From an uncultured Eubacteriales bacterium (GTDB lineage Bacteria > Bacillota > Clostridia > Oscillospirales > Acutalibacteraceae), in contig ONDU01000012.1 of assembly GCA_900316615.1 (NCBI GenBank), positions 1 through 55,184 of the forward strand: a DNA stretch of 55,184 nt. The letters run 5' to 3'. The notes under the pieces were generated by a model that was not told the DNA's origin, did no database searches, and was given only the letters and a program-made list of their open reading frames with translations. The first letter of the stretch is position 1. Each line of letters opens with the position of its first letter. The translations under genes were made by a program, and so were the position numbers. Positions 1 to 55,184 of this stretch are shown piece by piece.

Positions 1-29
1 GGAATAGAAAATAATGCAATTTTTTTCAT
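1..29 (-). CDS. 5' end of an unknown gene (runs off the window)
   Basis: Nine codons of an open frame start at an ATG (position 29) and leave the window. The first residues read MKKIALFSI, which could begin a signal peptide or a small protein. The start lies 5 bp after the abrB-like stop codon, and the GAGGAG inside the last abrB codons (about 44-49) could be its ribosome binding site, although the 14-nt spacing is long. It would be co-transcribed with the abrB-like gene. Too little is visible to name it. Confidence 0.35.
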
Positions 30-34
30 GACAG

Positions 35-256
35 TTAATTTTTCTCCTCTGTATTATTTTTATCAAATGTTGATTTAAAAAGTTCGTTGAACGCTTCTTT
101 GCATGGAATTGCTATTCCATGCTCTTCATCGCCCAAAAGAAGCAGCGTATCTCCGGGTTTTATTCCGAATACATCTCTTGCCTGTTTTGGTATAACAATC
201 TGACCTTTTTCTCCTACAGTAGCTGTCCAAGCGTATTTTTTATTTGGTGCTGCCAT
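35..256 (-). CDS. AbrB/SpoVT-type DNA-binding regulator
   Basis: A 73-residue protein made almost entirely of one SpoVT-AbrB swapped-hairpin domain. Residues 14-41 carry the usual pattern of such proteins (VGEKGQIVIPKQARDVFGI, then KPGDTLLLL). These proteins dimerise and bind DNA as transition-state regulators or antitoxins. I chose the ATG at 256 rather than the upstream start at 319 because an AGGAGT ribosome binding site ends 7 nt before it and the upstream residues resemble no family. A perfect TTGACA-N17-TATGAT promoter lies upstream, covered by a palindrome, so autoregulation is likely. No toxin gene is visible beside it. The next gene starts 5 bp downstream but is cut by the window edge, so the regulated partner is unknown. 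Confidence 0.85.
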   Translation of the reverse strand: MAAPNKKYAWTATVGEKGQIVIPKQARDVFGIKPGDTLLLLGDEEHGIAIPCKEAFNELFKSTFDKNNTEEKN

Positions 257-272
257 TATGCTCACTCCTGAA

Positions 273-297
273 GTATGATTTGTATAACAAATCATAC
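273..297. promoter_or_regulatory. Perfect 11-bp inverted repeat, probable AbrB-like operator
   Basis: GTATGATTTGT at 273-283 is matched exactly by its reverse complement at 287-297, with a 3-nt spacer. The repeat covers the -10 box (291-296) and the start region of the abrB-like promoter. A bound dimer here would block initiation, which suggests autorepression. The operator role is inferred from position and symmetry. Confidence 0.6.
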
Positions 298-319
298 CAC
301 ACAAACGGTAAATTGTCAA
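291..319 (-). promoter_or_regulatory. Sigma-A promoter of the abrB-like gene
   Basis: On the minus strand, TTGACA (319-314) and TATGAT (296-291) are separated by exactly 17 nt. The transcript would begin near 284, inside the palindrome. Confidence 0.75.
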
Positions 320-425
320 TTAATTTTTTTATGGAATGAATATAGAGCATACTTGTTCCTCCGTTTTAACGGATTTGGTGCAAATATGCTCTACTTTTTT
401 TACTTCTATTTTTTTGTAGGTTCTA

Positions 426-1340
426 TTAAATTGAACCTATCTGCTTTTCACCAAAGTAAAAAAGCAGTGTATTTATCTGAAATACATCGTAAATTCCTTT
501 TTCGGTAAGCATACTTATTATAACGTCACGCTTATCGGAAAAAGAAAATTCAAATCCGCTTTTTTCTATAAAGCTTCTCATATCTTCGGTATTTCTTTCA
601 AACGCTGCAGCTATTCCGAGTACCTCTTCTTTTGTAACAGCTTTATTTTCAGAGCCGTTTATAAGCTGCCTTAATGTCATTCTGCTTATGTTGGCTTTTT
701 TGTAAAGCTTTCTTTCTTTTAATCGGTACTTCTTTAGTGCATCAGACAAAACCCTTGAAAACTCAGGGCAGGGAAGACCCTTATCCGATTTTTCTTCTTT
801 AACATCTGATATGTAATGCTCCGATATATAATGCTCGGCTTCCTCAATCAGCGTTTTGTCAGGTATAAGCGAGCTTCTGTGCTTAATCACAAGAAATATA
901 TCCATATCATATTTTGAAAGATAATCTTTTATTTCACATATGGCAGAGCGTAAAACCATATCCTTCGGAAAGCCCTTCTTACCTGTTCCGATTAAAGGGA
1001 GTGATACGCTCTTCATAAGCTTTTTTCCTGCCATAGAAATCGAATTTCTATAGCAAAGCCTTATATATTCCTCTGCACGTCTGCCTGACTGTGAAAATAT
1101 CGGTGCGGCACAATGTATCACATATTTGCAGTCAAGACCGTATGAGCCTGTGGTTACACATTCGCAGCTTCCGCAAAATCCTATTTTTTCGCATTCATGC
1201 TCTAATGCTTTAGGATTTTTCACTCTTCTGTAAAGCTGTCCGCTCATACCTCCGGTATTTTTCAGGCTTACATCTGCCGATATAACTATGCACTCCGTAT
1301 CGGCTTCTGTTATATCGCCCTCAGTTATGAAAAACGGCAT
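426..1340 (-). CDS. Macro-domain protein with C-terminal HTH-like region
   Basis: A 304-residue protein. Residues 1-160 look like a macro (ADP-ribose/Appr-1''-p binding) domain: an N-terminal strand, a glycine loop (NTGGMSGQ, 28-35) and the second phosphate loop LPLIGTGKKGFP (114-125). The usual NAAN segment of hydrolytic macro domains is replaced by SADVS at 21-25, so binding rather than hydrolysis is possible. Residues 195-262 form a helical region (KANISRMTLRQLINGSE) resembling a Cro/C1-type helix-turn-helix, suggesting a ligand-responsive regulator. An AAGGA ribosome binding site lies 10 nt before the ATG. It sits 30 bp after thiE with no visible terminator, so it probably belongs to the thi transcript. 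Its link to thiamine metabolism is unknown. Macro assignment is confident; the HTH is moderate. Confidence 0.75.
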   Translation of the reverse strand: MPFFITEGDITEADTECIVISADVSLKNTGGMSGQLYRRVKNPKALEHECEKIGFCGSCECVTTGSYGLDCKYVIHCAAPIFSQSGRRAEEYIRLCYRNSISMAGKKLMKSVSLPLIGTGKKGFPKDMVLRSAICEIKDYLSKYDMDIFLVIKHRSSLIPDKTLIEEAEHYISEHYISDVKEEKSDKGLPCPEFSRVLSDALKKYRLKERKLYKKANISRMTLRQLINGSENKAVTKEEVLGIAAAFERNTEDMRSFIEKSGFEFSFSDKRDVIISMLTEKGIYDVFQINTLLFYFGEKQIGSI

Positions 1341-1370
1341 AAAAAATCATTCCTTAAAAATCTGAAATTA

Positions 1371-2009
1371 TCATCTTGCAAACGGATTGAACAAAGCTTT
1401 AAGTTCTCTTGCTGCCGAGGATATATCAGGCTTTCCGATAACAGAGGAAATAACCGCAACTCCGCTTATTCCCGTACCGTTGAGCAGGCTTATATTATCC
1501 CTTTTTATGCCTCCTATAGCTACAACAGGTATGCTTACCCTTGAGCATATTTCTTTTAAGCTTTCTATTGCCACAGGTTTTGTATCCTTTTTTGTACCCG
1601 TAGCAAACACAGCACCAACTCCAAGATAGTCCGCACCGTCATTTTCAGCTTTGAGAGCCGCTTCAAGATTGTTAGCCGATACACCTATTATTTTACTTTC
1701 GCCAAGAACAGCCCTTGCAATATTTGCAGGCAAATCCTTTTGTCCGAGATGTACACCATCAGCATTCACAGCTGCCGCAATATCGAGCCTGTCGTTGATA
1801 ATAAGCGGAACGCCATAGTAATCCGTTATATTCTTTACGGAAAGTGCAAGCTCATAAAATTCATATGATGTACAGTTTTTTTCCCTTAGCTGAACTACCG
1901 TACAGCCGCCTTTTACGGCAGCTTCAACAGCCTGTTCCAGAGTTTCCGTACTCATAATATTTCTGTCCGTACAGAGATACAATGTATAGTCAATATTATG
2001 TTTATTCAT
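1371..2009 (-). CDS. thiE: Thiamine-phosphate synthase
   Basis: ThiE joins hydroxymethylpyrimidine diphosphate to the thiazole phosphate to make thiamine monophosphate in the cytoplasm. The 212-residue length is normal for this TIM-barrel family. Visible family segments include QLREKN (41-46) for pyrophosphate binding, GVHLGQKDLP, YLGVGAVFATGTKKDT and the phosphate-binding VVAIGGI. It starts 7 bp after thiC stops and follows thiD-thiC under the TPP riboswitch. No thiazole-branch gene (thiG, thiS, thiM) is present here, so the thiazole half must come from elsewhere or from salvage. Confidence 0.93.
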   Translation of the reverse strand: MNKHNIDYTLYLCTDRNIMSTETLEQAVEAAVKGGCTVVQLREKNCTSYEFYELALSVKNITDYYGVPLIINDRLDIAAAVNADGVHLGQKDLPANIARAVLGESKIIGVSANNLEAALKAENDGADYLGVGAVFATGTKKDTKPVAIESLKEICSRVSIPVVAIGGIKRDNISLLNGTGISGVAVISSVIGKPDISSAARELKALFNPFAR

Positions 2010-2016
2010 AGCAAAA

Positions 2017-3330
2017 TCACTTTTCTGTAACGAATTTTACTTCTTTGCCTTCAAGTATCATATTGGTAGTTCTTACAGCACACATTTTTCCGCACATTGA
2101 GCAGGTATGTCTGTCAGCAGGGGGAGTACTTTCAAAATATTCTCTTGCTTTGTCACCGTCTATGGCAAGCTCAAACATTTTTTCCCAGTCAACAGCGTGT
2201 CTTGCCTCAGCCATTTTGTTGTCAATATCCCTTGCACCCTTTATGCCCTTTGCAATATCGGCAGCGTGTGCAGCTATCTTGCTTGCAACTATACCCTCTT
2301 TTACATCATTGAGGTCTGGCAGACGCAGATGCTCGGCAGGAGTTACATAGCAGAGAAAATCCGCACCGCTTGCAGCAGCTATCGCACCGCCTATAGCACT
2401 TGTTATGTGGTCATAGCCGGGAGCAATATCGGTTACGAGAGGGCCTAAAACATAGAAAGGTGCTTCGTGACAAATTCTTTTCTGGAATTTCATATTGGCG
2501 GCTATTTCGTCCATAGCCATATGACCCGGACCTTCTACCATAACCTGTACGTCTTTTTCCCACGCACGTTTTGTAAGATTGCCAAGCTCTATAAGTTCGG
2601 AAATCTGACCTGCGTCTGTGCTGTCATCTATACAACCGGGACGGAGTGCATCGCCAAGGCTTATTGTAACATCAAATTCCCTGAGAATATCGAGAACCTC
2701 GTCATAATATTCAAAGAAAGGATTTTCATTTCCTGTCATAGCCATCCACGCAAAAAGAAGTGAACCGCCTCTTGAAACGATATTCATTTTTCTGCCCTCA
2801 CGGCGGAAAGCTTCGACAGCACGTCTGTTTATTCCTGCGTGAATAGTCATAAAGTCCACGCCTTCCTCAGCGTGTGCCTTTACAACCCTGAGAAAATCCT
2901 GAGCGGTTATTTCGAGCAAATCCTTTTCAAGATAGCCTATCGCATCATACATAGGAACGGTACCTATCATAGCAGGTGATTTTTCTATAAGCTGAGTACG
3001 GAAAGTGTTTGTTTTTCCGTAGTTGCTCAAATCCATAATAGCCTCTGCACCGAATTTGATAGCCATATCTACTTTCTGCATTTCAACGTCATAGTTATTG
3101 CAGTCGCCTGAAATTCCAAGATTTACGTTGATTTTTGTTTTAAGACCCTTTCCGATACCCTCGGGTGATATTGACTTATGGTTTATATTGCAGGGTATGG
3201 CAACCTGTCCGCAGGCTACAAGAGCCATAAGCTCCTGTACGTCCATATTTTCCTTTTTAGCGACTGTTTCCATTTCAGGGGTTACTATGCCTTTTTTGGC
3301 AGCTTCCATTTGTGTAGCGTAATTTCTCAT
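2017..3330 (-). CDS. thiC: Phosphomethylpyrimidine synthase (radical SAM)
   Basis: ThiC converts aminoimidazole ribotide to hydroxymethylpyrimidine phosphate, a complex radical-SAM rearrangement. The 437-residue protein is the short bacterial form and carries the C-terminal cluster-binding cysteines C410, C413 and C417 (CSMCGKMC). Typical segments are [10 protein letters not shown] near the N-terminus, [15 protein letters not shown] and MVEGPGHM. Its ATG overlaps the thiD stop, giving translational coupling. The related BzaF enzymes of anaerobic cobamide synthesis are an alternative for such paralogues, but the thiD/thiE neighbours and the TPP riboswitch make ThiC the better call. Confidence 0.93.
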
Positions 3331-4133
3331 TTTTCATCAAAGCCTTTCATATTGTAATAGTCATAAAAATGGTTCAGCGGACCGCTGCCGCTGCCAATGT
3401 CAAGCGAATATTTTATAGTGTTGAATATATAGCGTTTTGCATTCAGAACAGCTTCGTCCGCACTGTAGCCTCTTGCAAGGAACGCCGTTATTGCTGACGA
3501 AATTGTACAGCCTGTGCCGTGCGTATTTTTTGTATTTATGCGTACTGATGAAAATTTATATACTTTTTTTCCGTCATAGAGAATATCATCAGGCTGACCC
3601 TTTGAATGACCACCCTTTATAAGTACGCTTTCTGCTCCAAGACGCTGTATTCTTTTAGCACAGCTTATCATATCATCTATATTTTTTATTTTCTGTCCTG
3701 AAATCATTTCAGCTTCTGGAATGTTGGGTGTTATAACTGTTGCCAGCGGAATAAGGTTTTCCCTTAGTGAATTGAGAGCCTTGTATTCCATAAGCGGGTG
3801 ATTGTTTTTTGCGAGCATTACAGGGTCGAGAACGATCTTGGGCGGCTGATAAAATTTCAGTTTTTCGGCTATACATTCCATTATATCGCTGCTTTTTGTC
3901 ATTCCTATTTTAACGCCATCAACGGGAATGTCTTCAAAAACTGCGTCTAGCTGTTCCTCTATGGCTTCAATCGGCATATCGTAAACGCTTATTACCCTTT
4001 TAGTATTTTCCGCCACAACTGAGGTTATAACACTCATGGCATAAACTCCGTTGGCACAAAAGGCTTTTATATCTGCCTGAACTCCTGCTCCGCCGCTGCA
4101 GTCCGAGCCTGCTATTGTCAGACAATGCTTCAT
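3327..4133 (-). CDS. thiD: Hydroxymethylpyrimidine/phosphomethylpyrimidine kinase
   Basis: ThiD phosphorylates hydroxymethylpyrimidine twice, supplying HMP-diphosphate to ThiE. The 268-residue ribokinase-fold protein begins with [18 protein letters not shown] (residues 6-23), the substrate-binding signature, and has the anion-hole motif [10 protein letters not shown] with the catalytic cysteine near residue 208. It is first in thiD-thiC-thiE and overlaps thiC by 4 bp. A strong AGGAGG ribosome binding site lies 8 nt upstream. The roughly 350-nt leader holds a TPP riboswitch, a hairpin terminator and a family-2 repeat. Confidence 0.94.
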
Positions 4134-4157
4134 AGCTTTTATCCTCCTTTTTTATAG

Positions 4158-4267
4158 TTCAAGGGCTTTGCCCTTGAAAATCCCACCAAAGGCCCTGCCT
4201 TTGGAAACCGCAAGGGCTCTGCCCTTGACCCGCAAGCCTTTAAAAAGGCTTGACCTAAACCTTATGT
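4158..4267 (-). repeat. Family-2 dispersed hairpin repeat inside the thi leader
   Basis: Four adjacent stem-loops, read on the plus strand: CAAGGGC-TTT-GCCCTTG, CCAAAGGC-CCT-GCCTTTGG, CAAGGGC-TCT-GCCCTTG, and CAAGCCTTT-AA-AAAGGCTTG. On the minus strand about 83 nt match 33254-33336 with only two visible differences. The repeat lies in the 5' leader between the riboswitch terminator and the thiD ribosome binding site. Confidence 0.8.
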
Positions 4268-4300
4268 TTTTTGCCGAATGAACGAATTAAATTATCTCAG

Positions 4301-4343
4301 ACGAATAAAAGGCACTCACCGCTGAACACAGGGGAGTGCCTTT
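4301..4343 (-). terminator. Expression-platform terminator of the TPP riboswitch
   Basis: AAAGGCACTC (minus strand, 4343-4334) pairs with GAGTGCCTTT (4317-4308), followed by TTATT. The 5' arm continues into CTCCCCT, complementary to the GGGAG at the riboswitch 3' end, so an antiterminator can form when TPP is absent. This is a transcription-attenuation arrangement; the T-tract is modest. Confidence 0.65.
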
Positions 4344-4360
4344 CGTTTACAAAAACAAAT

Positions 4361-4450
4361 CTGCTTGCTCCCTACGATAGTATTGACTAACAGGTTCAAA
4401 GGGTCAGGCAAAAAAGCCTTCTCAACTTTTTACAGTTCCCCTGCAACTTT
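4361..4450 (-). promoter_or_regulatory. TPP (thiamine pyrophosphate) riboswitch
   Basis: Read on the minus strand, the element has the THI-box landmarks: a 5' GCAGGGGAACTG, the TTGAGAAGG segment corresponding to the conserved CUGAGA, then CCCTTTGAACCTG, then a variable part ending CGTAGGGAGCAAG. UUGC/GCAA at the ends can close P1. It precedes thiD-thiC-thiE, as expected for repression by thiamine pyrophosphate. Confidence 0.9.
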
Positions 4451-4471
4451 TATGTATACAAAAAATCTGAT

Positions 4472-4500
4472 TTTAAAAAATTACAGAATACGTATTCTGT
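4472..4500 (-). terminator. lepB terminator overlapping its stop codon
   Basis: ACAGAATAC/GTATTCTGT is a perfect 18-bp palindrome (4482-4499) formed by the last lepB codons. It runs directly into TAA and then TTTTTT on the minus strand. The palindrome has almost no loop, so only about seven pairs can form in practice. Confidence 0.5.
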
Positions 4501-5047
4501 CAAACGGACTTATTATAAGTCTTGCCTGACCTATTATATTATAAACAGGTATCAGTCCTACTTCCGAGAAACGGCTGTCGGTAGAATGGTCACGGTTATC
4601 GCCCATAACGAAAACCATACCCTTGGGAATAACCTTAGGTATTTCAGCATCGCCCTGTTTTTTTGTAGGGTCTTTTATGTATGGTTCATCTATAACAACT
4701 CCGTTTACCGAAACCTCTCCCGTGCTGAAGTCAATATTAAGAGATTGTCCTTCGGTGGCAATTACACGTTTTATAATAGGCTTTTGTAGGTGCTGCCCCT
4801 GACTGATAACTACAATATCACCGTTATCGGGTGTATAACAGAAGTTTGTTACGATAACCCTGTCCTTATCGTGCAGAGTGTCCATCATTGACTTTCCGTC
4901 AACATCTACAAGCCTGAAAAAAAACGTAAGTACAAGCACTACCAATGTTACAGATATAATAAGTGTATGAAGCCATTCGTAACAGCTTTGTGTGAGCGAT
5001 ATTTCTTCGTTATCGCAGTCTTCTTTTTTCAAATCAATACTATCCAT
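4481..5047 (-). CDS. lepB: Signal peptidase I
   Basis: A type I (SipS-like) signal peptidase that removes signal peptides from secreted proteins at the outer face of the membrane. The 188-residue protein has a short acidic cytoplasmic tail (1-25), one transmembrane segment (about 27-45) and the catalytic domain. The nucleophile is Ser53 in DVDGKSMMDTL and the general base is Lys93 in IIKRVIATEG. Box E follows as MGDNRDHSTDSR (148-159). GGAG lies 10 nt before the ATG. It follows rplS after a terminator, so expression may come from read-through. The final codons form part of a terminator-like palindrome. Confidence 0.93.
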   Translation of the reverse strand: MDSIDLKKEDCDNEEISLTQSCYEWLHTLIISVTLVVLVLTFFFRLVDVDGKSMMDTLHDKDRVIVTNFCYTPDNGDIVVISQGQHLQKPIIKRVIATEGQSLNIDFSTGEVSVNGVVIDEPYIKDPTKKQGDAEIPKVIPKGMVFVMGDNRDHSTDSRFSEVGLIPVYNIIGQARLIISPFDRIRIL

Positions 5048-5086
5048 AGAAAAAATCTCCTTTTAACGGAAAATGACACTCAATAG

Positions 5087-5112
5087 CAAAAAAGGGACGG
5101 AAAACGTCCCTT
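5087..5112 (-). terminator. Rho-independent terminator after rplS
   Basis: On the minus strand AAGGGACG-TTTTC-CGTCCCTT is followed by a run of T residues (5093-5088). It lies 20 bp after the rplS stop, between rplS and lepB. Confidence 0.85.
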
Positions 5113-5131
5113 AAACATCGGATATTGGCTA

Positions 5132-5476
5132 TTAGCGGATTTGCTCCTTAACCTTAGCAGCCTTACCAACTCTGTCACGGAGATAGTAGAGCTTGCTTCT
5201 GCGAACCTTACCGTATCTGATAACCTTTACGTCCTTAACGTTGGGTGAATGAATAGGGAATACCCTCTCTACACCTACACCGTAAGAAACACGTCTTACT
5301 GTAAAGGTAGCTGATACGCCACTGCCTTTCTTGGCAATAACTGTACCCTCAAACATCTGGATTCTTTCCTTTTCGCCCTCACGAATGTTTACGCTTACCC
5401 TTACGGTATCACCTATACCGAACTTGGGCAGCTCGTTCTTTAAAGAATCAGCAGCGATTGTTTTTAATGCATCCAT
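5132..5476 (-). CDS. rplS: 50S ribosomal protein L19
   Basis: L19 lies at the interface of the ribosomal subunits. The 114-residue length and sequence are typical: [24 protein letters not shown] in the N-terminal half, then the SH3-like core ([19 protein letters not shown]) and the basic [11 protein letters not shown] near the C-terminus. A clear AGGAGG ribosome binding site lies 9 nt upstream. A consensus promoter about 170 bp upstream gives a roughly 160-nt leader with several stem-loops, consistent with the autogenous leader control known for ribosomal proteins. rimM, trmD and rpsP, its common partners, are not adjacent; only lepB follows. Confidence 0.96.
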
Positions 5477-5489
5477 TTTAAAATCCTCC

Positions 5490-5635
5490 TAAGTTTTCAG
5501 ACATTCTTGCAGCCTGTATGAAAAATCGCAGTTCATAAGCCGCAGAGGACTGTCCGCTTTAATGTCTTGGAATGCCTGAAATGGCATTCAGCAGGCATCA
5601 ATCCCCATTATTTAAAAATAACGGAACTCAAATGC
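5490..5635 (-). promoter_or_regulatory. Structured 5' leader of rplS (possible L19 leader)
   Basis: Between the promoter and rplS the minus-strand transcript can form GAATGCC-ATTTCA-GGCATTC (5589-5570), a GC-rich arm around 5540-5558 and an upstream stem near 5603-5625. Firmicutes often carry an L19 leader motif at this place. I see the stems but cannot confirm the family match by eye. Confidence 0.5.
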
Positions 5636-5641
5636 CTAAAT

Positions 5642-5670
5642 ATTATATCATAACAAAAAAACAATTTCAA
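5642..5670 (-). promoter_or_regulatory. Sigma-A promoter of rplS
   Basis: On the minus strand TTGAAA (5670-5665) and a consensus TATAAT (5647-5642) are separated by 17 nt. Confidence 0.8.
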
Positions 5671-5747
5671 GCAATTTGCGGACATTTTAATATTTTTATG
5701 TTGGATTTTTTGTATTTAAGCAATTTTGAAAGAAAAAAACGTAAAAT

Positions 5748-5826
5748 CCGGGGCAAGTCTTTTTAAGGGCTTGCAGGCGGTCGGGAGCGGTGTTCTTGTC
5801 AGAATTTTTAAGGGTGAAGTCCTTGA
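5748..5826. repeat. Degenerate family-2-like repeat
   Basis: The stretch contains CAAGTCTTTTTAAGGGCTTGC and GTCAGAATTTTTAAGGGTG, echoing the CAAGCC...GGCTTGC hairpin and the GTCAGGATTTTTAAGGGTG tail of the family-2 copy at 33254-33352. Hairpin arms are partly decayed. It lies just beyond the 3' end of the citrate synthase pseudogene. Confidence 0.45.
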
Positions 5827-5831
5827 AGCCT

Positions 5832-7162
5832 TCAGTCGGCAATTTCCTCACCGTCAAGAAAATCCTGATTTCTTTCATCTATCTTTACATAAGGTCGTCT
5901 GGGGTGAACGTTCTCATAAGCAGGACGTATGATTTTGCTTGCGTTTGAAAGCTCCTCTATACGGTGAGCACTCCAGCCCGCAATTCTCGCAACTGCAAAA
6001 AGAGGGGTGAACAACTTGCCGCAATTTTTTCAACGTTGCTGTACAGCTTAAATTCCTGCTCCCTGCCCTTTTCCTTGGAAAGACTTTCAACAAAGCCCTT
6101 GAAAACTCTTGCACGGGGGTCGCTTATGGAATAAATGGCGTGACCCATACCGTATATAAGACCGCTTCCGTCAAAGGCTTTTTTATCAAGTATTTTTTCG
6201 AGGTAAGCGGCTATTTCGTCCTCGTCCTCAAAGTTGCTTATATGAGCCTTTATATCCTCAAACATCTTTACAACCTTTATGTTTGCACCGCCGTGCTTGG
6301 GACCTTTAAGGGAACCGAGGGCAGCTGCTATGGTGGAGTAGGTATCCGTGCCTGATGATGTTACAACGTGGGTTGTGAACGTGGAGTTGTTACCGCCGCC
6401 GTGTTCTGCGTGGATAACAAGAGCCATATCCAGAAGCTTTGCTTCGAGGGGTGTATATTTTGAATCTGCACGCAGCATATACAGGATATTTTCGGCGGTG
6501 GAAAGCTGGGGCTGAGGTGTATGTATGATAAGGCTTTGGTTATCGTGGTAGTACTGGTAAGCCTGAAAGCCGTAAACGGAGAAAATAGGAAAGAGCGATA
6601 TAAGCTGAATACACTGTCTTAAAACATTTGGTACTGAGGTATCGTCTGCATTGCTGTCGTATGAATACATTGTAAGAACGCTTCTTGATATAGCGTTCAT
6701 AATATCTCTGCTGGGGGCCTTCATGATTATATCTCTTACAAAGCCTGTGGGAAGTGTGCGGTAGTAGTCCAGCAGCTCGCAGAATTTACGAAGGCTGTGT
6801 ACTCCCGGAAGCTCTCCGAAAAGCAAAAGGTATGCGACCTCTTCAAAACCGAACCTGTTTTCACTCGTAAAGCCTTTTACTATATCTTCAACGTCATAGC
6901 CTCTGTAGAAAAGCCTTCCGTCCTGTGGAATACGGGTACCGTCAGGTGCTTCCTCAAAAGAGTAAACCTCGGAAATTTCCGTAAGACCCGTAAGAACACC
7001 CTTGCCGTTCAAATCACGCAAGCCTCTTTTTACATCGTACTTATTATAAAGTGAGGGGTCTATTATGTTGTTTTTTATACATTTTTTACTTAGCCTGTAT
7101 ATTTCGGGGGTTATTTCGCTGAATTCACGATTGCCGCTTTGCAATGTAAAATAGCTGTTCAT
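5832..7162 (-). pseudogene. Citrate synthase, disrupted by an internal deletion and frameshift
   Basis: The first 381 or so codons read as a good citrate synthase: RLFYRGYDVEDI, the first catalytic histidine in HAEHGGGNNSTF, then LKGPKHGGANIKV and GMGHAIYSISDPRARV with the second catalytic histidine. After KLYSNVEKIA (near 6022) this frame runs into unrelated sequence and stops at 5957. The proper C-terminus, LFTPLFAVARIAGWSAHRIE, resumes in another frame at about 6018 and continues to 5832. Roughly 35-40 residues that normally lie between are absent, including the NVDFYSG segment with the catalytic aspartate. A product from either frame should be inactive. The SD (GGAAGTGG) and start look intact, suggesting recent decay or an assembly fault. 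Confidence 0.85.
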
Positions 7163-7254
7163 ATATTACCACTTCCTTTTCTGTTGAAAGCTTAAAAGCC
7201 TGTTTAGTATCTTGACATATGCAGCATTTTGTTGAGAACAAGGGAAAAAGCACA

Positions 7255-7318
7255 GGAATACTTACCCAAAGGGCTATGCCCTTTAAGAACGCAAGCCCTT
7301 GAAAAAGTCTGACCGGAA
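7255..7318. repeat. Short family-2-like hairpin repeat
   Basis: CAAAGGGC-TAT-GCCCTTT and the adjacent GCAAGCCCTTGAAAAAGTCTGACC resemble arms of the family-2 repeat, in the 160-bp gap between ilvB and the citrate synthase pseudogene. It lies just after the ilvB stop, so it could act as a weak terminator. Confidence 0.5.
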
Positions 7319-7322
7319 TTTA

Positions 7323-8984
7323 TTATTTAAGCTCAAGAATTATATCGTCAACATCTTTTCCGGGAGGTATCATAGGAAGTACGTTCGCATCGGGAGAGAT
7401 GTGGAAATCAATTACAACAGGAGCATGAAGCTCAACGGCTTTTTTCAGTGTGGGGAGTATGTCCTCAGACTTTGAAACGGTAAAGCTTTCTATTCCGAAA
7501 GCTTTTGCAGCTGCCGCAAAGTCTGTTGCCCTGTGAGGATCGGTAGACGAAAATCTTCTGCCATAGAAAAGCTTCTGCCATTGTCTTACCATACCGAGAA
7601 CTTCATTGTTGAATATCATTACAACAACGGGAACGTTATAGCTTTTAAGGGTTACCATTTCGTTCATATTCATATGGAAGCTTCCGTCACCCGTAACAAG
7701 GAAAACTTTTTTGTCCGGCTTTGCAAAGTATGCACCTATAGCAGCTCCCATACCATAGCCCATTGTGCCAAGTCCTCCCGAGGTGAGGAAGGTGCGTGGT
7801 TCTTTGAAACTGCACTCCTGAGCTGCCCACATCTGATGCTGTCCTACATCTGTTACAACAATGTCGCCGCCGTCCCTCAGGCTTTCCATCGCTCTGAGAA
7901 TTTCCTGAGGTGTTATGTATTCACCTATTTTAACTTCTGTAACTGTTGAATATTTTGTAAGGCTGAGTTTCCAATGCTCGTGATTTTGCTGTTCAAGTTT
8001 CTTGTTAAGCTCGGAAAGCGAAGTCTTTACATTTCCGATAAGCCATTTGTCAACCTTTACGTTTTTGTTTATTTCGTTTTCATCTATGTCAAGCTGAATG
8101 ATTACTGCTTTTTGTCCGAATTTATCGGTATCGCCTGCAACTCTGTCGGAAAATCTTGTGCCTGCCGCAACTATGAGATCAGCTTCTTTTATAGCCATAC
8201 CTGTTTCCATTATGCCGTGCATACCCATATTTCCTGCAAAGAGGGGGTGGTCTGCCGAAATTGCACCCATTCCCATAAGTGAACAGCATACGGGAGCGTC
8301 AAGAAGCTCTGCAAATTTTGTAAGCTCATCTGAGGCGTTGCTGGAGATTATTCCGCCGCCTGCGTAGATTGCAGGTTTTTTGCAGTTTTTAAGAAGACTT
8401 ACTATTTCGTCTATATTTTTTTCGTCTGCGGAAAATACCTCTTCACACTTGCAGGGTTCTTCCCTTGTGTATTCTGTTTTCAAGGCGGTTATGTCCTTTG
8501 GAATATCTACCAGAACAGGGCCTTTTCTTCCGCTCTGAGCTATTTTAAAAGCTTTTCTTATGGTGGGAGCAAGCTCCTCCATTGATGATACCTGAAAGCT
8601 TGCCTTTGTGACCGGCTTTACTATGTTTGCTATGTCAACTTCCTGAAAGCTTGACTTTCCGAGTAATGCTCTGCCTACGTTACCTGTTATTGCAACAACG
8701 GGTATACTGTCCATAAATGCGGTTGCTATTCCTGTTACAATGTTTGTGGCACCCGGACCGGAGGTTGTTATTACCACTCCTGTTTTTCCTGTGACTCTTG
8801 CATATCCGTCTGCCGCATGGGATGCTCCCTGTTCATGAGCTGTCATGATATGCTTTATTCTGTCGCTGTATTTATACAGTGCATCGTAAATTTCCAGAAC
8901 AGCTCCGCCGGGATAACCGAAGACCGTATCTACTCCCTGTTCGAGCAGACATTCCGCTATAATCTCAGAACCCTTTAATTCCAT
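7323..8984 (-). CDS. ilvB: Acetolactate synthase, large (catalytic) subunit
   Basis: A ThDP-dependent enzyme that condenses pyruvate to acetolactate (or with 2-ketobutyrate), the first common step of branched-chain amino acid synthesis. About 553 residues from the ATG at 8984, preferred over 9002 because AAGGA lies 9 nt upstream. The catalytic glutamate is Glu51 in TAHEQGASHAADGYAR. VFGYPGGAVLEIYD lies N-terminal, the FAD/central domain lies in the middle, and the ThDP/Mg motif VTGDGSFHMNMNE lies in the C-terminal third. The anabolic (ilvB-type) family is favoured over catabolic AlsS. No small subunit (ilvN/ilvH) is adjacent. It has a consensus promoter about 120 bp upstream and a leader of about 90 nt; I see no T-box. 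Confidence 0.92.
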   Translation of the reverse strand: MELKGSEIIAECLLEQGVDTVFGYPGGAVLEIYDALYKYSDRIKHIMTAHEQGASHAADGYARVTGKTGVVITTSGPGATNIVTGIATAFMDSIPVVAITGNVGRALLGKSSFQEVDIANIVKPVTKASFQVSSMEELAPTIRKAFKIAQSGRKGPVLVDIPKDITALKTEYTREEPCKCEEVFSADEKNIDEIVSLLKNCKKPAIYAGGGIISSNASDELTKFAELLDAPVCCSLMGMGAISADHPLFAGNMGMHGIMETGMAIKEADLIVAAGTRFSDRVAGDTDKFGQKAVIIQLDIDENEINKNVKVDKWLIGNVKTSLSELNKKLEQQNHEHWKLSLTKYSTVTEVKIGEYITPQEILRAMESLRDGGDIVVTDVGQHQMWAAQECSFKEPRTFLTSGGLGTMGYGMGAAIGAYFAKPDKKVFLVTGDGSFHMNMNEMVTLKSYNVPVVVMIFNNEVLGMVRQWQKLFYGRRFSSTDPHRATDFAAAAKAFGIESFTVSKSEDILPTLKKAVELHAPVVIDFHISPDANVLPMIPPGKDVDDIILELK

Positions 8985-9080
8985 TTTTAACAATCCTTTC
9001 ATATATCACTGTTATCTTCTTACTTGAGATATATCCCCAAAATATTCAAAATACATACGGAATAAGCCGATATAAGTTAG

Positions 9081-9109
9081 ATTGTATACTTTTGTTAAGT
9101 TTTTGTCAA
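9081..9109 (-). promoter_or_regulatory. Sigma-A promoter of ilvB
   Basis: On the minus strand TTGACA (9109-9104) and TACAAT (9086-9081) are 17 nt apart. Confidence 0.8.
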
Positions 9110-9167
9110 GTGAATATGCATGCGTTTTGTACGTCAGCATGCAGTATGTATAAATATTCATAATTAC

Positions 9168-9195
9168 TTGATTAAATGAAGATTTATGGTATAAT
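9168..9195 (+). promoter_or_regulatory. Sigma-A promoter of the nusB operon
   Basis: TTGATT (9168-9173) and TATAAT (9190-9195) are 16 nt apart, about 50 bp before nusB and divergent from the ilvB promoter. Confidence 0.7.
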
Positions 9196-9245
9196 AATTT
9201 CAGGAACTATGCACCTTAACATCGAAATAAAAGGAATGGTAAAAA

Positions 9246-9680
9246 ATGAAGTCAAAACTTTCCCGCAGACAATCACGAGAACAGGCATTTTTGCTTGCCT
9301 TTGAGAGAAACTTTAATAATGAAACAGTTGACGAGCTGTGCGAGATTGCAACAGAAAGCCGAGATTTTGAAATTGACGATTTTGCCCTCGGACTTCTCAA
9401 AAAAATAGAGGAAAACGAAGAACAGATAGATGAAATTATCGAAAAGAATGCCAACGGCTGGAAAATAAGGAGAATTTCAAAAACTGCACTGAGCATACTG
9501 CAGCTTTCCGTATGTGAGCTTAGGTACAGTGATATGTCAAGCATAAAGGCAGAAAATCCTGTCAGTGTGGTTATAAACGAAGCGGTTCTGCTTGCCAAGA
9601 AATATTCGTCAGATAAGGATGCAGCCTTTGTAAACGGAGTGCTGGGAGCCGTGGCACGTTCGGAGAAAAATAATGAGTGA
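9246..9680 (+). CDS. nusB: Transcription antitermination factor NusB
   Basis: NusB binds boxA RNA with S10 to promote antitermination of rRNA operons. The 144-residue all-helical protein shows the family pattern: SRRQSREQAFLLAFE at residues 6-20, ISKTALSILQLSVCELRY in the middle, and INEAVLLAKKYSSDKDAAFVNGVLG near the C-terminus. It heads a long plus-strand series and overlaps the next gene by 8 bp. nusB upstream of xseA is a common clostridial arrangement. Confidence 0.94.
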   Translation: MKSKLSRRQSREQAFLLAFERNFNNETVDELCEIATESRDFEIDDFALGLLKKIEENEEQIDEIIEKNANGWKIRRISKTALSILQLSVCELRYSDMSSIKAENPVSVVINEAVLLAKKYSSDKDAAFVNGVLGAVARSEKNNE

Positions 9681-10620
9681 GCGTGTATATCTGGGCATAG
9701 ATACAAGCAATTATACGACCTCTGCGGCAGTTTTCAGCGATGGGAACATAGTTCAGGAAAAAAAGCTGCTTCCTGTTGAAAAGGGAAAGTGCGGTCTGAG
9801 ACAGAGTGACGCTGTATTTCACCATACAGCACAGCTCCCGCAGATAATCGAAAAGCTTTCTGAGCTTGCGGATATGAACGGAATATCTGCTGTAGGTGCA
9901 TCATTTACTCCACGCTCTGTTAAAGGCTCATATATGCCTTGCTTTACTGTGGGAAGCGGATTTGCACGTTGTCTTGCGGAGGTTATGAATATTCCTGTCT
10001 ATGCTTTTTCGCACCAGCAGGGACATATAGCGGCAGCTGTCTATTCATGCGGAGAAAGAAGTCTTTTGGAGAAAAAACATCTTGCTTTTCACGTTTCGGG
10101 AGGAACAACAGAGGCAATTATTGTAACTCACAGCGAAAGCGATATAATAAATACGGAGCTTGTCGGCAGAACTCTTGACCTTAACGCAGGACAGCTTATT
10201 GACCGTGTAGGGGTTATGCTCGGTCTTGAATTTCCGTGCGGAGCTGAGCTTGAAAAGCTTGCACTTGGATTTTCGGGAAAGATAAAGACGAAACCGACTG
10301 TAAAAGAGTGCGACTGCTGTATATCCGGAGTACAGAACATATGTGAAAATATGTACAAGCAGGGTACTCCTAATGAGGAGATTGCGGCATATGTATTTGA
10401 ATATGTGGAAAAAACTCTTTTGCTTATGACCGAAAATATATTTGGAAAATACGGAAAAATGCCTGTGCTGTTTTCAGGCGGAGTTATGTCGAACCGCATA
10501 ATAAGAAAAAATATAACCGAAAAGCTCGGGAATGCTTATTTTGCAAAGCCTGAGTTTTCATCTGACAATGCGGCAGGAATAGCAGTTTTAACGGCAATAA
10601 AAAGCGGGGAATGTGTATGA
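9673..10620 (+). CDS. TsaD/Kae1-like peptidase M22 family protein (paralogue)
   Basis: A 315-residue ASKHA-fold protein related to TsaD, the enzyme that attaches threonylcarbamoyl to tRNA A37, but shorter than true TsaD. It begins VYLGIDTSNYTTSAAVF, has the metal-binding motif SHQQGHIAAA (HxxxH) and a C-terminal LFSGGVMSNRIIR glycine loop matching the ATP-binding region. In Clostridia this paralogue is commonly found between nusB and xseA. Its activity is not established, and TsaD function should not be assumed. It overlaps nusB at its start and xseA at its end, so translation is coupled. Confidence 0.8.
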   Translation: MSERVYLGIDTSNYTTSAAVFSDGNIVQEKKLLPVEKGKCGLRQSDAVFHHTAQLPQIIEKLSELADMNGISAVGASFTPRSVKGSYMPCFTVGSGFARCLAEVMNIPVYAFSHQQGHIAAAVYSCGERSLLEKKHLAFHVSGGTTEAIIVTHSESDIINTELVGRTLDLNAGQLIDRVGVMLGLEFPCGAELEKLALGFSGKIKTKPTVKECDCCISGVQNICENMYKQGTPNEEIAAYVFEYVEKTLLLMTENIFGKYGKMPVLFSGGVMSNRIIRKNITEKLGNAYFAKPEFSSDNAAGIAVLTAIKSGECV

Positions 10621-11831
10621 AAACGGGAATAGGCTCTGTACTTTCCGTATCACAGCTTAATTTTTACGCAAGGTCGGTTATGGAGAATGACCCTGTACTG
10701 AGTGAGGTTTTTGTAAGAGGGGAAATTTCTAATCTGAAAAACCAGTACCGTTCGGGACATATATATTTTTTGCTTAAGGACGATATGGCAAGCGTCAGTG
10801 CGGTTATGTTCAGGGGAGATGCTTCAAGGCTTAAATTTGTACCGGAAGATGGTATGCAGGTCATTGTTATAGGAAGAGTATCTGTCTATGAGGAAAGGGG
10901 ACAGTTTAAGCTTTATGTACAGCAAATGCAGCCTGACGGTATAGGAGAGCTTGCGGAGGCATTCAGGCAGCTTAAGGAAAAGCTTGAAAAGAAGGGTCTT
11001 TTTGATGATAAATTCAAAAAGGAAATACCAAAGCTTCCTGAAAATATCGGTGTTGTAACATCGGCTTCGGGTGCTGTGAGGAAAGATATAGAAAGAGTGC
11101 TTTCAAGAAGATTTCCGCTTGTTAATATGCTTTTGTACCCTGCTTCGGTACAGGGAGAAAATGCGGAAGCCGAGCTGATAGCAGGACTCAGGTATTTTAA
11201 TGAAAATAAAAATGCTGACGTTATAATAATAGGCAGGGGCGGAGGCTCTGCGGAGGATTTGCAGGCATTCAACAGCGAAGCACTTGCTTATGAAATATTT
11301 GAAAGTAAAATTCCGGTAATATCAGCTGTAGGTCATGCAACAGACTATACTATATGTGATTTTGTTGCCGACAAAAGAGCCCAGACACCAACGGAAGCGG
11401 CAGAGCTTGCAGCTCCGGACAAAAGCGAGCTTATAGCTTATGTAAAATTGCTTTACAGCAGTATGCGGACATATGCAGAGCGTAAAATTGATGACAGACA
11501 ACAGAAAACGGATATTTTATCAGACAAGCTTTCGGGCTTGACTGTAGAAAAAAGACTTGAAAACTCAGAACAAAGGCTTGACGGATTTGTAACAAGGCTT
11601 GAAAATGCCCAAAAGAATTTTTTCAGCATACACGACAAGGAATTTAAAAGGCTCATATCCGAACTTAATGCACTAAGTCCGCTGATGGTGCTGGAAAGGG
11701 GTTACAGTATAGCTTCAAAAAACGGAAAAGCTGTATGCTCGGTTTATGATGTAAATGAAAATGATAAAATATCCGTTAAAATTAAAGACGGAGTTTTAAT
11801 ATGTACTGTTGACGGCAAAGAGGTGGATTAG
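10617..11831 (+). CDS. xseA: Exodeoxyribonuclease VII large subunit
   Basis: The catalytic subunit of exonuclease VII, which degrades single-stranded DNA with XseB. About 404 residues: an N-terminal OB fold (SVSQLNFYARSVMENDP, VRGEISNL, YFLLKD), the conserved core (IGVVTSASGAVRKDIE, IIGRGGGSAEDLQAFN, ISAVGHATDYTICDFVADKRAQTPTEAAE) and a long helical C-terminal region. I prefer the ATG at 10617 because GGGGA is spaced 6 nt from it; it gives an ATGA overlap with the previous stop. The frame also allows 10611. xseB follows 2 bp later. Confidence 0.95.
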   Translation: MKTGIGSVLSVSQLNFYARSVMENDPVLSEVFVRGEISNLKNQYRSGHIYFLLKDDMASVSAVMFRGDASRLKFVPEDGMQVIVIGRVSVYEERGQFKLYVQQMQPDGIGELAEAFRQLKEKLEKKGLFDDKFKKEIPKLPENIGVVTSASGAVRKDIERVLSRRFPLVNMLLYPASVQGENAEAELIAGLRYFNENKNADVIIIGRGGGSAEDLQAFNSEALAYEIFESKIPVISAVGHATDYTICDFVADKRAQTPTEAAELAAPDKSELIAYVKLLYSSMRTYAERKIDDRQQKTDILSDKLSGLTVEKRLENSEQRLDGFVTRLENAQKNFFSIHDKEFKRLISELNALSPLMVLERGYSIASKNGKAVCSVYDVNENDKISVKIKDGVLICTVDGKEVD

Positions 11832-11833
11832 AA

Positions 11834-12046
11834 ATGGCTAAGAAAAAATTGTCATATGAGGAAGCTATGGGAAACCTTGAAGAAATCGTAAAAAGGCTCG
11901 AGAGCGATAACGTACCACTTGATGAAGCTGTAAAGCTGTTTGAAGAAGGTACAAGACTGTCGGCATACTGCTATGATATGCTTAACAGTGCAAAGCTTAA
12001 AGTTACTGCAATAAAAAAAGAAACTCTTTGTGAAGATGAGGAATAA
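11834..12046 (+). CDS. xseB: Exodeoxyribonuclease VII small subunit
   Basis: A 70-residue helical protein that stabilises XseA. The typical sequence is KLSYEEAMGNLEEIVKRLES at residues 4-23, then NVPLDEAVKLFEEGTRLSAYCYDML. It starts 2 bp after xseA and ends 4 bp before ispA, so the three are clearly one transcript. Confidence 0.95.
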   Translation: MAKKKLSYEEAMGNLEEIVKRLESDNVPLDEAVKLFEEGTRLSAYCYDMLNSAKLKVTAIKKETLCEDEE

Positions 12047-12050
12047 TATT

Positions 12051-12914
12051 ATGACTTTAAATGATAAAATAGAAAAAGCTTTGAAATCATATCTTCCGCC
12101 GGAAAATATTTATGTGCAGAAGCTGTATGATGCTATGGAATACAGCCTTATGGCAGGGGGAAAACGTATAAGACCGCTTCTTGTACTCGAATTTTGCAGG
12201 CTGTGCGGAGGCGATGTTGAGGAAGCAATGCCGTTTGCCTGTGCACTCGAAATGATACACACATATTCTCTTATACATGATGATCTGCCTTGTATGGATA
12301 ATGACGATTACAGAAGAGGAAAGCTCTCAAACCATAAGGTTTTCGGAGAAGATATTGCACTGCTGGCAGGAGATGCACTTCAGTCGCTGGCATTCAAGAC
12401 GGCAACCTCACATATAACAGAACAGAATGCGACAAGAGTTGCGAGGGCGGTAAACAATCTTGCATACTACTGCGGTGCTGAGGGTATGGTAGGCGGACAG
12501 GTAATCGACCTCGAAAGCGAAGGTAAAAATGTAGGTATAGAACGTCTGAGGGAAATGGACAGAAAGAAAACAGGTGCTATAATAAAAAGTGCCTGCGAAA
12601 TGGGCTGCATAATTGCAGGTGCAGACGAAAATAAAATTGAGAATGCAAGGTGCTTCGGAGAAAATATAGGACTTGCCTTTCAGATAAAGGACGATATTCT
12701 TGATGTTACGGCTGAACAGGAAAAGCTGGGAAAGCCTGTCGGAAGTGATTTGGAAAACGAAAAATCAACCTATGTTTCGCTTCTGGGCATAGAAAAGTGC
12801 AGCGAGCTTGTGCAAAATCTTACGCATGAGGCTCTTAAAAATCTGGAAGCCTTTGACGGGGATTCGGAAACACTCAGAAAATTTGCTCTTTCTCTGGCTG
12901 AAAGGGAATACTGA
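12051..12914 (+). CDS. ispA: Polyprenyl (farnesyl) diphosphate synthase
   Basis: A trans-prenyltransferase that condenses isopentenyl diphosphate with allylic diphosphates. From the ATG at 12051 the protein has 287 residues. MAGGKRIRPLLVLE (35-48) binds IPP, the first aspartate-rich motif is DDLPCMD (77-83) and the second is FQIKDDILD. The residues before the first motif and the length fit FPP synthases of the IspA group. It follows xseAB and precedes dxs, a common clostridial linkage of isoprenoid genes. I rejected the frame start at 12030 because GAGGA lies 8 nt before 12051. Confidence 0.92.
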   Translation: MTLNDKIEKALKSYLPPENIYVQKLYDAMEYSLMAGGKRIRPLLVLEFCRLCGGDVEEAMPFACALEMIHTYSLIHDDLPCMDNDDYRRGKLSNHKVFGEDIALLAGDALQSLAFKTATSHITEQNATRVARAVNNLAYYCGAEGMVGGQVIDLESEGKNVGIERLREMDRKKTGAIIKSACEMGCIIAGADENKIENARCFGENIGLAFQIKDDILDVTAEQEKLGKPVGSDLENEKSTYVSLLGIEKCSELVQNLTHEALKNLEAFDGDSETLRKFALSLAEREY

Positions 12915-12937
12915 TATACTTTAGTCTGTGCAGGTGC

Positions 12938-13038
12938 GGCGATTGCAGTGTCATTTTCGGTGCTACGCCCGAAAATGACAAATTCAAGCCTTGGCTTGAA
13001 TTCCGTAATCGTCTTTGCCGATTACGGCTGCAATCGCC
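12938..13038. repeat. Family-1 three-arm hairpin repeat, copy A
   Basis: The outer stem GGCGATTGCAG (12938-12948) pairs perfectly with CTGCAATCGCC (13028-13038). Inside are three hairpins: TGTCATTTTCGG/CCGAAAATGACA (12 bp), AATTCAAGCC/GGCTTGAATT (10 bp), and CCGTAATCG/CGATTACGG (9 bp). The right flank reads TGTGCTGACG. It fills most of the 195-bp gap between ispA and dxs. Confidence 0.9.
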
Positions 13039-13109
13039 TGTGCTGACGAAGTAATATGATTATTTGAAGTATTTATTTGTTGTAAATTATTTCCACGAGG
13101 TTATTGTTT

Positions 13110-14975
13110 ATGGAAAAGCCGTATCTTGAGCATATAAAATCTCCTTCAGATATTTCTGACTTCACACAGAAAGAACTTTCGGAGTTATGCGAAGAAATAA
13201 GAGAAAAACTGATAAATGTAGTATCACGCAACGGCGGACATCTTGCCTCAAATCTTGGCACAGTCGAGCTTACGGTGGCTCTTGAAAAGGTGTTCAGCTC
13301 AAAAAACGACTCCATAGTTTGGGACGTGGGACATCAGTGTTATACGCACAAGCTTCTTACAGGAAGAGCCGATGTATTTGATACGATAAGAACCGAGGGC
13401 GGAATATCGGGCTTTCCCAAAAGGGAAGAGAGCGAATATGACGCATTCAATGCAGGACACAGCAGTACTTCAATTTCCGCAGCTTACGGCATAGCAAGAG
13501 CAAAGGCTATGCTGGATAAGGAAGGCTATACGGTTGCCGTTATAGGTGACGGAGCTTTGACAGGCGGTATGGCTTACGAGGGTCTGAACAATGCAGGAAG
13601 ATTTAAAAAGAATTTCATAGTTGTACTGAATGACAACAAAATGTCAATTTCAAGGAATGTAGGTTCTATAGCAAAATACCTCAAGCGTGTAAGGTTCAAG
13701 TCAGGCTATCTGAAAACAAAGGCGAGGTTTGAGCGTATTTTCAGTAAAATTCCGTTTATCGGAGGTGCTGTTGTAAGGGGAATAAGAAAGCTTAAATCCA
13801 AGCTGAGATATTCACTTTATCAGACAGTTCTTTTTGAAGATATGGGATTTCACTACTATGGCCCCATAGACGGTCATAATATTAACGAGCTTGCAGAGGT
13901 ATTTGAAAGCATAAAGAATATAAAAGGACCGGTTCTGGTTCATGTAATAACCAAAAAGGGCAAGGGATATACTCTTGCCGAAAACAAACCTAATGTTTAT
14001 CACGGAATTTCCGCTTTTGACATTGAAACAGGCGAACCGCTTTCGGGAAAAACGGATTTTTCGTTCATTTTCGGAAACAAGCTTTGTGAGCTTGCGGAAA
14101 AAAATAAAAAAATATGTGCTATAACGGCTGCTATGGAATCGGGTACAGGACTGTCACGCTTTGCAACGGAATTTAAGACAAGATTTTTCGATACAGGCAT
14201 AGCCGAGGAGCATGCCGTAACCTTTGCAGGAGGTCTTGCGTCCGAAGGTGTGCTGCCGTTTTTTGCGGTTTACTCAACCTTTCTGCAAAGAGGTGTTGAC
14301 CAGATAATTCACGATGTTGCTATGCAGAATCTGCACGTTGTATTTGCAATAGACAGGGCAGGTCTTGTAGGTGAGGACGGAGAAACACATCAGGGCGTTT
14401 TTGACGTTGCACTGTTAAATCCGATACCAAATCTGACTATATACAGCCCCACCTACTTTGAGGAGCTGGAAAGCATTATGGAATTATCTGTTGCGTCAGG
14501 CAGCGGTGCGATAGCTATAAGGTATCCCAGAGGAACAGAGCCGTATAAGCCCGAGGATTTTGTATGCGGTAAAAAGCATTACACAATTTACGGCAGCAGC
14601 AAGTGCGATACGCTTATAATCACTTACGGAAAGATTTTCGCAAATGCCTGTATGGCAAAAGAGATACTCAGCCGTAAAAATACAGATGTCTGTATAATGA
14701 AGCTCAACAGAATAAAGCCTATACCGGAACAGGCTTTGAATGATGCTGTGAGCTTTAAAAATATATTCTTTTTTGAAGAAGGTATGCTCACGGGCGGTAT
14801 AGGAGAACATTTCCTTGCGGAGGAAGTTAAAAGAGGTTATAACGGAAAATTTATTATAAATGCAATAGACGATATTTATGTACGCCATGCCAAGGTGGAT
14901 TCACTTTTTGAAAAGCTGGGACTTAGTGCTGACGGAATGGCTGAAGTCGTACTGAAAAACAGGGAGGATAAATAA
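13110..14975 (+). CDS. dxs: 1-Deoxy-D-xylulose-5-phosphate synthase
   Basis: The ThDP enzyme that starts the MEP isoprenoid pathway by condensing pyruvate with glyceraldehyde 3-phosphate. About 621 residues, the usual length. Motifs: WDVGHQCYTHKLLTGR, FNAGHSSTSISAAYG, the ThDP-binding GDGALTGGMAYEGLNNAG, GIAEEHAVTFAGGLA with the catalytic glutamate, and DRAGLVGEDGETHQGVFD. The ATG at 13110 is preferred to an in-frame TTG at 13104 because GAGG is better spaced from it. It is separated from ispA by a family-1 repeat and leads directly into tlyA. Confidence 0.95.
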   Translation: MEKPYLEHIKSPSDISDFTQKELSELCEEIREKLINVVSRNGGHLASNLGTVELTVALEKVFSSKNDSIVWDVGHQCYTHKLLTGRADVFDTIRTEGGISGFPKREESEYDAFNAGHSSTSISAAYGIARAKAMLDKEGYTVAVIGDGALTGGMAYEGLNNAGRFKKNFIVVLNDNKMSISRNVGSIAKYLKRVRFKSGYLKTKARFERIFSKIPFIGGAVVRGIRKLKSKLRYSLYQTVLFEDMGFHYYGPIDGHNINELAEVFESIKNIKGPVLVHVITKKGKGYTLAENKPNVYHGISAFDIETGEPLSGKTDFSFIFGNKLCELAEKNKKICAITAAMESGTGLSRFATEFKTRFFDTGIAEEHAVTFAGGLASEGVLPFFAVYSTFLQRGVDQIIHDVAMQNLHVVFAIDRAGLVGEDGETHQGVFDVALLNPIPNLTIYSPTYFEELESIMELSVASGSGAIAIRYPRGTEPYKPEDFVCGKKHYTIYGSSKCDTLIITYGKIFANACMAKEILSRKNTDVCIMKLNRIKPIPEQALNDAVSFKNIFFFEEGMLTGGIGEHFLAEEVKRGYNGKFIINAIDDIYVRHAKVDSLFEKLGLSADGMAEVVLKNREDK

Positions 14976-14976
14976 T

Positions 14977-15798
14977 TTGTCCGAAAAAATTGAGAAAAAA
15001 AGACTTGACGTTCTTGTATATGAGCTTGGATATACACAAAGCCGTGAAAAAGCAAGAGCCGTAATAATGGCAGGACTTGTTTATGTTGATAACCAGAAGG
15101 CAGACAAGCCCGGCTCGGTATATCCCGTAAATTCAAGACTTGAAGTGAGGGGAGGTTCTCCTAAATACGTAAGCCGAGGCGGCTTCAAGCTGGAGAAAGC
15201 TGTTAACACTTTCAGTATAGATTTGAAAGATAAAATTACTATGGATATAGGAGCGTCTACAGGAGGCTTTACCGATTGTATGTTACAAAACGGTGCTGAA
15301 AAGGTATATTCTGTAGATGTAGGGTACGGTCAGCTTGACTGGAAGCTCAGAAATGATGAAAGAGTTGTAAATCTTGAAAGAACCAATATAAGATACATTA
15401 CTGAGGAACAGGTTACCGACAAAATAGACTTTTTTTCAGTAGATGTTTCCTTTATATCGCTTCGGCTTGTACTTCCTGCGGCAAGAAAGCTTATGTCTGA
15501 TAATGCATATGCCGTCTGTCTTATAAAGCCTCAGTTTGAGGCAGGCAGAGAAAATGTAGGGAAAAAGGGAGTTGTACGTGACCCCAAAATTCACTGCGAG
15601 GTTGTAAAAGGCATTACGGAATTTTGTCTTGATAACGGTTTCGATGTCTGCGGACTTACATATTCACCTATAAAAGGTCCTGAGGGAAATATCGAATATC
15701 TTATATTTCTTCACAAATCCGAAAATCCTGAGCTTTTGTGTGATGTTCAGATTGAAGAGCTTGTAAGGAGCTCTCACTCTGAGCTTAACAGAAATTAA
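14977..15798 (+). CDS. tlyA: TlyA-family rRNA 2'-O-methyltransferase
   Basis: A 273-residue protein with an N-terminal S4 RNA-binding domain (KKRLDVLVYELGYTQSREKA, then IMAGLVYVDNQ) and an FtsJ/RrmJ-like methyltransferase domain. The SAM motif is MDIGASTGGFTDC and a downstream catalytic-type segment is CLIKPQFEAG. TlyA enzymes 2'-O-methylate 16S and/or 23S rRNA; some members are also annotated as hemolysins. The start is TTG at 14977, 8 nt after AGGGAGGA and one base after the dxs stop. Confidence 0.9.
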   Translation: MSEKIEKKRLDVLVYELGYTQSREKARAVIMAGLVYVDNQKADKPGSVYPVNSRLEVRGGSPKYVSRGGFKLEKAVNTFSIDLKDKITMDIGASTGGFTDCMLQNGAEKVYSVDVGYGQLDWKLRNDERVVNLERTNIRYITEEQVTDKIDFFSVDVSFISLRLVLPAARKLMSDNAYAVCLIKPQFEAGRENVGKKGVVRDPKIHCEVVKGITEFCLDNGFDVCGLTYSPIKGPEGNIEYLIFLHKSENPELLCDVQIEELVRSSHSELNRN

Positions 15799-15834
15799 TC
15801 TTTTTGTTTACTCTCAAAAAAGGAGCGATAGTGT

Positions 15835-16698
15835 ATGTGGGCAGCAGTGATTGTTAATACGTCAAAAAAAGAAGCTTTGAAATTTCTTCCAAAACTCATT
15901 TGCAAGCTTGATGAGCTTGAAATAGTACCTGTTATGTTTGAAAGCGTCAGAAATTTTTATTATTCCGAAAAAGTCAGATATATAAGCAATAGCGAATGTC
16001 TTATCACGGAAAGCTGCGATGTTGTTATAACAGTAGGCGGAGACGGAACTATAATACATATGGCAAGTCACTGTGCAGAGGCGGATAAACCGCTGCTCGG
16101 CATAAACTTCGGAAGAGTAGGTTTTGTAGCAACTATGGAGCCTGATGAAATATCAGAGCTTTCAAAGCTGAAAGACGGAAACTATTTCTGTGAGGAAAGA
16201 ATGATGCTTAGAATTTCCGTTATCGGAAATTCTTTTTATGAGGAGTTCTATGCCATAAACGATGCGGTAATTTCGAGAGGTTCTCTTTCAAGAATGATGG
16301 ATCTTTCGGTTTATGCCAACAGTCAGCATATCTGCGATTACAGAGCAGACGGTCTTATATTTTCTACTCCTACAGGCTCTACTGCATATTCACTTTCTGC
16401 GGGAGGTCCTGTTATAAGTCCTGATATGTCCTGCATACTTCTTACTCCCATATGTCCGCACAGCCTTTTTTCACGTTCGGTATTGTTTAGGGACAGCGAT
16501 GTAATAAACGTAAGGGCTCGCGGCACTAACGGCTTCGATACAGAAGCTTTCCTTACAATAGACGGTCAGAAGCACATTCATTTGGACGATAATACTGAGG
16601 TTACGATAGAAAAGTGCAAAAAATCCCTTAAGCTCATATCTATAAAACCGCAGAATTTTTATACGGTACTAAATAATAAGCTCAATGAAAGAGGTTAA
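15835..16698 (+). CDS. nadK: NAD kinase
   Basis: NadK phosphorylates NAD to NADP. The 287-residue protein has the GGDGT motif (GGDG at residues 68-71), GINFGRVGF, the substrate segment YRADGLIFSTPTGSTAYSLSAGG and the C-terminal ICPHSLFSR region. It follows tlyA by 36 bp with an AGGAG ribosome binding site and precedes argR and recN, the standard clostridial order. The 230-bp gap to argR contains two perfect palindromes and a family-1 repeat. Confidence 0.94.
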   Translation: MWAAVIVNTSKKEALKFLPKLICKLDELEIVPVMFESVRNFYYSEKVRYISNSECLITESCDVVITVGGDGTIIHMASHCAEADKPLLGINFGRVGFVATMEPDEISELSKLKDGNYFCEERMMLRISVIGNSFYEEFYAINDAVISRGSLSRMMDLSVYANSQHICDYRADGLIFSTPTGSTAYSLSAGGPVISPDMSCILLTPICPHSLFSRSVLFRDSDVINVRARGTNGFDTEAFLTIDGQKHIHLDDNTEVTIEKCKKSLKLISIKPQNFYTVLNNKLNERG

Positions 16699-16718
16699 CT
16701 CAAGCCTTGAATGAGAAA

Positions 16719-16744
16719 GCCGCAGGACGTTAACGTCCTGCGGC
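16719..16744. repeat. Perfect 26-bp GC-rich palindrome
   Basis: GCCGCAGGACGT is followed at once by its own reverse complement ending CCTGCGGC. No T-tract follows on either strand, so it is not a classical terminator. It lies 21 bp after nadK. Confidence 0.85.
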
Positions 16745-16749
16745 ATTGA

Positions 16750-16785
16750 GGGATTTTTAAGGGAAAATTTTCCCTTAAAAATCCC
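16750..16785. repeat. Perfect 36-bp palindrome
   Basis: GGGATTTTTAAGGGAAAA and its exact reverse complement are joined without a spacer. It lies 5 bp after the 26-bp palindrome and 5 bp before family-1 copy B. Confidence 0.85.
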
Positions 16786-16790
16786 ATACA

Positions 16791-16885
16791 GGCGATTGCA
16801 GACTGCGGCGGCTATGCCACCGCAAAAATTCAAGCGAATGCTTGAATTTTGTAAAAAGCGGATGCTTTTTACATCTGAAATCGCC
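16791..16885. repeat. Family-1 three-arm hairpin repeat, copy B
   Basis: The outer stem GGCGATTGCAG (16791-16801) pairs with CTGAAATCGCC (16875-16885) with one mismatch. Arms: TGCGG-C-GGC-TAT-GCC-A-CCGCA, AAAATTCAAGC-GAAT-GCTTGAATTTT (11 bp), and GTAAAAAGC-GGAT-GCTTTTTAC (9 bp). The third stem is identical to that of copy D. Confidence 0.88.
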
Positions 16886-16931
16886 GGTATGAATGAAGCC
16901 GTAAATTTTGTTTTTTAGGGAAGTGTATTTT

Positions 16932-17378
16932 ATGAAATCGAGAAGACAGGCAGCACTTTTGGAAATCATACAAAGCTATGATATAGACACTCAGGAGGAG
17001 CTGATTGAAAAGCTTAAGCTGAAAGGGTTCAATGTAACGCAGGCTACCGTATCCAGAGATATAAAGGAGCTTAAGTTTATAAAAGCACCTGCGGGAAACG
17101 GACTTTACAAGTATACCGTAGGGACAAAGACCGAGATTGACGAACAGTCAGGCTTCAACAGCCTGTTCAAGACAGCAGTAGTAGACATTGATTTTTCTCA
17201 GAATATGATAGTGTTAAAGACAACAAGCGGTATGGCACAGGGAGTATGCGTTGCTCTTGATTCGATAGAGCTTGACGGTATTCTGGGAACAATAGCAGGA
17301 GACGATACCATATTTGTGGTAGCGTCCTCAAGCAGCAGGGCGGCATCGCTTACATCAGAGCTTAAAAAAATTATTTAG
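16932..17378 (+). CDS. argR: Arginine repressor ArgR/AhrC
   Basis: A 149-residue arginine-responsive repressor. Residues 1-70 form the winged-helix DNA-binding domain (MKSRRQAALLEIIQSYDIDTQEELI, then NVTQATVSRDIKELKFIK). The C-terminal half is the hexamerising arginine-binding domain, with GTIAGDDTIFVV. The ATG at 16932 is preferred over the upstream start at 16908 because AGGGA sits 10 nt away and the length matches the family. recN starts 15 bp later; argR-recN linkage is typical of Firmicutes. Confidence 0.94.
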   Translation: MKSRRQAALLEIIQSYDIDTQEELIEKLKLKGFNVTQATVSRDIKELKFIKAPAGNGLYKYTVGTKTEIDEQSGFNSLFKTAVVDIDFSQNMIVLKTTSGMAQGVCVALDSIELDGILGTIAGDDTIFVVASSSSRAASLTSELKKII

Positions 17379-17393
17379 AAACGGTGAGTTGTT

Positions 17394-19058
17394 ATGCTTA
17401 ATTCGTTATATATAGAAAATGTTGCGGTAATTGAAAAGACTGATATAGAGTTCGGCAAAGGCTTCAATGTTCTCACAGGTGCAACGGGAGCAGGAAAATC
17501 AATAATAATAGGTTCAATAAACGCACTTCTGGGAGGAAAAATCTCAAAGGATATGATACGCTCGGGAGAAGAGTTTGCTTTTGTAAGCGGAAGCTTTTCC
17601 TGCAAGGACAGTAGCATAAACAAAATGCTTACGGAATACGGATATGATGTGCAGGAAGGAGAAGAGCTTATACTTCAGAGAAAGCTCAGTCTTAACGGAA
17701 AAAGCTCATGCAGAATTAACGGACGACCGGTAACGCTTTCGGTTCTGAGAGAAATAGCAGGTCATCTTGTAAATATTCACGGTCAGCACGAAAGCTATAA
17801 TCTTATGTCGCCGGAAAGACACATTTCATATATAGACAGCATGGGAAATCTTGCTCAGATAAAGGAAGAGTACAGGAGAAATCTTGCAATACTGCGTGAA
17901 TGCAGGCGTAAGCTTTCCTCTGCAAAATCAGATACCGCTCAAAGAGAAAGGGAAATAGATTTACTCAGGTATCAGGTAAAGGAAATTGAGGACGCTGCCA
18001 TACAGGAGGGTGAGTACGAAGCTCTTAATGATGAGCTGAAAAGGGCAAAGCATGCAAAAACCATAGCAGACGCACTCAATCAGGCAGAGAAGCTTCTTCT
18101 GGGTGACGGCGAATATTCCTCCGGCATATCTGACATTAGGGAATGTGCAGGATTTTTGAACGGTATAACAGAGTATGTTCCGGAAGCTGAAGCTCTCGGA
18201 GAAAGAATTATGAATGCTTTCTATGAATTGCAGGACTGTTCGTTTGAAATAAGCTCAATCAGTGAAAATGCCGATACAGACCCATACAGGATTGAGGAAA
18301 TTGAAGAACGTCTTAACGTTTTGTACAGGCTTTCAAAAAAGTATGGAGAAACTACAAAAGAAATTCTTGAATTTTCTGAAAAATCAAGGGAAAGACTGGA
18401 ATATCTTGAAGAATATGAGTATAATATGGATATTCTTCAAAAAGAATACGATAAATATTTTGATATAACCAAAAAGCTTGCATTGGAGCTTTCGGAAAAA
18501 AGAAGGGAAATATCATCAGGCTTTATGTCAAGGGTAAAGAACGAAATGACATATCTTGATATGCCTAATGTTAACCTTAAAGTCAGTATTGAAAGATGTC
18601 CTCTGAACGAAAACGGCTGTGACAAGCTTGAGTTTTTAATCTCAGCAAACCCCGGGGAAGCTCCGAAGCCTGTATCAAAAATAGCATCAGGAGGAGAGCT
18701 TTCGAGAATGATGCTTGCAATCACAAACGTAATAGCTTCAGACAATATAGTAGAAACTATGATTTTTGATGAAGTGGATACGGGTATAAGCGGAAGTGCA
18801 TCGCAGAAGGTAGGCTATAAGCTTAAAGAACTTTCAAAAACAAGGCAGGTAATATGTATTACACATCAGGCTCAGATAGCTTCTCTTGCGGACGAGCATT
18901 TTCTTATAGAAAAGAATGTAAGCAATGACAGAACCTTTACAACAGTATCTCCTTTGGATATGGAGCAGCGTAAGCATGAGCTTGCAAGAATTATAGGCGG
19001 AGTTTCCATAACGGAGCTTACTCTCAGACACGCCGAGGAAATGCTTACAAATAACTGA
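17394..19058 (+). CDS. recN: DNA repair protein RecN
   Basis: An SMC-like ATPase of double-strand-break repair. The 554-residue protein has Walker A GATGAGKS (29-36), VNIHGQHESYNLM (Q-loop region), long coiled-coil stretches around 150-360, the ABC-type signature IASGGELSRMMLAITN, Walker B TMIFDEVDTGISGSAS, and ITHQAQIASLAD with the switch histidine. The start is a normal ATG close to argR. A family-1 repeat lies 40 bp after its stop. Confidence 0.95.
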   Translation: MLNSLYIENVAVIEKTDIEFGKGFNVLTGATGAGKSIIIGSINALLGGKISKDMIRSGEEFAFVSGSFSCKDSSINKMLTEYGYDVQEGEELILQRKLSLNGKSSCRINGRPVTLSVLREIAGHLVNIHGQHESYNLMSPERHISYIDSMGNLAQIKEEYRRNLAILRECRRKLSSAKSDTAQREREIDLLRYQVKEIEDAAIQEGEYEALNDELKRAKHAKTIADALNQAEKLLLGDGEYSSGISDIRECAGFLNGITEYVPEAEALGERIMNAFYELQDCSFEISSISENADTDPYRIEEIEERLNVLYRLSKKYGETTKEILEFSEKSRERLEYLEEYEYNMDILQKEYDKYFDITKKLALELSEKRREISSGFMSRVKNEMTYLDMPNVNLKVSIERCPLNENGCDKLEFLISANPGEAPKPVSKIASGGELSRMMLAITNVIASDNIVETMIFDEVDTGISGSASQKVGYKLKELSKTRQVICITHQAQIASLADEHFLIEKNVSNDRTFTTVSPLDMEQRKHELARIIGGVSITELTLRHAEEMLTNN

Positions 19059-19097
19059 CGCTAAAATAATAATAAAAAATATCAGCTACGCTCGGGC

Positions 19098-19195
19098 TGC
19101 GATTGCAGCCGTCAAAAGCGTAGCTTTTGACAAATTACAAGGTTATAACCTTGTAATTTCCCCGTAAACCTTGTTTACGGGGGACTGCAATCGCA
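19098..19195. repeat. Family-1 three-arm hairpin repeat, copy C
   Basis: The outer stem TGCGATTGCAG (19098-19108) pairs with CTGCAATCGCA (19185-19195); both ends changed together, keeping the T-A pair. Arms: GTCAAAAGC-GTA-GCTTTTGAC, AAATTACAAGGTT-AT-AACCTTGTAATTT (13 bp), and CCCCGTAAAC-CTT-GTTTACGGGG. The right flank AGTGCTGACG resembles that of copy A. Confidence 0.9.
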
Positions 19196-19246
19196 TAGTG
19201 CTGACGCATGCAGGGATTAAAAAAATATACTAAGCAGGTACGTTAT

Positions 19247-21301
19247 ATGAAAAACTGGAAAGTTGAAAAAGTTGATAAAGAGCTTGTGAAAAATATAGTT
19301 TCCGATACAGGAATACCCTCAATCACGGCTATGCTTATGAGCATAAGGGGAATAACCGCTCCCGAGGAAGCCGAAAGGTTTCTTTACGAGAATGAAGAGC
19401 TTGACGACCCGTTTCTTATGACGGATATGGAAAAGGCGGTTGAGCGTATAGAAAAAGCCATAGATAAAAATGAAAGCATATGTATTTACGGAGATTATGA
19501 CGCAGACGGAGTAACCTCTACAGCTATGCTCTATGACTATCTCAAGGGCAGAGGTGCAAATGCAGACTATTACATACCTTCGAGAGAAGCAGAAGGCTAC
19601 GGAATGAACAAAGGTGCTGTAGACAAAATAGCCCAAAGCGGAGCAAGTCTTATAATAACGGTAGATAACGGAATATCGGCAATAAATGAGATAGAATATG
19701 CAAAAAGTCTTGGTATAGATACAATTGTCACAGACCATCACACACCGCCGCAGGAGCTTCCGAAAGCCGTTGCAGTTGTAAATCCGCACAGAAAGGACTG
19801 TATGTCGGAATTTAAGTTTTTGTCGGGAGTGGGAGTTGTATTCAAGCTGATTATGGCTATGGAGGACGACAGCTCCGATACTGCACAGCTTCTGGAAAGA
19901 TATTCAGATATAGCTGCAATAGGTACTATAGGGGATATAGTTTCCCTTACGGGCGAAAACAGAATACTTGTAAAAAACGGACTGCAAAAAATTATGTCGC
20001 TGCACAATACGGGAATAACGGCACTTCTCGAAACGGCAGGAATAAAGGGAAACAAGCTTACGGCAGGTAAAATATCATTTACTGTAGTTCCGCGAATAAA
20101 TGCCTGCGGACGGCTTTCGCTGTCGAAAAAATCTGTAACGCTTCTTTTGACAAAGGACAGGGAGCTTGCACATTCAATAGCCTGTGAGCTTTCGGAGGAC
20201 AACAAAACAAGACAGGATATAGAAAAACAAATTCTTAATGAGGTTGTCAGCTGTGTTGAAAAAAATCCGCATATAAAATACAAGCCTGTTATGGTAATAA
20301 GCGGAAAGGGCTGGCATCAGGGAGTAATAGGCATAGTCTCCTCAAGAATAAAGGACATTTACGGAAAGCCGAATATAATAATAACAACAGACGGAGAAAA
20401 CGCAAAGGGAAGCGGAAGAAGCATAGAGGGCTTCTCACTGATAGAAGCTATAACGGAATGTCAGGATTTGCTGTCGGTTTTCGGCGGTCACCCTATGGCT
20501 GTGGGGCTTAGTATGAAAAGCTCTGACATTGAAGAGCTTTCAATAAGGCTTAACGCTTTTGCAGGAAGAAAGGGAATTATAATGCCGTCTCTGAATATTG
20601 ACTTCAAGCTTAATCCTAAATTTCTTACCGTTGAAAACGTAAAAAGCATATCAATGCTGGAGCCGTTCGGTGCAGGAAATCCTACGCCTGTTTTCGGACT
20701 CTACAATATGTGCCTTAAATCCATAGTTCCGGTAGGCGGAGGAAAACATTTAAGGCTTGCATTTCAGCGTGAAAGTGTTATTATTAATACAATGATGTTC
20801 TTCACAACGGCAGAGCAGTTTCCGTATATAGTAAACGATACTGTGGACTTGGCGGTAACTGCGGATATAAACGATTACAACAACAAGGAGTCCGTAAGTA
20901 TAATAATAAAGGATATAAAGCCGGCAGGTCAGGATAATGCAGCTATGCTGGAGTATAACGGGCTTTTTGAAAAACTTATGGATTCGGCAGTGCTTACAAA
21001 AGAGGAAGCCTTACAGCTTCTTCCTTTAAGAGATGATTTTGCGGTAGTGTTCAAATTTTTGAGAAAGCATGGAGTGTGGAAATATCCAGTTGATATGATG
21101 TGCAGCCGTATAAAAAATGAGAAAATTAATTACGGAAGGCTTCAGGTTATCCTGACAGCGATGCAGCAGCTCTCCATTATAGAGATAAAAAAATCAGATA
21201 ACGGCTTGCAGACCATATCCGTTCTTCCCTCAAAGGGTAAGGCTGACCTCGGACGTGCCAAAATTATGCGTCAGCTCAACAGTTATGTTCAGAATGTCTG
21301 A
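19247..21301 (+). CDS. recJ: Single-stranded-DNA exonuclease RecJ
   Basis: A 5'-3' ssDNA exonuclease of recombination and mismatch repair. About 684 residues from ATG 19247 (MKNWKVEK); the frame is open earlier, but the earlier start lies in the repeat flank. DHH-family motifs: IYGDYDADGVTSTA (near residues 80-93), IVTDHHTPP, and the DHHA1-side GKGWHQGVIGIVSSR with SGRSIEGFSL. An OB-like segment and a C-terminal extension follow (after about residue 530). recJ followed by rsh is a recurrent order in Firmicutes. Confidence 0.93.
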   Translation: MKNWKVEKVDKELVKNIVSDTGIPSITAMLMSIRGITAPEEAERFLYENEELDDPFLMTDMEKAVERIEKAIDKNESICIYGDYDADGVTSTAMLYDYLKGRGANADYYIPSREAEGYGMNKGAVDKIAQSGASLIITVDNGISAINEIEYAKSLGIDTIVTDHHTPPQELPKAVAVVNPHRKDCMSEFKFLSGVGVVFKLIMAMEDDSSDTAQLLERYSDIAAIGTIGDIVSLTGENRILVKNGLQKIMSLHNTGITALLETAGIKGNKLTAGKISFTVVPRINACGRLSLSKKSVTLLLTKDRELAHSIACELSEDNKTRQDIEKQILNEVVSCVEKNPHIKYKPVMVISGKGWHQGVIGIVSSRIKDIYGKPNIIITTDGENAKGSGRSIEGFSLIEAITECQDLLSVFGGHPMAVGLSMKSSDIEELSIRLNAFAGRKGIIMPSLNIDFKLNPKFLTVENVKSISMLEPFGAGNPTPVFGLYNMCLKSIVPVGGGKHLRLAFQRESVIINTMMFFTTAEQFPYIVNDTVDLAVTADINDYNNKESVSIIIKDIKPAGQDNAAMLEYNGLFEKLMDSAVLTKEEALQLLPLRDDFAVVFKFLRKHGVWKYPVDMMCSRIKNEKINYGRLQVILTAMQQLSIIEIKKSDNGLQTISVLPSKGKADLGRAKIMRQLNSYVQNV

Positions 21302-21384
21302 AAATCAGTTTCAGACCTGAAAGTATAGATTAAAGACCGTTAAGGTCGGACATTTGATAGTTATATTTAAAAGGGGGATTTTAT

Positions 21385-23568
21385 ATGCCGGAAACAACAG
21401 TTCATTATCAGGATTATTCAGAATTGAAGAGATTGATTAAGGAGAGTGGCAGAGATTATGATACTCAGCTTATCGAAACAGCCTATCAGCTTGCTGAGGA
21501 AGCTCACGGAGATCAGCGTAGAGTATCAGGTGTACCGTACATTCTTCACCCCACGTCAGTTGCCTGTATTTTGGTAAAGCTGGGAATGGATACGGAGTCA
21601 GTCGTAGCCGCACTTCTTCACGATGTAGTAGAGGATACGGACGTAACTCTTGATATGGTTACAAAAAAATTCGGCAGTGAAATCGCCCACCTTGTTGACG
21701 GCGTTACAAAGCTGAAAAAAATACCGTATTCCAGCAGAGAGGTTCAGCAGGCTGAAAACATCAGGAAAATGCTCATAGCAATGTCAGACGACATAAGGGT
21801 TATCATAATAAAGCTTGCGGACAGACTGCACAATATGCGTACAATAGAATGTATGAAAGAACAGAAAAGACGTGACAAGGCTCTGGAAAATATGGAGGTA
21901 TATGCTCCCATAGCCCACCGTCTGGGAATACGCACCGTCAAGGAGGAAATGGAGGATTTATCGTTAAGATACCTCGACCCCGTAGGCTACAAGGAAATAG
22001 AAGATGCCCTTGCACTTACCAGAAACGACAGGGAAAAGTTCATTGAAAAAATAAAAGCCGAAATAACGGCAAAGGCTGAAAAATTTGTAAAATCCCTTTA
22101 CATAGAGGGCAGGGTAAAAAGTATAAACGGAATATACCGCAAAACATTTATGAAAGGCAAAAGTCTTGAACAGATTTACGATATATTTGCCGTCAGGGTT
22201 ATAGTCGAAAATCTTTCGGACTGCTACAACGTACTCGGAATAGTTCACGATATATACACACCGCTTCCGAACAGGTTTAAGGACTATATATCCACACCTA
22301 AGCCGAATATGTACCAGTCGCTTCACACTACTGTTATAGGCAAGGAGGGCATTCCGTTTGAAATTCAGATAAGAACATGGGAAATGCACTATACGGCTGA
22401 ATACGGTATAGCGGCTCACTGGAAATATAAGCTCGGAATCAGCAAAAAGGATTCAATGGACGAGAAAACCCAGTGGATAAGAAAAATGCTGGAAAACCAG
22501 TCTGATGACGAAACCGATATAATAAGCAATATAAAAACAGACCTTGCCTCTGAGGAAGTCTTTGTTTTCACACCGAGAGGCGATGTTCTTAATCTACCTA
22601 TGGGCTCTACCGTAATAGACGTTGCTTATGCAATACATTCCGAGGTAGGAAACAGAATGATAGGTGCAAAGGTTGACAACAAAATAATGCCTATAGACCA
22701 TCAGGTTCGTACAGGCGAGATTATAGAGATACTCACCTCGAAGGAAACAGCAGGTCCTAAGCGTGACTGGCTCAATAAGGTAAAATCAAGCGAAGCAAGA
22801 AGCAAAATAAAATCTTGGTTCAAAAAAGAATGCCGTGAGGAAAATATTGAGCGTGGAAAGGCTGAAACCGACAAGGTTTTCAAGCATAACGGAATTATTC
22901 TTTCCGATGCAGAAAGAGAGGATTTCCTTTCCGAGCTTATGAAGAAAAGCTTTACTACAGTAGATGATTTCTATGCTTCGATAGGCTATGGCGGCATACT
23001 TATGTGGAAGCTCATTCCCAGAATGAAGGAGCTTTACAACAAAAAGTATAAAATTCAGGAAAAAGCCGACGAGCTTCTCAGCGTAGAGATAAGAAAGCCC
23101 TCATCGAAATCCAGCAGCGGCGTTATAGTCGAGGGTGTTGACGATATGCTCATAAACCTTGCAAGATGCTGTAATCCGATAAGAGGAGATGAAATTATCG
23201 GATATATAACGAGGGGAAGCGGAGTTTCCATACATAAACGTTCCTGCAAGAACGTAGTATGTAATATAGACAACCCCGAAAATGCAGAAAGATGGGTCAA
23301 GGCATACTGGAGCAGCGAGATTCTTAAAGCCGAAAGCTATCAGACTACCATAGAAATAACAGCTACAGACCGTACAGGTCTTATAGCCGATTTGAGCAAC
23401 TCGTTAAGCTCTATGCATATATATATAAATTCATTCAGCTCATCAGAATGCAGAAACGGCATAGCAAGCATACGCTTTACTATAACTGTAGGCAGTATGG
23501 ATCATCTGAAAGTAATTTTTTCAAGGATACTTAATGTATACGGAGTACAGTCCGTAGAAAGAATATAG
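21385..23568 (+). CDS. rel: Bifunctional (p)ppGpp synthetase/hydrolase, Rel/SpoT family
   Basis: Makes and degrades the alarmone (p)ppGpp. The 727-residue length is that of long RSH proteins. The HD hydrolase domain carries LLHDVVEDT (H79, D80, E83, D84). The synthetase domain carries YDIFAVRVIV and RFKDYISTPKPNMYQSLHTTV. TGS follows (VFVFTPRGDVLNLPMGSTVIDVAYAIHS), then a helical region, the conserved-cysteine segment LARCCNPIRGDEIIGY and a C-terminal ACT domain (about 650-727). Both catalytic domains look intact. GGGGG lies 9 nt before the ATG. The gene name varies between relA and rel. Confidence 0.95.
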   Translation: MPETTVHYQDYSELKRLIKESGRDYDTQLIETAYQLAEEAHGDQRRVSGVPYILHPTSVACILVKLGMDTESVVAALLHDVVEDTDVTLDMVTKKFGSEIAHLVDGVTKLKKIPYSSREVQQAENIRKMLIAMSDDIRVIIIKLADRLHNMRTIECMKEQKRRDKALENMEVYAPIAHRLGIRTVKEEMEDLSLRYLDPVGYKEIEDALALTRNDREKFIEKIKAEITAKAEKFVKSLYIEGRVKSINGIYRKTFMKGKSLEQIYDIFAVRVIVENLSDCYNVLGIVHDIYTPLPNRFKDYISTPKPNMYQSLHTTVIGKEGIPFEIQIRTWEMHYTAEYGIAAHWKYKLGISKKDSMDEKTQWIRKMLENQSDDETDIISNIKTDLASEEVFVFTPRGDVLNLPMGSTVIDVAYAIHSEVGNRMIGAKVDNKIMPIDHQVRTGEIIEILTSKETAGPKRDWLNKVKSSEARSKIKSWFKKECREENIERGKAETDKVFKHNGIILSDAEREDFLSELMKKSFTTVDDFYASIGYGGILMWKLIPRMKELYNKKYKIQEKADELLSVEIRKPSSKSSSGVIVEGVDDMLINLARCCNPIRGDEIIGYITRGSGVSIHKRSCKNVVCNIDNPENAERWVKAYWSSEILKAESYQTTIEITATDRTGLIADLSNSLSSMHIYINSFSSSECRNGIASIRFTITVGSMDHLKVIFSRILNVYGVQSVERI

Positions 23569-23580
23569 GATTTACAAATT

Positions 23581-23657
23581 TCCCGCAGTAAAAATGTGTG
23601 GCTGCATCGAATCCACGAAGAATAAACTGCTTGGATAATGCAGTCGCAGCGGCGGGA
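23581..23657 (+). other. Structured 77-nt intergenic segment before dtd
   Basis: TCCCGC (23581-23586) can pair with GCGGGA (23652-23657), enclosing GTGG...CCAC and ACTGC...GCAGT stem-loops, as in a three-way junction. It is not a tRNA: I find no proper anticodon or T-arm order. It may be a leader structure of dtd or a decayed repeat. Confidence 0.35.
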
Positions 23658-23683
23658 CAGCTGCAAAAAGAAGGAGGTTTTCA

Positions 23684-24142
23684 GTGAAAGCTGTAATACA
23701 AAGAGTTTCGTATGCGAGGGTAAGCGTAAACAATGAGGTAAAGGGAAAAACAGACGGCGGACTGCTGATTTTTGTCGGTGTAGAGGAAGGTGACGACAAT
23801 TTTCAGGCAGAGCTTCTTGCGAAAAAAATCGCAAATTTAAGAATATTCAGTGACGAAAACGACAAGATGAATCTCTCCCTTTCAGATGTCGGGGGAGGGG
23901 CTCTTGTAATTTCAAATTTTACCCTTTGCGGTGACTGTAAAAAAGGCAGGCGGCCGTATTTCGGAGAAGCGGCAAGACCCGAATACGCTCAGCCTTTATA
24001 TGAAAGCTTCTGCAAGGAGCTTGAAAAATGCGGAGTTAAAAAGACAGAAAAAGGTGAGTTCGGAGCCGATATGAAAGTAGAACTTCTAAATGACGGTCCC
24101 GTAACAATTATAATAAATTCAAAGGAGCTTTCACAGAAATGA
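23684..24142 (+). CDS. dtd: D-aminoacyl-tRNA deacylase
   Basis: Removes D-amino acids (and glycine from tRNA-Ala) from mischarged tRNA. The 152-residue protein has the family motifs MKAVIQRVSYARV at the N-terminus, LLIFVGVEEGD, the SnSQ-equivalent LVISNFTLCGDCKKGRRP, and the C-terminal NDGPVTIIINS with the Gly-Pro motif. The canonical SQFTL reads SNFTL here. The start is GTG at 23684 with GGAGG 7 nt upstream. It overlaps the following hydrolase by 4 bp. Confidence 0.93.
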   Translation: MKAVIQRVSYARVSVNNEVKGKTDGGLLIFVGVEEGDDNFQAELLAKKIANLRIFSDENDKMNLSLSDVGGGALVISNFTLCGDCKKGRRPYFGEAARPEYAQPLYESFCKELEKCGVKKTEKGEFGADMKVELLNDGPVTIIINSKELSQK

Positions 24143-24771
24143 TTGATGTAAAAATAACAATGGTTGGAGAGCTTGCTACCAACTGCTATATAATAACAGA
24201 TACAGCCACAGGATATAAAGCAATAATAGACCCTGGTGCAACCTCACCGTCTGTAAGGGGAATTATAAAGAACTCACCGGATAAAGTAAAGTATATTCTT
24301 CTTACACACGGTCACTTCGATCATATAGGCTATGTAGGTACTATTAAAAGAGAAACAAACGCAAAAATCGTAATAAGCAGGCAGGAAGCAAGCTGTCTTT
24401 CAGAACCTGAAAAAAGTCTTTCGCATATGTTTTTCGGAAAAAAGCTCGAATCCGTAATTCCTGATATTCTTCTTGAGGACGGCGATACACTGAACTTGGG
24501 CAGCTCGGAAATAAAATTTATTCTGACCCCCGGTCACAGCTCAGGAAGCGGCTGTTATATAGTTGACGAAAAAATATTTACAGGCGACACTCTTTTCCGT
24601 CTTTCCATAGGAAGAACCGATTTGCCTACGGGAAGCTACAGGGAAATGGTTAAATCACTTAAAAGACTTTCGGAACTTGAGGGAGAGTATTATATTTATC
24701 CCGGTCATGGTGAAGCTTCAATGCTTTCTTATGAAAAAAATTTCAATCCTTATCTTAAACAGGTAATATAA
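24139..24771 (+). CDS. MBL-fold metallohydrolase (glyoxalase II-like)
   Basis: A 210-residue metallo-beta-lactamase-fold hydrolase. The metal motif THGHFDHIG supplies H57, H59, D61 and H62; further ligands are in TPGHSSGSG, FTGDTLF and YPGHG. The family (YcbL/YqgX group) hydrolyses thioesters such as S-lactoylglutathione, but the substrate here is unknown, and a glutathione-lacking Clostridium may use another thiol. It overlaps dtd by 4 bp and precedes hemZ by 8 bp; dtd-MBL-hemZ is a frequent clostridial trio after rel. Confidence 0.9.
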   Translation: MIDVKITMVGELATNCYIITDTATGYKAIIDPGATSPSVRGIIKNSPDKVKYILLTHGHFDHIGYVGTIKRETNAKIVISRQEASCLSEPEKSLSHMFFGKKLESVIPDILLEDGDTLNLGSSEIKFILTPGHSSGSGCYIVDEKIFTGDTLFRLSIGRTDLPTGSYREMVKSLKRLSELEGEYYIYPGHGEASMLSYEKNFNPYLKQVI

Positions 24772-24779
24772 GGTGATTT

Positions 24780-26270
24780 ATGAAAATATATATTATTAAC
24801 CATACATTTCACTATGAGCTTGAAAATCTGACAAGAGTTTTTTTCCCGAATGAAAAGCTCGAAATGGTAAAGGAAAATATAAGCGTACCGTCAGATAAAG
24901 ACGGTACATACATAGTCACACGAATATGCAGTGCCGATACAGGAAAAAATATCTCTGTAAGAGTGTGCTTTCCGCAGTATGATAAAGAGCTTTGCAGGAA
25001 TGTTGATTTTATTGCAGACAGTGAGGAGTACATCTCAGAGCAGGAGCGTGTAATGGCGGTATGCCTTTACGAGCTGCTCAGGGAGTATACAGGAATAACT
25101 CCGCCTTGGGGTATTCTTACGGGTGTACGTCCCATAAAGCTTTTCAGACGTATGTCGGACGAGTACGGAACAGAGCATACCAAAGGTTATTTCAGGAATA
25201 AGCTTATGGTAACTGAAGAAAAAATACTTCTTTCCGAAGAAACCGAAGCTAACGAAAGAGCTATAATAAATACATCTTCCGATAATTCGTACAGTCTTTA
25301 TGTTTCGATACCGTTTTGTCCCACAAGATGCAGCTATTGCTCATTTGTTTCTCAGTCTACCGAAAAAAGCAGGGCTCTTATAGAGCCTTATACAGAACTT
25401 CTGTGCAGGGAGCTTGAATATACCGCACAGATAGTGTCAGACCTTAATATGAAGCTTGAAACCGTATATATAGGAGGGGGTACTCCGACAACCCTCAGTG
25501 CAGAACAGCTTAAAAGAATTATGTCAGTTATAAACAATAATTTCCCGATGAAGAATTGCAGGGAATTTACTGTTGAGGCAGGCAGACCCGATACAATAAC
25601 CGAGGAAAAGCTCATTGCCATAATTGAGGGCGGTGCGGACAGAATAAGCATAAACCCTCAGACTATGAGTGACAGAATACTGGAAAGTATAGGCAGAAAG
25701 CATACGGCACAGCAGACAATCGATGCTTTCTTCCTTGCGAGAAAGACAGGCTTCATGCATATAAATACAGACCTTATAGCAGGTCTGCCTGATGAAAGCC
25801 TTGAAAGCTTTCAAAATACGCTAGGAATTATAACCGAACTCAATCCCGAAAGCATAACGGTTCATACGCTTTCGATGAAGCGTTCGTCGGGGCTTACATC
25901 TCAGGGAATGCAGATTTTCAGGGAGGCCGCCGAAACAGCTTCAAAAATGCACTCATTTTGCAGAGAGGTTATGCACGAAAAGGGCTACCGTCCCTATTAC
26001 CTCTACAGACAGAGCAGAATGGTGGGAAATCTGGAAAACACAGGCTATGCAAAAAAAGGCTTTGACGGGCTTTACAACGTGTTTATAATGGACGAAACAC
26101 ATTCTGTTATAGCTTGCGGTGCAGGTGCTGTAACCAAGCTTAAAGATAACAGGGACAGCTCGATACATCGTATTTTCAACTATAAATATCCCTATGAGTA
26201 TATAAGCAGATTTGATGAAATGCTCAGCCGCAAAGCTTCAGTAAGGCAGTTTAGTGGCTTTTGCTACTGA
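24780..26270 (+). CDS. hemZ: HemZ-type radical SAM protein (coproporphyrinogen dehydrogenase-like)
   Basis: A 496-residue protein with a HemZ-type N-terminal region (about 1-165, including PPWGILTGVRPIKL) and a radical-SAM domain with CPTRCSYCSF (C180, C184, C187), followed by YIGGGTPTTLSAEQL and the HemN-like SINPQTMSDRILESIGRKHTAQQ. HemZ-annotated proteins are proposed oxygen-independent coproporphyrinogen oxidases; relatives of HemN include haem chaperones (HemW), so the enzymatic role is not certain. It closes the dtd-MBL-hemZ trio. A promoter for the next gene follows 58 bp later. Confidence 0.88.
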   Translation: MKIYIINHTFHYELENLTRVFFPNEKLEMVKENISVPSDKDGTYIVTRICSADTGKNISVRVCFPQYDKELCRNVDFIADSEEYISEQERVMAVCLYELLREYTGITPPWGILTGVRPIKLFRRMSDEYGTEHTKGYFRNKLMVTEEKILLSEETEANERAIINTSSDNSYSLYVSIPFCPTRCSYCSFVSQSTEKSRALIEPYTELLCRELEYTAQIVSDLNMKLETVYIGGGTPTTLSAEQLKRIMSVINNNFPMKNCREFTVEAGRPDTITEEKLIAIIEGGADRISINPQTMSDRILESIGRKHTAQQTIDAFFLARKTGFMHINTDLIAGLPDESLESFQNTLGIITELNPESITVHTLSMKRSSGLTSQGMQIFREAAETASKMHSFCREVMHEKGYRPYYLYRQSRMVGNLENTGYAKKGFDGLYNVFIMDETHSVIACGAGAVTKLKDNRDSSIHRIFNYKYPYEYISRFDEMLSRKASVRQFSGFCY

Positions 26271-26327
26271 AAATTCCACATAGCTCATTTAAGTTTGTGG
26301 TGAATTTAATTATTAATAAAATAGTAA

Positions 26328-26356
26328 TTGATTATTTTTAAAAAAGGTGATATAAT
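26328..26356 (+). promoter_or_regulatory. Sigma-A promoter of the zinc-ribbon gene
   Basis: TTGATT (26328-26333) and TATAAT (26351-26356) are 17 nt apart, ending 43 bp before the start codon. Confidence 0.75.
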
Positions 26357-26398
26357 AATTAAAAATTTTTATTTAAATAATCCAAAGGAGAGATTTAT

Positions 26399-26959
26399 AT
26401 GGGTTTTTTTGATGATATTGTTATAAACGCAAAAACAGCTGCTACTACCGTAGGTCAGAAAGCTAACCAGATTAAGGAATACTCAAAGCTTAAATACGCT
26501 GAGAACGGTATAAAGGGTGAAATAGCTAAAAAGAAGCAGCAGCTCGGAGATTACATCTATAACTGCTCAAAGAATGATGCATTGGACAAGGATACAGTTC
26601 ATAAGTTTGTTGCAGAGATAGACGAGCTTGAGGAAAATCTCCAGATTACAAAGGAAATGATTACTGCTGCAAAGAACAAGATAACCTGTGAGTTCTGCAA
26701 GGCTGAGAATGACAAGGATTCCTTATACTGCAATCAGTGCGGAAAAGAACTCAGGAAAGAAGAAGCTGTTGAAAATGCGGAAGAAGCAGTAAGCGAAGAG
26801 GACGTAACCGTTGCAGTTGTCGAAGAGGCTGCCGAAGAAGCTGTCAAAGAGGCTGTATGCGAAGAAAAAGCAGAGGAGAAGTCCGAGAGCGAATGCTGCT
26901 GCGAAGCTAAGGAAGAAGAAAAGCCTGCTGAGGAAGAGAAAGCTGAGGATGCTGAATAA
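26399..26959 (+). CDS. Zinc-ribbon protein with coiled coil and acidic tail
   Basis: A 186-residue protein of unknown function. Residues 1-95 are helical and charged, with features of a coiled coil (GQKANQIKEYSKLKYAENG...). Residues 97-119 form a zinc ribbon with two CxxC pairs (CEFCKAENDKDSLYCNQC). Residues 120-186 are a low-complexity tail rich in Glu, Ala and Val, with a CCCE cluster. Such proteins are common in Ruminococcus-like genomes, often near membranes or stress genes, but I know no assigned role. It has its own promoter and an AAAGGAG ribosome binding site, and a terminator after it. Confidence 0.8.
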   Translation: MGFFDDIVINAKTAATTVGQKANQIKEYSKLKYAENGIKGEIAKKKQQLGDYIYNCSKNDALDKDTVHKFVAEIDELEENLQITKEMITAAKNKITCEFCKAENDKDSLYCNQCGKELRKEEAVENAEEAVSEEDVTVAVVEEAAEEAVKEAVCEEKAEEKSESECCCEAKEEEKPAEEEKAEDAE

Positions 26960-27039
26960 GCTCTTTAAAATATTGTTTAAAGTTAAAAATGTTTTAACAT
27001 AGGTCTGTATATATTTTATCGGATTTAGGTTGTATTAAA

Positions 27040-27068
27040 TTGGCGGGATATATTCTCCCGCCAAAATT
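27040..27068 (+). terminator. Terminator-like hairpin after the zinc-ribbon gene
   Basis: TTGGCGGGA (27040-27048) pairs with TCCCGCCAA (27056-27064), followed by AATTTA. The T-tract is weak. Confidence 0.55.
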
Positions 27069-27089
27069 TATGTAAAGGGCGGCGGAGTT

Positions 27090-29111
27090 GTGTCAGAAAA
27101 TTCAAGTCATAAAAACAGTATATACTCAGACGATATGTACACGGACGGGGAATACATTGATATAAACAGTATGGCTTTTCACGTAACGTCAGGCTCAGAC
27201 AGCAGACGTTCGGACAGCAGAAAAAAAGCATCATACAGCAACAGTGAAAGCAGAACTGCATCGTCACGGAGCAGGAGAAAAACAAGCTCGGATTCGGGAA
27301 AATCAAGAACAAGAGGAACAAGGGGAAAGGAAATAGAACAGCAGTCCTTTTTACAGGGAGCTATGGTGCTTACCGTAAGTATAGTTATAGTAAAAATTAT
27401 AGGAATGCTTTTCAAGGTTCTGTTTGCAAACATCGTTGACGGTGTGGGAAACGGAATGTTCAACAGTGCATACGAGCTTTACAACGTTATATTTACGGTT
27501 GCCTCGGCAGGCTTCCCGATCGCCTTGTCGAGAATGGTTGCGGAATACGTTTCCAAGAAAAGGTATAAGGACGTAAGGAGACTGCACAGAATATCAATAC
27601 CTTTCTTTCTTATAACAGGTATTGTATGCTTTGTGCTTATGATTGCGGTAAGCGGTCTTTATGCTAAAATGGTAGGAAATTCCGATGTACAGCTTCCGAT
27701 AATAGCCTTGTCACCGATAGTACTTTTCGGTTGTCTGATGTCGATTTACAGGGGATACTTTGAGGGTATGCGTTATATGGTACCAACGGCTGTATCGGAA
27801 ATTATAGAGGTATCGGGAAAGCTTCTGGTCGGTCTTTCGCTTTCGTATATTGTGAATACATGGGCAAAAAGCGAGTATGCGAAGCATCAAAGCTTTATGG
27901 GTGTTGATTTGTCGGGTTACGGAGCTACTGAGGTAAAGGCGTTTATTTCGTCGTGGACGGTTGCCGCTGCATTTGTAGGCGTAGCTTTCGGTTCGTTCTG
28001 CGGTTTTGTCTACCTTATGATAAAGTACAATACCTCAAGAGGAGGTATAACAAGACGGCATCTCAGAAATTCTCCTGCCGCAGAGGAAAGCAGTGCACTT
28101 TTCAAGAAGCTCACTCTTACGGCAATTCCGATAGGCTTGGGTGCTTTCGTTATGAGTATTGCAAGTACTATAGATTCTATACTTGTAAATAACCGTATTG
28201 TAAGTATCATGCAGAGCGGTCAGGGTCATGTATTGCAGTCAATGTATCCGTTTTTGCCGCCAGAGGAAATTTTTACAATGACTGAGGCAGGAGAGTATAC
28301 AATTCAGGTTTTTCTTTTCGGCTGTTACGGCTATTCGCTTACGTTCCTTATGCTGGTTACTTCTGTTACTCAGGTTTTCGGTCAGAGTGCTATGCCTGCA
28401 CTTACCTCTGCGTGGACTGTTAAGGATAAAGCTCTTATTAAAAGCAATATAAATACCATACTCAAGGTTACCCTGCTTGTTACACTTCCTGCCGGAATAG
28501 GTCTTTCGGTACTCGCAAAGCCACTTCTTACAATGCTTTACGGTGTAAGAATTGAGGTAAGTATTGCAAGGTCTGTATTGCAGGTTATGGGAATTTCAAG
28601 CATATTTATAGCCACAAGTACGCCGATATGCAGTATGCTGCAGGCTATAGGCAGGGTTGATATGCCGCTTAAGCTTTACAGCGTAGGTATGATTATAAAG
28701 ATTGCAATAAATTATATTCTTGTAGGTATTCCTCAGATAAATATACAGGGTGCGGCAGTAGGCTCGCTTGTTGCCTATCTCTTTGTTTCTGTTGTGGGAA
28801 TATATATAATCGCAAAGGATACGGGAGTTATTCCCGATTTCAGGAAAATACTTGTCAAGCCTCTTTTTGCCGCCGTCTGCTGCGGAGTTTCAGCAAGTCT
28901 TGTAAACAGACTGGTGAGAATGATTTTGAAGCCTTCCGCTCTGCCTTTATGGGCTAACAGATTTCTTGTTGTTCCCTCCCTTATAGTTGCCCTGCTGGTA
29001 TACTTCGCTGTGCTTATCCTTATAAGGGGAATTACAGAGGATGATTTGAACGAAATGCCCGGAGGAAATAAAATAGCAAAAATACTTGCAAAATACAAGC
29101 TTTTAAGGTAG
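27090..29111 (+). CDS. SpoVB/MurJ-like oligosaccharide flippase with Ser/Arg-rich N-terminus
   Basis: A 673-residue member of the MOP flippase superfamily (SpoVB/Wzx/MurJ-like), with about 14 hydrophobic segments from residue 90 onward. MVLTVSIVIVKIIGMLFKVLFA begins the first transmembrane pair, and the family pattern NSAYELYNVIFTVASAGFPIALSRMVAEY follows. These proteins move lipid-linked cell-wall precursors across the membrane. Residues 1-85 are an unusual hydrophilic extension, rich in Ser, Arg and Lys (repeated SDSR/SSRSRR), presumably cytoplasmic. The start is GTG at 27090 after GGCGGAG. MurJ and SpoVB cannot be separated by eye; the precise substrate is open. Confidence 0.87.
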   Translation: MSENSSHKNSIYSDDMYTDGEYIDINSMAFHVTSGSDSRRSDSRKKASYSNSESRTASSRSRRKTSSDSGKSRTRGTRGKEIEQQSFLQGAMVLTVSIVIVKIIGMLFKVLFANIVDGVGNGMFNSAYELYNVIFTVASAGFPIALSRMVAEYVSKKRYKDVRRLHRISIPFFLITGIVCFVLMIAVSGLYAKMVGNSDVQLPIIALSPIVLFGCLMSIYRGYFEGMRYMVPTAVSEIIEVSGKLLVGLSLSYIVNTWAKSEYAKHQSFMGVDLSGYGATEVKAFISSWTVAAAFVGVAFGSFCGFVYLMIKYNTSRGGITRRHLRNSPAAEESSALFKKLTLTAIPIGLGAFVMSIASTIDSILVNNRIVSIMQSGQGHVLQSMYPFLPPEEIFTMTEAGEYTIQVFLFGCYGYSLTFLMLVTSVTQVFGQSAMPALTSAWTVKDKALIKSNINTILKVTLLVTLPAGIGLSVLAKPLLTMLYGVRIEVSIARSVLQVMGISSIFIATSTPICSMLQAIGRVDMPLKLYSVGMIIKIAINYILVGIPQINIQGAAVGSLVAYLFVSVVGIYIIAKDTGVIPDFRKILVKPLFAAVCCGVSASLVNRLVRMILKPSALPLWANRFLVVPSLIVALLVYFAVLILIRGITEDDLNEMPGGNKIAKILAKYKLLR

Positions 29112-29155
29112 AATATACCATACAGCAAATTGTTATGAGTCAGGTGGATATGCTT

Positions 29156-29950
29156 ATGGAATTTGAAACCAAAGAAAAATACGATTTTAGTGACTTAATC
29201 AGAATTTTAAAAATTCTGCGAGCTCCCGGCGGCTGTCCTTGGGACAGGGCACAGGATCATCATTCTATACGTAAAAATTTTATAGAGGAAACCTATGAGG
29301 TTATAGAAGCAATCGACAATGAGGACAAAGAGCTTCTTAAAGAAGAGCTTGGCGACGTTATGCTTCAGGTTTTCTTTCACGCTGAAATCGAAAGTGAAAA
29401 CAATTCCTTTGACATAAACGACGTGACAGATGATGTTTGCAGAAAGCTCATTATACGGCACCCCCATGTATTTGCAGACCTTAGTGCAGAAAACGTTGAC
29501 GAGGCACTGAGTAACTGGGAAGCCGTCAAGATGAAGACAAAGGCTCAGAAAACGCAGACAGATGTTCTTAACAGTGTTTCAAAGGCTTTGCCCTCGCTTA
29601 TGAGAAGCCAGAAGCTCCAGCAAAAAGCCGCAAAGGTCGGCTTTGACTGGGACAGCGTTAACGGTGCAGTTGATAAGCTTAAGGAAGAAGTTGCCGAGCT
29701 TGAGGAGGCTATAGCCGAAAACGACAGCTCTCATATGCAGGAGGAGCTTGGCGATGTTTTATTCTCAGCGGTAAATATAGCACGCTTCATCAATGCCGAT
29801 GCAGAAAATGTATTGTATAATGCGTGTGAAAAATTCATTTCAAGATTTTCCAAGATGGAACGGCTTGCATATGAGAATAATATTATACTTAATGAAGCTT
29901 CTCTCGAAACGCTTGACGGTCTGTGGGAACAGGCTAAAAATAATCATTAA
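29156..29950 (+). CDS. mazG: Nucleoside triphosphate pyrophosphohydrolase MazG
   Basis: MazG hydrolyses NTPs/dNTPs and can moderate aberrant nucleotides or (p)ppGpp. About 264 residues from ATG 29156, chosen because AGGTGG lies 8 nt upstream; earlier in-frame ATGs lack spacing. Two MazG repeats are visible: RAPGGCPWDRAQDHHSIRKNFIEETYEVIEAID with EELGDVMLQVFFHAE (first), and GFDWDSVNGAVDKLKEEVAELEEAI with EELGDVLFSAVN (second). Both have EExxE...ExxD-type metal ligands. It precedes hup by 20 bp; mazG-hup is a conserved Firmicute pair. Confidence 0.94.
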   Translation: MEFETKEKYDFSDLIRILKILRAPGGCPWDRAQDHHSIRKNFIEETYEVIEAIDNEDKELLKEELGDVMLQVFFHAEIESENNSFDINDVTDDVCRKLIIRHPHVFADLSAENVDEALSNWEAVKMKTKAQKTQTDVLNSVSKALPSLMRSQKLQQKAAKVGFDWDSVNGAVDKLKEEVAELEEAIAENDSSHMQEELGDVLFSAVNIARFINADAENVLYNACEKFISRFSKMERLAYENNIILNEASLETLDGLWEQAKNNH

Positions 29951-29970
29951 ATTTTTTGGAGGAATTAAAA

Positions 29971-30246
29971 ATGAACAGAACAGAACTTATATCAGAAGTA
30001 GCAGGAAGAAGCGGTCTGACTAAAAAAGATGCCGAAAAAGCTGTAGTAGCCTTGTTCGATACGGTTATCGACGAGGTTGCAGCAGGAAATAAGGTTCAGA
30101 TAGTAGGCTTCGGAACATTTGAGCAGCGTATCCGTAAAGAAAGAGAAGGAATTTCTCCCAGAACAAAGGAGAAAATGATTATTCCCGAAGCTAAGGTTCC
30201 TGCATTTAAACCCGGCAGAAGCTTTAAAGAAGCTGTCAATAAATAA
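29971..30246 (+). CDS. hup: HU-family DNA-binding protein
   Basis: A 91-residue histone-like protein that bends and compacts DNA. The family pattern is complete: MNRTELISEVA, GLTKKDAEKAV, the VQIVGFGTFEQRIRKEREG beta arm, and VPAFKPGRSFKEAV. The ATG at 29971 follows GGAGG by 8 nt. A strong hairpin terminator follows, and that terminator's T-run overlaps the promoter of the recombinase gene. Confidence 0.96.
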   Translation: MNRTELISEVAGRSGLTKKDAEKAVVALFDTVIDEVAAGNKVQIVGFGTFEQRIRKEREGISPRTKEKMIIPEAKVPAFKPGRSFKEAVNK

Positions 30247-30262
30247 ATATTATATATTTTTT

Positions 30263-30298
30263 AAGACGTTAAGCACTTTATTGAGCTTAACGTCTTTT
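30263..30298 (+). terminator. Terminator of mazG-hup
   Basis: AAGACGTTAAGC (30263-30274) and GCTTAACGTCTT (30285-30296) form a perfect 12-bp stem, followed by TT and overlapping the next promoter's -35 box. Confidence 0.8.
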
Positions 30299-30325
30299 GA
30301 CTTAAACTTAAAGAAATGCTATAAT
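30297..30325 (+). promoter_or_regulatory. Sigma-A promoter of the recombinase gene
   Basis: TTGACT (30297-30302) and TATAAT (30320-30325) are 17 nt apart. Confidence 0.8.
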
Positions 30326-30349
30326 GTAATAAAGAGAGGAGGCAAAAAA

Positions 30350-31318
30350 ATGAGCTATACAGTCTTTAAGGAAGCACCGCCGGTTATATGGGAATTTCTG
30401 AATTATTTAAGCAATATTCAGGGAAGGTCTGACCTTACCGTAGATGAATATTACAGGGATTTGCGTACATTTTTCCGCTTTATTATAAAAGACAGGGGAC
30501 TTGTCAGTAACGATACCGCCATTGACGATATTGATATTTCCTGCGTTGATGTTGAAATGGCAGGTTCTGTTTCTTTTTCGGAAATTATACTCTTTCTGAA
30601 TTACTGCAAGGACGAAAGGGGAAACTCTGCTGCTACACGGGCAAGAAAAACCTCTTCTCTCAAGGATTTTTACAAGTACCTTACGGTTAAGGTACATAAA
30701 ATTTCCCGCAATCCTACCGAAGAGCTTGAAGCTCCCCGAAAAGGCAAAAAGCTTCCTAAATATCTTACACTTGAGGAAAGTCTTAGATTACTTGAGGCTG
30801 TAGACGGAGAATTCAAGGAAAGAGATTACTGCATACTGATTTTCTTTCTTAACTGCGGTTTAAGACTTTCCGAGCTTGTCGGTATCAATCTTTCGGATTT
30901 TAACAGCGACTATCTGCTGACTGTACGGGGTAAGGGAAACAAGGAAAGAGTTATACCGCTGAATCCTGCCTGTGTAAACGCACTCAGGGAATATCTTAAA
31001 GTCAGACCTACAAACGAAAGTATCAAAGATAAAAACGCACTGTTTATCAGCAGAAAAAACTGCCGTATGACGGGCAAAGGCGTTTATCATATGGTAAATC
31101 ATTATCTGACAAAAATCGGACTTGGAAATCAGGGATATTCACCGCATAAGCTCAGGCATACCGCCGCAACTTTGATGTATCAGAAGGGCGGTGTTGATAT
31201 AAGAACTCTTCAGGCAATACTCGGACATTCAAATTTAGGTACAACCCAGATATATACGCATATTGCAGATGAACAGATTGAAAGTGCTTTAAATTCAAAT
31301 CCTTTGGCAAAATTATGA
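30350..31318 (+). CDS. Tyrosine recombinase, XerC/XerD type
   Basis: A 322-residue site-specific recombinase. Residues 10-115 form the SAM-like N-terminal core-binding domain, and 135-322 the catalytic domain. The catalytic residues are all visible: R172 (CGLRLSELV), K195 (RGKGNKER), H266 and R269 (HKLRH), H293 (LGHSNLGTTQ) and Y302 (IYTH). A size near 320 residues and the absence of other mobile-element genes suggest chromosome dimer resolution rather than an integrase. The ATG at 30350 follows GAGAGGAGG by 7 nt. It has its own promoter. Whether it is XerC or XerD, or one that works alone (XerS/XerA-like), cannot be said. Confidence 0.9.
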   Translation: MSYTVFKEAPPVIWEFLNYLSNIQGRSDLTVDEYYRDLRTFFRFIIKDRGLVSNDTAIDDIDISCVDVEMAGSVSFSEIILFLNYCKDERGNSAATRARKTSSLKDFYKYLTVKVHKISRNPTEELEAPRKGKKLPKYLTLEESLRLLEAVDGEFKERDYCILIFFLNCGLRLSELVGINLSDFNSDYLLTVRGKGNKERVIPLNPACVNALREYLKVRPTNESIKDKNALFISRKNCRMTGKGVYHMVNHYLTKIGLGNQGYSPHKLRHTAATLMYQKGGVDIRTLQAILGHSNLGTTQIYTHIADEQIESALNSNPLAKL

Positions 31319-31360
31319 CAGTCAGCATAAAAATAAATATAAAAATATTTATAAAAAATC

Positions 31361-31389
31361 TTGAAATTTATGAAAATTTATGTTAATAT
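31361..31389 (+). promoter_or_regulatory. Promoter of the putative Y-RNA-like transcript
   Basis: TTGAAA (31361-31366) and TAATAT (31384-31389) are 17 nt apart. Transcription would begin near 31396, about 300 nt before the TROVE start codon. Confidence 0.6.
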
Positions 31390-31426
31390 AAGGGTGCGGA
31401 AATGATTTTCCCTTATTATCTGAAAA

Positions 31427-31526
31427 TTACATACAGCAGTGCAGATTACGGTTACTTCTATTGGTGGTTGTTTTTCCGTTTACGGAAAAACGTTTTTTCC
31501 CGTTGTCGATTTTTCTCTGTATGTAA
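31427..31526 (+). ncRNA. Y-RNA-like unit 1
   Basis: A 100-nt unit with a 10-bp closing stem, an ACGG/CCGT internal helix (31448-31451 with 31500-31503) and a strong central hairpin, GTTTTTCCGT-TT-ACGGAAAAAC (31470-31491). The frame that reads through it is only the untranslated upstream extension of the TROVE frame. Confidence 0.5.
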
Positions 31527-31542
31527 TCATACATTTTGGTTG

Positions 31543-31620
31543 TTGCACACAGCAGTGCGGATTGCGGTTACTTCTTATAATATCGCCTAATATCGCCGTC
31601 AATTTATTCTTTGTGTGCAG
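31543..31620 (+). ncRNA. Y-RNA-like unit 2
   Basis: A 78-nt unit repeating the closing stem and the 27-nt conserved segment of unit 1. In place of the central hairpin it carries a tandem TAATATCGCC pair (31579-31598 region). Confidence 0.5.
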
Positions 31621-31628
31621 TTATACCT

Positions 31629-31654
31629 GCCGGACTTGTCGGTTCGGCTTTTTT
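31629..31654 (+). terminator. Terminator between the RNA units and the TROVE gene
   Basis: GCCGGAC (31629-31635) pairs with GTTCGGC (31642-31648) through one G-U, followed by six T residues. It would end the RNA separately from the mRNA, with partial read-through to the gene. Confidence 0.75.
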
Positions 31655-31696
31655 GTTTTTCAGCTTTTTATCCGTCTGAGAGGAGTGCTTGTAATA

Positions 31697-33181
31697 ATGT
31701 CTAAATTCAATCAGAAAAATACTGACAAAACCGTAAACCGTGAGGGCTACGCTGCATATAAAATGGACGGAAAGGAACAGCTTGTTTCCGCTGTGCTTAC
31801 AACTATGTTCAAAGAGCCTAAGTACTACGGCTCAACGGACAGCGATGTTGTAAGACTGGCGACTGTATGTGTAAGGGAAAATCCCGAATTTCTTAGCAGG
31901 CTTGCCTGCTATGCACGAAACGAGTTCAATATGCGTTCGGTAAGTCATGTACTTGCGTGTGTAATTGCACACGAGGCAAACAGATATACAAGAAAAACCG
32001 TAAGAAATATCATTGTCCGTCCTGACGATATAACTGAGATTATGGAATGTTATCTTCAAATGTATGGCAAGCCCTTTCCGAACGCTCTTAAACGTGAAAT
32101 AGCCAAGCAGATACAATGCTTTGATGAATACGCTGTTGCAAAGTATAACGGCAGACATCAGACAATGAAATTCAAGGACATTTTACGCATTACTCACCCT
32201 ACTCCTAAAAATGAAGAAACCGAAGCTCTTTTCAGAAAAATTCTTGATGATACACTAGAAACACCCTATACTTGGGAAACTGAGGTTTCAAGACGCGGCA
32301 ATACCAAGGAGGTATGGAATGAGCTTATTGCATCGGGCAAGGTCGGATATATGGCACTTCTGAGAAATATGCGTAATATAATTAAGAGCGGTGCAGATAT
32401 AGAAGCCGTACTGAAGATTATTTCCTCAAGGGAACAGGTTTTAAAAAGCCGTCAGCTGCCGTTCCGCTTTTACAGTGCATACCTTATGCTGCAGCAGGCA
32501 GGCTTTATGACACCTGATATTCACAATGCATTGGAGCAGGCTATTACCGCTTCGATAGAGAATATGGAGCCTGTTACGGGACGCACTCTGATAGCCATTG
32601 ATATTTCAGGCTCAATGAGTGCGGCTATCGCAAGAAATTCTACAGTAAGATGTAATGACATAGCTGCACTTCTCGGTGCGATTTCAAGCCGCCTGTGCGA
32701 GGACGCTGTGGTTTGCTGCTTCGACTGTGCAGGGAGCTGGTCGGCTGTTCCCGATAAAAGCGGTTATATGATAAAGCGTTACGGAAAATATGATTCCATA
32801 TTAGACATATGCAGTAAAAGCCGTTTTAACGGCGGTGGTACTGATATGAGCCTTCCTATGATATATGCTTTGGAAAAAGATGAAACCGCACGTATCAGAC
32901 CATTTGACAGAGTAATTTATTTAAGCGACAATGAATGCAACAACTCTTATGACGGCTTCGACAGAACTGTTCAGGAACTGATAGAAAAATACCGCTTAAA
33001 GTATAACCCTGATTTCTGGGTTCACGGTGTGGATTTGCAGGGATACGGAACACAGCAGTTCTGCGGCAGGAACTTCAATCTTATTGCAGGCTGGAGCGAA
33101 AAGGTACTTCCCTTTATCAATCTTGCTGAAAAGGGTGCAGGCTCTCTGACAAAGGCAATAGAAGAATATGAAATTGAGTAA
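31697..33181 (+). CDS. TROVE-domain protein, bacterial Ro60 orthologue
   Basis: A 494-residue protein with the two parts of Ro60/Rsr: a TROVE HEAT-repeat ring (about 14-290, beginning VNREGYAAYKMDGKEQL) and a vWA-like domain (about 296-480) with an intact MIDAS motif DISGSMS (302-308) and GGGTDMSLP. In animals and Deinococcus, Ro60 binds Y RNAs and misfolded RNAs and guides PNPase-dependent quality control. I rejected the longer frame from 31439 because it would translate the structured RNA units and the terminator; GAGGAG lies 12 nt before the ATG at 31697. No rtcB/rtcA is nearby, unlike in some enterobacterial loci. The Ro60 assignment is confident; the RNA partner is inferred. Confidence 0.9.
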   Translation: MSKFNQKNTDKTVNREGYAAYKMDGKEQLVSAVLTTMFKEPKYYGSTDSDVVRLATVCVRENPEFLSRLACYARNEFNMRSVSHVLACVIAHEANRYTRKTVRNIIVRPDDITEIMECYLQMYGKPFPNALKREIAKQIQCFDEYAVAKYNGRHQTMKFKDILRITHPTPKNEETEALFRKILDDTLETPYTWETEVSRRGNTKEVWNELIASGKVGYMALLRNMRNIIKSGADIEAVLKIISSREQVLKSRQLPFRFYSAYLMLQQAGFMTPDIHNALEQAITASIENMEPVTGRTLIAIDISGSMSAAIARNSTVRCNDIAALLGAISSRLCEDAVVCCFDCAGSWSAVPDKSGYMIKRYGKYDSILDICSKSRFNGGGTDMSLPMIYALEKDETARIRPFDRVIYLSDNECNNSYDGFDRTVQELIEKYRLKYNPDFWVHGVDLQGYGTQQFCGRNFNLIAGWSEKVLPFINLAEKGAGSLTKAIEEYEIE

Positions 33182-33193
33182 TAATCCGATAAA

Positions 33194-33233
33194 CCTCAAA
33201 AGACAGGCTTTTTGTTCTGTCCTTTGAGGTTTT
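33194..33233 (+). terminator. Terminator of the TROVE gene
   Basis: CCTCAAAAGACAG (33194-33206) pairs with CTGTCCTTTGAGG (33217-33229) except one A-C mismatch, followed by TTTT. Confidence 0.8.
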
Positions 33234-33253
33234 CAATATTTCTAAAGTATAAA

Positions 33254-33392
33254 AACATAAGGTTTAGGTCAAGCCTTTTCAAAGGCTTGCGGGTCAAGGG
33301 CAGAGCCCTTGCGGTTTCCAAAGGCAGAGCCTTTGGTCAGGATTTTTAAGGGTGTAAACACACAAGGCAGAGCCTTTGGTCAGGATTTTTAA
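33254..33392 (+). repeat. Family-2 hairpin repeat plus partial tandem copy
   Basis: Hairpins in order: CAAGCCTTT-TC-AAAGGCTTG, CAAGGGC-AGA-GCCCTTG and CCAAAGGC-AGA-GCCTTTGG. A 29-nt segment with the last hairpin and its GGATTTTTAA tail (33321-33349) is repeated exactly at 33364-33392. The main part matches 4158-4267 read on the other strand. It sits between the TROVE terminator and the tetR promoter, the bulk of a 312-bp gap without a gene. Confidence 0.85.
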
Positions 33393-33419
33393 ATGTGAAG
33401 CTTTAAGCTGAAAATTTGA

Positions 33420-33448
33420 TTGACAACTAAAGAAGAGTTAAGTATAAT
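33420..33448 (+). promoter_or_regulatory. Sigma-A promoter of the tetR-RND operon
   Basis: A full-consensus TTGACA (33420-33425) and TATAAT (33443-33448) are 17 nt apart, a very strong promoter needing repression. Confidence 0.85.
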
Positions 33449-33458
33449 TATGTTATAT

Positions 33459-33473
33459 ATGACAACCTGTCAT
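33459..33473 (+). promoter_or_regulatory. Probable TetR operator
   Basis: ATGACA-ACC-TGTCAT is a perfect inverted repeat placed just after the -10 box, around and downstream of the start site. Position and form suit autorepression by the adjacent TetR-family protein. Confidence 0.65.
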
Positions 33474-33493
33474 TTTTAAGAGGTGAACGCTGC

Positions 33494-34108
33494 TTGATAA
33501 AACAGACATACTATAATCTTCCCTCAGACAAAAGGGAAAGAATAATGAAAGCTATAGTTAAGGAAACCGAAAGCAAGTCATACGATAAAATATCAATCAA
33601 TAAGATTGTAAAGGACGCAGGAATTTCCCGTGGGAGCTTTTACCAGTATTTTGACGATAAGTGGGATTTGCTTATTCTGATGCTGAAGGACTTTTACATA
33701 AGGGTGAGCAGAGAATGTATAGATGCACTCAAAAGCAGCGGAGGCGATATATTCGGAGCCTCCGAAAAGGTATTCAGGTTTGTAATAGTGGAGTACTATT
33801 CAGAAAAGTACGGTTCTGCACTGAAAACATTATTTCTTCATTCAAATGTAAATACTGTGGAATTTCTTAAAAGAAAGCGTGACAATGAATGCGGAAAAAG
33901 TCTGCTTGACGAAATAAAGGAGCTTATCAACCGTGATATGTACAATATTACAGGTGAAGCTTCCATAGAATATATAATAACCATACTCACCTCGCTTATG
34001 ATGAGATTATGGTTTGAGGTTTTTGTTCTTGATAAGGACGGGGAAGAAATATGCAGGGAGCTTAGCTGTATGTTTCTTATAATCAAGCACGGTTTTTCAA
34101 GGAGGTAA
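33494..34108 (+). CDS. TetR/AcrR-family transcriptional regulator
   Basis: A 204-residue one-component regulator. The N-terminal helix-turn-helix reads ISINKIVKDAGISRGSFYQYFDDKWDLLI (about residues 33-61), the standard TetR recognition helix arrangement. The C-terminal ligand domain has no recognisable relatives by eye. The start is TTG at 33494, 8 nt after GAGGTG. Only 2 bp separate its stop from the RND exporter, and a perfect operator-like palindrome lies over the shared promoter, so it most likely represses itself and the exporter, with an exported compound as inducer. Confidence 0.9.
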   Translation: MIKQTYYNLPSDKRERIMKAIVKETESKSYDKISINKIVKDAGISRGSFYQYFDDKWDLLILMLKDFYIRVSRECIDALKSSGGDIFGASEKVFRFVIVEYYSEKYGSALKTLFLHSNVNTVEFLKRKRDNECGKSLLDEIKELINRDMYNITGEASIEYIITILTSLMMRLWFEVFVLDKDGEEICRELSCMFLIIKHGFSRR

Positions 34109-34110
34109 AA

Positions 34111-37100
34111 ATGTTAGCTAAATTCAGTGTAAAAAAGCCTATGACGGTATTTGTAGCTGTGGTACTCGTAATAGTTCTGGGTGTAGTATCCTTTATGAGT
34201 ATGACTCCGAATTTGCTGCCGAATATGGATTTTCCTTACGTAATTCTTATGACTACTTATCCCGGAGCAAGTCCCGAGCTTGTGGAAACCGAGGTAACAA
34301 AGCCGATGGAGCAATCACTGTCTGTTCTGGACGGAGTACAGAAAATAAATTCCGGTTCCAGCGACAACTACTCTCTTGTTACCCTGAAATACGAGGACGG
34401 CACAAATATGGACAGTGCCATAGTGGATCTTAACAGCAGTATAAACACGCTTAAAGGCTCGTGGAACGATATGATAGGCACTCCTGTTATAATGAAGATA
34501 AATCCCGATATGATGCCTGCCGCCGTAGTTGCCGTAGACGTTGAAGGAATGAAAACAGTAGAGCTTTCGTCATATATAAAGAACGAGCTTCTCAACAAGC
34601 TTGAAGGTGTTGACGGTGTTGCATCAATTTCAACTATGGGCTCTGTAGAGGACGGAATAAACGTAGTAATAAACGAAGAAAAGCTAAAAAAGGTAAACAA
34701 AAAAATTCAGAAGGCTATAGACAGCAAATTTGACGAAGGAAAATCCGAATTAAATGAGGCTCTTTCAAAGCTCAACGATGGTCTTGAGCAGACCAAGGAA
34801 GGACAGAAGCAGATAAACGCAGGAAAAGATGAGCTTGAAGCCCAAAGAAAATCTGCAAGCGAACAGCTTTCTCAGGCACAGGGACAGCTCAGCGAAAAAC
34901 AGACTGAGCTTCTTAACGGGAAAATACAGATACTTAATACATTAAGCTCACTTTCAACACAGAGAACACAGCTTCAAAGCACATATGAGCAGATGGCAGG
35001 TATTCAAAGTATAATACTTGAGCTTGAAAAGAATATAAACGATATGACCGCAACCATAACTCAGCTTGAGGCATATCAGAAAACGGTCGAAAGGCTTAAT
35101 GCTGCAATGGAAACACTCTCGCCTGAGAGCGAGGAGTACAAACAGGCTCTCCAAAGACTTGAGGACATTGAAAACAGATTAAAGGAATTCGGATTTAAAA
35201 CGGCTGAATTACCCCGAAAGATAAGAGAATTCAATGAAACGCTGAACAAGCTTCAGGTATCGCTTGACAGTATGATAAAAGCCGTAACTGACAAGGGCTT
35301 TTCGGTTGAAACGTTGCAGACAGCCTTAGACGAAATGAAAAGCGGAATAGATAAGATAGATGAAGCCGTAGCTCAGCTCAATGCAACGCTTGCACAGCTT
35401 GAAGAAGGCTCTATAACACTCAACAGTGCTATGAACGAGCTTAACAAGCAGAAGGACGAGGCTGAATATAAAATGAATACTGCCTATACGGAGCTGAGAG
35501 TAAATGAAAGTACACTTGCAGCTACTCAGGCACAGCTTGAAAAAACGAAATCCGAGCTTGAGGGTTCGCTTGACACTGTAAACGAACAGCAGAAGCAGAC
35601 AAAGGATAAATCCGACGTAACCAAAATGATAACCATAGAAATGGTTTCGGGAATACTTACGGCACAGAACTTTTCAATGCCTGCCGGGTACATAACAGAG
35701 GGCGGAACAAAATATCTTGTAAGAGTAGGTGACAAGCTTGCTGACGAAAAGGAAATGAAGGAGCTTCTTCTGTTTGATATGAAAATGGACGGGGTAGACC
35801 CCATATATCTGAAAGACGTTGCGGATATATTCACAAAGGATAACTCAGACGAGATTTATGCAAAAATAAACGGAAATGACGGAGTGATGCTTTCCTTTAC
35901 AAAATCCTCACAGACGGCTGTTGCAACTGTATGTGACAATATAAAGAAAAAGCTTGACGACATAAAAGAAACCAACAGCAATTTCAACTATACAATCCTT
36001 ATGGATCAGGGTAAGTATATAAGGCTTGTTGTCGGAAACGTTCTTCAAAATCTTATTGTAGGAGCGGTATTTGCAATAATTGTACTTCTGCTGTTTCTGA
36101 GGGATTTCAAGCCTACCTTGATAGTAGCCTTTTCGATACCGCTTTCTGTCGTATTTGCGATAGTTCTTATGTATTTCAGCGGAGTTACAATGAATATAAT
36201 CTCACTTTCAGGACTTGCCGTCGGTGTCGGTATGCTTGTTGATAACTCGGTTGTTGTAATTGAGAACATATACAGACTGAGAAGTCTGGGATATTCTGCC
36301 ATAAGAGCTTCCGTAAACGGAGCAAGGCAGGTTGCAGGAGCTATAACCGCATCTACAATTACGACTGTCTGCGTATTTCTTCCTATAGTTTTCGTAGAGG
36401 GTATTACAAAGCAGATATTTGTTGACCTTGCACTCACTATAACGTATTCGCTTATGGCAAGTCTTATAGTTGCCCTTACACTTGTTCCTGCGATGGGGCA
36501 GTCGCTGTTCCGAAAAACCAGGGAGCATAAGCATGGCTTAATGGATAAGCTTCTCGGATTATATGAAAAAAGCATAAGATTTACTCTTTCACACAGACTT
36601 GTTGCACTTCTTCTTGCTTTCGTCCTGCTTGTCGGAAGTGCTGTTCTTGAATTTACAAAGGGCTTCAGCTTTATGCCCGATTCAAGCAGCAGCGAGATAC
36701 AGGTAAGTATGACTATGCCAAAGGGAAGCAAGCTTGATGATACTGTAAAAGCAATAGACAAGGTTCTTGAAACAATAAATTCCTCGGGAAAGGAAAAATT
36801 TGAAACCATAGGAGCAATGGTAGGCGGAAGCTCCGCCATAATGGGTATCGGCGGAGGTTCGGATAACGGTGCTGCGTCAGTGTACATAGTTCTCAAAGAG
36901 AATTACGCAAAGGAAAGCGGAAAAATATCGTCTGAGCTTTCGGAAAAATTCAAGAATGAATTAAGCGAGGATATAAAATTCAGCGTAGGAAGCAGCGGTA
37001 TGAGCTCAATGGCTGCACTTATGGGAAGCGGCATAGGCGTAACGGTGTTCTGCGATGACCTCGACAAGCTTCAGAAAACTGCAAACGATATTGAGGCACT

Positions 37101-38148
37101 CATCAAAAGAGTAGACGGCGTAACCGAAACCGATAACGGCATACCTGATACTACAAGCGAAATAAGAATTACCGTTGACAAGGAAAAGGCTATGGAAAAT
37201 TCACTGACCGTAGCACAGGTGTTCCAGCAGCTTTCAGGAATAATAAAAAATGAAAACAAGTCTACATCTCTTACCTCAGGGGACGGAAGCTCCATAGACG
37301 TTATGGTAATAGACGAGAATAAAAAGGAAATAGAAATCGAAGAGCTTATGGACGAAAAGCTTACTTATACAGATATGGAGGGTAAGGAAAAATCGGTAAC
37401 TCTCGGAGAAATTTCCAAAATAACCAGAGAAAAGGCTATGAATACTATTTCAAGAAAAGAGCAGAGAAGATACGTTACTGTGACTGCCGCAGTTTCCGAA
37501 TATCATACGGTGACCGAGGTCGCAAACAGCATACGGGACGTTGTAAGCTCCTATAAGCACGATTCTGATGTTTCCATAGATTTTTCGGGTGAAAACGAAA
37601 CAACAATGGAGTCTGTCGGAGAGCTTACAAAAATGCTCTTGCTGGGAGTTATCTTCATATACCTGGTAATGGTAGCACAGTTTCAAAGCCTTAAATCTCC
37701 GTTTATAGTAATGTTTACAATTCCGCTTGCGTTTACGGGTGGTTTTCTGGGACTGTTCTTTACAGGCTTTGATATAAGTGTTGTTTCGATGATAGGCTTC
37801 GTAATGCTGTGCGGTATCGTCGTTAATAACGGTATAGTTCTTGTGGATTACGTAAATCAGCTGCGTATCGGCGGTATGGATAAAAAGGAGGCTCTCGTTG
37901 AAGCAGGCAAAACAAGAATGCGTCCAATACTTATGACTGCAATTACTACAATTATAGGTCTTGTTTCTATGGCTCTCGGAATAGGCGAGGGTACCGAAAT
38001 GATGCAGCCTGTAGCTATAGTCTGCATATTCGGTCTGCTGTATGCTACGCTTATGACACTTTTTATCGTACCCGTAATGTACGATGTGATGAATAAAAAG
38101 CCTATGCGTATCGTAAACACAGAGGAACTCGAAAGTATTGACGACTGA
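34111..38148 (+). CDS. RND-family exporter with a long coiled-coil insertion
   Basis: A 1345-residue AcrB/HAE-type transporter, about 300 residues longer than AcrB. TM1 lies at 12-32, followed by an N-terminal porter domain (40-190). Residues 195-505 are a Lys/Glu/Gln-rich coiled coil with repeated QL/EL/LN heptad-like patterns. TM2-TM6 follow (IVGAVFAIIVLLLFLRDFKPTLIV...), with GVGMLVDNSVVVIENIYR in TM4 (one of the two AcrB-type acidic residues kept). A second porter half comes next, then TM8-TM12 with VVNNGIVLVDYVNQLR. Coupled to tetR 2 bp upstream. There is no membrane-fusion partner or outer-membrane channel gene, as expected for a Gram-positive; the coiled coil could span the cell wall. 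Substrate unknown. Confidence 0.9.
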   Translation: MLAKFSVKKPMTVFVAVVLVIVLGVVSFMSMTPNLLPNMDFPYVILMTTYPGASPELVETEVTKPMEQSLSVLDGVQKINSGSSDNYSLVTLKYEDGTNMDSAIVDLNSSINTLKGSWNDMIGTPVIMKINPDMMPAAVVAVDVEGMKTVELSSYIKNELLNKLEGVDGVASISTMGSVEDGINVVINEEKLKKVNKKIQKAIDSKFDEGKSELNEALSKLNDGLEQTKEGQKQINAGKDELEAQRKSASEQLSQAQGQLSEKQTELLNGKIQILNTLSSLSTQRTQLQSTYEQMAGIQSIILELEKNINDMTATITQLEAYQKTVERLNAAMETLSPESEEYKQALQRLEDIENRLKEFGFKTAELPRKIREFNETLNKLQVSLDSMIKAVTDKGFSVETLQTALDEMKSGIDKIDEAVAQLNATLAQLEEGSITLNSAMNELNKQKDEAEYKMNTAYTELRVNESTLAATQAQLEKTKSELEGSLDTVNEQQKQTKDKSDVTKMITIEMVSGILTAQNFSMPAGYITEGGTKYLVRVGDKLADEKEMKELLLFDMKMDGVDPIYLKDVADIFTKDNSDEIYAKINGNDGVMLSFTKSSQTAVATVCDNIKKKLDDIKETNSNFNYTILMDQGKYIRLVVGNVLQNLIVGAVFAIIVLLLFLRDFKPTLIVAFSIPLSVVFAIVLMYFSGVTMNIISLSGLAVGVGMLVDNSVVVIENIYRLRSLGYSAIRASVNGARQVAGAITASTITTVCVFLPIVFVEGITKQIFVDLALTITYSLMASLIVALTLVPAMGQSLFRKTREHKHGLMDKLLGLYEKSIRFTLSHRLVALLLAFVLLVGSAVLEFTKGFSFMPDSSSSEIQVSMTMPKGSKLDDTVKAIDKVLETINSSGKEKFETIGAMVGGSSAIMGIGGGSDNGAASVYIVLKENYAKESGKISSELSEKFKNELSEDIKFSVGSSGMSSMAALMGSGIGVTVFCDDLDKLQKTANDIEALIKRVDGVTETDNGIPDTTSEIRITVDKEKAMENSLTVAQVFQQLSGIIKNENKSTSLTSGDGSSIDVMVIDENKKEIEIEELMDEKLTYTDMEGKEKSVTLGEISKITREKAMNTISRKEQRRYVTVTAAVSEYHTVTEVANSIRDVVSSYKHDSDVSIDFSGENETTMESVGELTKMLLLGVIFIYLVMVAQFQSLKSPFIVMFTIPLAFTGGFLGLFFTGFDISVVSMIGFVMLCGIVVNNGIVLVDYVNQLRIGGMDKKEALVEAGKTRMRPILMTAITTIIGLVSMALGIGEGTEMMQPVAIVCIFGLLYATLMTLFIVPVMYDVMNKKPMRIVNTEELESIDD

Positions 38149-38161
38149 TGCACATACCTTT

Positions 38162-38256
38162 GGCGATTGCAGTCCACGGCGGCGAATGCCGCCGTGGAAA
38201 TTCAAGGCTATGCCTTGAATTTGTAAAAAGCGAATGCTTTTTACATCTGCAATCGC
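38162..38256. repeat. Family-1 three-arm hairpin repeat, copy D
   Basis: The outer stem GGCGATTGCAG (38162-38172) pairs with CTGCAATCGC (38247-38256). Arms: TCCACGGCGGC-GAAT-GCCGCCGTGGA (11 bp), AAATTCAAGGC-TAT-GCCTTGAATTT (11 bp) and GTAAAAAGC-GAAT-GCTTTTTAC (9 bp). It follows the exporter stop by 13 bp and may end that transcript. Confidence 0.92.
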
Positions 38257-38337
38257 AGCAGGCACGTCTGCATTGTTGATTTTAAATAATATTTAAATGT
38301 ATTATTTCAATTAATCGTACAATTTGAGCATTTACCC

Positions 38338-38366
38338 TTGACACTGCATATATAAAATGCTAACAT
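38338..38366 (+). promoter_or_regulatory. Promoter of the SCP2-like gene
   Basis: TTGACA (38338-38343) and TAACAT (38361-38366) are 17 nt apart. An 8-bp hairpin, TTTTGCCG/CGGCAAAA (38416-38444), lies in the leader before the ribosome binding site. Confidence 0.6.
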
Positions 38367-38468
38367 ATACATTACTGGAAGAGTATGTATGCAGTCTCAA
38401 TGCTTTGATAACTGTTTTTGCCGCAGCCGCAGCTTTCGGCAAAATGAGAATATACGGAGGAAAAGTAA

Positions 38469-38798
38469 ATGACGTTTTGGGAAGCTTTTTATGAAATAAG
38501 AGATATTTTTATGCACTCCGGCTTTAACGGATATAACGGAACTCTTGCTATGCAGATTACTATGACAGGAGAGGGAGGGGGAATCTTCTATGTTAAGTTT
38601 GAAAATGAGAATTTATTTGTAGAGCCCTTCAACTATACTGAATTCAACGTTCTGTTCATAGCTGATACCTTTGACTTTCTCAGGATAGCAAGGGGAGAAA
38701 TGAGTACAACCTCAGCCTGTGCTATGGGAAAACTCAGAATTGAGGGCGATACAAGCAAAGCCGTTGAGCTTAAAAGACTTGTAAGGAAAAATTACTGA
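38469..38798 (+). CDS. SCP2 sterol-binding-domain-like small protein
   Basis: A 109-residue single-domain protein. The pattern fits a SCP2-type alpha/beta lipid-binding fold: a central GIFYVKFENENLFVEPFN strand pair, VLFIADTFDFLRIARGEMS, and a C-terminal ACAMGKLRIEGDTSKAVELKRLV, which resembles the GKIKVkGDm segment of SCP2 domains. Such proteins bind lipids or acyl compounds, but bacterial functions are mostly unknown. GGAGG lies 8 nt before the ATG. It stands alone, with its own promoter, and is followed by a long perfect hairpin. Confidence 0.7.
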   Translation: MTFWEAFYEIRDIFMHSGFNGYNGTLAMQITMTGEGGGIFYVKFENENLFVEPFNYTEFNVLFIADTFDFLRIARGEMSTTSACAMGKLRIEGDTSKAVELKRLVRKNY

Positions 38799-38935
38799 TT
38801 TTTTCGCTGCGAACAGTCGGAAGTCGGGAAAAGCGAAAGAATGATTTTAATTGACAGCAGGATTGACAGGTTCAGTTTTTTGACACATTGCTATCATTTC
38901 AATCCCAAAAAACTTTAATTCCCGAGTGACATGCT

Positions 38936-38971
38936 GCTCCCGCCTCTAAGCTGACGCTTAGAGGCGGGAGC
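38936..38971. terminator. Strong 16-bp stem-loop, probable terminator of the SCP2-like gene
   Basis: GCTCCCGCCTCTAAGC (38936-38951) pairs perfectly with 38956-38971 around a TGAC loop, followed by TTCTCATT on the plus strand. The rest of 38799-39081 holds nothing I recognise, apart from several TTGACA-like runs. Confidence 0.7.
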
Positions 38972-39081
38972 TTCTCATTCAATTAAAACAGCATATCCGT
39001 CAGGAGCATCTCTGCTTGTCATTATGAGAAGTGAGAGCGACAAAAATCTCATATAAAAACTATCAAATGTTCGTTCGTTGA

Positions 39082-40392
39082 TTATTCACAAAAAATATTG
39101 TCAAAGTTTTATACGAATACCTCGCAAAACAAATTGAAAAATCAAAATCGGCTGATGTCAGAGATATTTCCAACCGTGTTGTCAATATCCTCACAGGAGC
39201 AGACACAGGACTTGTTGAAGATGACAATCCGTTTATTATTGTTGCCGAAGACCTTGCTCCGTCCGAAACCGTACAGCTTGACAAAAGTAAGTTGCTGGGC
39301 TTTGTTACCCGTCTGGGCAGTACCAACAGTCATACCGCCATTCTGGCTCGTAATATGAATATTCCTGCATTGATTGGTACGGAAATCAGCGAAAGCTGGG
39401 ACGGTAAACTAGCCATAATTGACGGCTACAACAATTGTATATATATCGAACCTACGGAGGATTTGTTAAAGACACTGGATAAAAAGCGTATCTATGACTT
39501 ACAGCAGAGAACCTTGCTTCAGGAACTCAAAAAGAAACCGAACATTACTCTTGACGGTAAAGAAATCAATTTATATGCCAATATCGGAAATGTATCTGAT
39601 GTCGGTATGGTATTGCAGAATGACGCAGGCGGTATAGGTCTGTTCCGTTCAGAGTTTATATATCTCCATTCCGAAACATTCCCTACCGAAGATGAACAGT
39701 TTGCCATTTATAAGCGTGTTGCAGAAATGATGGGCGGCAAGAAAGTCATTATCCGTACACTGGACATAGGTGCAGACAAACAAGCAGATTATTTCCAGCT
39801 GCCAAAAGAGGATAACCCTGCATTGGGCTATCGTGCTATCCGTATCTGTCTGACACAGCGTGATATTTTCAAAACACAGCTCAGAGCGTTGCTCAGAGCG
39901 GCGGCATTTGGCAAAGTCAGTATAATGTTCCCAATGATTATATCTGTGCGTGAAGTCAAAGACGCAAAGGAAGTTCTGGCAGAATGTCGTAAGGAACTGA
40001 TAGCCGAAGGCAAACAGGTCGGTGAGGTAGAAATCGGTATTATGATTGAAACACCTGCATCTGTTATGATAGCTGATGAACTTGCTGAAGAAGTGGAGTT
40101 TTTCTCTATCGGCACAAATGACCTGACACAGTATACACTGGCTATTGACCGTCAGAACCCTAAGCTTGACCCGTTCTATGACCCGCATCACCCTGCGGTA
40201 CTGCGTATGATTGAAAAGACTGTACAGGCAGGACACAGACATAATTGCTGGGTAGGAATATGCGGCGAACTGGGAGCAGATACCTCTCTGACAGAAACTT
40301 TTATGCGTATGGGTCTTGACGAACTGAGTGTCAATCCCGGAAGTATTCTTTCATTGAGAAAAATTATCCGCAGTCTGGATTTAAGTAAATAA
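39082..40392 (+). pseudogene. ptsI: PTS enzyme I, 5'-truncated remnant
   Basis: The open frame (from a stop at 39079-39081) aligns with phosphoenolpyruvate-protein phosphotransferase from about family residue 110 to the end. It has VRDISNRVVNILTG, IIVAEDLAPSETVQL, the phospho-histidine loop GSTNSHTAILARNMNIPALIG, FRSEFIYLHSETFPTEDEQF, IRTLDIGADKQ, IMIETPASVMI, FSIGTNDLTQYTL and WVGICGELGADT. The N-terminal part of the HPr-binding domain is absent and no start codon with a good ribosome binding site is present, so it cannot phosphorylate HPr normally. A good terminator follows. Its codons (CGT, CTG, ATT) differ from those of neighbours (AGA, CTT, ATA), which suggests transfer as part of a sucrose PTS segment. 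Confidence 0.8.
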
Positions 40393-40398
40393 GAAAAC

Positions 40399-40436
40399 GC
40401 AGCCGTCTGAAAAAAACGACAGACGACTGCTTTTTT
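40399..40436 (+). terminator. Terminator after the enzyme I remnant
   Basis: GCAG-C-CGTCTG (40399-40409) pairs with CAGACG-A-CTGC (40420-40430), followed by six T residues. Confidence 0.85.
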
Positions 40437-40519
40437 ATAACATACCAAAATAATTTTTAAAAAGAAAGAAAGGTGAAAACCGTTATTGAAAAAATCAGTT
40501 TTCATTAGCGGTCTTGAAA

Positions 40520-41986
40520 ATGAAAATATGGACAAAAGAAGAACGCTACCGTGTTCTGAAAAACGAAGGTGAAATCCGACCTCTTCACGAACATATTATT
40601 CAGTCGGACTACCGTCAGCACTATCATATACAGGGTGTTACAGGCTTGCTGAATGACCCTAACGGATTTGTCTTTCATAACGGTCTGTGGCATCTTTTCT
40701 ATCAGTGGTGTCCGTGGGGAGCAGTCCACGGTCTGAAATACTGGTATCACACTGTTTCCGAAAATCTGATAACTTGGCAGAACAAGGGCATATGTATCCG
40801 TCCCGATACGGAATATGACAATAAAGGTGCTTATTCCGGTTCGGCATTGCCTTTAAAGCATTCGGTTTATCTTTACTACACGGGAAACCACCGTGACGAG
40901 GACTGGACACGCAGACCTTATACCTGTCTTGTCAATATGAAAGACGATGGAACTGTAGAGAAATACCAACCTCTTTTCGGAGCAAATGAAAACTATACGG
41001 AACATCAGCGTGACCCGAAAATTATTTTCAATGAGCACAACGGAAAATACTACCTTATTATAGGGGCTCAGACACAGGAGAAAAAGGGGTGTATTATCAT
41101 CTACACTTCCGATTGTCCTACTGAAAACTGGCATTTTGCAGGAGAACTGAAAGTTCCTGGTTTTGAGAATTTTGGCGATATGTGGGAATGTCCTTCCATT
41201 GAAACTATCAGCGGTTATGATGTGCTGATATTCTGCCCTCAGCATATCCGTCTGGCAGAACGTGGCGGTGCTGTGCATCACAGCGGTTATCTGTTGGGAC
41301 ATATGGATTGGGAAAACCTTATATTTACACCTGATAATACCCGTTTTCATGTGCTGGATTTCGGGTTTGACTCTTATGCTGCCGAATGTGCGGCAAATCC
41401 TGATGATAAGAACAAGGCAACATTGGTAGCATGGATGGGTCTGCCTGATGCTTCATATCCCACCGATGAAGAAGAGTGGTCAGGCTGTCTTACTCTACCC
41501 CGTGAATTGCGTGTGAGAAACCGCCGTCTGATTCAGCAGCCACTGGACGGATTAAGGCAACTGCGTGATGAAAAAATTGATTGTGAAAGTACTGACATAT
41601 TACCCCGTGTGTGCGAAATGGAACTTATCAGCAGAGGCGGTAATCTGACACTGAAGCTTTTTGCCAAAGCAGACGGCAGCGGAGGACTTATTGTCACCTA
41701 TGATGATACGGTAAAACAGATTACGGTAGACCGTTCTCAGATGAACCTCCGTTTCAATACGGAACTGGGAGAACAGCGTACACGTCCTCTGCCTAAAGGA
41801 TTATTTCATCTTCGCATTTTTATCGACCGAAGTTCTGTGGAAATTTTTGTAAATGACGGAGATGCCGTATTTTCTTCCCGTATTTTCCCCACAGAAGAAG
41901 AAAAACGCTTTATTATAAACGGTGATGTGTCTGTGCATATGTGGAAACTGAAACGTGCTGTGGAAGAAGACTTTGTTGTAGACTGA
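40520..41986 (+). CDS. scrB: GH32 sucrose-6-phosphate hydrolase (invertase)
   Basis: A GH32 beta-fructofuranosidase. About 488 residues, a five-bladed propeller followed by a beta-sandwich (about 340-488). The catalytic residues are visible: D46 in LLNDPNGF (nucleophile), the RDP motif at R164-D165-P166, and the acid/base E223 in MWECPS. No signal peptide is present, so it acts in the cytoplasm on sucrose 6-phosphate or sucrose. Codon use is like that of the upstream enzyme I remnant and unlike the surrounding genes. The start is uncertain: ATG 40520 has no strong ribosome binding site, and a better-placed TTG at 40486 leads into another frame. Neither a sucrose-specific EII nor a regulator is adjacent. 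Confidence 0.88.
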   Translation: MKIWTKEERYRVLKNEGEIRPLHEHIIQSDYRQHYHIQGVTGLLNDPNGFVFHNGLWHLFYQWCPWGAVHGLKYWYHTVSENLITWQNKGICIRPDTEYDNKGAYSGSALPLKHSVYLYYTGNHRDEDWTRRPYTCLVNMKDDGTVEKYQPLFGANENYTEHQRDPKIIFNEHNGKYYLIIGAQTQEKKGCIIIYTSDCPTENWHFAGELKVPGFENFGDMWECPSIETISGYDVLIFCPQHIRLAERGGAVHHSGYLLGHMDWENLIFTPDNTRFHVLDFGFDSYAAECAANPDDKNKATLVAWMGLPDASYPTDEEEWSGCLTLPRELRVRNRRLIQQPLDGLRQLRDEKIDCESTDILPRVCEMELISRGGNLTLKLFAKADGSGGLIVTYDDTVKQITVDRSQMNLRFNTELGEQRTRPLPKGLFHLRIFIDRSSVEIFVNDGDAVFSSRIFPTEEEKRFIINGDVSVHMWKLKRAVEEDFVVD

Positions 41987-42110
41987 CAGAGTGTACAGTA
42001 TCAGCGAGCTAATCCCATATGTCCAACGGTTTTGTTTTATGAGCCAATGCTGTCAGCACACTCTCGTTTCGTCAGAGTATTCTTGCCCAAGCAGGATACA
42101 AACAAATAGA

Positions 42111-42249
42111 AGCCTGCGTTAACGCTGCTGCGATTGCAGCTGTCTGCAAACTTTGTTTGCAGACAGCTATTGAGGCTATGCCTCAATCTCCAATCAAAAG
42201 CTTTGCTTTTGATTGGCTGCAATCGCATATCTGAGCGATTACGCAGGCT
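42111..42249. repeat. Family-1 repeat, copy E, with extended outer stem
   Basis: The core (42129-42227) has TGCGATTGCAG paired with CTGCAATCGCA and three arms: CTGTCTGCAAAC-TTT-GTTTGCAGACAG (12 bp), ATTGAGGC-TAT-GCCTCAAT (8 bp) and CCAATCAAAAGC-TTT-GCTTTTGATTGG (12 bp). An extra stem AGCCTGCGT/ACGCAGGCT (42111-42119 with 42241-42249) encloses it, and TTTT follows, so here the element looks like a terminator of scrB. Most of the 292-bp gap is this element; 41987-42110 holds nothing else recognised. Confidence 0.9.
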
Positions 42250-42278
42250 TTTATCTGTATTTTCAGAATAAGGTTAAA

Positions 42279-42869
42279 TTAGAAATTGAACACAAGATGT
42301 TCAATCAGAATTTTAGAGCCTATAATCAGAAGTATAACACCTCCGAAAAGACCTGAATGAACTGAAAGAACATAACCGAAAAATTTTCCCAGATAAATTC
42401 CGAAAAGACTTATGATAAAGGTTATCAAGCCTATTGTAAAAACGGCTGTAAACATTTCTGTAAGGCTTGAAGCTCCTGCTGCCGACGGAAGTATAATACC
42501 TGTTGCAAGAGCGTCTATACTGGTTGCAAGAGCAAGTATAAGCATAGTACGCAGAGAAAGCATATTGTGTTTTTCCCGGACTCCTCTTACACGTATTTCG
42601 TTTATATAGTCGGCAATCATTTTAAAGCCTATTACCGACAGTATTCCGAATGCAACCCAGTGGTCAACATCTTTTATGAAGCTTTCTCCGGCTTTGCCGA
42701 ACAGCCAGCCTGTTACAGGCATAATAAGCTGGAAAAATCCGAAAAAAAATGATAATTTAAGAGCATATGATATTTTCACGGATTTGCTTAAAGCTCCGTC
42801 AGAAACGGAAACTGCAAAGGCATCCATGGCAAGTCCTACGGCTATTGAACAAATTGAAAAGTAATCCAT
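42279..42869 (-). CDS. mntP: Manganese efflux pump MntP
   Basis: A 196-residue inner-membrane protein with six predicted transmembrane segments. The conserved acidic motifs of this exporter family are present: GLAMDAFAVSVSDG (N-terminal repeat) and ATSIDALATGIILP (second repeat), as in the two homologous halves of MntP. It exports Mn2+ to relieve toxicity. No yybP-ykoY riboswitch is visible in the short upstream gap, which often controls this gene; instead its AGAGGGA ribosome binding site lies inside an 18-bp hairpin. It may be transcribed with the small membrane-protein gene upstream. Confidence 0.9.
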   Translation of the reverse strand: MDYFSICSIAVGLAMDAFAVSVSDGALSKSVKISYALKLSFFFGFFQLIMPVTGWLFGKAGESFIKDVDHWVAFGILSVIGFKMIADYINEIRVRGVREKHNMLSLRTMLILALATSIDALATGIILPSAAGASSLTEMFTAVFTIGLITFIISLFGIYLGKFFGYVLSVHSGLFGGVILLIIGSKILIEHLVFNF

Positions 42870-42877
42870 AAGCTTTT

Positions 42878-42922
42878 GTCCCTCTTCTGCAATATTACTA
42901 AACTATATTGCAGAAGAGGGAC
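42878..42922 (-). promoter_or_regulatory. 18-bp perfect hairpin covering the mntP ribosome binding site
   Basis: GTCCCTCTTCTGCAATAT (42878-42895) is exactly complementary to 42905-42922 around a 9-nt loop. Read on the minus strand, the second arm contains AGAGGGA, 9 nt before the mntP ATG. Folding would hide the ribosome binding site. No T-tract follows, so it is unlikely to be a simple terminator. Confidence 0.65.
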
Positions 42923-42947
42923 AGTTATTCCGTATTTTATATTAAGC

Positions 42948-43241
42948 TTATATTTTTCTGTGAAGCATTCTTGCCTCCCTTACAGAATTTATAATCATAG
43001 CTTTTTCCGTTCTGCTTTCGGAAACAATATCGGCTGTAAATTCAACAAAGCTCCACGCAAGGTATATAATATATCCTGTGGCAATCAGCATTTTTGAAAA
43101 GATATTTACAGCGATATAAGAAATAGTGCATAACGCAATATAGAAAAATTCCTCAGCAATTACGGCTTGCTTTGGAAATGCTGTAACAAGAAATCTGCGT
43201 ACAGCTGAAAGCATAAGTGAAATTATCACAAGGTTTACCAT
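42948..43241 (-). CDS. Small hypothetical membrane protein
   Basis: A 97-residue protein I do not recognise. It has hydrophobic stretches at about 5-18 and 28-70 (two or three transmembrane segments) and a short charged C-terminal tail (ESRTEKAMIINSVREARMLHRKI). TTGGAGATG lies 9 nt before the ATG, a good ribosome binding site, which supports it as a real gene. It reads towards mntP with 78 bp between them. It may be related to small integral membrane proteins of manganese handling, but nothing in the sequence shows this. Confidence 0.55.
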   Translation of the reverse strand: MVNLVIISLMLSAVRRFLVTAFPKQAVIAEEFFYIALCTISYIAVNIFSKMLIATGYIIYLAWSFVEFTADIVSESRTEKAMIINSVREARMLHRKI

Positions 43242-43367
43242 ATTCTTTACATCTCCAATAAATAATATTATATCTTTATAATAATTTTACACTTGAAGAT
43301 GGAATTATTTTGGTATATTTTCTGCAATACTGCTAAAATTTAAGAATGTACAGATTTAAAAAGAGAA

Positions 43368-43468
43368 GGCGATTGCAGATAATCCGAATATCGGATTATC
43401 GTACATATAATGCTTTGACATTATATGTACGATTTTTGCGGAAATTTCCGCAAAAATCCGCAATCGCC
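43368..43468. repeat. Family-1 three-arm hairpin repeat, copy F
   Basis: The outer stem GGCGATTGC (43368-43376) pairs with GCAATCGCC (43460-43468). Arms: GATAATCCGA-ATA-TCGGATTATC (10 bp), GTACATATAATG-CTTTGA-CATTATATGTAC (12 bp), and a perfect 28-nt palindrome starting GATTTTTGCGGAAA. It lies 26 bp from the ABC-F stop, in the 250-bp gap to the small membrane-protein gene, which has no other feature. Confidence 0.9.
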
Positions 43469-43494
43469 CCATAGCTGAGCAGAAGCTTAAAGAA

Positions 43495-45099
43495 TTATTC
43501 TCTTATAAGATGATTTTCTGCAAGGTATTCATCATAACCGGAAGTAATATCCTTGATGCCGTCCTCCTGAATAAAAATAATTCTGTTTGCTACAGTAGAA
43601 ATAAATTCGTGGTCGTGCGAAGTAAACAGAACTATACCGGGGAAGCTTGTAAGTCCCTTGTTTACGGCTGTTATAGACTCCAGATCAAGATGGTTTGTAG
43701 GCTGATCGAGAACAAGCACGTTAGCTCCGCCCATCATCATTTTTGAAAGCATACAGCGAACCTTTTCGCCTCCGCTGAGAACCTTTACAGGCTTGAAAAC
43801 GTCCTCGCCGCTAAAAAGCATTCTGCCTAAGAAGCCTCTCAGATAAGTTTCGGTATGGTCAGAGCCGTTGTTATATTTTTCCAGCCACTCAAGTATAGAA
43901 TCATCGCAGCTGTTGAAAAAGGCTGAATTGTCCTTGGGAAAATATGATGTGCTTGTGCTTACGCCCCATTTGAATGTACCGGAATCCTGCTTTTCGTTTT
44001 CCATAAGTATTTCAAAAAGAGCAGTAACAGAAGTTTCCTTATCACTTATAAATGCTATTTTGTCGCCACGCTCAACTCTGAAAGATACGTTTTTAAGAAT
44101 GTACTCACCATCGGCTTTTTTAGAAAGTCCCTCAACGGACAAAATTTCCTTTCCAACCTCTCTGTCCTGTTTGAAGCCTACAAACGGATAGCGTCTGCTG
44201 GAGGCGGGCATTTCTTCAACAGTAAGCTTATCAAGCAGTTTTCTTCTTGAAGTAGCCTGCTTGGATTTTGATTTATTAGCTGAAAATCTCGCTATAAAGC
44301 TTTGAAGCTCCTTTATTTTTTCCTCATTCTTCTTGTTTTGCTGTTTAATCATAGCCTGAACAAGCTGACTTGATTCATACCAGAACTCATAGTTTCCGAC
44401 ATACATTTTTATTTTGCCGTAATCTATATCAACCATATGAGTGCATACGGTATTAAGAAAGTGACGGTCATGGCTTACTACTATTACAGTACCCTCATAG
44501 TCCATAAGAAAATCCTCAAGCCACGATATAGCCATAATGTCAAGGTTGTTTGTAGGTTCGTCCATCATAAGAATTTCAGGGTTTCCAAACAAAGCTTGTG
44601 CAAGAAGAACCTTTACCTTTTCATTACCTGTAAGACTGCTCATCTGAGAATAAAGTATGCTTTCATCAAGTCCAAGACCCTGAATCAGCTTTGAAGCATC
44701 ACTTTCAGCTTCCCAGCCGTTCATTTCAGCAAACTCGGCTTCAAGCTCACTTGCTCTTATTCCGTCCTCGTCGCTGAAATCAGGCTTTGAATAGAGAGCG
44801 TCCTTTTCCTGCATAATATTATACAGCTTCATATTTCCCATAATCACCGTATCGAGTACGGTATATTGGTCAAAAGCAAAATGATCCTGTTTCAATACGC
44901 TCATTCTTTCACCGTCAGGGATAATTACATCACCTGTGGTAGGCTCAAGCTCTCCCGTAAGAACCTTTAAAAACGTTGATTTTCCTGCACCGTTTGCACC
45001 TATTACACCGTAGCAGTTTCCGGGAGTAAATTTAAGCTCAACGTCCTTGAACAAATCCGTTCCGCTGAAGTTTATACTTACATTAGATACTGTAATCAT
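43495..45099 (-). CDS. ABC-F ATPase (YkpA/YbiT-like)
   Basis: A 534-residue ribosome-associated ABC-F protein with two ATPase domains, no membrane segments, and a linker. Domain 1 has Walker A GANGAGKS (34-41), Walker B MMDEPTNNLD and a signature segment reading SSLTGNEKV rather than LSGGQ. Domain 2 has an atypical Walker A region (IAFISDKETSVTALFE, lacking GxGKS), a good LSGGEKVR signature and Walker B DQPTNHLD with Gln where Glu is usual. Related YkpA/YbiT proteins can have such degenerate second sites. ABC-F proteins modulate translation at the ribosomal E site; some confer antibiotic protection, but nothing here indicates that. Confidence 0.87.
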   Translation of the reverse strand: MITVSNVSINFSGTDLFKDVELKFTPGNCYGVIGANGAGKSTFLKVLTGELEPTTGDVIIPDGERMSVLKQDHFAFDQYTVLDTVIMGNMKLYNIMQEKDALYSKPDFSDEDGIRASELEAEFAEMNGWEAESDASKLIQGLGLDESILYSQMSSLTGNEKVKVLLAQALFGNPEILMMDEPTNNLDIMAISWLEDFLMDYEGTVIVVSHDRHFLNTVCTHMVDIDYGKIKMYVGNYEFWYESSQLVQAMIKQQNKKNEEKIKELQSFIARFSANKSKSKQATSRRKLLDKLTVEEMPASSRRYPFVGFKQDREVGKEILSVEGLSKKADGEYILKNVSFRVERGDKIAFISDKETSVTALFEILMENEKQDSGTFKWGVSTSTSYFPKDNSAFFNSCDDSILEWLEKYNNGSDHTETYLRGFLGRMLFSGEDVFKPVKVLSGGEKVRCMLSKMMMGGANVLVLDQPTNHLDLESITAVNKGLTSFPGIVLFTSHDHEFISTVANRIIFIQEDGIKDITSGYDEYLAENHLIRE

Positions 45100-45135
45100 A
45101 TGCCATCAATCCTTTTTCAATATTGTGTACTACAT

Positions 45136-45164
45136 ATTATAGCATTGAATTTAATATTAAACAA
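45136..45164 (-). promoter_or_regulatory. Probable promoter of the ABC-F gene
   Basis: On the minus strand TTGTTT (45164-45159) and TATAAT (45141-45136) are 17 nt apart. The rest of the 338-bp gap 45100-45437 is AT-rich and shows nothing else but the divergent promoter. Confidence 0.55.
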
Positions 45165-45328
45165 TAGATAAAAAATTTTAATTAAAAGAGTATGGATACA
45201 TAATTATATCCTAAAAATATATTGTATATATAATTTCAGATTCTAGTTAAAGAGATACGTAAAAATAGCTAAATTTAGTATTTTATTTTAGTTAAAATTG
45301 TAACAGTAATGGAAATTTTGATAATTAT

Positions 45329-45358
45329 TTGACAATGTGCTTGCAATAATTATATAAT
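45329..45358 (+). promoter_or_regulatory. Sigma-A promoter of the DUF6465-like gene
   Basis: TTGACA (45329-45334) and TATAAT (45353-45358) are 18 nt apart. Confidence 0.7.
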
Positions 45359-45437
45359 GTACTTGTTGCTCAGGTACATTGAATGTACCGGTGATTTTAA
45401 AATGAAATTTTCACTTTTCAGAAAGAAGGTATTTTTA

Positions 45438-45845
45438 ATGGCTGCTACTAAAAAGACAACAACAAAGAAGACTACAAAGGCTGCTGAAGCAGAAGTTAAG
45501 AAAGAGGTGGCTGAGGTAGTTGCTGATACTGCCGTTGAAGCTGTTGAAAAAAAGACAGCTAATGCAAGAAAGACAACAACTGCTGCAAAAAAGACAACTG
45601 CCGCTAAGAAAACAACTGTTGCTGCTAAGAAAGCCGTTGAACCTACAGTTGAGTTTTTTGTTGAGTACAACGGTGTTCAGGAAACATATACTTCCATAGT
45701 TGAGAACGTTAAAAAGACATACTTTGAAAGTCACGGTGACGCAGATGTTACTTCTGTAAAGATTTATCTCAAGCCTACAGAGAACGCTGCTTACTGTGTA
45801 GTTAATGGCGAAGTAGAGTTCAAGATGGACGTTTATTTCTACTAA
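45438..45845 (+). CDS. DUF6465-like protein with Lys/Thr/Ala-rich N-terminus
   Basis: A 135-residue protein. Residues 1-72 are a Lys/Thr/Ala-rich, histone H1-like low-complexity stretch (KKTTTKKTTKAAEAE and repeated TTAAKK). Residues 73-135 form a small folded domain (FFVEYNGVQETYTSIVENVK, then VTSVKIYLKPTENAAYCVVNGEV), as in DUF6465. I chose ATG 45438 over the longer frame start 45357 because GAAGG lies upstream and the earlier residues overlap the promoter. The function is unknown; the basic tail may bind nucleic acid. Two bidirectional terminators follow. Confidence 0.75.
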   Translation: MAATKKTTTKKTTKAAEAEVKKEVAEVVADTAVEAVEKKTANARKTTTAAKKTTAAKKTTVAAKKAVEPTVEFFVEYNGVQETYTSIVENVKKTYFESHGDADVTSVKIYLKPTENAAYCVVNGEVEFKMDVYFY

Positions 45846-45870
45846 TGATTTTGTTGCTTGCTATAAAGAG

Positions 45871-45938
45871 ATTAAGTGCCGCTTTTTTCAAGCGGCACTT
45901 AATAGTGTAGAAAAAGTCCGGTAATCGCCGGACTTTTT
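45871..45938. terminator. Double bidirectional terminator between convergent genes
   Basis: ATTAAGTGCCGCTT (45871-45884) pairs with its exact complement at 45890-45903, and AAAAAGTCCGG (45911-45921) with CCGGACTTTTT (45928-45938). A- and T-rich ends suit both strands, and two convergent genes end here. Confidence 0.85.
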
Positions 45939-45995
45939 CTCATATCTATTGTACAATAAGATACTGTGATGAATATGCTTGTTTTTGATTAAAAA

Positions 45996-47294
45996 TTAAA
46001 GTTTATTTCCGCAGTTAGGACAGAACTTAGGTGACTGTCCCTCAGAAGGCTCAAAGCCGCATTTTGAGCATTTAGCCTTGGAGGGCATAGGTTTTCCGCA
46101 CTCGGAACAGAACTTACCCTTGTTTACCGTACCGCACTCACATTTCCAGCCGTCCGACTGCTGAGGCTTGGGCTTGCCGCACTCATTGCAGAATTTTCCC
46201 GTATTGCTTGCACCGCATTCACACTTCCACGAATTTGCGTTCTGCTGTTTCTGCTGAGGCTGGCGAGGCTGAGGAGGAACAAATCCGCCCTGCTGACCGT
46301 AGTTCTGCTGCTGATAGCCCTGCATAACGTTTCCGGCCATATTCATACCCATTCCCATACCTATGAATGAGTTCATTGTACCGCCTGAATTGCTTCCTGC
46401 ATTTTTCAGACCTTCAGCTATGTTCTTAGCCATATATCCGGACTGCACCTGCTGATTGCCGAACATCATACCCTCGGAACGTGATTTTACAATCTTTTCG
46501 GAATCCTGGTCATATGAAACAGAAATAGTAGTTTCAACAATCTCAAAGCCTCTGAGCTGTCGCCATTCATCGTCAAGAGCTGTATTGAGGTATTTTGTAA
46601 GATTTTTTGTATTGCCGTGAATCTGATATATAGGGTAGCCGTCAATGGACATCTGTCCGAGGGAGTTACGAAGCTCTGTCAAAAATTCTCCGTTGAATTG
46701 CTGCTTAATAGCGTTTATATCAATATTGCTGTTTGATATTGTGCTTCCTCTGTCTACAACCTCTGTATAGAATTTCATAGGGTCTACAATTTTGATGGAG
46801 TACGTACCATGTGCTCTTATGAAAAGCTCTGCCTGATACATTGCGTCAAAGTAGTTCATAGCGTTTTCTGTACCGAACTTTATACCTCTGATTTCCTGCA
46901 TATTAATGTAGAAAACTCTCTGAGAACGGGGAGTAGTTCCTCCGAACTTAACTCTTTCAAATGTATCCTTGAGTGCGTCCTTCCACTGACCTGCAAATAT
47001 TGAAGGCGATGTTGAATCGCTTACCTGATAGTAGCCCTCCTCGCAGGAAGCTGCTATAACTCTTCCTCCGTCTACAAGAAGCATCATTGAGTTAGGCCAT
47101 ACGTGTATAAGTGAACCGTTAGATACAACATTATCCGTACCCTTGTTGGTATTGCGGCGGTCGTTTGCTCTTACCTTCTGACCTGCTGCAAAGACAATGT
47201 TGTTGGACATATTTTCGGGGGGCTCAATAATTTCTCCGTACTGGTCGGCAAAAGCTCCTCCTACAGAATTTATCGCTGCTCTGATAATTCCCAT
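45996..47294 (-). CDS. SPFH-domain protein with three C-terminal zinc ribbons
   Basis: A 432-residue protein. Residues 1-290 form an SPFH/band-7-like domain (VFAAGQKVRANDRRNTN, FVINMQEIRGIKFGT-type strands), the YdjI or 'virion core protein' group. Residues 290-345 are a Gly/Met/Gln-rich linker (GMGMGMNMAGN, QQQ). Then come three zinc ribbons: CECGASNTGKFCNECG, CECGTVNKGKFCSECG, and CSKCGFEPSEG...CPNCG. Such proteins oligomerise; a role in membrane or stress complexes is likely but unproven. GAGA-type ribosome binding site lies 8 nt upstream. It converges with the DUF6465-like gene. Confidence 0.85.
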   Translation of the reverse strand: MGIIRAAINSVGGAFADQYGEIIEPPENMSNNIVFAAGQKVRANDRRNTNKGTDNVVSNGSLIHVWPNSMMLLVDGGRVIAASCEEGYYQVSDSTSPSIFAGQWKDALKDTFERVKFGGTTPRSQRVFYINMQEIRGIKFGTENAMNYFDAMYQAELFIRAHGTYSIKIVDPMKFYTEVVDRGSTISNSNIDINAIKQQFNGEFLTELRNSLGQMSIDGYPIYQIHGNTKNLTKYLNTALDDEWRQLRGFEIVETTISVSYDQDSEKIVKSRSEGMMFGNQQVQSGYMAKNIAEGLKNAGSNSGGTMNSFIGMGMGMNMAGNVMQGYQQQNYGQQGGFVPPQPRQPQQKQQNANSWKCECGASNTGKFCNECGKPKPQQSDGWKCECGTVNKGKFCSECGKPMPSKAKCSKCGFEPSEGQSPKFCPNCGNKL

Positions 47295-47490
47295 TTTAAT
47301 CTCTCCTTTTCATATAACATTTTTATTTTGAATTTTAAAGTAAATTCGTTAAAATAAAAACAATTATTACTTATTATTTGTATACTATGTATACCTGCCT
47401 GATTATTATATAATATTTTACCGAATAATTCAATATATAAATTGTTAATTATCTTTCAAAACTCTTATACGAATTTAAATTATTAAAGTG

Positions 47491-47518
47491 TTGACATAAA
47501 AAACAGAACAAATATAAT
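47491..47518 (+). promoter_or_regulatory. Promoter of the 189-residue hypothetical gene
   Basis: TTGACA (47491-47496) and TATAAT (47513-47518) are 16 nt apart, 47 bp before the start. Confidence 0.65.
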
Positions 47519-47564
47519 TTCTATATGATTTTATATTATTTTCAGCAAGGATGCGGCTTTTATT

Positions 47565-48134
47565 ATGAATGAACTCGAAAAAATCAGACGTGCAGCTATG
47601 TATCTCGAAAAGCTTTCTATGGGAATTGACCCTCTTACCGATACCGAAATTCCCGAAAACGATATTGTAAGTAATCTCAGAATTTCACGCTGTCTTGCCT
47701 ACTCGGCAGGAATTTTAAAGGATATTTTAAACGGAAACGGTCGCCTTAAAATCGAAAAGACTCCGTTTTCCATTACGTATGAGCAGCTCAGTAAATTTGA
47801 GTATTCAGAGGCTCCCATAACAATATCAGAAATAGCCAGAAGGCTTAATTCTCTTACGGATTGCCTTGGGGTAAAAAAAATAAGCTACAAGGATATATCT
47901 CAGTGGCTTATAAGTGTAAATATGCTTGAGGAATTTACAAATATAGACGGAAAGACCTCCAAATATCCCACAGATACCGGTATGGAGCTTGGTATTTTTA
48001 CCGAAAAGCGAAAAAGTATTCAGTATAATAAGGAATATACGGTTGTAGTATATAACAAAAACGCTCAGAAATTTATAGTTGACAACGTATATGCAATTAT
48101 GGAATATAACACTCGTTTAAAGAAGAATAAATAG
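47565..48134 (+). CDS. Uncharacterised protein, 189 residues
   Basis: I do not recognise a named family, though similar starts (MNELEKIRRAAMYLEKLSMGIDPLT) recur in clostridial genomes. The first 65 residues are largely helical; the middle (residues 72-125) has ITISEIARRLNSL, compatible with a winged-helix or HTH. No transmembrane segments or cysteine motifs are seen. It stands alone, with its own promoter, and is followed by a clear terminator. A DNA-binding or regulatory role is a weak inference. Confidence 0.7.
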   Translation: MNELEKIRRAAMYLEKLSMGIDPLTDTEIPENDIVSNLRISRCLAYSAGILKDILNGNGRLKIEKTPFSITYEQLSKFEYSEAPITISEIARRLNSLTDCLGVKKISYKDISQWLISVNMLEEFTNIDGKTSKYPTDTGMELGIFTEKRKSIQYNKEYTVVVYNKNAQKFIVDNVYAIMEYNTRLKKNK

Positions 48135-48166
48135 TCTGAACTTTCTTTTGCGAAATTTCAGGAGAA

Positions 48167-48206
48167 GCTGCTCCCGGTTTAAAGCCTGTTTAAAACCGGG
48201 AGCAGC
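48167..48206 (+). terminator. Terminator-like hairpin after the hypothetical gene
   Basis: GCTGCTCCCGGTTT (48167-48180) pairs with AAACCGGGAGCAGC (48193-48206), a perfect 14-bp stem, followed by TTAAATTC. Confidence 0.75.
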
Positions 48207-48294
48207 TTAAATTCAAAAAAAGAACATTAAATAACCTTTTTCGTCAAAATCGTAAAGCATACAAATTTTTAGTAAAATATTTTTCATATTTTAC

Positions 48295-48323
48295 TTGACT
48301 AAAGGGAAAGCGTGTTTTACAAT
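48295..48323 (+). promoter_or_regulatory. Promoter of potABCD
   Basis: TTGACT (48295-48300) and TACAAT (48318-48323) are 17 nt apart, about 90 bp before potA. Confidence 0.7.
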
Positions 48324-48413
48324 GAGTTTTGCTTTATGATATGCAATAATAATGGATTTTTCCGTGTTTGCTGTACATAAGGCAACTGCAAATATTTTAC
48401 GGAGGTGCATAAA

Positions 48414-49841
48414 TTGAGTGAAAATCCTGTGGTTTCTTTAAAAAATATTGAAGTATCGTTTGACGGCGAGGTAATTCTCGATAAAATCAATCTTGATATC
48501 AAGGATCGGGAATTTATTACCCTGCTGGGTCCCAGCGGTTGCGGAAAAACCACTACTCTGCGAATTATAGGAGGATTTCTTGAGCCTGACAGCGGAGAAC
48601 TCTACTTTGACGGTGAGCTTATAAACGACTTGCCGCCGAACAAACGAAATGTAAATACTGTTTTTCAGAAATATGCATTATTTCCACACCTGAACGTTTA
48701 TGAAAATATTGCTTTCGGACTTAAGCTTAAGAAAAAATCAAAGGAAGAAATTGACAAGGCTGTCAAAAAGATGCTGGCGGTAGTCGATTTGAAGGGTTAT
48801 GAGAAACGTCCTGTATCCAAGCTTTCAGGCGGTCAGCAGCAGAGAGTTGCCATAGCAAGGGCACTGGTATGCGACCCGAAGGTTCTTCTTTTGGACGAGC
48901 CGCTCGGTGCTTTGGATTTGAAGCTGCGAAAAGATATGCAGATAGAGCTTAAGCAGCTGCAAAATCAGCTGAAAACGACATTCGTGTTTGTCACACATGA
49001 CCAGGAAGAGGCTCTCACAATGTCGGACAGGGTTGTTGTTATGAACAACGGCAAAATCGAACAGATAGGCACTCCTACCGATATTTATAACGAGCCTGCA
49101 AATGCCTTTGTAGCTGATTTTATCGGAGAAGCAAATATACTCAACGGAATTATGAAAGAGGACTGTACCGTAATTTTACAGGGCAGGGAGATAAAATGTA
49201 TTGACACAGGGTTTGAAAGCTATCAGCCCGTAGACGTGGTTATACGACCCGAGGATATAGAAATAGTCAAGCCTGAAAACGGACTTCTTACCGGTATTGT
49301 TACAAGCGTTGTTTTCAAGGGCGTACACTATGAAATGGAGGTTGACTGCGAGGGCTGTCTGTGGATTATTCACAGCACCGATTGTGAACCCGTAAACACA
49401 AAAATAGGTATGAGCTTTACTCCCGAAAATATTCACATTATGAATAAGCTCTTTCCTACCGAAAACAATATCTTTACTGCTGAGGTTACTTCAAGCGACC
49501 CCGAAGGTAATTCTATGGAAATAGAGCTTGAGGGCAATACTCTCGAAGTAAAAGGTCACTGCTATTCTGAGGGTGCGGTTGTGGAAATAACTCTTCCTCC
49601 CTCCGGAATTTATGTTGCAGGCGACGGCAACGGTCAGCTTGAGGCTTATATAGAGTCCGTTATATATAAGGGTGAGTACAACGAAATAATTATGGAAACG
49701 GAAGAACATAAATGGCTTATGACAAGTACTCAGGACGAGCAGGTTGCTACTACCGCTCCCATATGCTTCAATTTTGAAAATGCTCATTTTTCGGAATACT
49801 GCGGCACAAAGCCCTCTTCATACGGAGGTGAGGAGGTATGA
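48414..49841 (+). CDS. potA: Spermidine/putrescine ABC transporter ATPase
   Basis: The ATPase of a polyamine importer. About 475 residues from TTG 48414, 8 nt after GGAGG; an earlier GTG overlaps the ribosome binding site. Walker A GPSGCGKT (39-46), signature [16 protein letters not shown], Walker [13 protein letters not shown] and switch [11 protein letters not shown] are all present. After the usual TOBE-type regulatory domain (about 240-350) there is an extra C-terminal part of about 120 residues with a second strand-rich repeat ([19 protein letters not shown] and [17 protein letters not shown]), longer than typical PotA. It overlaps potB by 4 bp. Confidence 0.92.
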
Positions 49842-50632
49842 AGTCTAAAGCTCCTGCAATACCTTATCTTATATGGATGCTGTTCTTCACGGTTGTACCT
49901 CTTGTTATGGTCGTGTACTATGCATTCACCGACAAAAGCGGCTCATTTACACTTAATTCGTTCGTAGACAGCCTTTTCTATACCGACGTATTTATACGCT
50001 CACTGTGGATTGCTCTCGTATCAACGGTTATATGTCTTGTTATAGCCTATCCGTTAAGCTACATAATGTCACGCTCAAACGGACGGACACGTACAGCTAT
50101 AACTATGATGATTATGCTTCCGATGTGGATGAACTTTATACTGAGAATATATGCGTGGGTTCTGCTTTTGCAGAATGACGGTCTTGTTGATACGGCGTTG
50201 AAAATATTCGGTCTTGACATTCCTCTTATGGGAAACGCAGGCTCGGTTATACTGGGTATGGTTTATAACTATCTCCCGTTTATGGTGCTTCCTCTGCACT
50301 CGGTTATGCTTAAAATAGACGGAAGTCTTATAGAAGCTGCAAAGGATTTGGGTGCAGGCAAGTTCAATGTATTCAGAAAGGTTGTTTTTCCTCTAAGCAT
50401 ACCGGGAATTATAAGCGGCTTTACTGTGGTTTTCGTTCCTACTGCAAGTACCTTCCTTGTTGCTCAGTACTTAGGCGGTACGGGTGACAAAATGATTGGT
50501 GACGTTATCGAAAATATTTTCCAGAGAGATAAAAATGTAGGTTCAGCTATTTCGCTTGCCCTTATGGTTATTATTCTTGTACTTGTAATCGTTATGAACA
50601 AGTTCGGTGACGAGGAGGCGGCTGTAGCGTGA
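49838..50632 (+). CDS. potB: Spermidine/putrescine ABC transporter permease PotB
   Basis: A 264-residue integral membrane protein with six transmembrane segments. The first is [21 protein letters not shown]. The ABC coupling (EAA) motif is [26 protein letters not shown] (about 166-191). It pairs with PotC to form the polyamine channel. It overlaps potA at its start and potC at its end by 4 bp each, as in translationally coupled operons. Confidence 0.92.
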
Positions 50633-51435
50633 AAAAAAAGAGAAAAATCGGTTCTAAAATATATATTGCACTGGTTATGCTTTTCCTCTATCTTCCGATT
50701 GCCGTCCTTATTCTGTATTCGTTCAACAACGGAAAAACATCCGTATGGAAAGGCTTTACACTCAAATGGTATTATGAGCTGTTCAACAACAGTGCTATTA
50801 TGACATCTCTTTACAATACTGTTATTGTTGCTGTCATCGCTTCGATAGTTTCCACAGCTTTGGGAACTTTGGCAGCTGTAGGAATTTACAATATGAAAAA
50901 GCCTGTAAGAACGGTGGTTACAAACGTTTCAAACGTTCCTATAATAAATCCTGAAATAGTTACTGGTGTATCGTTTATGCTTCTTTTCACATTTCTCGGC
51001 AATATTTTTAACTTTGAAATGGGTTTCTGGACGGTTCTTATCGCTCATATAAGCTTCTGTACACCATATGTGGTTCTTAACGTCATGCCTAAGCTCAGAC
51101 AGATGGATTACAGCATTTATGAAGCGGCTCTCGACCTTGGCTGCAATCAGCGTCAGGCTTTTATGAAAACCGTTGTACCTGAAATTATGCCGGGTGTTAT
51201 TTCGGGACTGCTTATGTCCTTTACGTACTCGCTTGACGACTTCGTAATTACCTACTTTACAAGAGGTGCAAGATTTCAGACGCTTCCGATTCAGATTTAC
51301 ACTATGCTGAGAAGAAGAATATCACCTACTATCAATGCATTGTCTACCCTGCTTTTCGTGGTTACAATAACGATACTTATAATTGTAAACGTTCGTGAGT
51401 ACAGAGCTGAAAAAGCAAGGTATGCAAAGCTTTAA
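50629..51435 (+). CDS. potC: Spermidine/putrescine ABC transporter permease PotC
   Basis: A 268-residue permease with six transmembrane segments and the coupling motif EAALDLGCNQRQAFMKTVVPEIMPGV. Basic residues at the start ([10 protein letters not shown]) mark the cytoplasmic N-terminus; NFN-type SFNNGKTSVWKGFTLKWY follows, typical of PotC. It starts with GTG at 50629, overlapping potB, and is followed after 34 bp by potD. Confidence 0.92.
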   Translation: MKKKRKIGSKIYIALVMLFLYLPIAVLILYSFNNGKTSVWKGFTLKWYYELFNNSAIMTSLYNTVIVAVIASIVSTALGTLAAVGIYNMKKPVRTVVTNVSNVPIINPEIVTGVSFMLLFTFLGNIFNFEMGFWTVLIAHISFCTPYVVLNVMPKLRQMDYSIYEAALDLGCNQRQAFMKTVVPEIMPGVISGLLMSFTYSLDDFVITYFTRGARFQTLPIQIYTMLRRRISPTINALSTLLFVVTITILIIVNVREYRAEKARYAKL

Positions 51436-51469
51436 TATATAAATTTTTATGTTTAAGGAGATATGGAAA

Positions 51470-52561
51470 TTGAAAAAATTACTAAGCTTACTTATGTCCG
51501 CACTTGTTATAAGCTCTGCTGCCATTATGGTTACAGGCTGTAATTCAGAAAACGGCAATAATAACGGCAGTAACACAGAAAAACAGGAAATAAACGTTTT
51601 CAACTGGGGCGAATATGTTTCAAACGGTGAGGACGGTACTCTCGATACAATAAAGTCATTTGAGGAAAAGTACAATATAAAGGTAAACTATACAAACTAT
51701 GAGTCGAATGAGGAAATGTACAATCTTATAAAGGAAAGCAATTCTTCCTATGATGTTATAATTCCCTCTGATTATATGATTGCAAAGCTCATAGAAGAGG
51801 ATATGCTTGAAAAGATTGACTTCAGCAATATTCCCAACTATAATAACGTTATGGAAAAATACAAGAAGAACGATTTTGACCCTAAAGGAGAATATTCTGT
51901 TCCCTACTGCTGGGGTGTTGTTGCATTAGCTTACAATAAAAATATGGTAAAGGAAAAACCTGACAGCTTCAGCGTTCTCTGGGACAAGCAGTACAGCGGA
52001 AATATTCTTATGTTCGACAACTCAAGAGATGCTATGGCTATAGCTATGCGTCTTAAAGGCATAACTCCCACAAAGATTACCAAAGATGATATAGATATAG
52101 CTTCGGCTTATCTTAAAGAGCAAAGACCGCTCCTTAAAAAGTATGTTATGGATCAGGTATTCACGGAAATGGAAGGCGATCAGGCTGCACTTGCTCCCTA
52201 CTATGCAGGAGATATTGCTACCATGATGGGCAACAATGAAAATCTGGACTACGTTCTCCCCAAGGAAGGCTCAAATCTCTTTATAGACGCTATGTGCATT
52301 CCCAAGACAACCAAAAACAAGGCTCTTGCAGAGAAATTCATAGATTATATGCTTGACCCCGAAGTTGCAAAGGCTAATGCGGAATACCTCGGTTATTCAA
52401 CTCCCAATCAGGCAGCATATGACCTGCTCGATGATGATATTAAAAACAATAAGCTTATCTATCCTGATGAAGAGTACCTTAAAAAATGCTATACCTTCTC
52501 AAATCTTCCTACAGACGTTTACAATTATATGCAGGACGAATTTCTGAAAGCTAAGGTATAA
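51470..52561 (+). CDS. potD: Spermidine/putrescine-binding lipoprotein PotD
   Basis: The solute-binding protein of the polyamine importer. About 363 residues from TTG 51470, placed 9 nt after AAGGAG; an ATG at 51449 would overlap that site. The first 23 residues form a lipoprotein signal peptide ending in VTG and the lipidated Cys24. The mature part begins INVFNWGEYVSNG, with the family's FNWGEY motif and SSYDVIIPSDYMI. Acidic residues expected to bind polyamines are present. A good terminator follows 24 bp after the stop. Confidence 0.93.
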   Translation: MKKLLSLLMSALVISSAAIMVTGCNSENGNNNGSNTEKQEINVFNWGEYVSNGEDGTLDTIKSFEEKYNIKVNYTNYESNEEMYNLIKESNSSYDVIIPSDYMIAKLIEEDMLEKIDFSNIPNYNNVMEKYKKNDFDPKGEYSVPYCWGVVALAYNKNMVKEKPDSFSVLWDKQYSGNILMFDNSRDAMAIAMRLKGITPTKITKDDIDIASAYLKEQRPLLKKYVMDQVFTEMEGDQAALAPYYAGDIATMMGNNENLDYVLPKEGSNLFIDAMCIPKTTKNKALAEKFIDYMLDPEVAKANAEYLGYSTPNQAAYDLLDDDIKNNKLIYPDEEYLKKCYTFSNLPTDVYNYMQDEFLKAKV

Positions 52562-52583
52562 TGATTTTTAAATCGTAATATTA

Positions 52584-52622
52584 AACAGCTCAGCGTTGAT
52601 TTTTACGCTGAGCTGTTATTTT
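52584..52622 (+). terminator. Terminator of potABCD
   Basis: AACAGCTCAGCGT (52584-52596) pairs with its exact complement at 52605-52617, followed by ATTTTTAT. Confidence 0.85.
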
Positions 52623-52699
52623 TATATTAGGATTATTATGAAAAATACTATACGTATTGATAAGAAATAATGCATAGAAAACGGCTGCATATGATATTT

Positions 52700-53881
52700 T
52701 TAATTTTTATTTTGGGGTAAAAGTTTTTTGTAAGTAAGGTCTATTGCAAAAGCACCGAGCGGAGCGGTAATCATAATTGCGATAACAGATACTGTAAGTA
52801 CAGTTTGTCCGCAGTCCAGTCCCATAGCAAGAGGAAGTCCTCCGATAGCAGCCTGAACGGTAGCTTTGGGCATATAAGCGAGCATACAGAACAGCTTTTC
52901 TTTTAAAGAAAGCTTTGTACCAAGTACACAAAGCAGTACACCAAGCATACGAAACAGTAAAACTCCAAAAATCAGCAGAACAGCGGACAAACCGGCATTT
53001 TTAAGGCTGTCAACGGCAACTGAAGCTCCGACGAGTACAAAAAGGAATGTTTCAGCAGGAATCCAAAGCTTGTCGAAAACACCCGAGAGTAATTTTGCAG
53101 CTTGAGCATTTTTTCTTTTTATCTCAGTTCCGAGAGCCATTACAGCGATAAGACCTGCAAACGGTATAAAGGAAGCAGCCCCCTCAAGCTGATTCAGAAC
53201 GAAGCTTGCTGACATAACGATAACGACCTGCACAGGAATTGAAACAGAAAATTTTTCAAAAAGCAGATATAAAAGCATACCTGTAAAAAGTCCTGTCACA
53301 ATACCGGTGATGACAGACAGCGGAATGTTTACAAAGCTTATCCACGATATACCCTCTCCGTGTGCGATTCCTGTAAACGTCGTGAACAGAACTATTACAA
53401 ATACATCGTCAACGGAAGCTCCGGCAAGAATCATTTGAGGAACACCGTGTGAAGTCCCTCTTTTTTCGTCAATAAGCTTAATCATACGTGGAACTACAAC
53501 GGCAGGGGAAACCGCACTTACTACAGCCCCCAGTATAGCTGCCTCTAAAACGCTCAAGCCTAACAGTTTCGGTGCAAGAATAAGCATACCCAAAATTTCA
53601 AAGCAGGCAGGAAGAAAGCACATTAAAAAAGCAGCTCTGCCTACTTTTTTTAAATCGGAGATATCGAGCTTGAGCCCTGCACGAATTAAAATGATAATCA
53701 ACGCAATACGTCTTATATCGGCAGAAATATCTAAAACAGCGGTATCCAGAAGATTTAAGACATAAGGGCCTATAATTATTCCTGCCAGTATCATTCCGAA
53801 AAGTGGGGGAAAGCTTATTTTTTTGCACAGCCGACCCATAAGAAGTCCGGACAGAGAAATAAGGGCAATACTAATCAACAT
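52700..53881 (-). CDS. Cation:proton antiporter (CPA family)
   Basis: A 393-residue membrane protein with about 12 hydrophobic segments, like Na+(K+)/H+ exchangers of the CPA1/CPA2 group. Family features are LFGMILAGIIIGPYVLN in an early helix, ILGAVVSAVSPAVVVPRMIKL and ILAGASVDDVFVIVLFTTF, whose paired Asp residues match the ion-binding site. I chose ATG 53881 because TTAGGAGA lies 8 nt upstream; the longer start at 53947 adds a basic tail without a ribosome binding site. No regulatory RCK/TrkA-C domain is fused. It stands alone on the minus strand. Confidence 0.85.
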   Translation of the reverse strand: MLISIALISLSGLLMGRLCKKISFPPLFGMILAGIIIGPYVLNLLDTAVLDISADIRRIALIIILIRAGLKLDISDLKKVGRAAFLMCFLPACFEILGMLILAPKLLGLSVLEAAILGAVVSAVSPAVVVPRMIKLIDEKRGTSHGVPQMILAGASVDDVFVIVLFTTFTGIAHGEGISWISFVNIPLSVITGIVTGLFTGMLLYLLFEKFSVSIPVQVVIVMSASFVLNQLEGAASFIPFAGLIAVMALGTEIKRKNAQAAKLLSGVFDKLWIPAETFLFVLVGASVAVDSLKNAGLSAVLLIFGVLLFRMLGVLLCVLGTKLSLKEKLFCMLAYMPKATVQAAIGGLPLAMGLDCGQTVLTVSVIAIMITAPLGAFAIDLTYKKLLPQNKN

Positions 53882-54025
53882 AAAAAAATCTCCTAACAGA
53901 CGCAGAAAAAGCCGACTCATTCTGCGTAAAATTTTTGCAGAAGTCATCAGCTTAAAAAAAGCGGTTTAGGATTAAAATGATTTATCCTCGGGAGAACATC
54001 ATTCCCGCAGCAATTATACTTGTTC

Positions 54026-54070
54026 AAAAACCGAAAGAAGAGTACCTGTTGGAAAGCACTCTTCTTTCGG
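54026..54070 (-). terminator. Terminator of the tRNA transcript
   Basis: On the minus strand CCGAAAGAAGAGT (54070-54058) pairs with ACTCTTCTTTCGG (54043-54031), followed by TTTTTG. The hairpin starts immediately after the encoded CCA of tRNA-Tyr. Confidence 0.9.
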
Positions 54071-54155
54071 TGGTGGGAGATGGTGGATTCGAACCACCGA
54101 AGGCATAGCCAGCAGATTTACAGTCTGTCCCCTTTGGCCACTCGGGAAATCTCCC
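54071..54155 (-). tRNA. tRNA-Tyr (anticodon GTA)
   Basis: An 85-nt class II tRNA with encoded CCA. The acceptor stem GGGAGAT/ATCTCCC, anticodon arm CAGACTGTAAATCTG, a long variable arm and T-arm GGTGGTTCGAATCCACC are all visible. It is co-transcribed after tRNA-Thr. Confidence 0.95.
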
Positions 54156-54198
54156 ACAATTCAATTTTCAAATATAAAGGCTACTAAAAAGCAGCCCT

Positions 54199-54274
54199 TG
54201 GAGCTGGTGGACGGACTTGAACCCCCGACCTGCTGATTACAAATCAGCTGCTCTACCAACTGAGCTACACCAGC
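54199..54274 (-). tRNA. tRNA-Thr (anticodon TGT)
   Basis: A 76-nt tRNA with encoded CCA. The acceptor stem GCTGGTG/CACCAGC, D-arm TAGCTCAGTTGGTAGAGC, anticodon arm CTGATTTGTAATCAG and T-arm GGGGGTTCAAGTCCGTCC-type sequence are clear. It is the first gene of the minus-strand tRNA pair. Confidence 0.95.
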
Positions 54275-54319
54275 TTATTTATTTTACTCACATTCAGCTT
54301 ACCGCCTCAGTGCTTAATT

Positions 54320-54348
54320 AATATAACATACAAAAGCTATTATGTCAA
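54320..54348 (-). promoter_or_regulatory. Promoter of the tRNA-Thr-tRNA-Tyr transcript
   Basis: On the minus strand TTGACA (54348-54343) and TATATT (54325-54320) are 17 nt apart, 46 bp before tRNA-Thr. Confidence 0.8.
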
Positions 54349-54493
54349 CACTTTTTTGAAAATTTTTTAAAATTTATTTTTAAACTCAGAAATTACGCAA
54401 GGTTTTGTCGGATTTAGGTATTTATCGCTGCATAAGCCTGTATTAAACAGATACGCTGTGAGAAATTGATTATGCGTAAAAATGCAATGAAAG

Positions 54494-54522
54494 TTGCAAA
54501 GTTGAAAATAATATGGTAAAAT
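54494..54522 (+). promoter_or_regulatory. Promoter of yebC
   Basis: TTGCAA (54494-54499) and TAAAAT (54517-54522) are 17 nt apart, 33 bp before the start. Confidence 0.65.
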
Positions 54523-54555
54523 CTTGTTGAAAGCTTATACAGGAGGATTTTGAAA

Positions 54556-55184
54556 ATGTCAGGACATAATAAATGGAGTACCATAAAGCAGAAAAAGGGA
54601 AAGAACGATGCAGCAAGAGCAAAGATTTTCACAAAGATAGGACGTGAGCTTGCCGTTGCTGTAAGGGACGGAGGAAGTGCTGACCCTACGGTAAATTCAA
54701 AGCTCAGGGACTGCATAGCTAAAGCAAAGGCAAACAACGTTCCTAATGACAACATAGAAAGAATTATCAAAAAGGCATCAGGGGACGGAGATGCAAATAA
54801 TTATGAAGCGATTACATACGAAGGATACGGTCCAGGAGGAATTGCCGTGATAGTAGAAACTCTTACAGACAACCGTAACCGTACAGCGGGAGATGTAAGA
54901 CACTATTTTGATAAATTCGGAGGAAATATGGGTACGCCCGGTTGTGTAGCATTTATGTTTTCGCAGAAGGGTGTTCTTGTGATAGATAGGGAAGAGTGTG
55001 ACTTTGACGAAGATAAGGTTATGGAGGACGCACTTGAAAGCGGAGCATCTGACATTGAAACAGAGGCAGATATTTTTACGGTTTATACAGAGCCGGAGGA
55101 TTTCAGTCAGGTAAACGAAGCACTTACAGCATTGGGCTATGAATTTGCGAGTGCCGAGGTTGAGATGGTTCCTGCGACATACAC
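54556..55184 (+). CDS. yebC: YebC/PmpR-family protein (3' end cut by the window)
   Basis: The frame from ATG 54556 (AGGAGG 10 nt upstream) stays open to the window end, about 209 residues of an expected 240. The family signature is complete: [73 protein letters not shown] and [15 protein letters not shown]. YebC-family proteins are annotated as transcriptional regulators; relatives (TACO1 and bacterial YebC) help ribosomes translate difficult stretches such as polyproline. It has its own promoter and diverges from the tRNA pair. Confidence 0.95.

Follow-up and report, generated by a model that had tools for sequence, protein, structure and literature searches.

The question raised by this locus is how a short intergenic repeat keeps the same folded form in copy after copy while much of the sequence that builds this form is exchanged. 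The window analysed here, i.e., the whole stretch of 55,184 bp from contig ONDU01000012.1 of an uncultured Eubacteriales bacterium (Acutalibacteraceae; GCA_900316615.1), had been reported in a preliminary description to contain six copies of 95–101 bp. All six were found where reported, and each can fold into an outer stem that closes three hairpins:

Copy 1, 12938..13038, no strand assigned: outer stem G-GCGATTGCAG/CTGCAATCGC-C with arms TGTCATTTTCGG, AATTCAAGCC and CCGTAATCG type, flanked by a polyprenyl synthetase gene and dxs on the same strand.
Copy 2, 16791..16885, no strand assigned: outer stem with one mismatch (CTGAAATCGC) and arms TGCGGCGGC (containing one C.A mismatch), AAATTCAAGC and TGTAAAAAGC, flanked by the NAD kinase and argR genes.
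Copy 3, 19098..19195, no strand assigned: outer stem with arms GTCAAAAGC, AAATTACAAGGTT and CCCCGTAAAC, flanked by a RecN-like gene (RecF/RecN/SMC domain) and the recJ gene.
Copy 4, 38162..38257, no strand assigned: outer stem, unpaired at its outermost position (G/A), with arms CCACGGCGGC, AATTCAAGGC and TGTAAAAAGC type, starting 14 nt past the end of an RND-transporter ORF.
Copy 5, 42129..42227, no strand assigned: outer stem with arms AGCTGTCTGCAAAC, ATTGAGGC and CCAATCAAAAGC, in the gap between convergent genes (GH32 family and manganese efflux).
Copy 6, 43368..43468, no strand assigned: outer stem with one mismatch (CCGCAATCGC) and arms GATAATCCGA, ATCGTACATATAATG and GATTTTTGCGGAA type.

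The earlier picture of an outer stem with three hairpins in all six copies held for the fold, but the stem is mismatched in the copies at 16791 and 43368 and unpaired at its end in the copy at 38162. For copy 5, pairing was found to extend into the flanks, with a T run closing one side. A search of the window with the outer-stem motif, allowing at most one mismatch, gave 13 matches compared to 3.2 expected, a number reached by none of 100 shuffles. At the gathering score, Rfam gave four matches in the window and none at any copy of the element. TPP and fluoride riboswitches of Rfam are present on the minus strand at window 4352–4452 and 53931–54015. The RND-type transporter ORF preceding copy 4 (AcrB/AcrD/AcrF family; window 34111–38148, 1345 aa) showed weak matches to other domains in the middle of the protein.

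A genome-wide search for the outer stem, as proposed in the preliminary description, yielded many further copies. In the genome that contains the window (G000, a 1.83-Mb assembly), the pattern GCGATTGCAG-N70-82-CTGCAATCGC gave 124 matches, and 126 exact-stem copies were found with a spacer of N70-90, dispersed across many contigs. The N70-90 pattern also gave 126 copies in a sister species of the same genus, the rumen MAG RUG158 (G001); since some copies of the two genomes are orthologous, counts pooled over both are not independent. The reversed control pattern gave no match in either genome and, with shuffles also yielding almost nothing, a chance origin of the family was rejected. The exact-stem pattern had no match in four other congeners, two of them incomplete assemblies, and 396 of the 398 sampled genomes of the family were without a match. 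At least 75 stretches matched in a scan of a genome collection, 59 of them from RUG158; the remaining 16, from other phyla, matched at a single place each and gave no cloverleaf in a sequence-free scan, and were therefore treated as chance matches and not as true copies. No cloverleaf, four-way junction or three-hairpin repeat family was found in the literature searched, which for the most part did not include subscription journals. Many intergenic pieces of about 95 letters in a few gut-type bacteria can form the same four-armed cross, and its almost perfect pairing despite much change of sequence points to an element of a kind not described so far, maintained through its fold. The observation of a bacterial repeat family that keeps its shape while much of its sequence changes was confirmed, and the preliminary description had understated it.

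Copies were detected by the outer stem (at most one mismatch per side) and not by their hairpins, and were then parsed for three arms, which the arm parser seeks by design. All 156 copies of a first set could be parsed, and their three arms hold at least 25 pairs (mean 30.9), compared to 3.6 in shuffled inner sequences. In an enlarged set of 175 copies (79 from G000 and 96 from RUG158, taken from parts of both genomes), 514 of 525 arms were perfect hairpins and 11 of 5403 arm pairs were non-Watson-Crick, which bears out the claim that nearly all arms are perfectly paired; loops of 2–4 nt, likewise expected from the window copies, were found in 442 of 468 arms of the first set. The core is about 95 bp long, or about 135 bp counting the semi-conserved flanks, and consists of an outer stem of 10–12 bp and three hairpins, mostly of 8–12 bp. 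Two more pairs often extend the 10-bp outer stem; these are Watson-Crick in 83 and 74 of 105 copies, respectively. No base is unpaired at the junction in 78 of 175 copies, which thus contain an ideal four-way junction, and at most two are unpaired in 109. The arm sequences, described earlier as differing between copies, are indeed variable but not random: by a simple motif rule, A-rich and GC-rich arms recur in 113 of 175 copies, in the order A-rich, variable middle, GC-rich, or the reverse. The outer stem is not invariant either: seven of the 175 copies carry the variant GCGATTTCAG/CTGAAATCGC, and a different paired stem closes 17 of 18 other chains of three hairpins from parts of both genomes. 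A one-arm hairpin bounded by the outer-stem sequence GCGATTGCA/TGCAATCGC (L137:3184) is possibly a collapsed copy.

Covariation was analysed in an alignment of 26 copies picked for similar layout, and the figures describe that subset; an earlier alignment, in which MAFFT had misaligned divergent window copies, was set aside. Two-sided changes were found in 128 cells and one-sided changes in two. Over the 43 pairs of the structure 99.6% were paired, compared to 29–44% for slid control structures, and none of 500 shuffles attained any of five covariation measures; ten of the 12 outer pairs were invariant. The covariation and the 78 fully paired junctions strongly support the four-way junction put forward in the preliminary description.

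Comparison with RUG158 showed the element to be retained at 33 of 38 alignable orthologous loci (32 found by pattern and one by reading). Three of the five loci that lack it resemble deletions, with one half of the outer stem still in place, and the other two also lose some neighbouring DNA and are not clean insertion sites; no target-site duplication was proved at the 38 loci. The core of window copy 1 is identical to that of RUG158 at 99 of 99 bases within flanks of 94–95% identity, the orthologue of copy 2 carries the paired change AAATTCAAGC to AAACTTCAGGC, that of copy 3 has a paired change in its middle arm, and copy 6 is missing from RUG158 at the aligned place, together with neighbouring DNA. 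In 31 orthologous pairs, a count that omits a pair with a flipped insert and one orthologue whose outer stem is too altered for the pattern, 8 of 620 sites had changed in the outer ten pairs (1.3%, a rate biased low because the copies were found by that stem) and 105 of 1880 in the arm stems (5.6%), compared to 216 of 1240 at flank positions 1–20 and 279 of 1240 at positions 21–40 (17–22%). Loops had changed at 95 of 285 sites (33%), and junction positions, at 42 of 160, change at flank-like speed. On these rates, sequence appears to be what is retained in the outer stem and shape in the arms, whose sequence is under some constraint too, the loops being free; the constraint on the arm stems could equally come from a function in RNA. 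The view that shape and not sequence is conserved was strongly supported, except that the outer stem of this family is conserved in sequence as well.

Arms of homologous copies co-change and stay paired: in 87 arms with RUG158 orthologues, 25 pairs had changed on both sides and were still paired, 15 showed one-sided changes, many at arm edges, and three were otherwise changed. Folded as RNA from both strands, the arms contained 15 G.U among 10451 pairs (0.14%), compared to 37 of 601 (6.2%) in 48 other predicted terminators of G000, 11 of which were perfect; as parsed arms stop where pairing stops, G.U at arm bases escapes the lower figure and is counted in that for whole-core folds (67 of 14525, 0.46%). 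Among 2973 arm pairs of 96 tandem copies, read on the sense strand, there were two T.G and two C.A, so that G.U is not favoured in the arms. Orthologous loops differed in 56 of 93 cases, 34 of them with the same length, and nine of these 34 were exact reverse complements compared to 3.6 expected for loops drawn from the loop pool (P = 0.004; the flipped pair was left out, and with one of its loops the count is 10 of 35). Six of the nine would otherwise need at least three substitutions, and an inversion from CTTTA to TAAAG sits in a 97%-identical neighbourhood. Overall, 20 changed loops were nearer to the reverse complement and 12 nearer to the direct loop. Besides, the entire three-arm insert was inverted between unmoved flanks in one of 32 orthologue pairs.

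Arm homogenisation and exact spacer inversion are given as marks of template switching in the available parts of two reports (PMC8604942, PMC8794818). The paired arm changes, loop inversions and insert inversion of the element may be such marks of template switching at the DNA level, and the near absence of G.U, the inverted loops and the inverted insert support the idea, already raised in the preliminary description, of an active process that remakes perfect arms. The paired arm changes may also be compatible with ordinary compensatory selection. Among 144 isolated perfect hairpins outside the element, selected for perfection in G000, 36 had orthologous regions and 19 were still near-perfect; none of ten same-length changed loops was exactly inverted and two were close, a difference from the element that was not significant (Fisher P = 0.09).

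Families of the same shape but with other sequences were also found in two other genera. In the first (G008) the covariance model matched two places, and a pattern search gave 17 copies with the outer stem GGCGGCCG, all of which parsed with three arms, 47 of 51 arms being perfect. By ORF calls these copies are not near stop codons: 11 of 17 overlap a called ORF, and four tandem copies lie a median of 167 nt past the stop. In the second (G134) the model gave 63 rows, many of them both strands of a single place. Outer stems in this genome differ widely, and four other species of the genus gave no match. Scanning for cloverleaves irrespective of sequence gave 18 in 100 kb of G134 (contigs partly picked for known matches), 17 in 312 kb of G000, three looser ones in 392 kb of G097 (a different family of the same order), and none in G002 and G005 (200 kb of each), in 272 kb of twelve other genomes or in 126 kb of further samples; the scan requires perfect pairs, so that the G134 arms cannot serve as a measure of perfection. 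The element was not found in a screen of congeners in which ten candidates per genome were scored, an absence of little weight since the same screen missed the known G008 copies. CAAAA-type arms are common to G000, G008 and G134, so that the three families may be kin; their likeness could also have arisen by convergence. In 38 genomes from other families of the order, a weak match was found in two, of which the one in G097 folds as a cloverleaf and the other does not. The G097 cloverleaf (L269 / L283:10085–10183) is GC-rich with a 12-bp outer stem, and the class may extend further. Covariance-model matches in G403 (L216) and G076 (L270) were rejected as elements, their folds not being three-arm junctions; the minimum-energy fold of G115 (L237) contains no such junction either, although the perfect-pair scan found one possible cloverleaf there. 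The G403 region contains neighbouring CAAAAGC AAA GCTTTTG hairpins in another arrangement.

The explanation that we prefer, and to which we give about an even chance on the basis of these sequence comparisons, is a miniature dispersed element that acts as a folded four-way junction, is re-perfected at the DNA level and is retained by selection. Template switching at the hairpins would copy one arm onto its partner, so that a mutation is quickly matched, and the same process would invert loops and occasionally the whole three-arm insert. A putative factor would recognise the sequence of the outer stem and mainly the shape of the arms. By means of a putative mobiliser the element would have multiplied within a few genomes like a miniature mobile element, and its copies, mostly just past stop codons, would now be kept by selection, so that the folded junction presumably has a useful role at these sites, either as DNA or in the transcript. 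The element may document template switching at hairpins in nature: well over 100 near-perfect sets of three hairpins are present in each of two genomes, so that joint arm changes and loop flips can be tallied and the origin of paired changes tested directly. Rather unlikely in our view is a shape-encoded mobile or regulatory element, in which the perfect junction itself, more than its sequence, would be the heritable information. A structure-specific enzyme of Holliday-junction type would recognise the folded single strand and move or use it, and template switching would keep rewriting the arms, giving families of differing sequence and the same plan in different genera. Recognition of the junction by an enzyme would make it a bacterial element identified largely through its four-way shape.

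The re-perfected DNA junction has to be weighed against readings in which RNA is the functional form. Somewhat unlikely is an RNA element located between cistrons and in 3′ untranslated regions, whose transcribed junction would protect, process or separate parts of polycistronic mRNA in a REP-like manner and whose pairing would be upheld by ordinary compensatory selection on RNA. The genomic setting speaks for it. Of 125 copies classified among the 156 (14 overlapping ORFs by mechanical calls and 17 at edges were omitted), 96 were in tandem, 20 in convergent and nine in divergent gaps, compared to 298, 56 and 67 background gaps, which include those holding copies; divergent gaps are thus depleted (Fisher P = 0.012). 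In tandem gaps the copies start a median of 39.5 nt past the stop codon (39 nt in G134). Overall, the arms of the element change less than its flanks. Window copies 1–3 lie within a cluster of polyprenyl synthetase, dxs, NAD kinase, argR, RecN-like and recJ genes, and the polyprenyl synthetase-dxs-NAD kinase-argR-recN-recJ cluster is normally one operon in Firmicutes. Three further copies were found between same-strand late genes of a phage contig (terminase, portal, head and baseplate genes), which probably belongs to RUG158 as a prophage, since it is 99.8–99.9% identical to parts of that genome; a related phage contig (86% identical) carries one copy in the same place, with arms changed yet paired and one outer-stem mismatch. 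However, selection on RNA would tolerate G.U, which is almost lacking in the arms compared to terminators and evenly matched by C.A on the sense strand, and the loop and insert inversions are DNA events. Orientation relative to the gene was 33:31 in 64 tandem copies of clear arm order, which also speaks against RNA, although a near-palindromic RNA would be indifferent to orientation. It is very improbable that the copies are intrinsic transcription terminators that have an elaborate stem and work in both directions. The T content reaches 0.45–0.48 at 24–27 nt outside the core, and a T-tract at terminator distance was found in 113 of 338 flanks (33%) compared to 283 of 1164 background windows (24%; Fisher P = 0.001), a significant though modest enrichment from which a minority of copies, such as window copy 5 with its extended paired flanks and T run, may terminate transcription. 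Still, the T-tract is missing in two thirds of the flanks and was found on both sides in 20 of 169 copies, so that most copies lack the stem followed directly by a T-tract, and the proposal that transcripts end at the copies gained no support for most of them. In addition, T is only 0.28–0.36 in the first 30 nt outside the G134 cores, and three window copies inside the polyprenyl synthetase-to-recJ cluster as well as the phage copies between same-strand late genes are difficult to reconcile with termination.

A MITE-like transposon relic without present function, the perfect arms being a mere by-product of template switching, would account for many copies in few species with none found in congeners, and for unbiased orientation, copies on phage contigs and losses resembling deletions. 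It is nevertheless improbable, as such a relic should drift like its flanks, whereas outer stems and arm stems change several times more slowly and most orthologous loci retain the element, and neither a target duplication nor a transposase was established. The RAYT-like partner considered in the preliminary description was not found: PF01797 (Y1/HUH transposase) had no match in G000, RUG158 and G008, in a search whose control matched in 5 of 14 known genomes and for which G000 was 91% complete. For an IS110 partner (PF01548) there was no match in G000 and G134, one below the cut-off in RUG158 and one with internal stops in G008. Neither Y1 transposase nor IS110 tracks the element, and neither was supported as its partner. 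SbcD, a hairpin nuclease subunit, was not found over the cut-off in G000, RUG158, G008 and G134 and was found in four of four element-free congeners, a pattern that is only suggestive because 14 of 24 element-free genomes also gave no SbcD over the cut-off. We rank the DNA-level junction element first, the RNA element second, the MITE relic third and terminators last.

The element resembles REP/BIME/REPIN-RAYT systems in its many intergenic palindromic copies per genome and in a folded single strand as the likely unit. According to the available part of one report, REPs are 20–40 bp long and tagged GTAG or CGTC (PMC3733652), whereas the element is a four-way junction of about 95 nt with variable arms, without an invariant GTAG/CGTC tag in the flank profile and without a Y1 transposase found in the three genomes searched. 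With MITEs (QMITE2, BOX, SPRITE), as described in the part available of PMC10969869, it shares a short, non-coding, intergenic sequence with inverted repeat and stable fold. The MITE features of terminal inverted repeats, short length, multiple copies (126 with the exact stem) and mostly non-ORF position (overlap in 14 of 156 copies by mechanical calls) were all found; in contrast to MITEs, its inner sequence is largely free to change if paired. A target duplication was not proved at the 38 orthologous loci, and a parent transposon was not found in the searches with PF01797 and PF01548; the element may still belong to the MITEs. Integron attC sites are recognised by their folded single-strand shape, with little sequence conservation and variable terminal structure, according to the portion available of PMC2727003, and the element likewise keeps shape over sequence. 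Nevertheless, attC sites contain an unpaired central spacer, extrahelical bases and R boxes, whereas the element cores are nearly fully paired at junctions and in arms, dispersed, and alike on both strands. Homogenised arms and exact spacer inversion are shared with the template-switch hairpins of yeast inverted repeats and rRNA, insofar as these are covered by the available parts of PMC8604942 and PMC8794818; those represent separate events in unrelated hairpins, whereas the element is a dispersed family with a fixed three-arm plan. Finally, the 92 bacterial stem-loop repeat families of PMC2267715 are also structured and mostly intergenic. In the part of that report available, the examples drawn show one stem-loop or an adjacent pair and the families are defined by sequence HMMs; of ten families with a ‘complex’ structure, dRS3 alone is drawn there. 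The element lacks the tested defining features of REP-RAYT and attC, and most copies lack those of an intrinsic terminator.

Another repeat family, likewise dispersed and about 90 bp long, carries hairpins of the CCAAAGGC..GCCTTTGG and GGATTTTTAAGGG types and was found at window 33304–33397 and 4143–4228 and at L151:8724–8820; its phage copy matches many places in RUG158, mostly with 85–97% identity. G002 (L091–L100), a congener without the element, was found to contain hairpin-rich repeats of its own (CCACTTTTTTTCAAAAAAGTGG and others), and perfect hairpins of at least 10 bp occur at 5.4 per 10 kb in G002 compared to 0.8 in G005.
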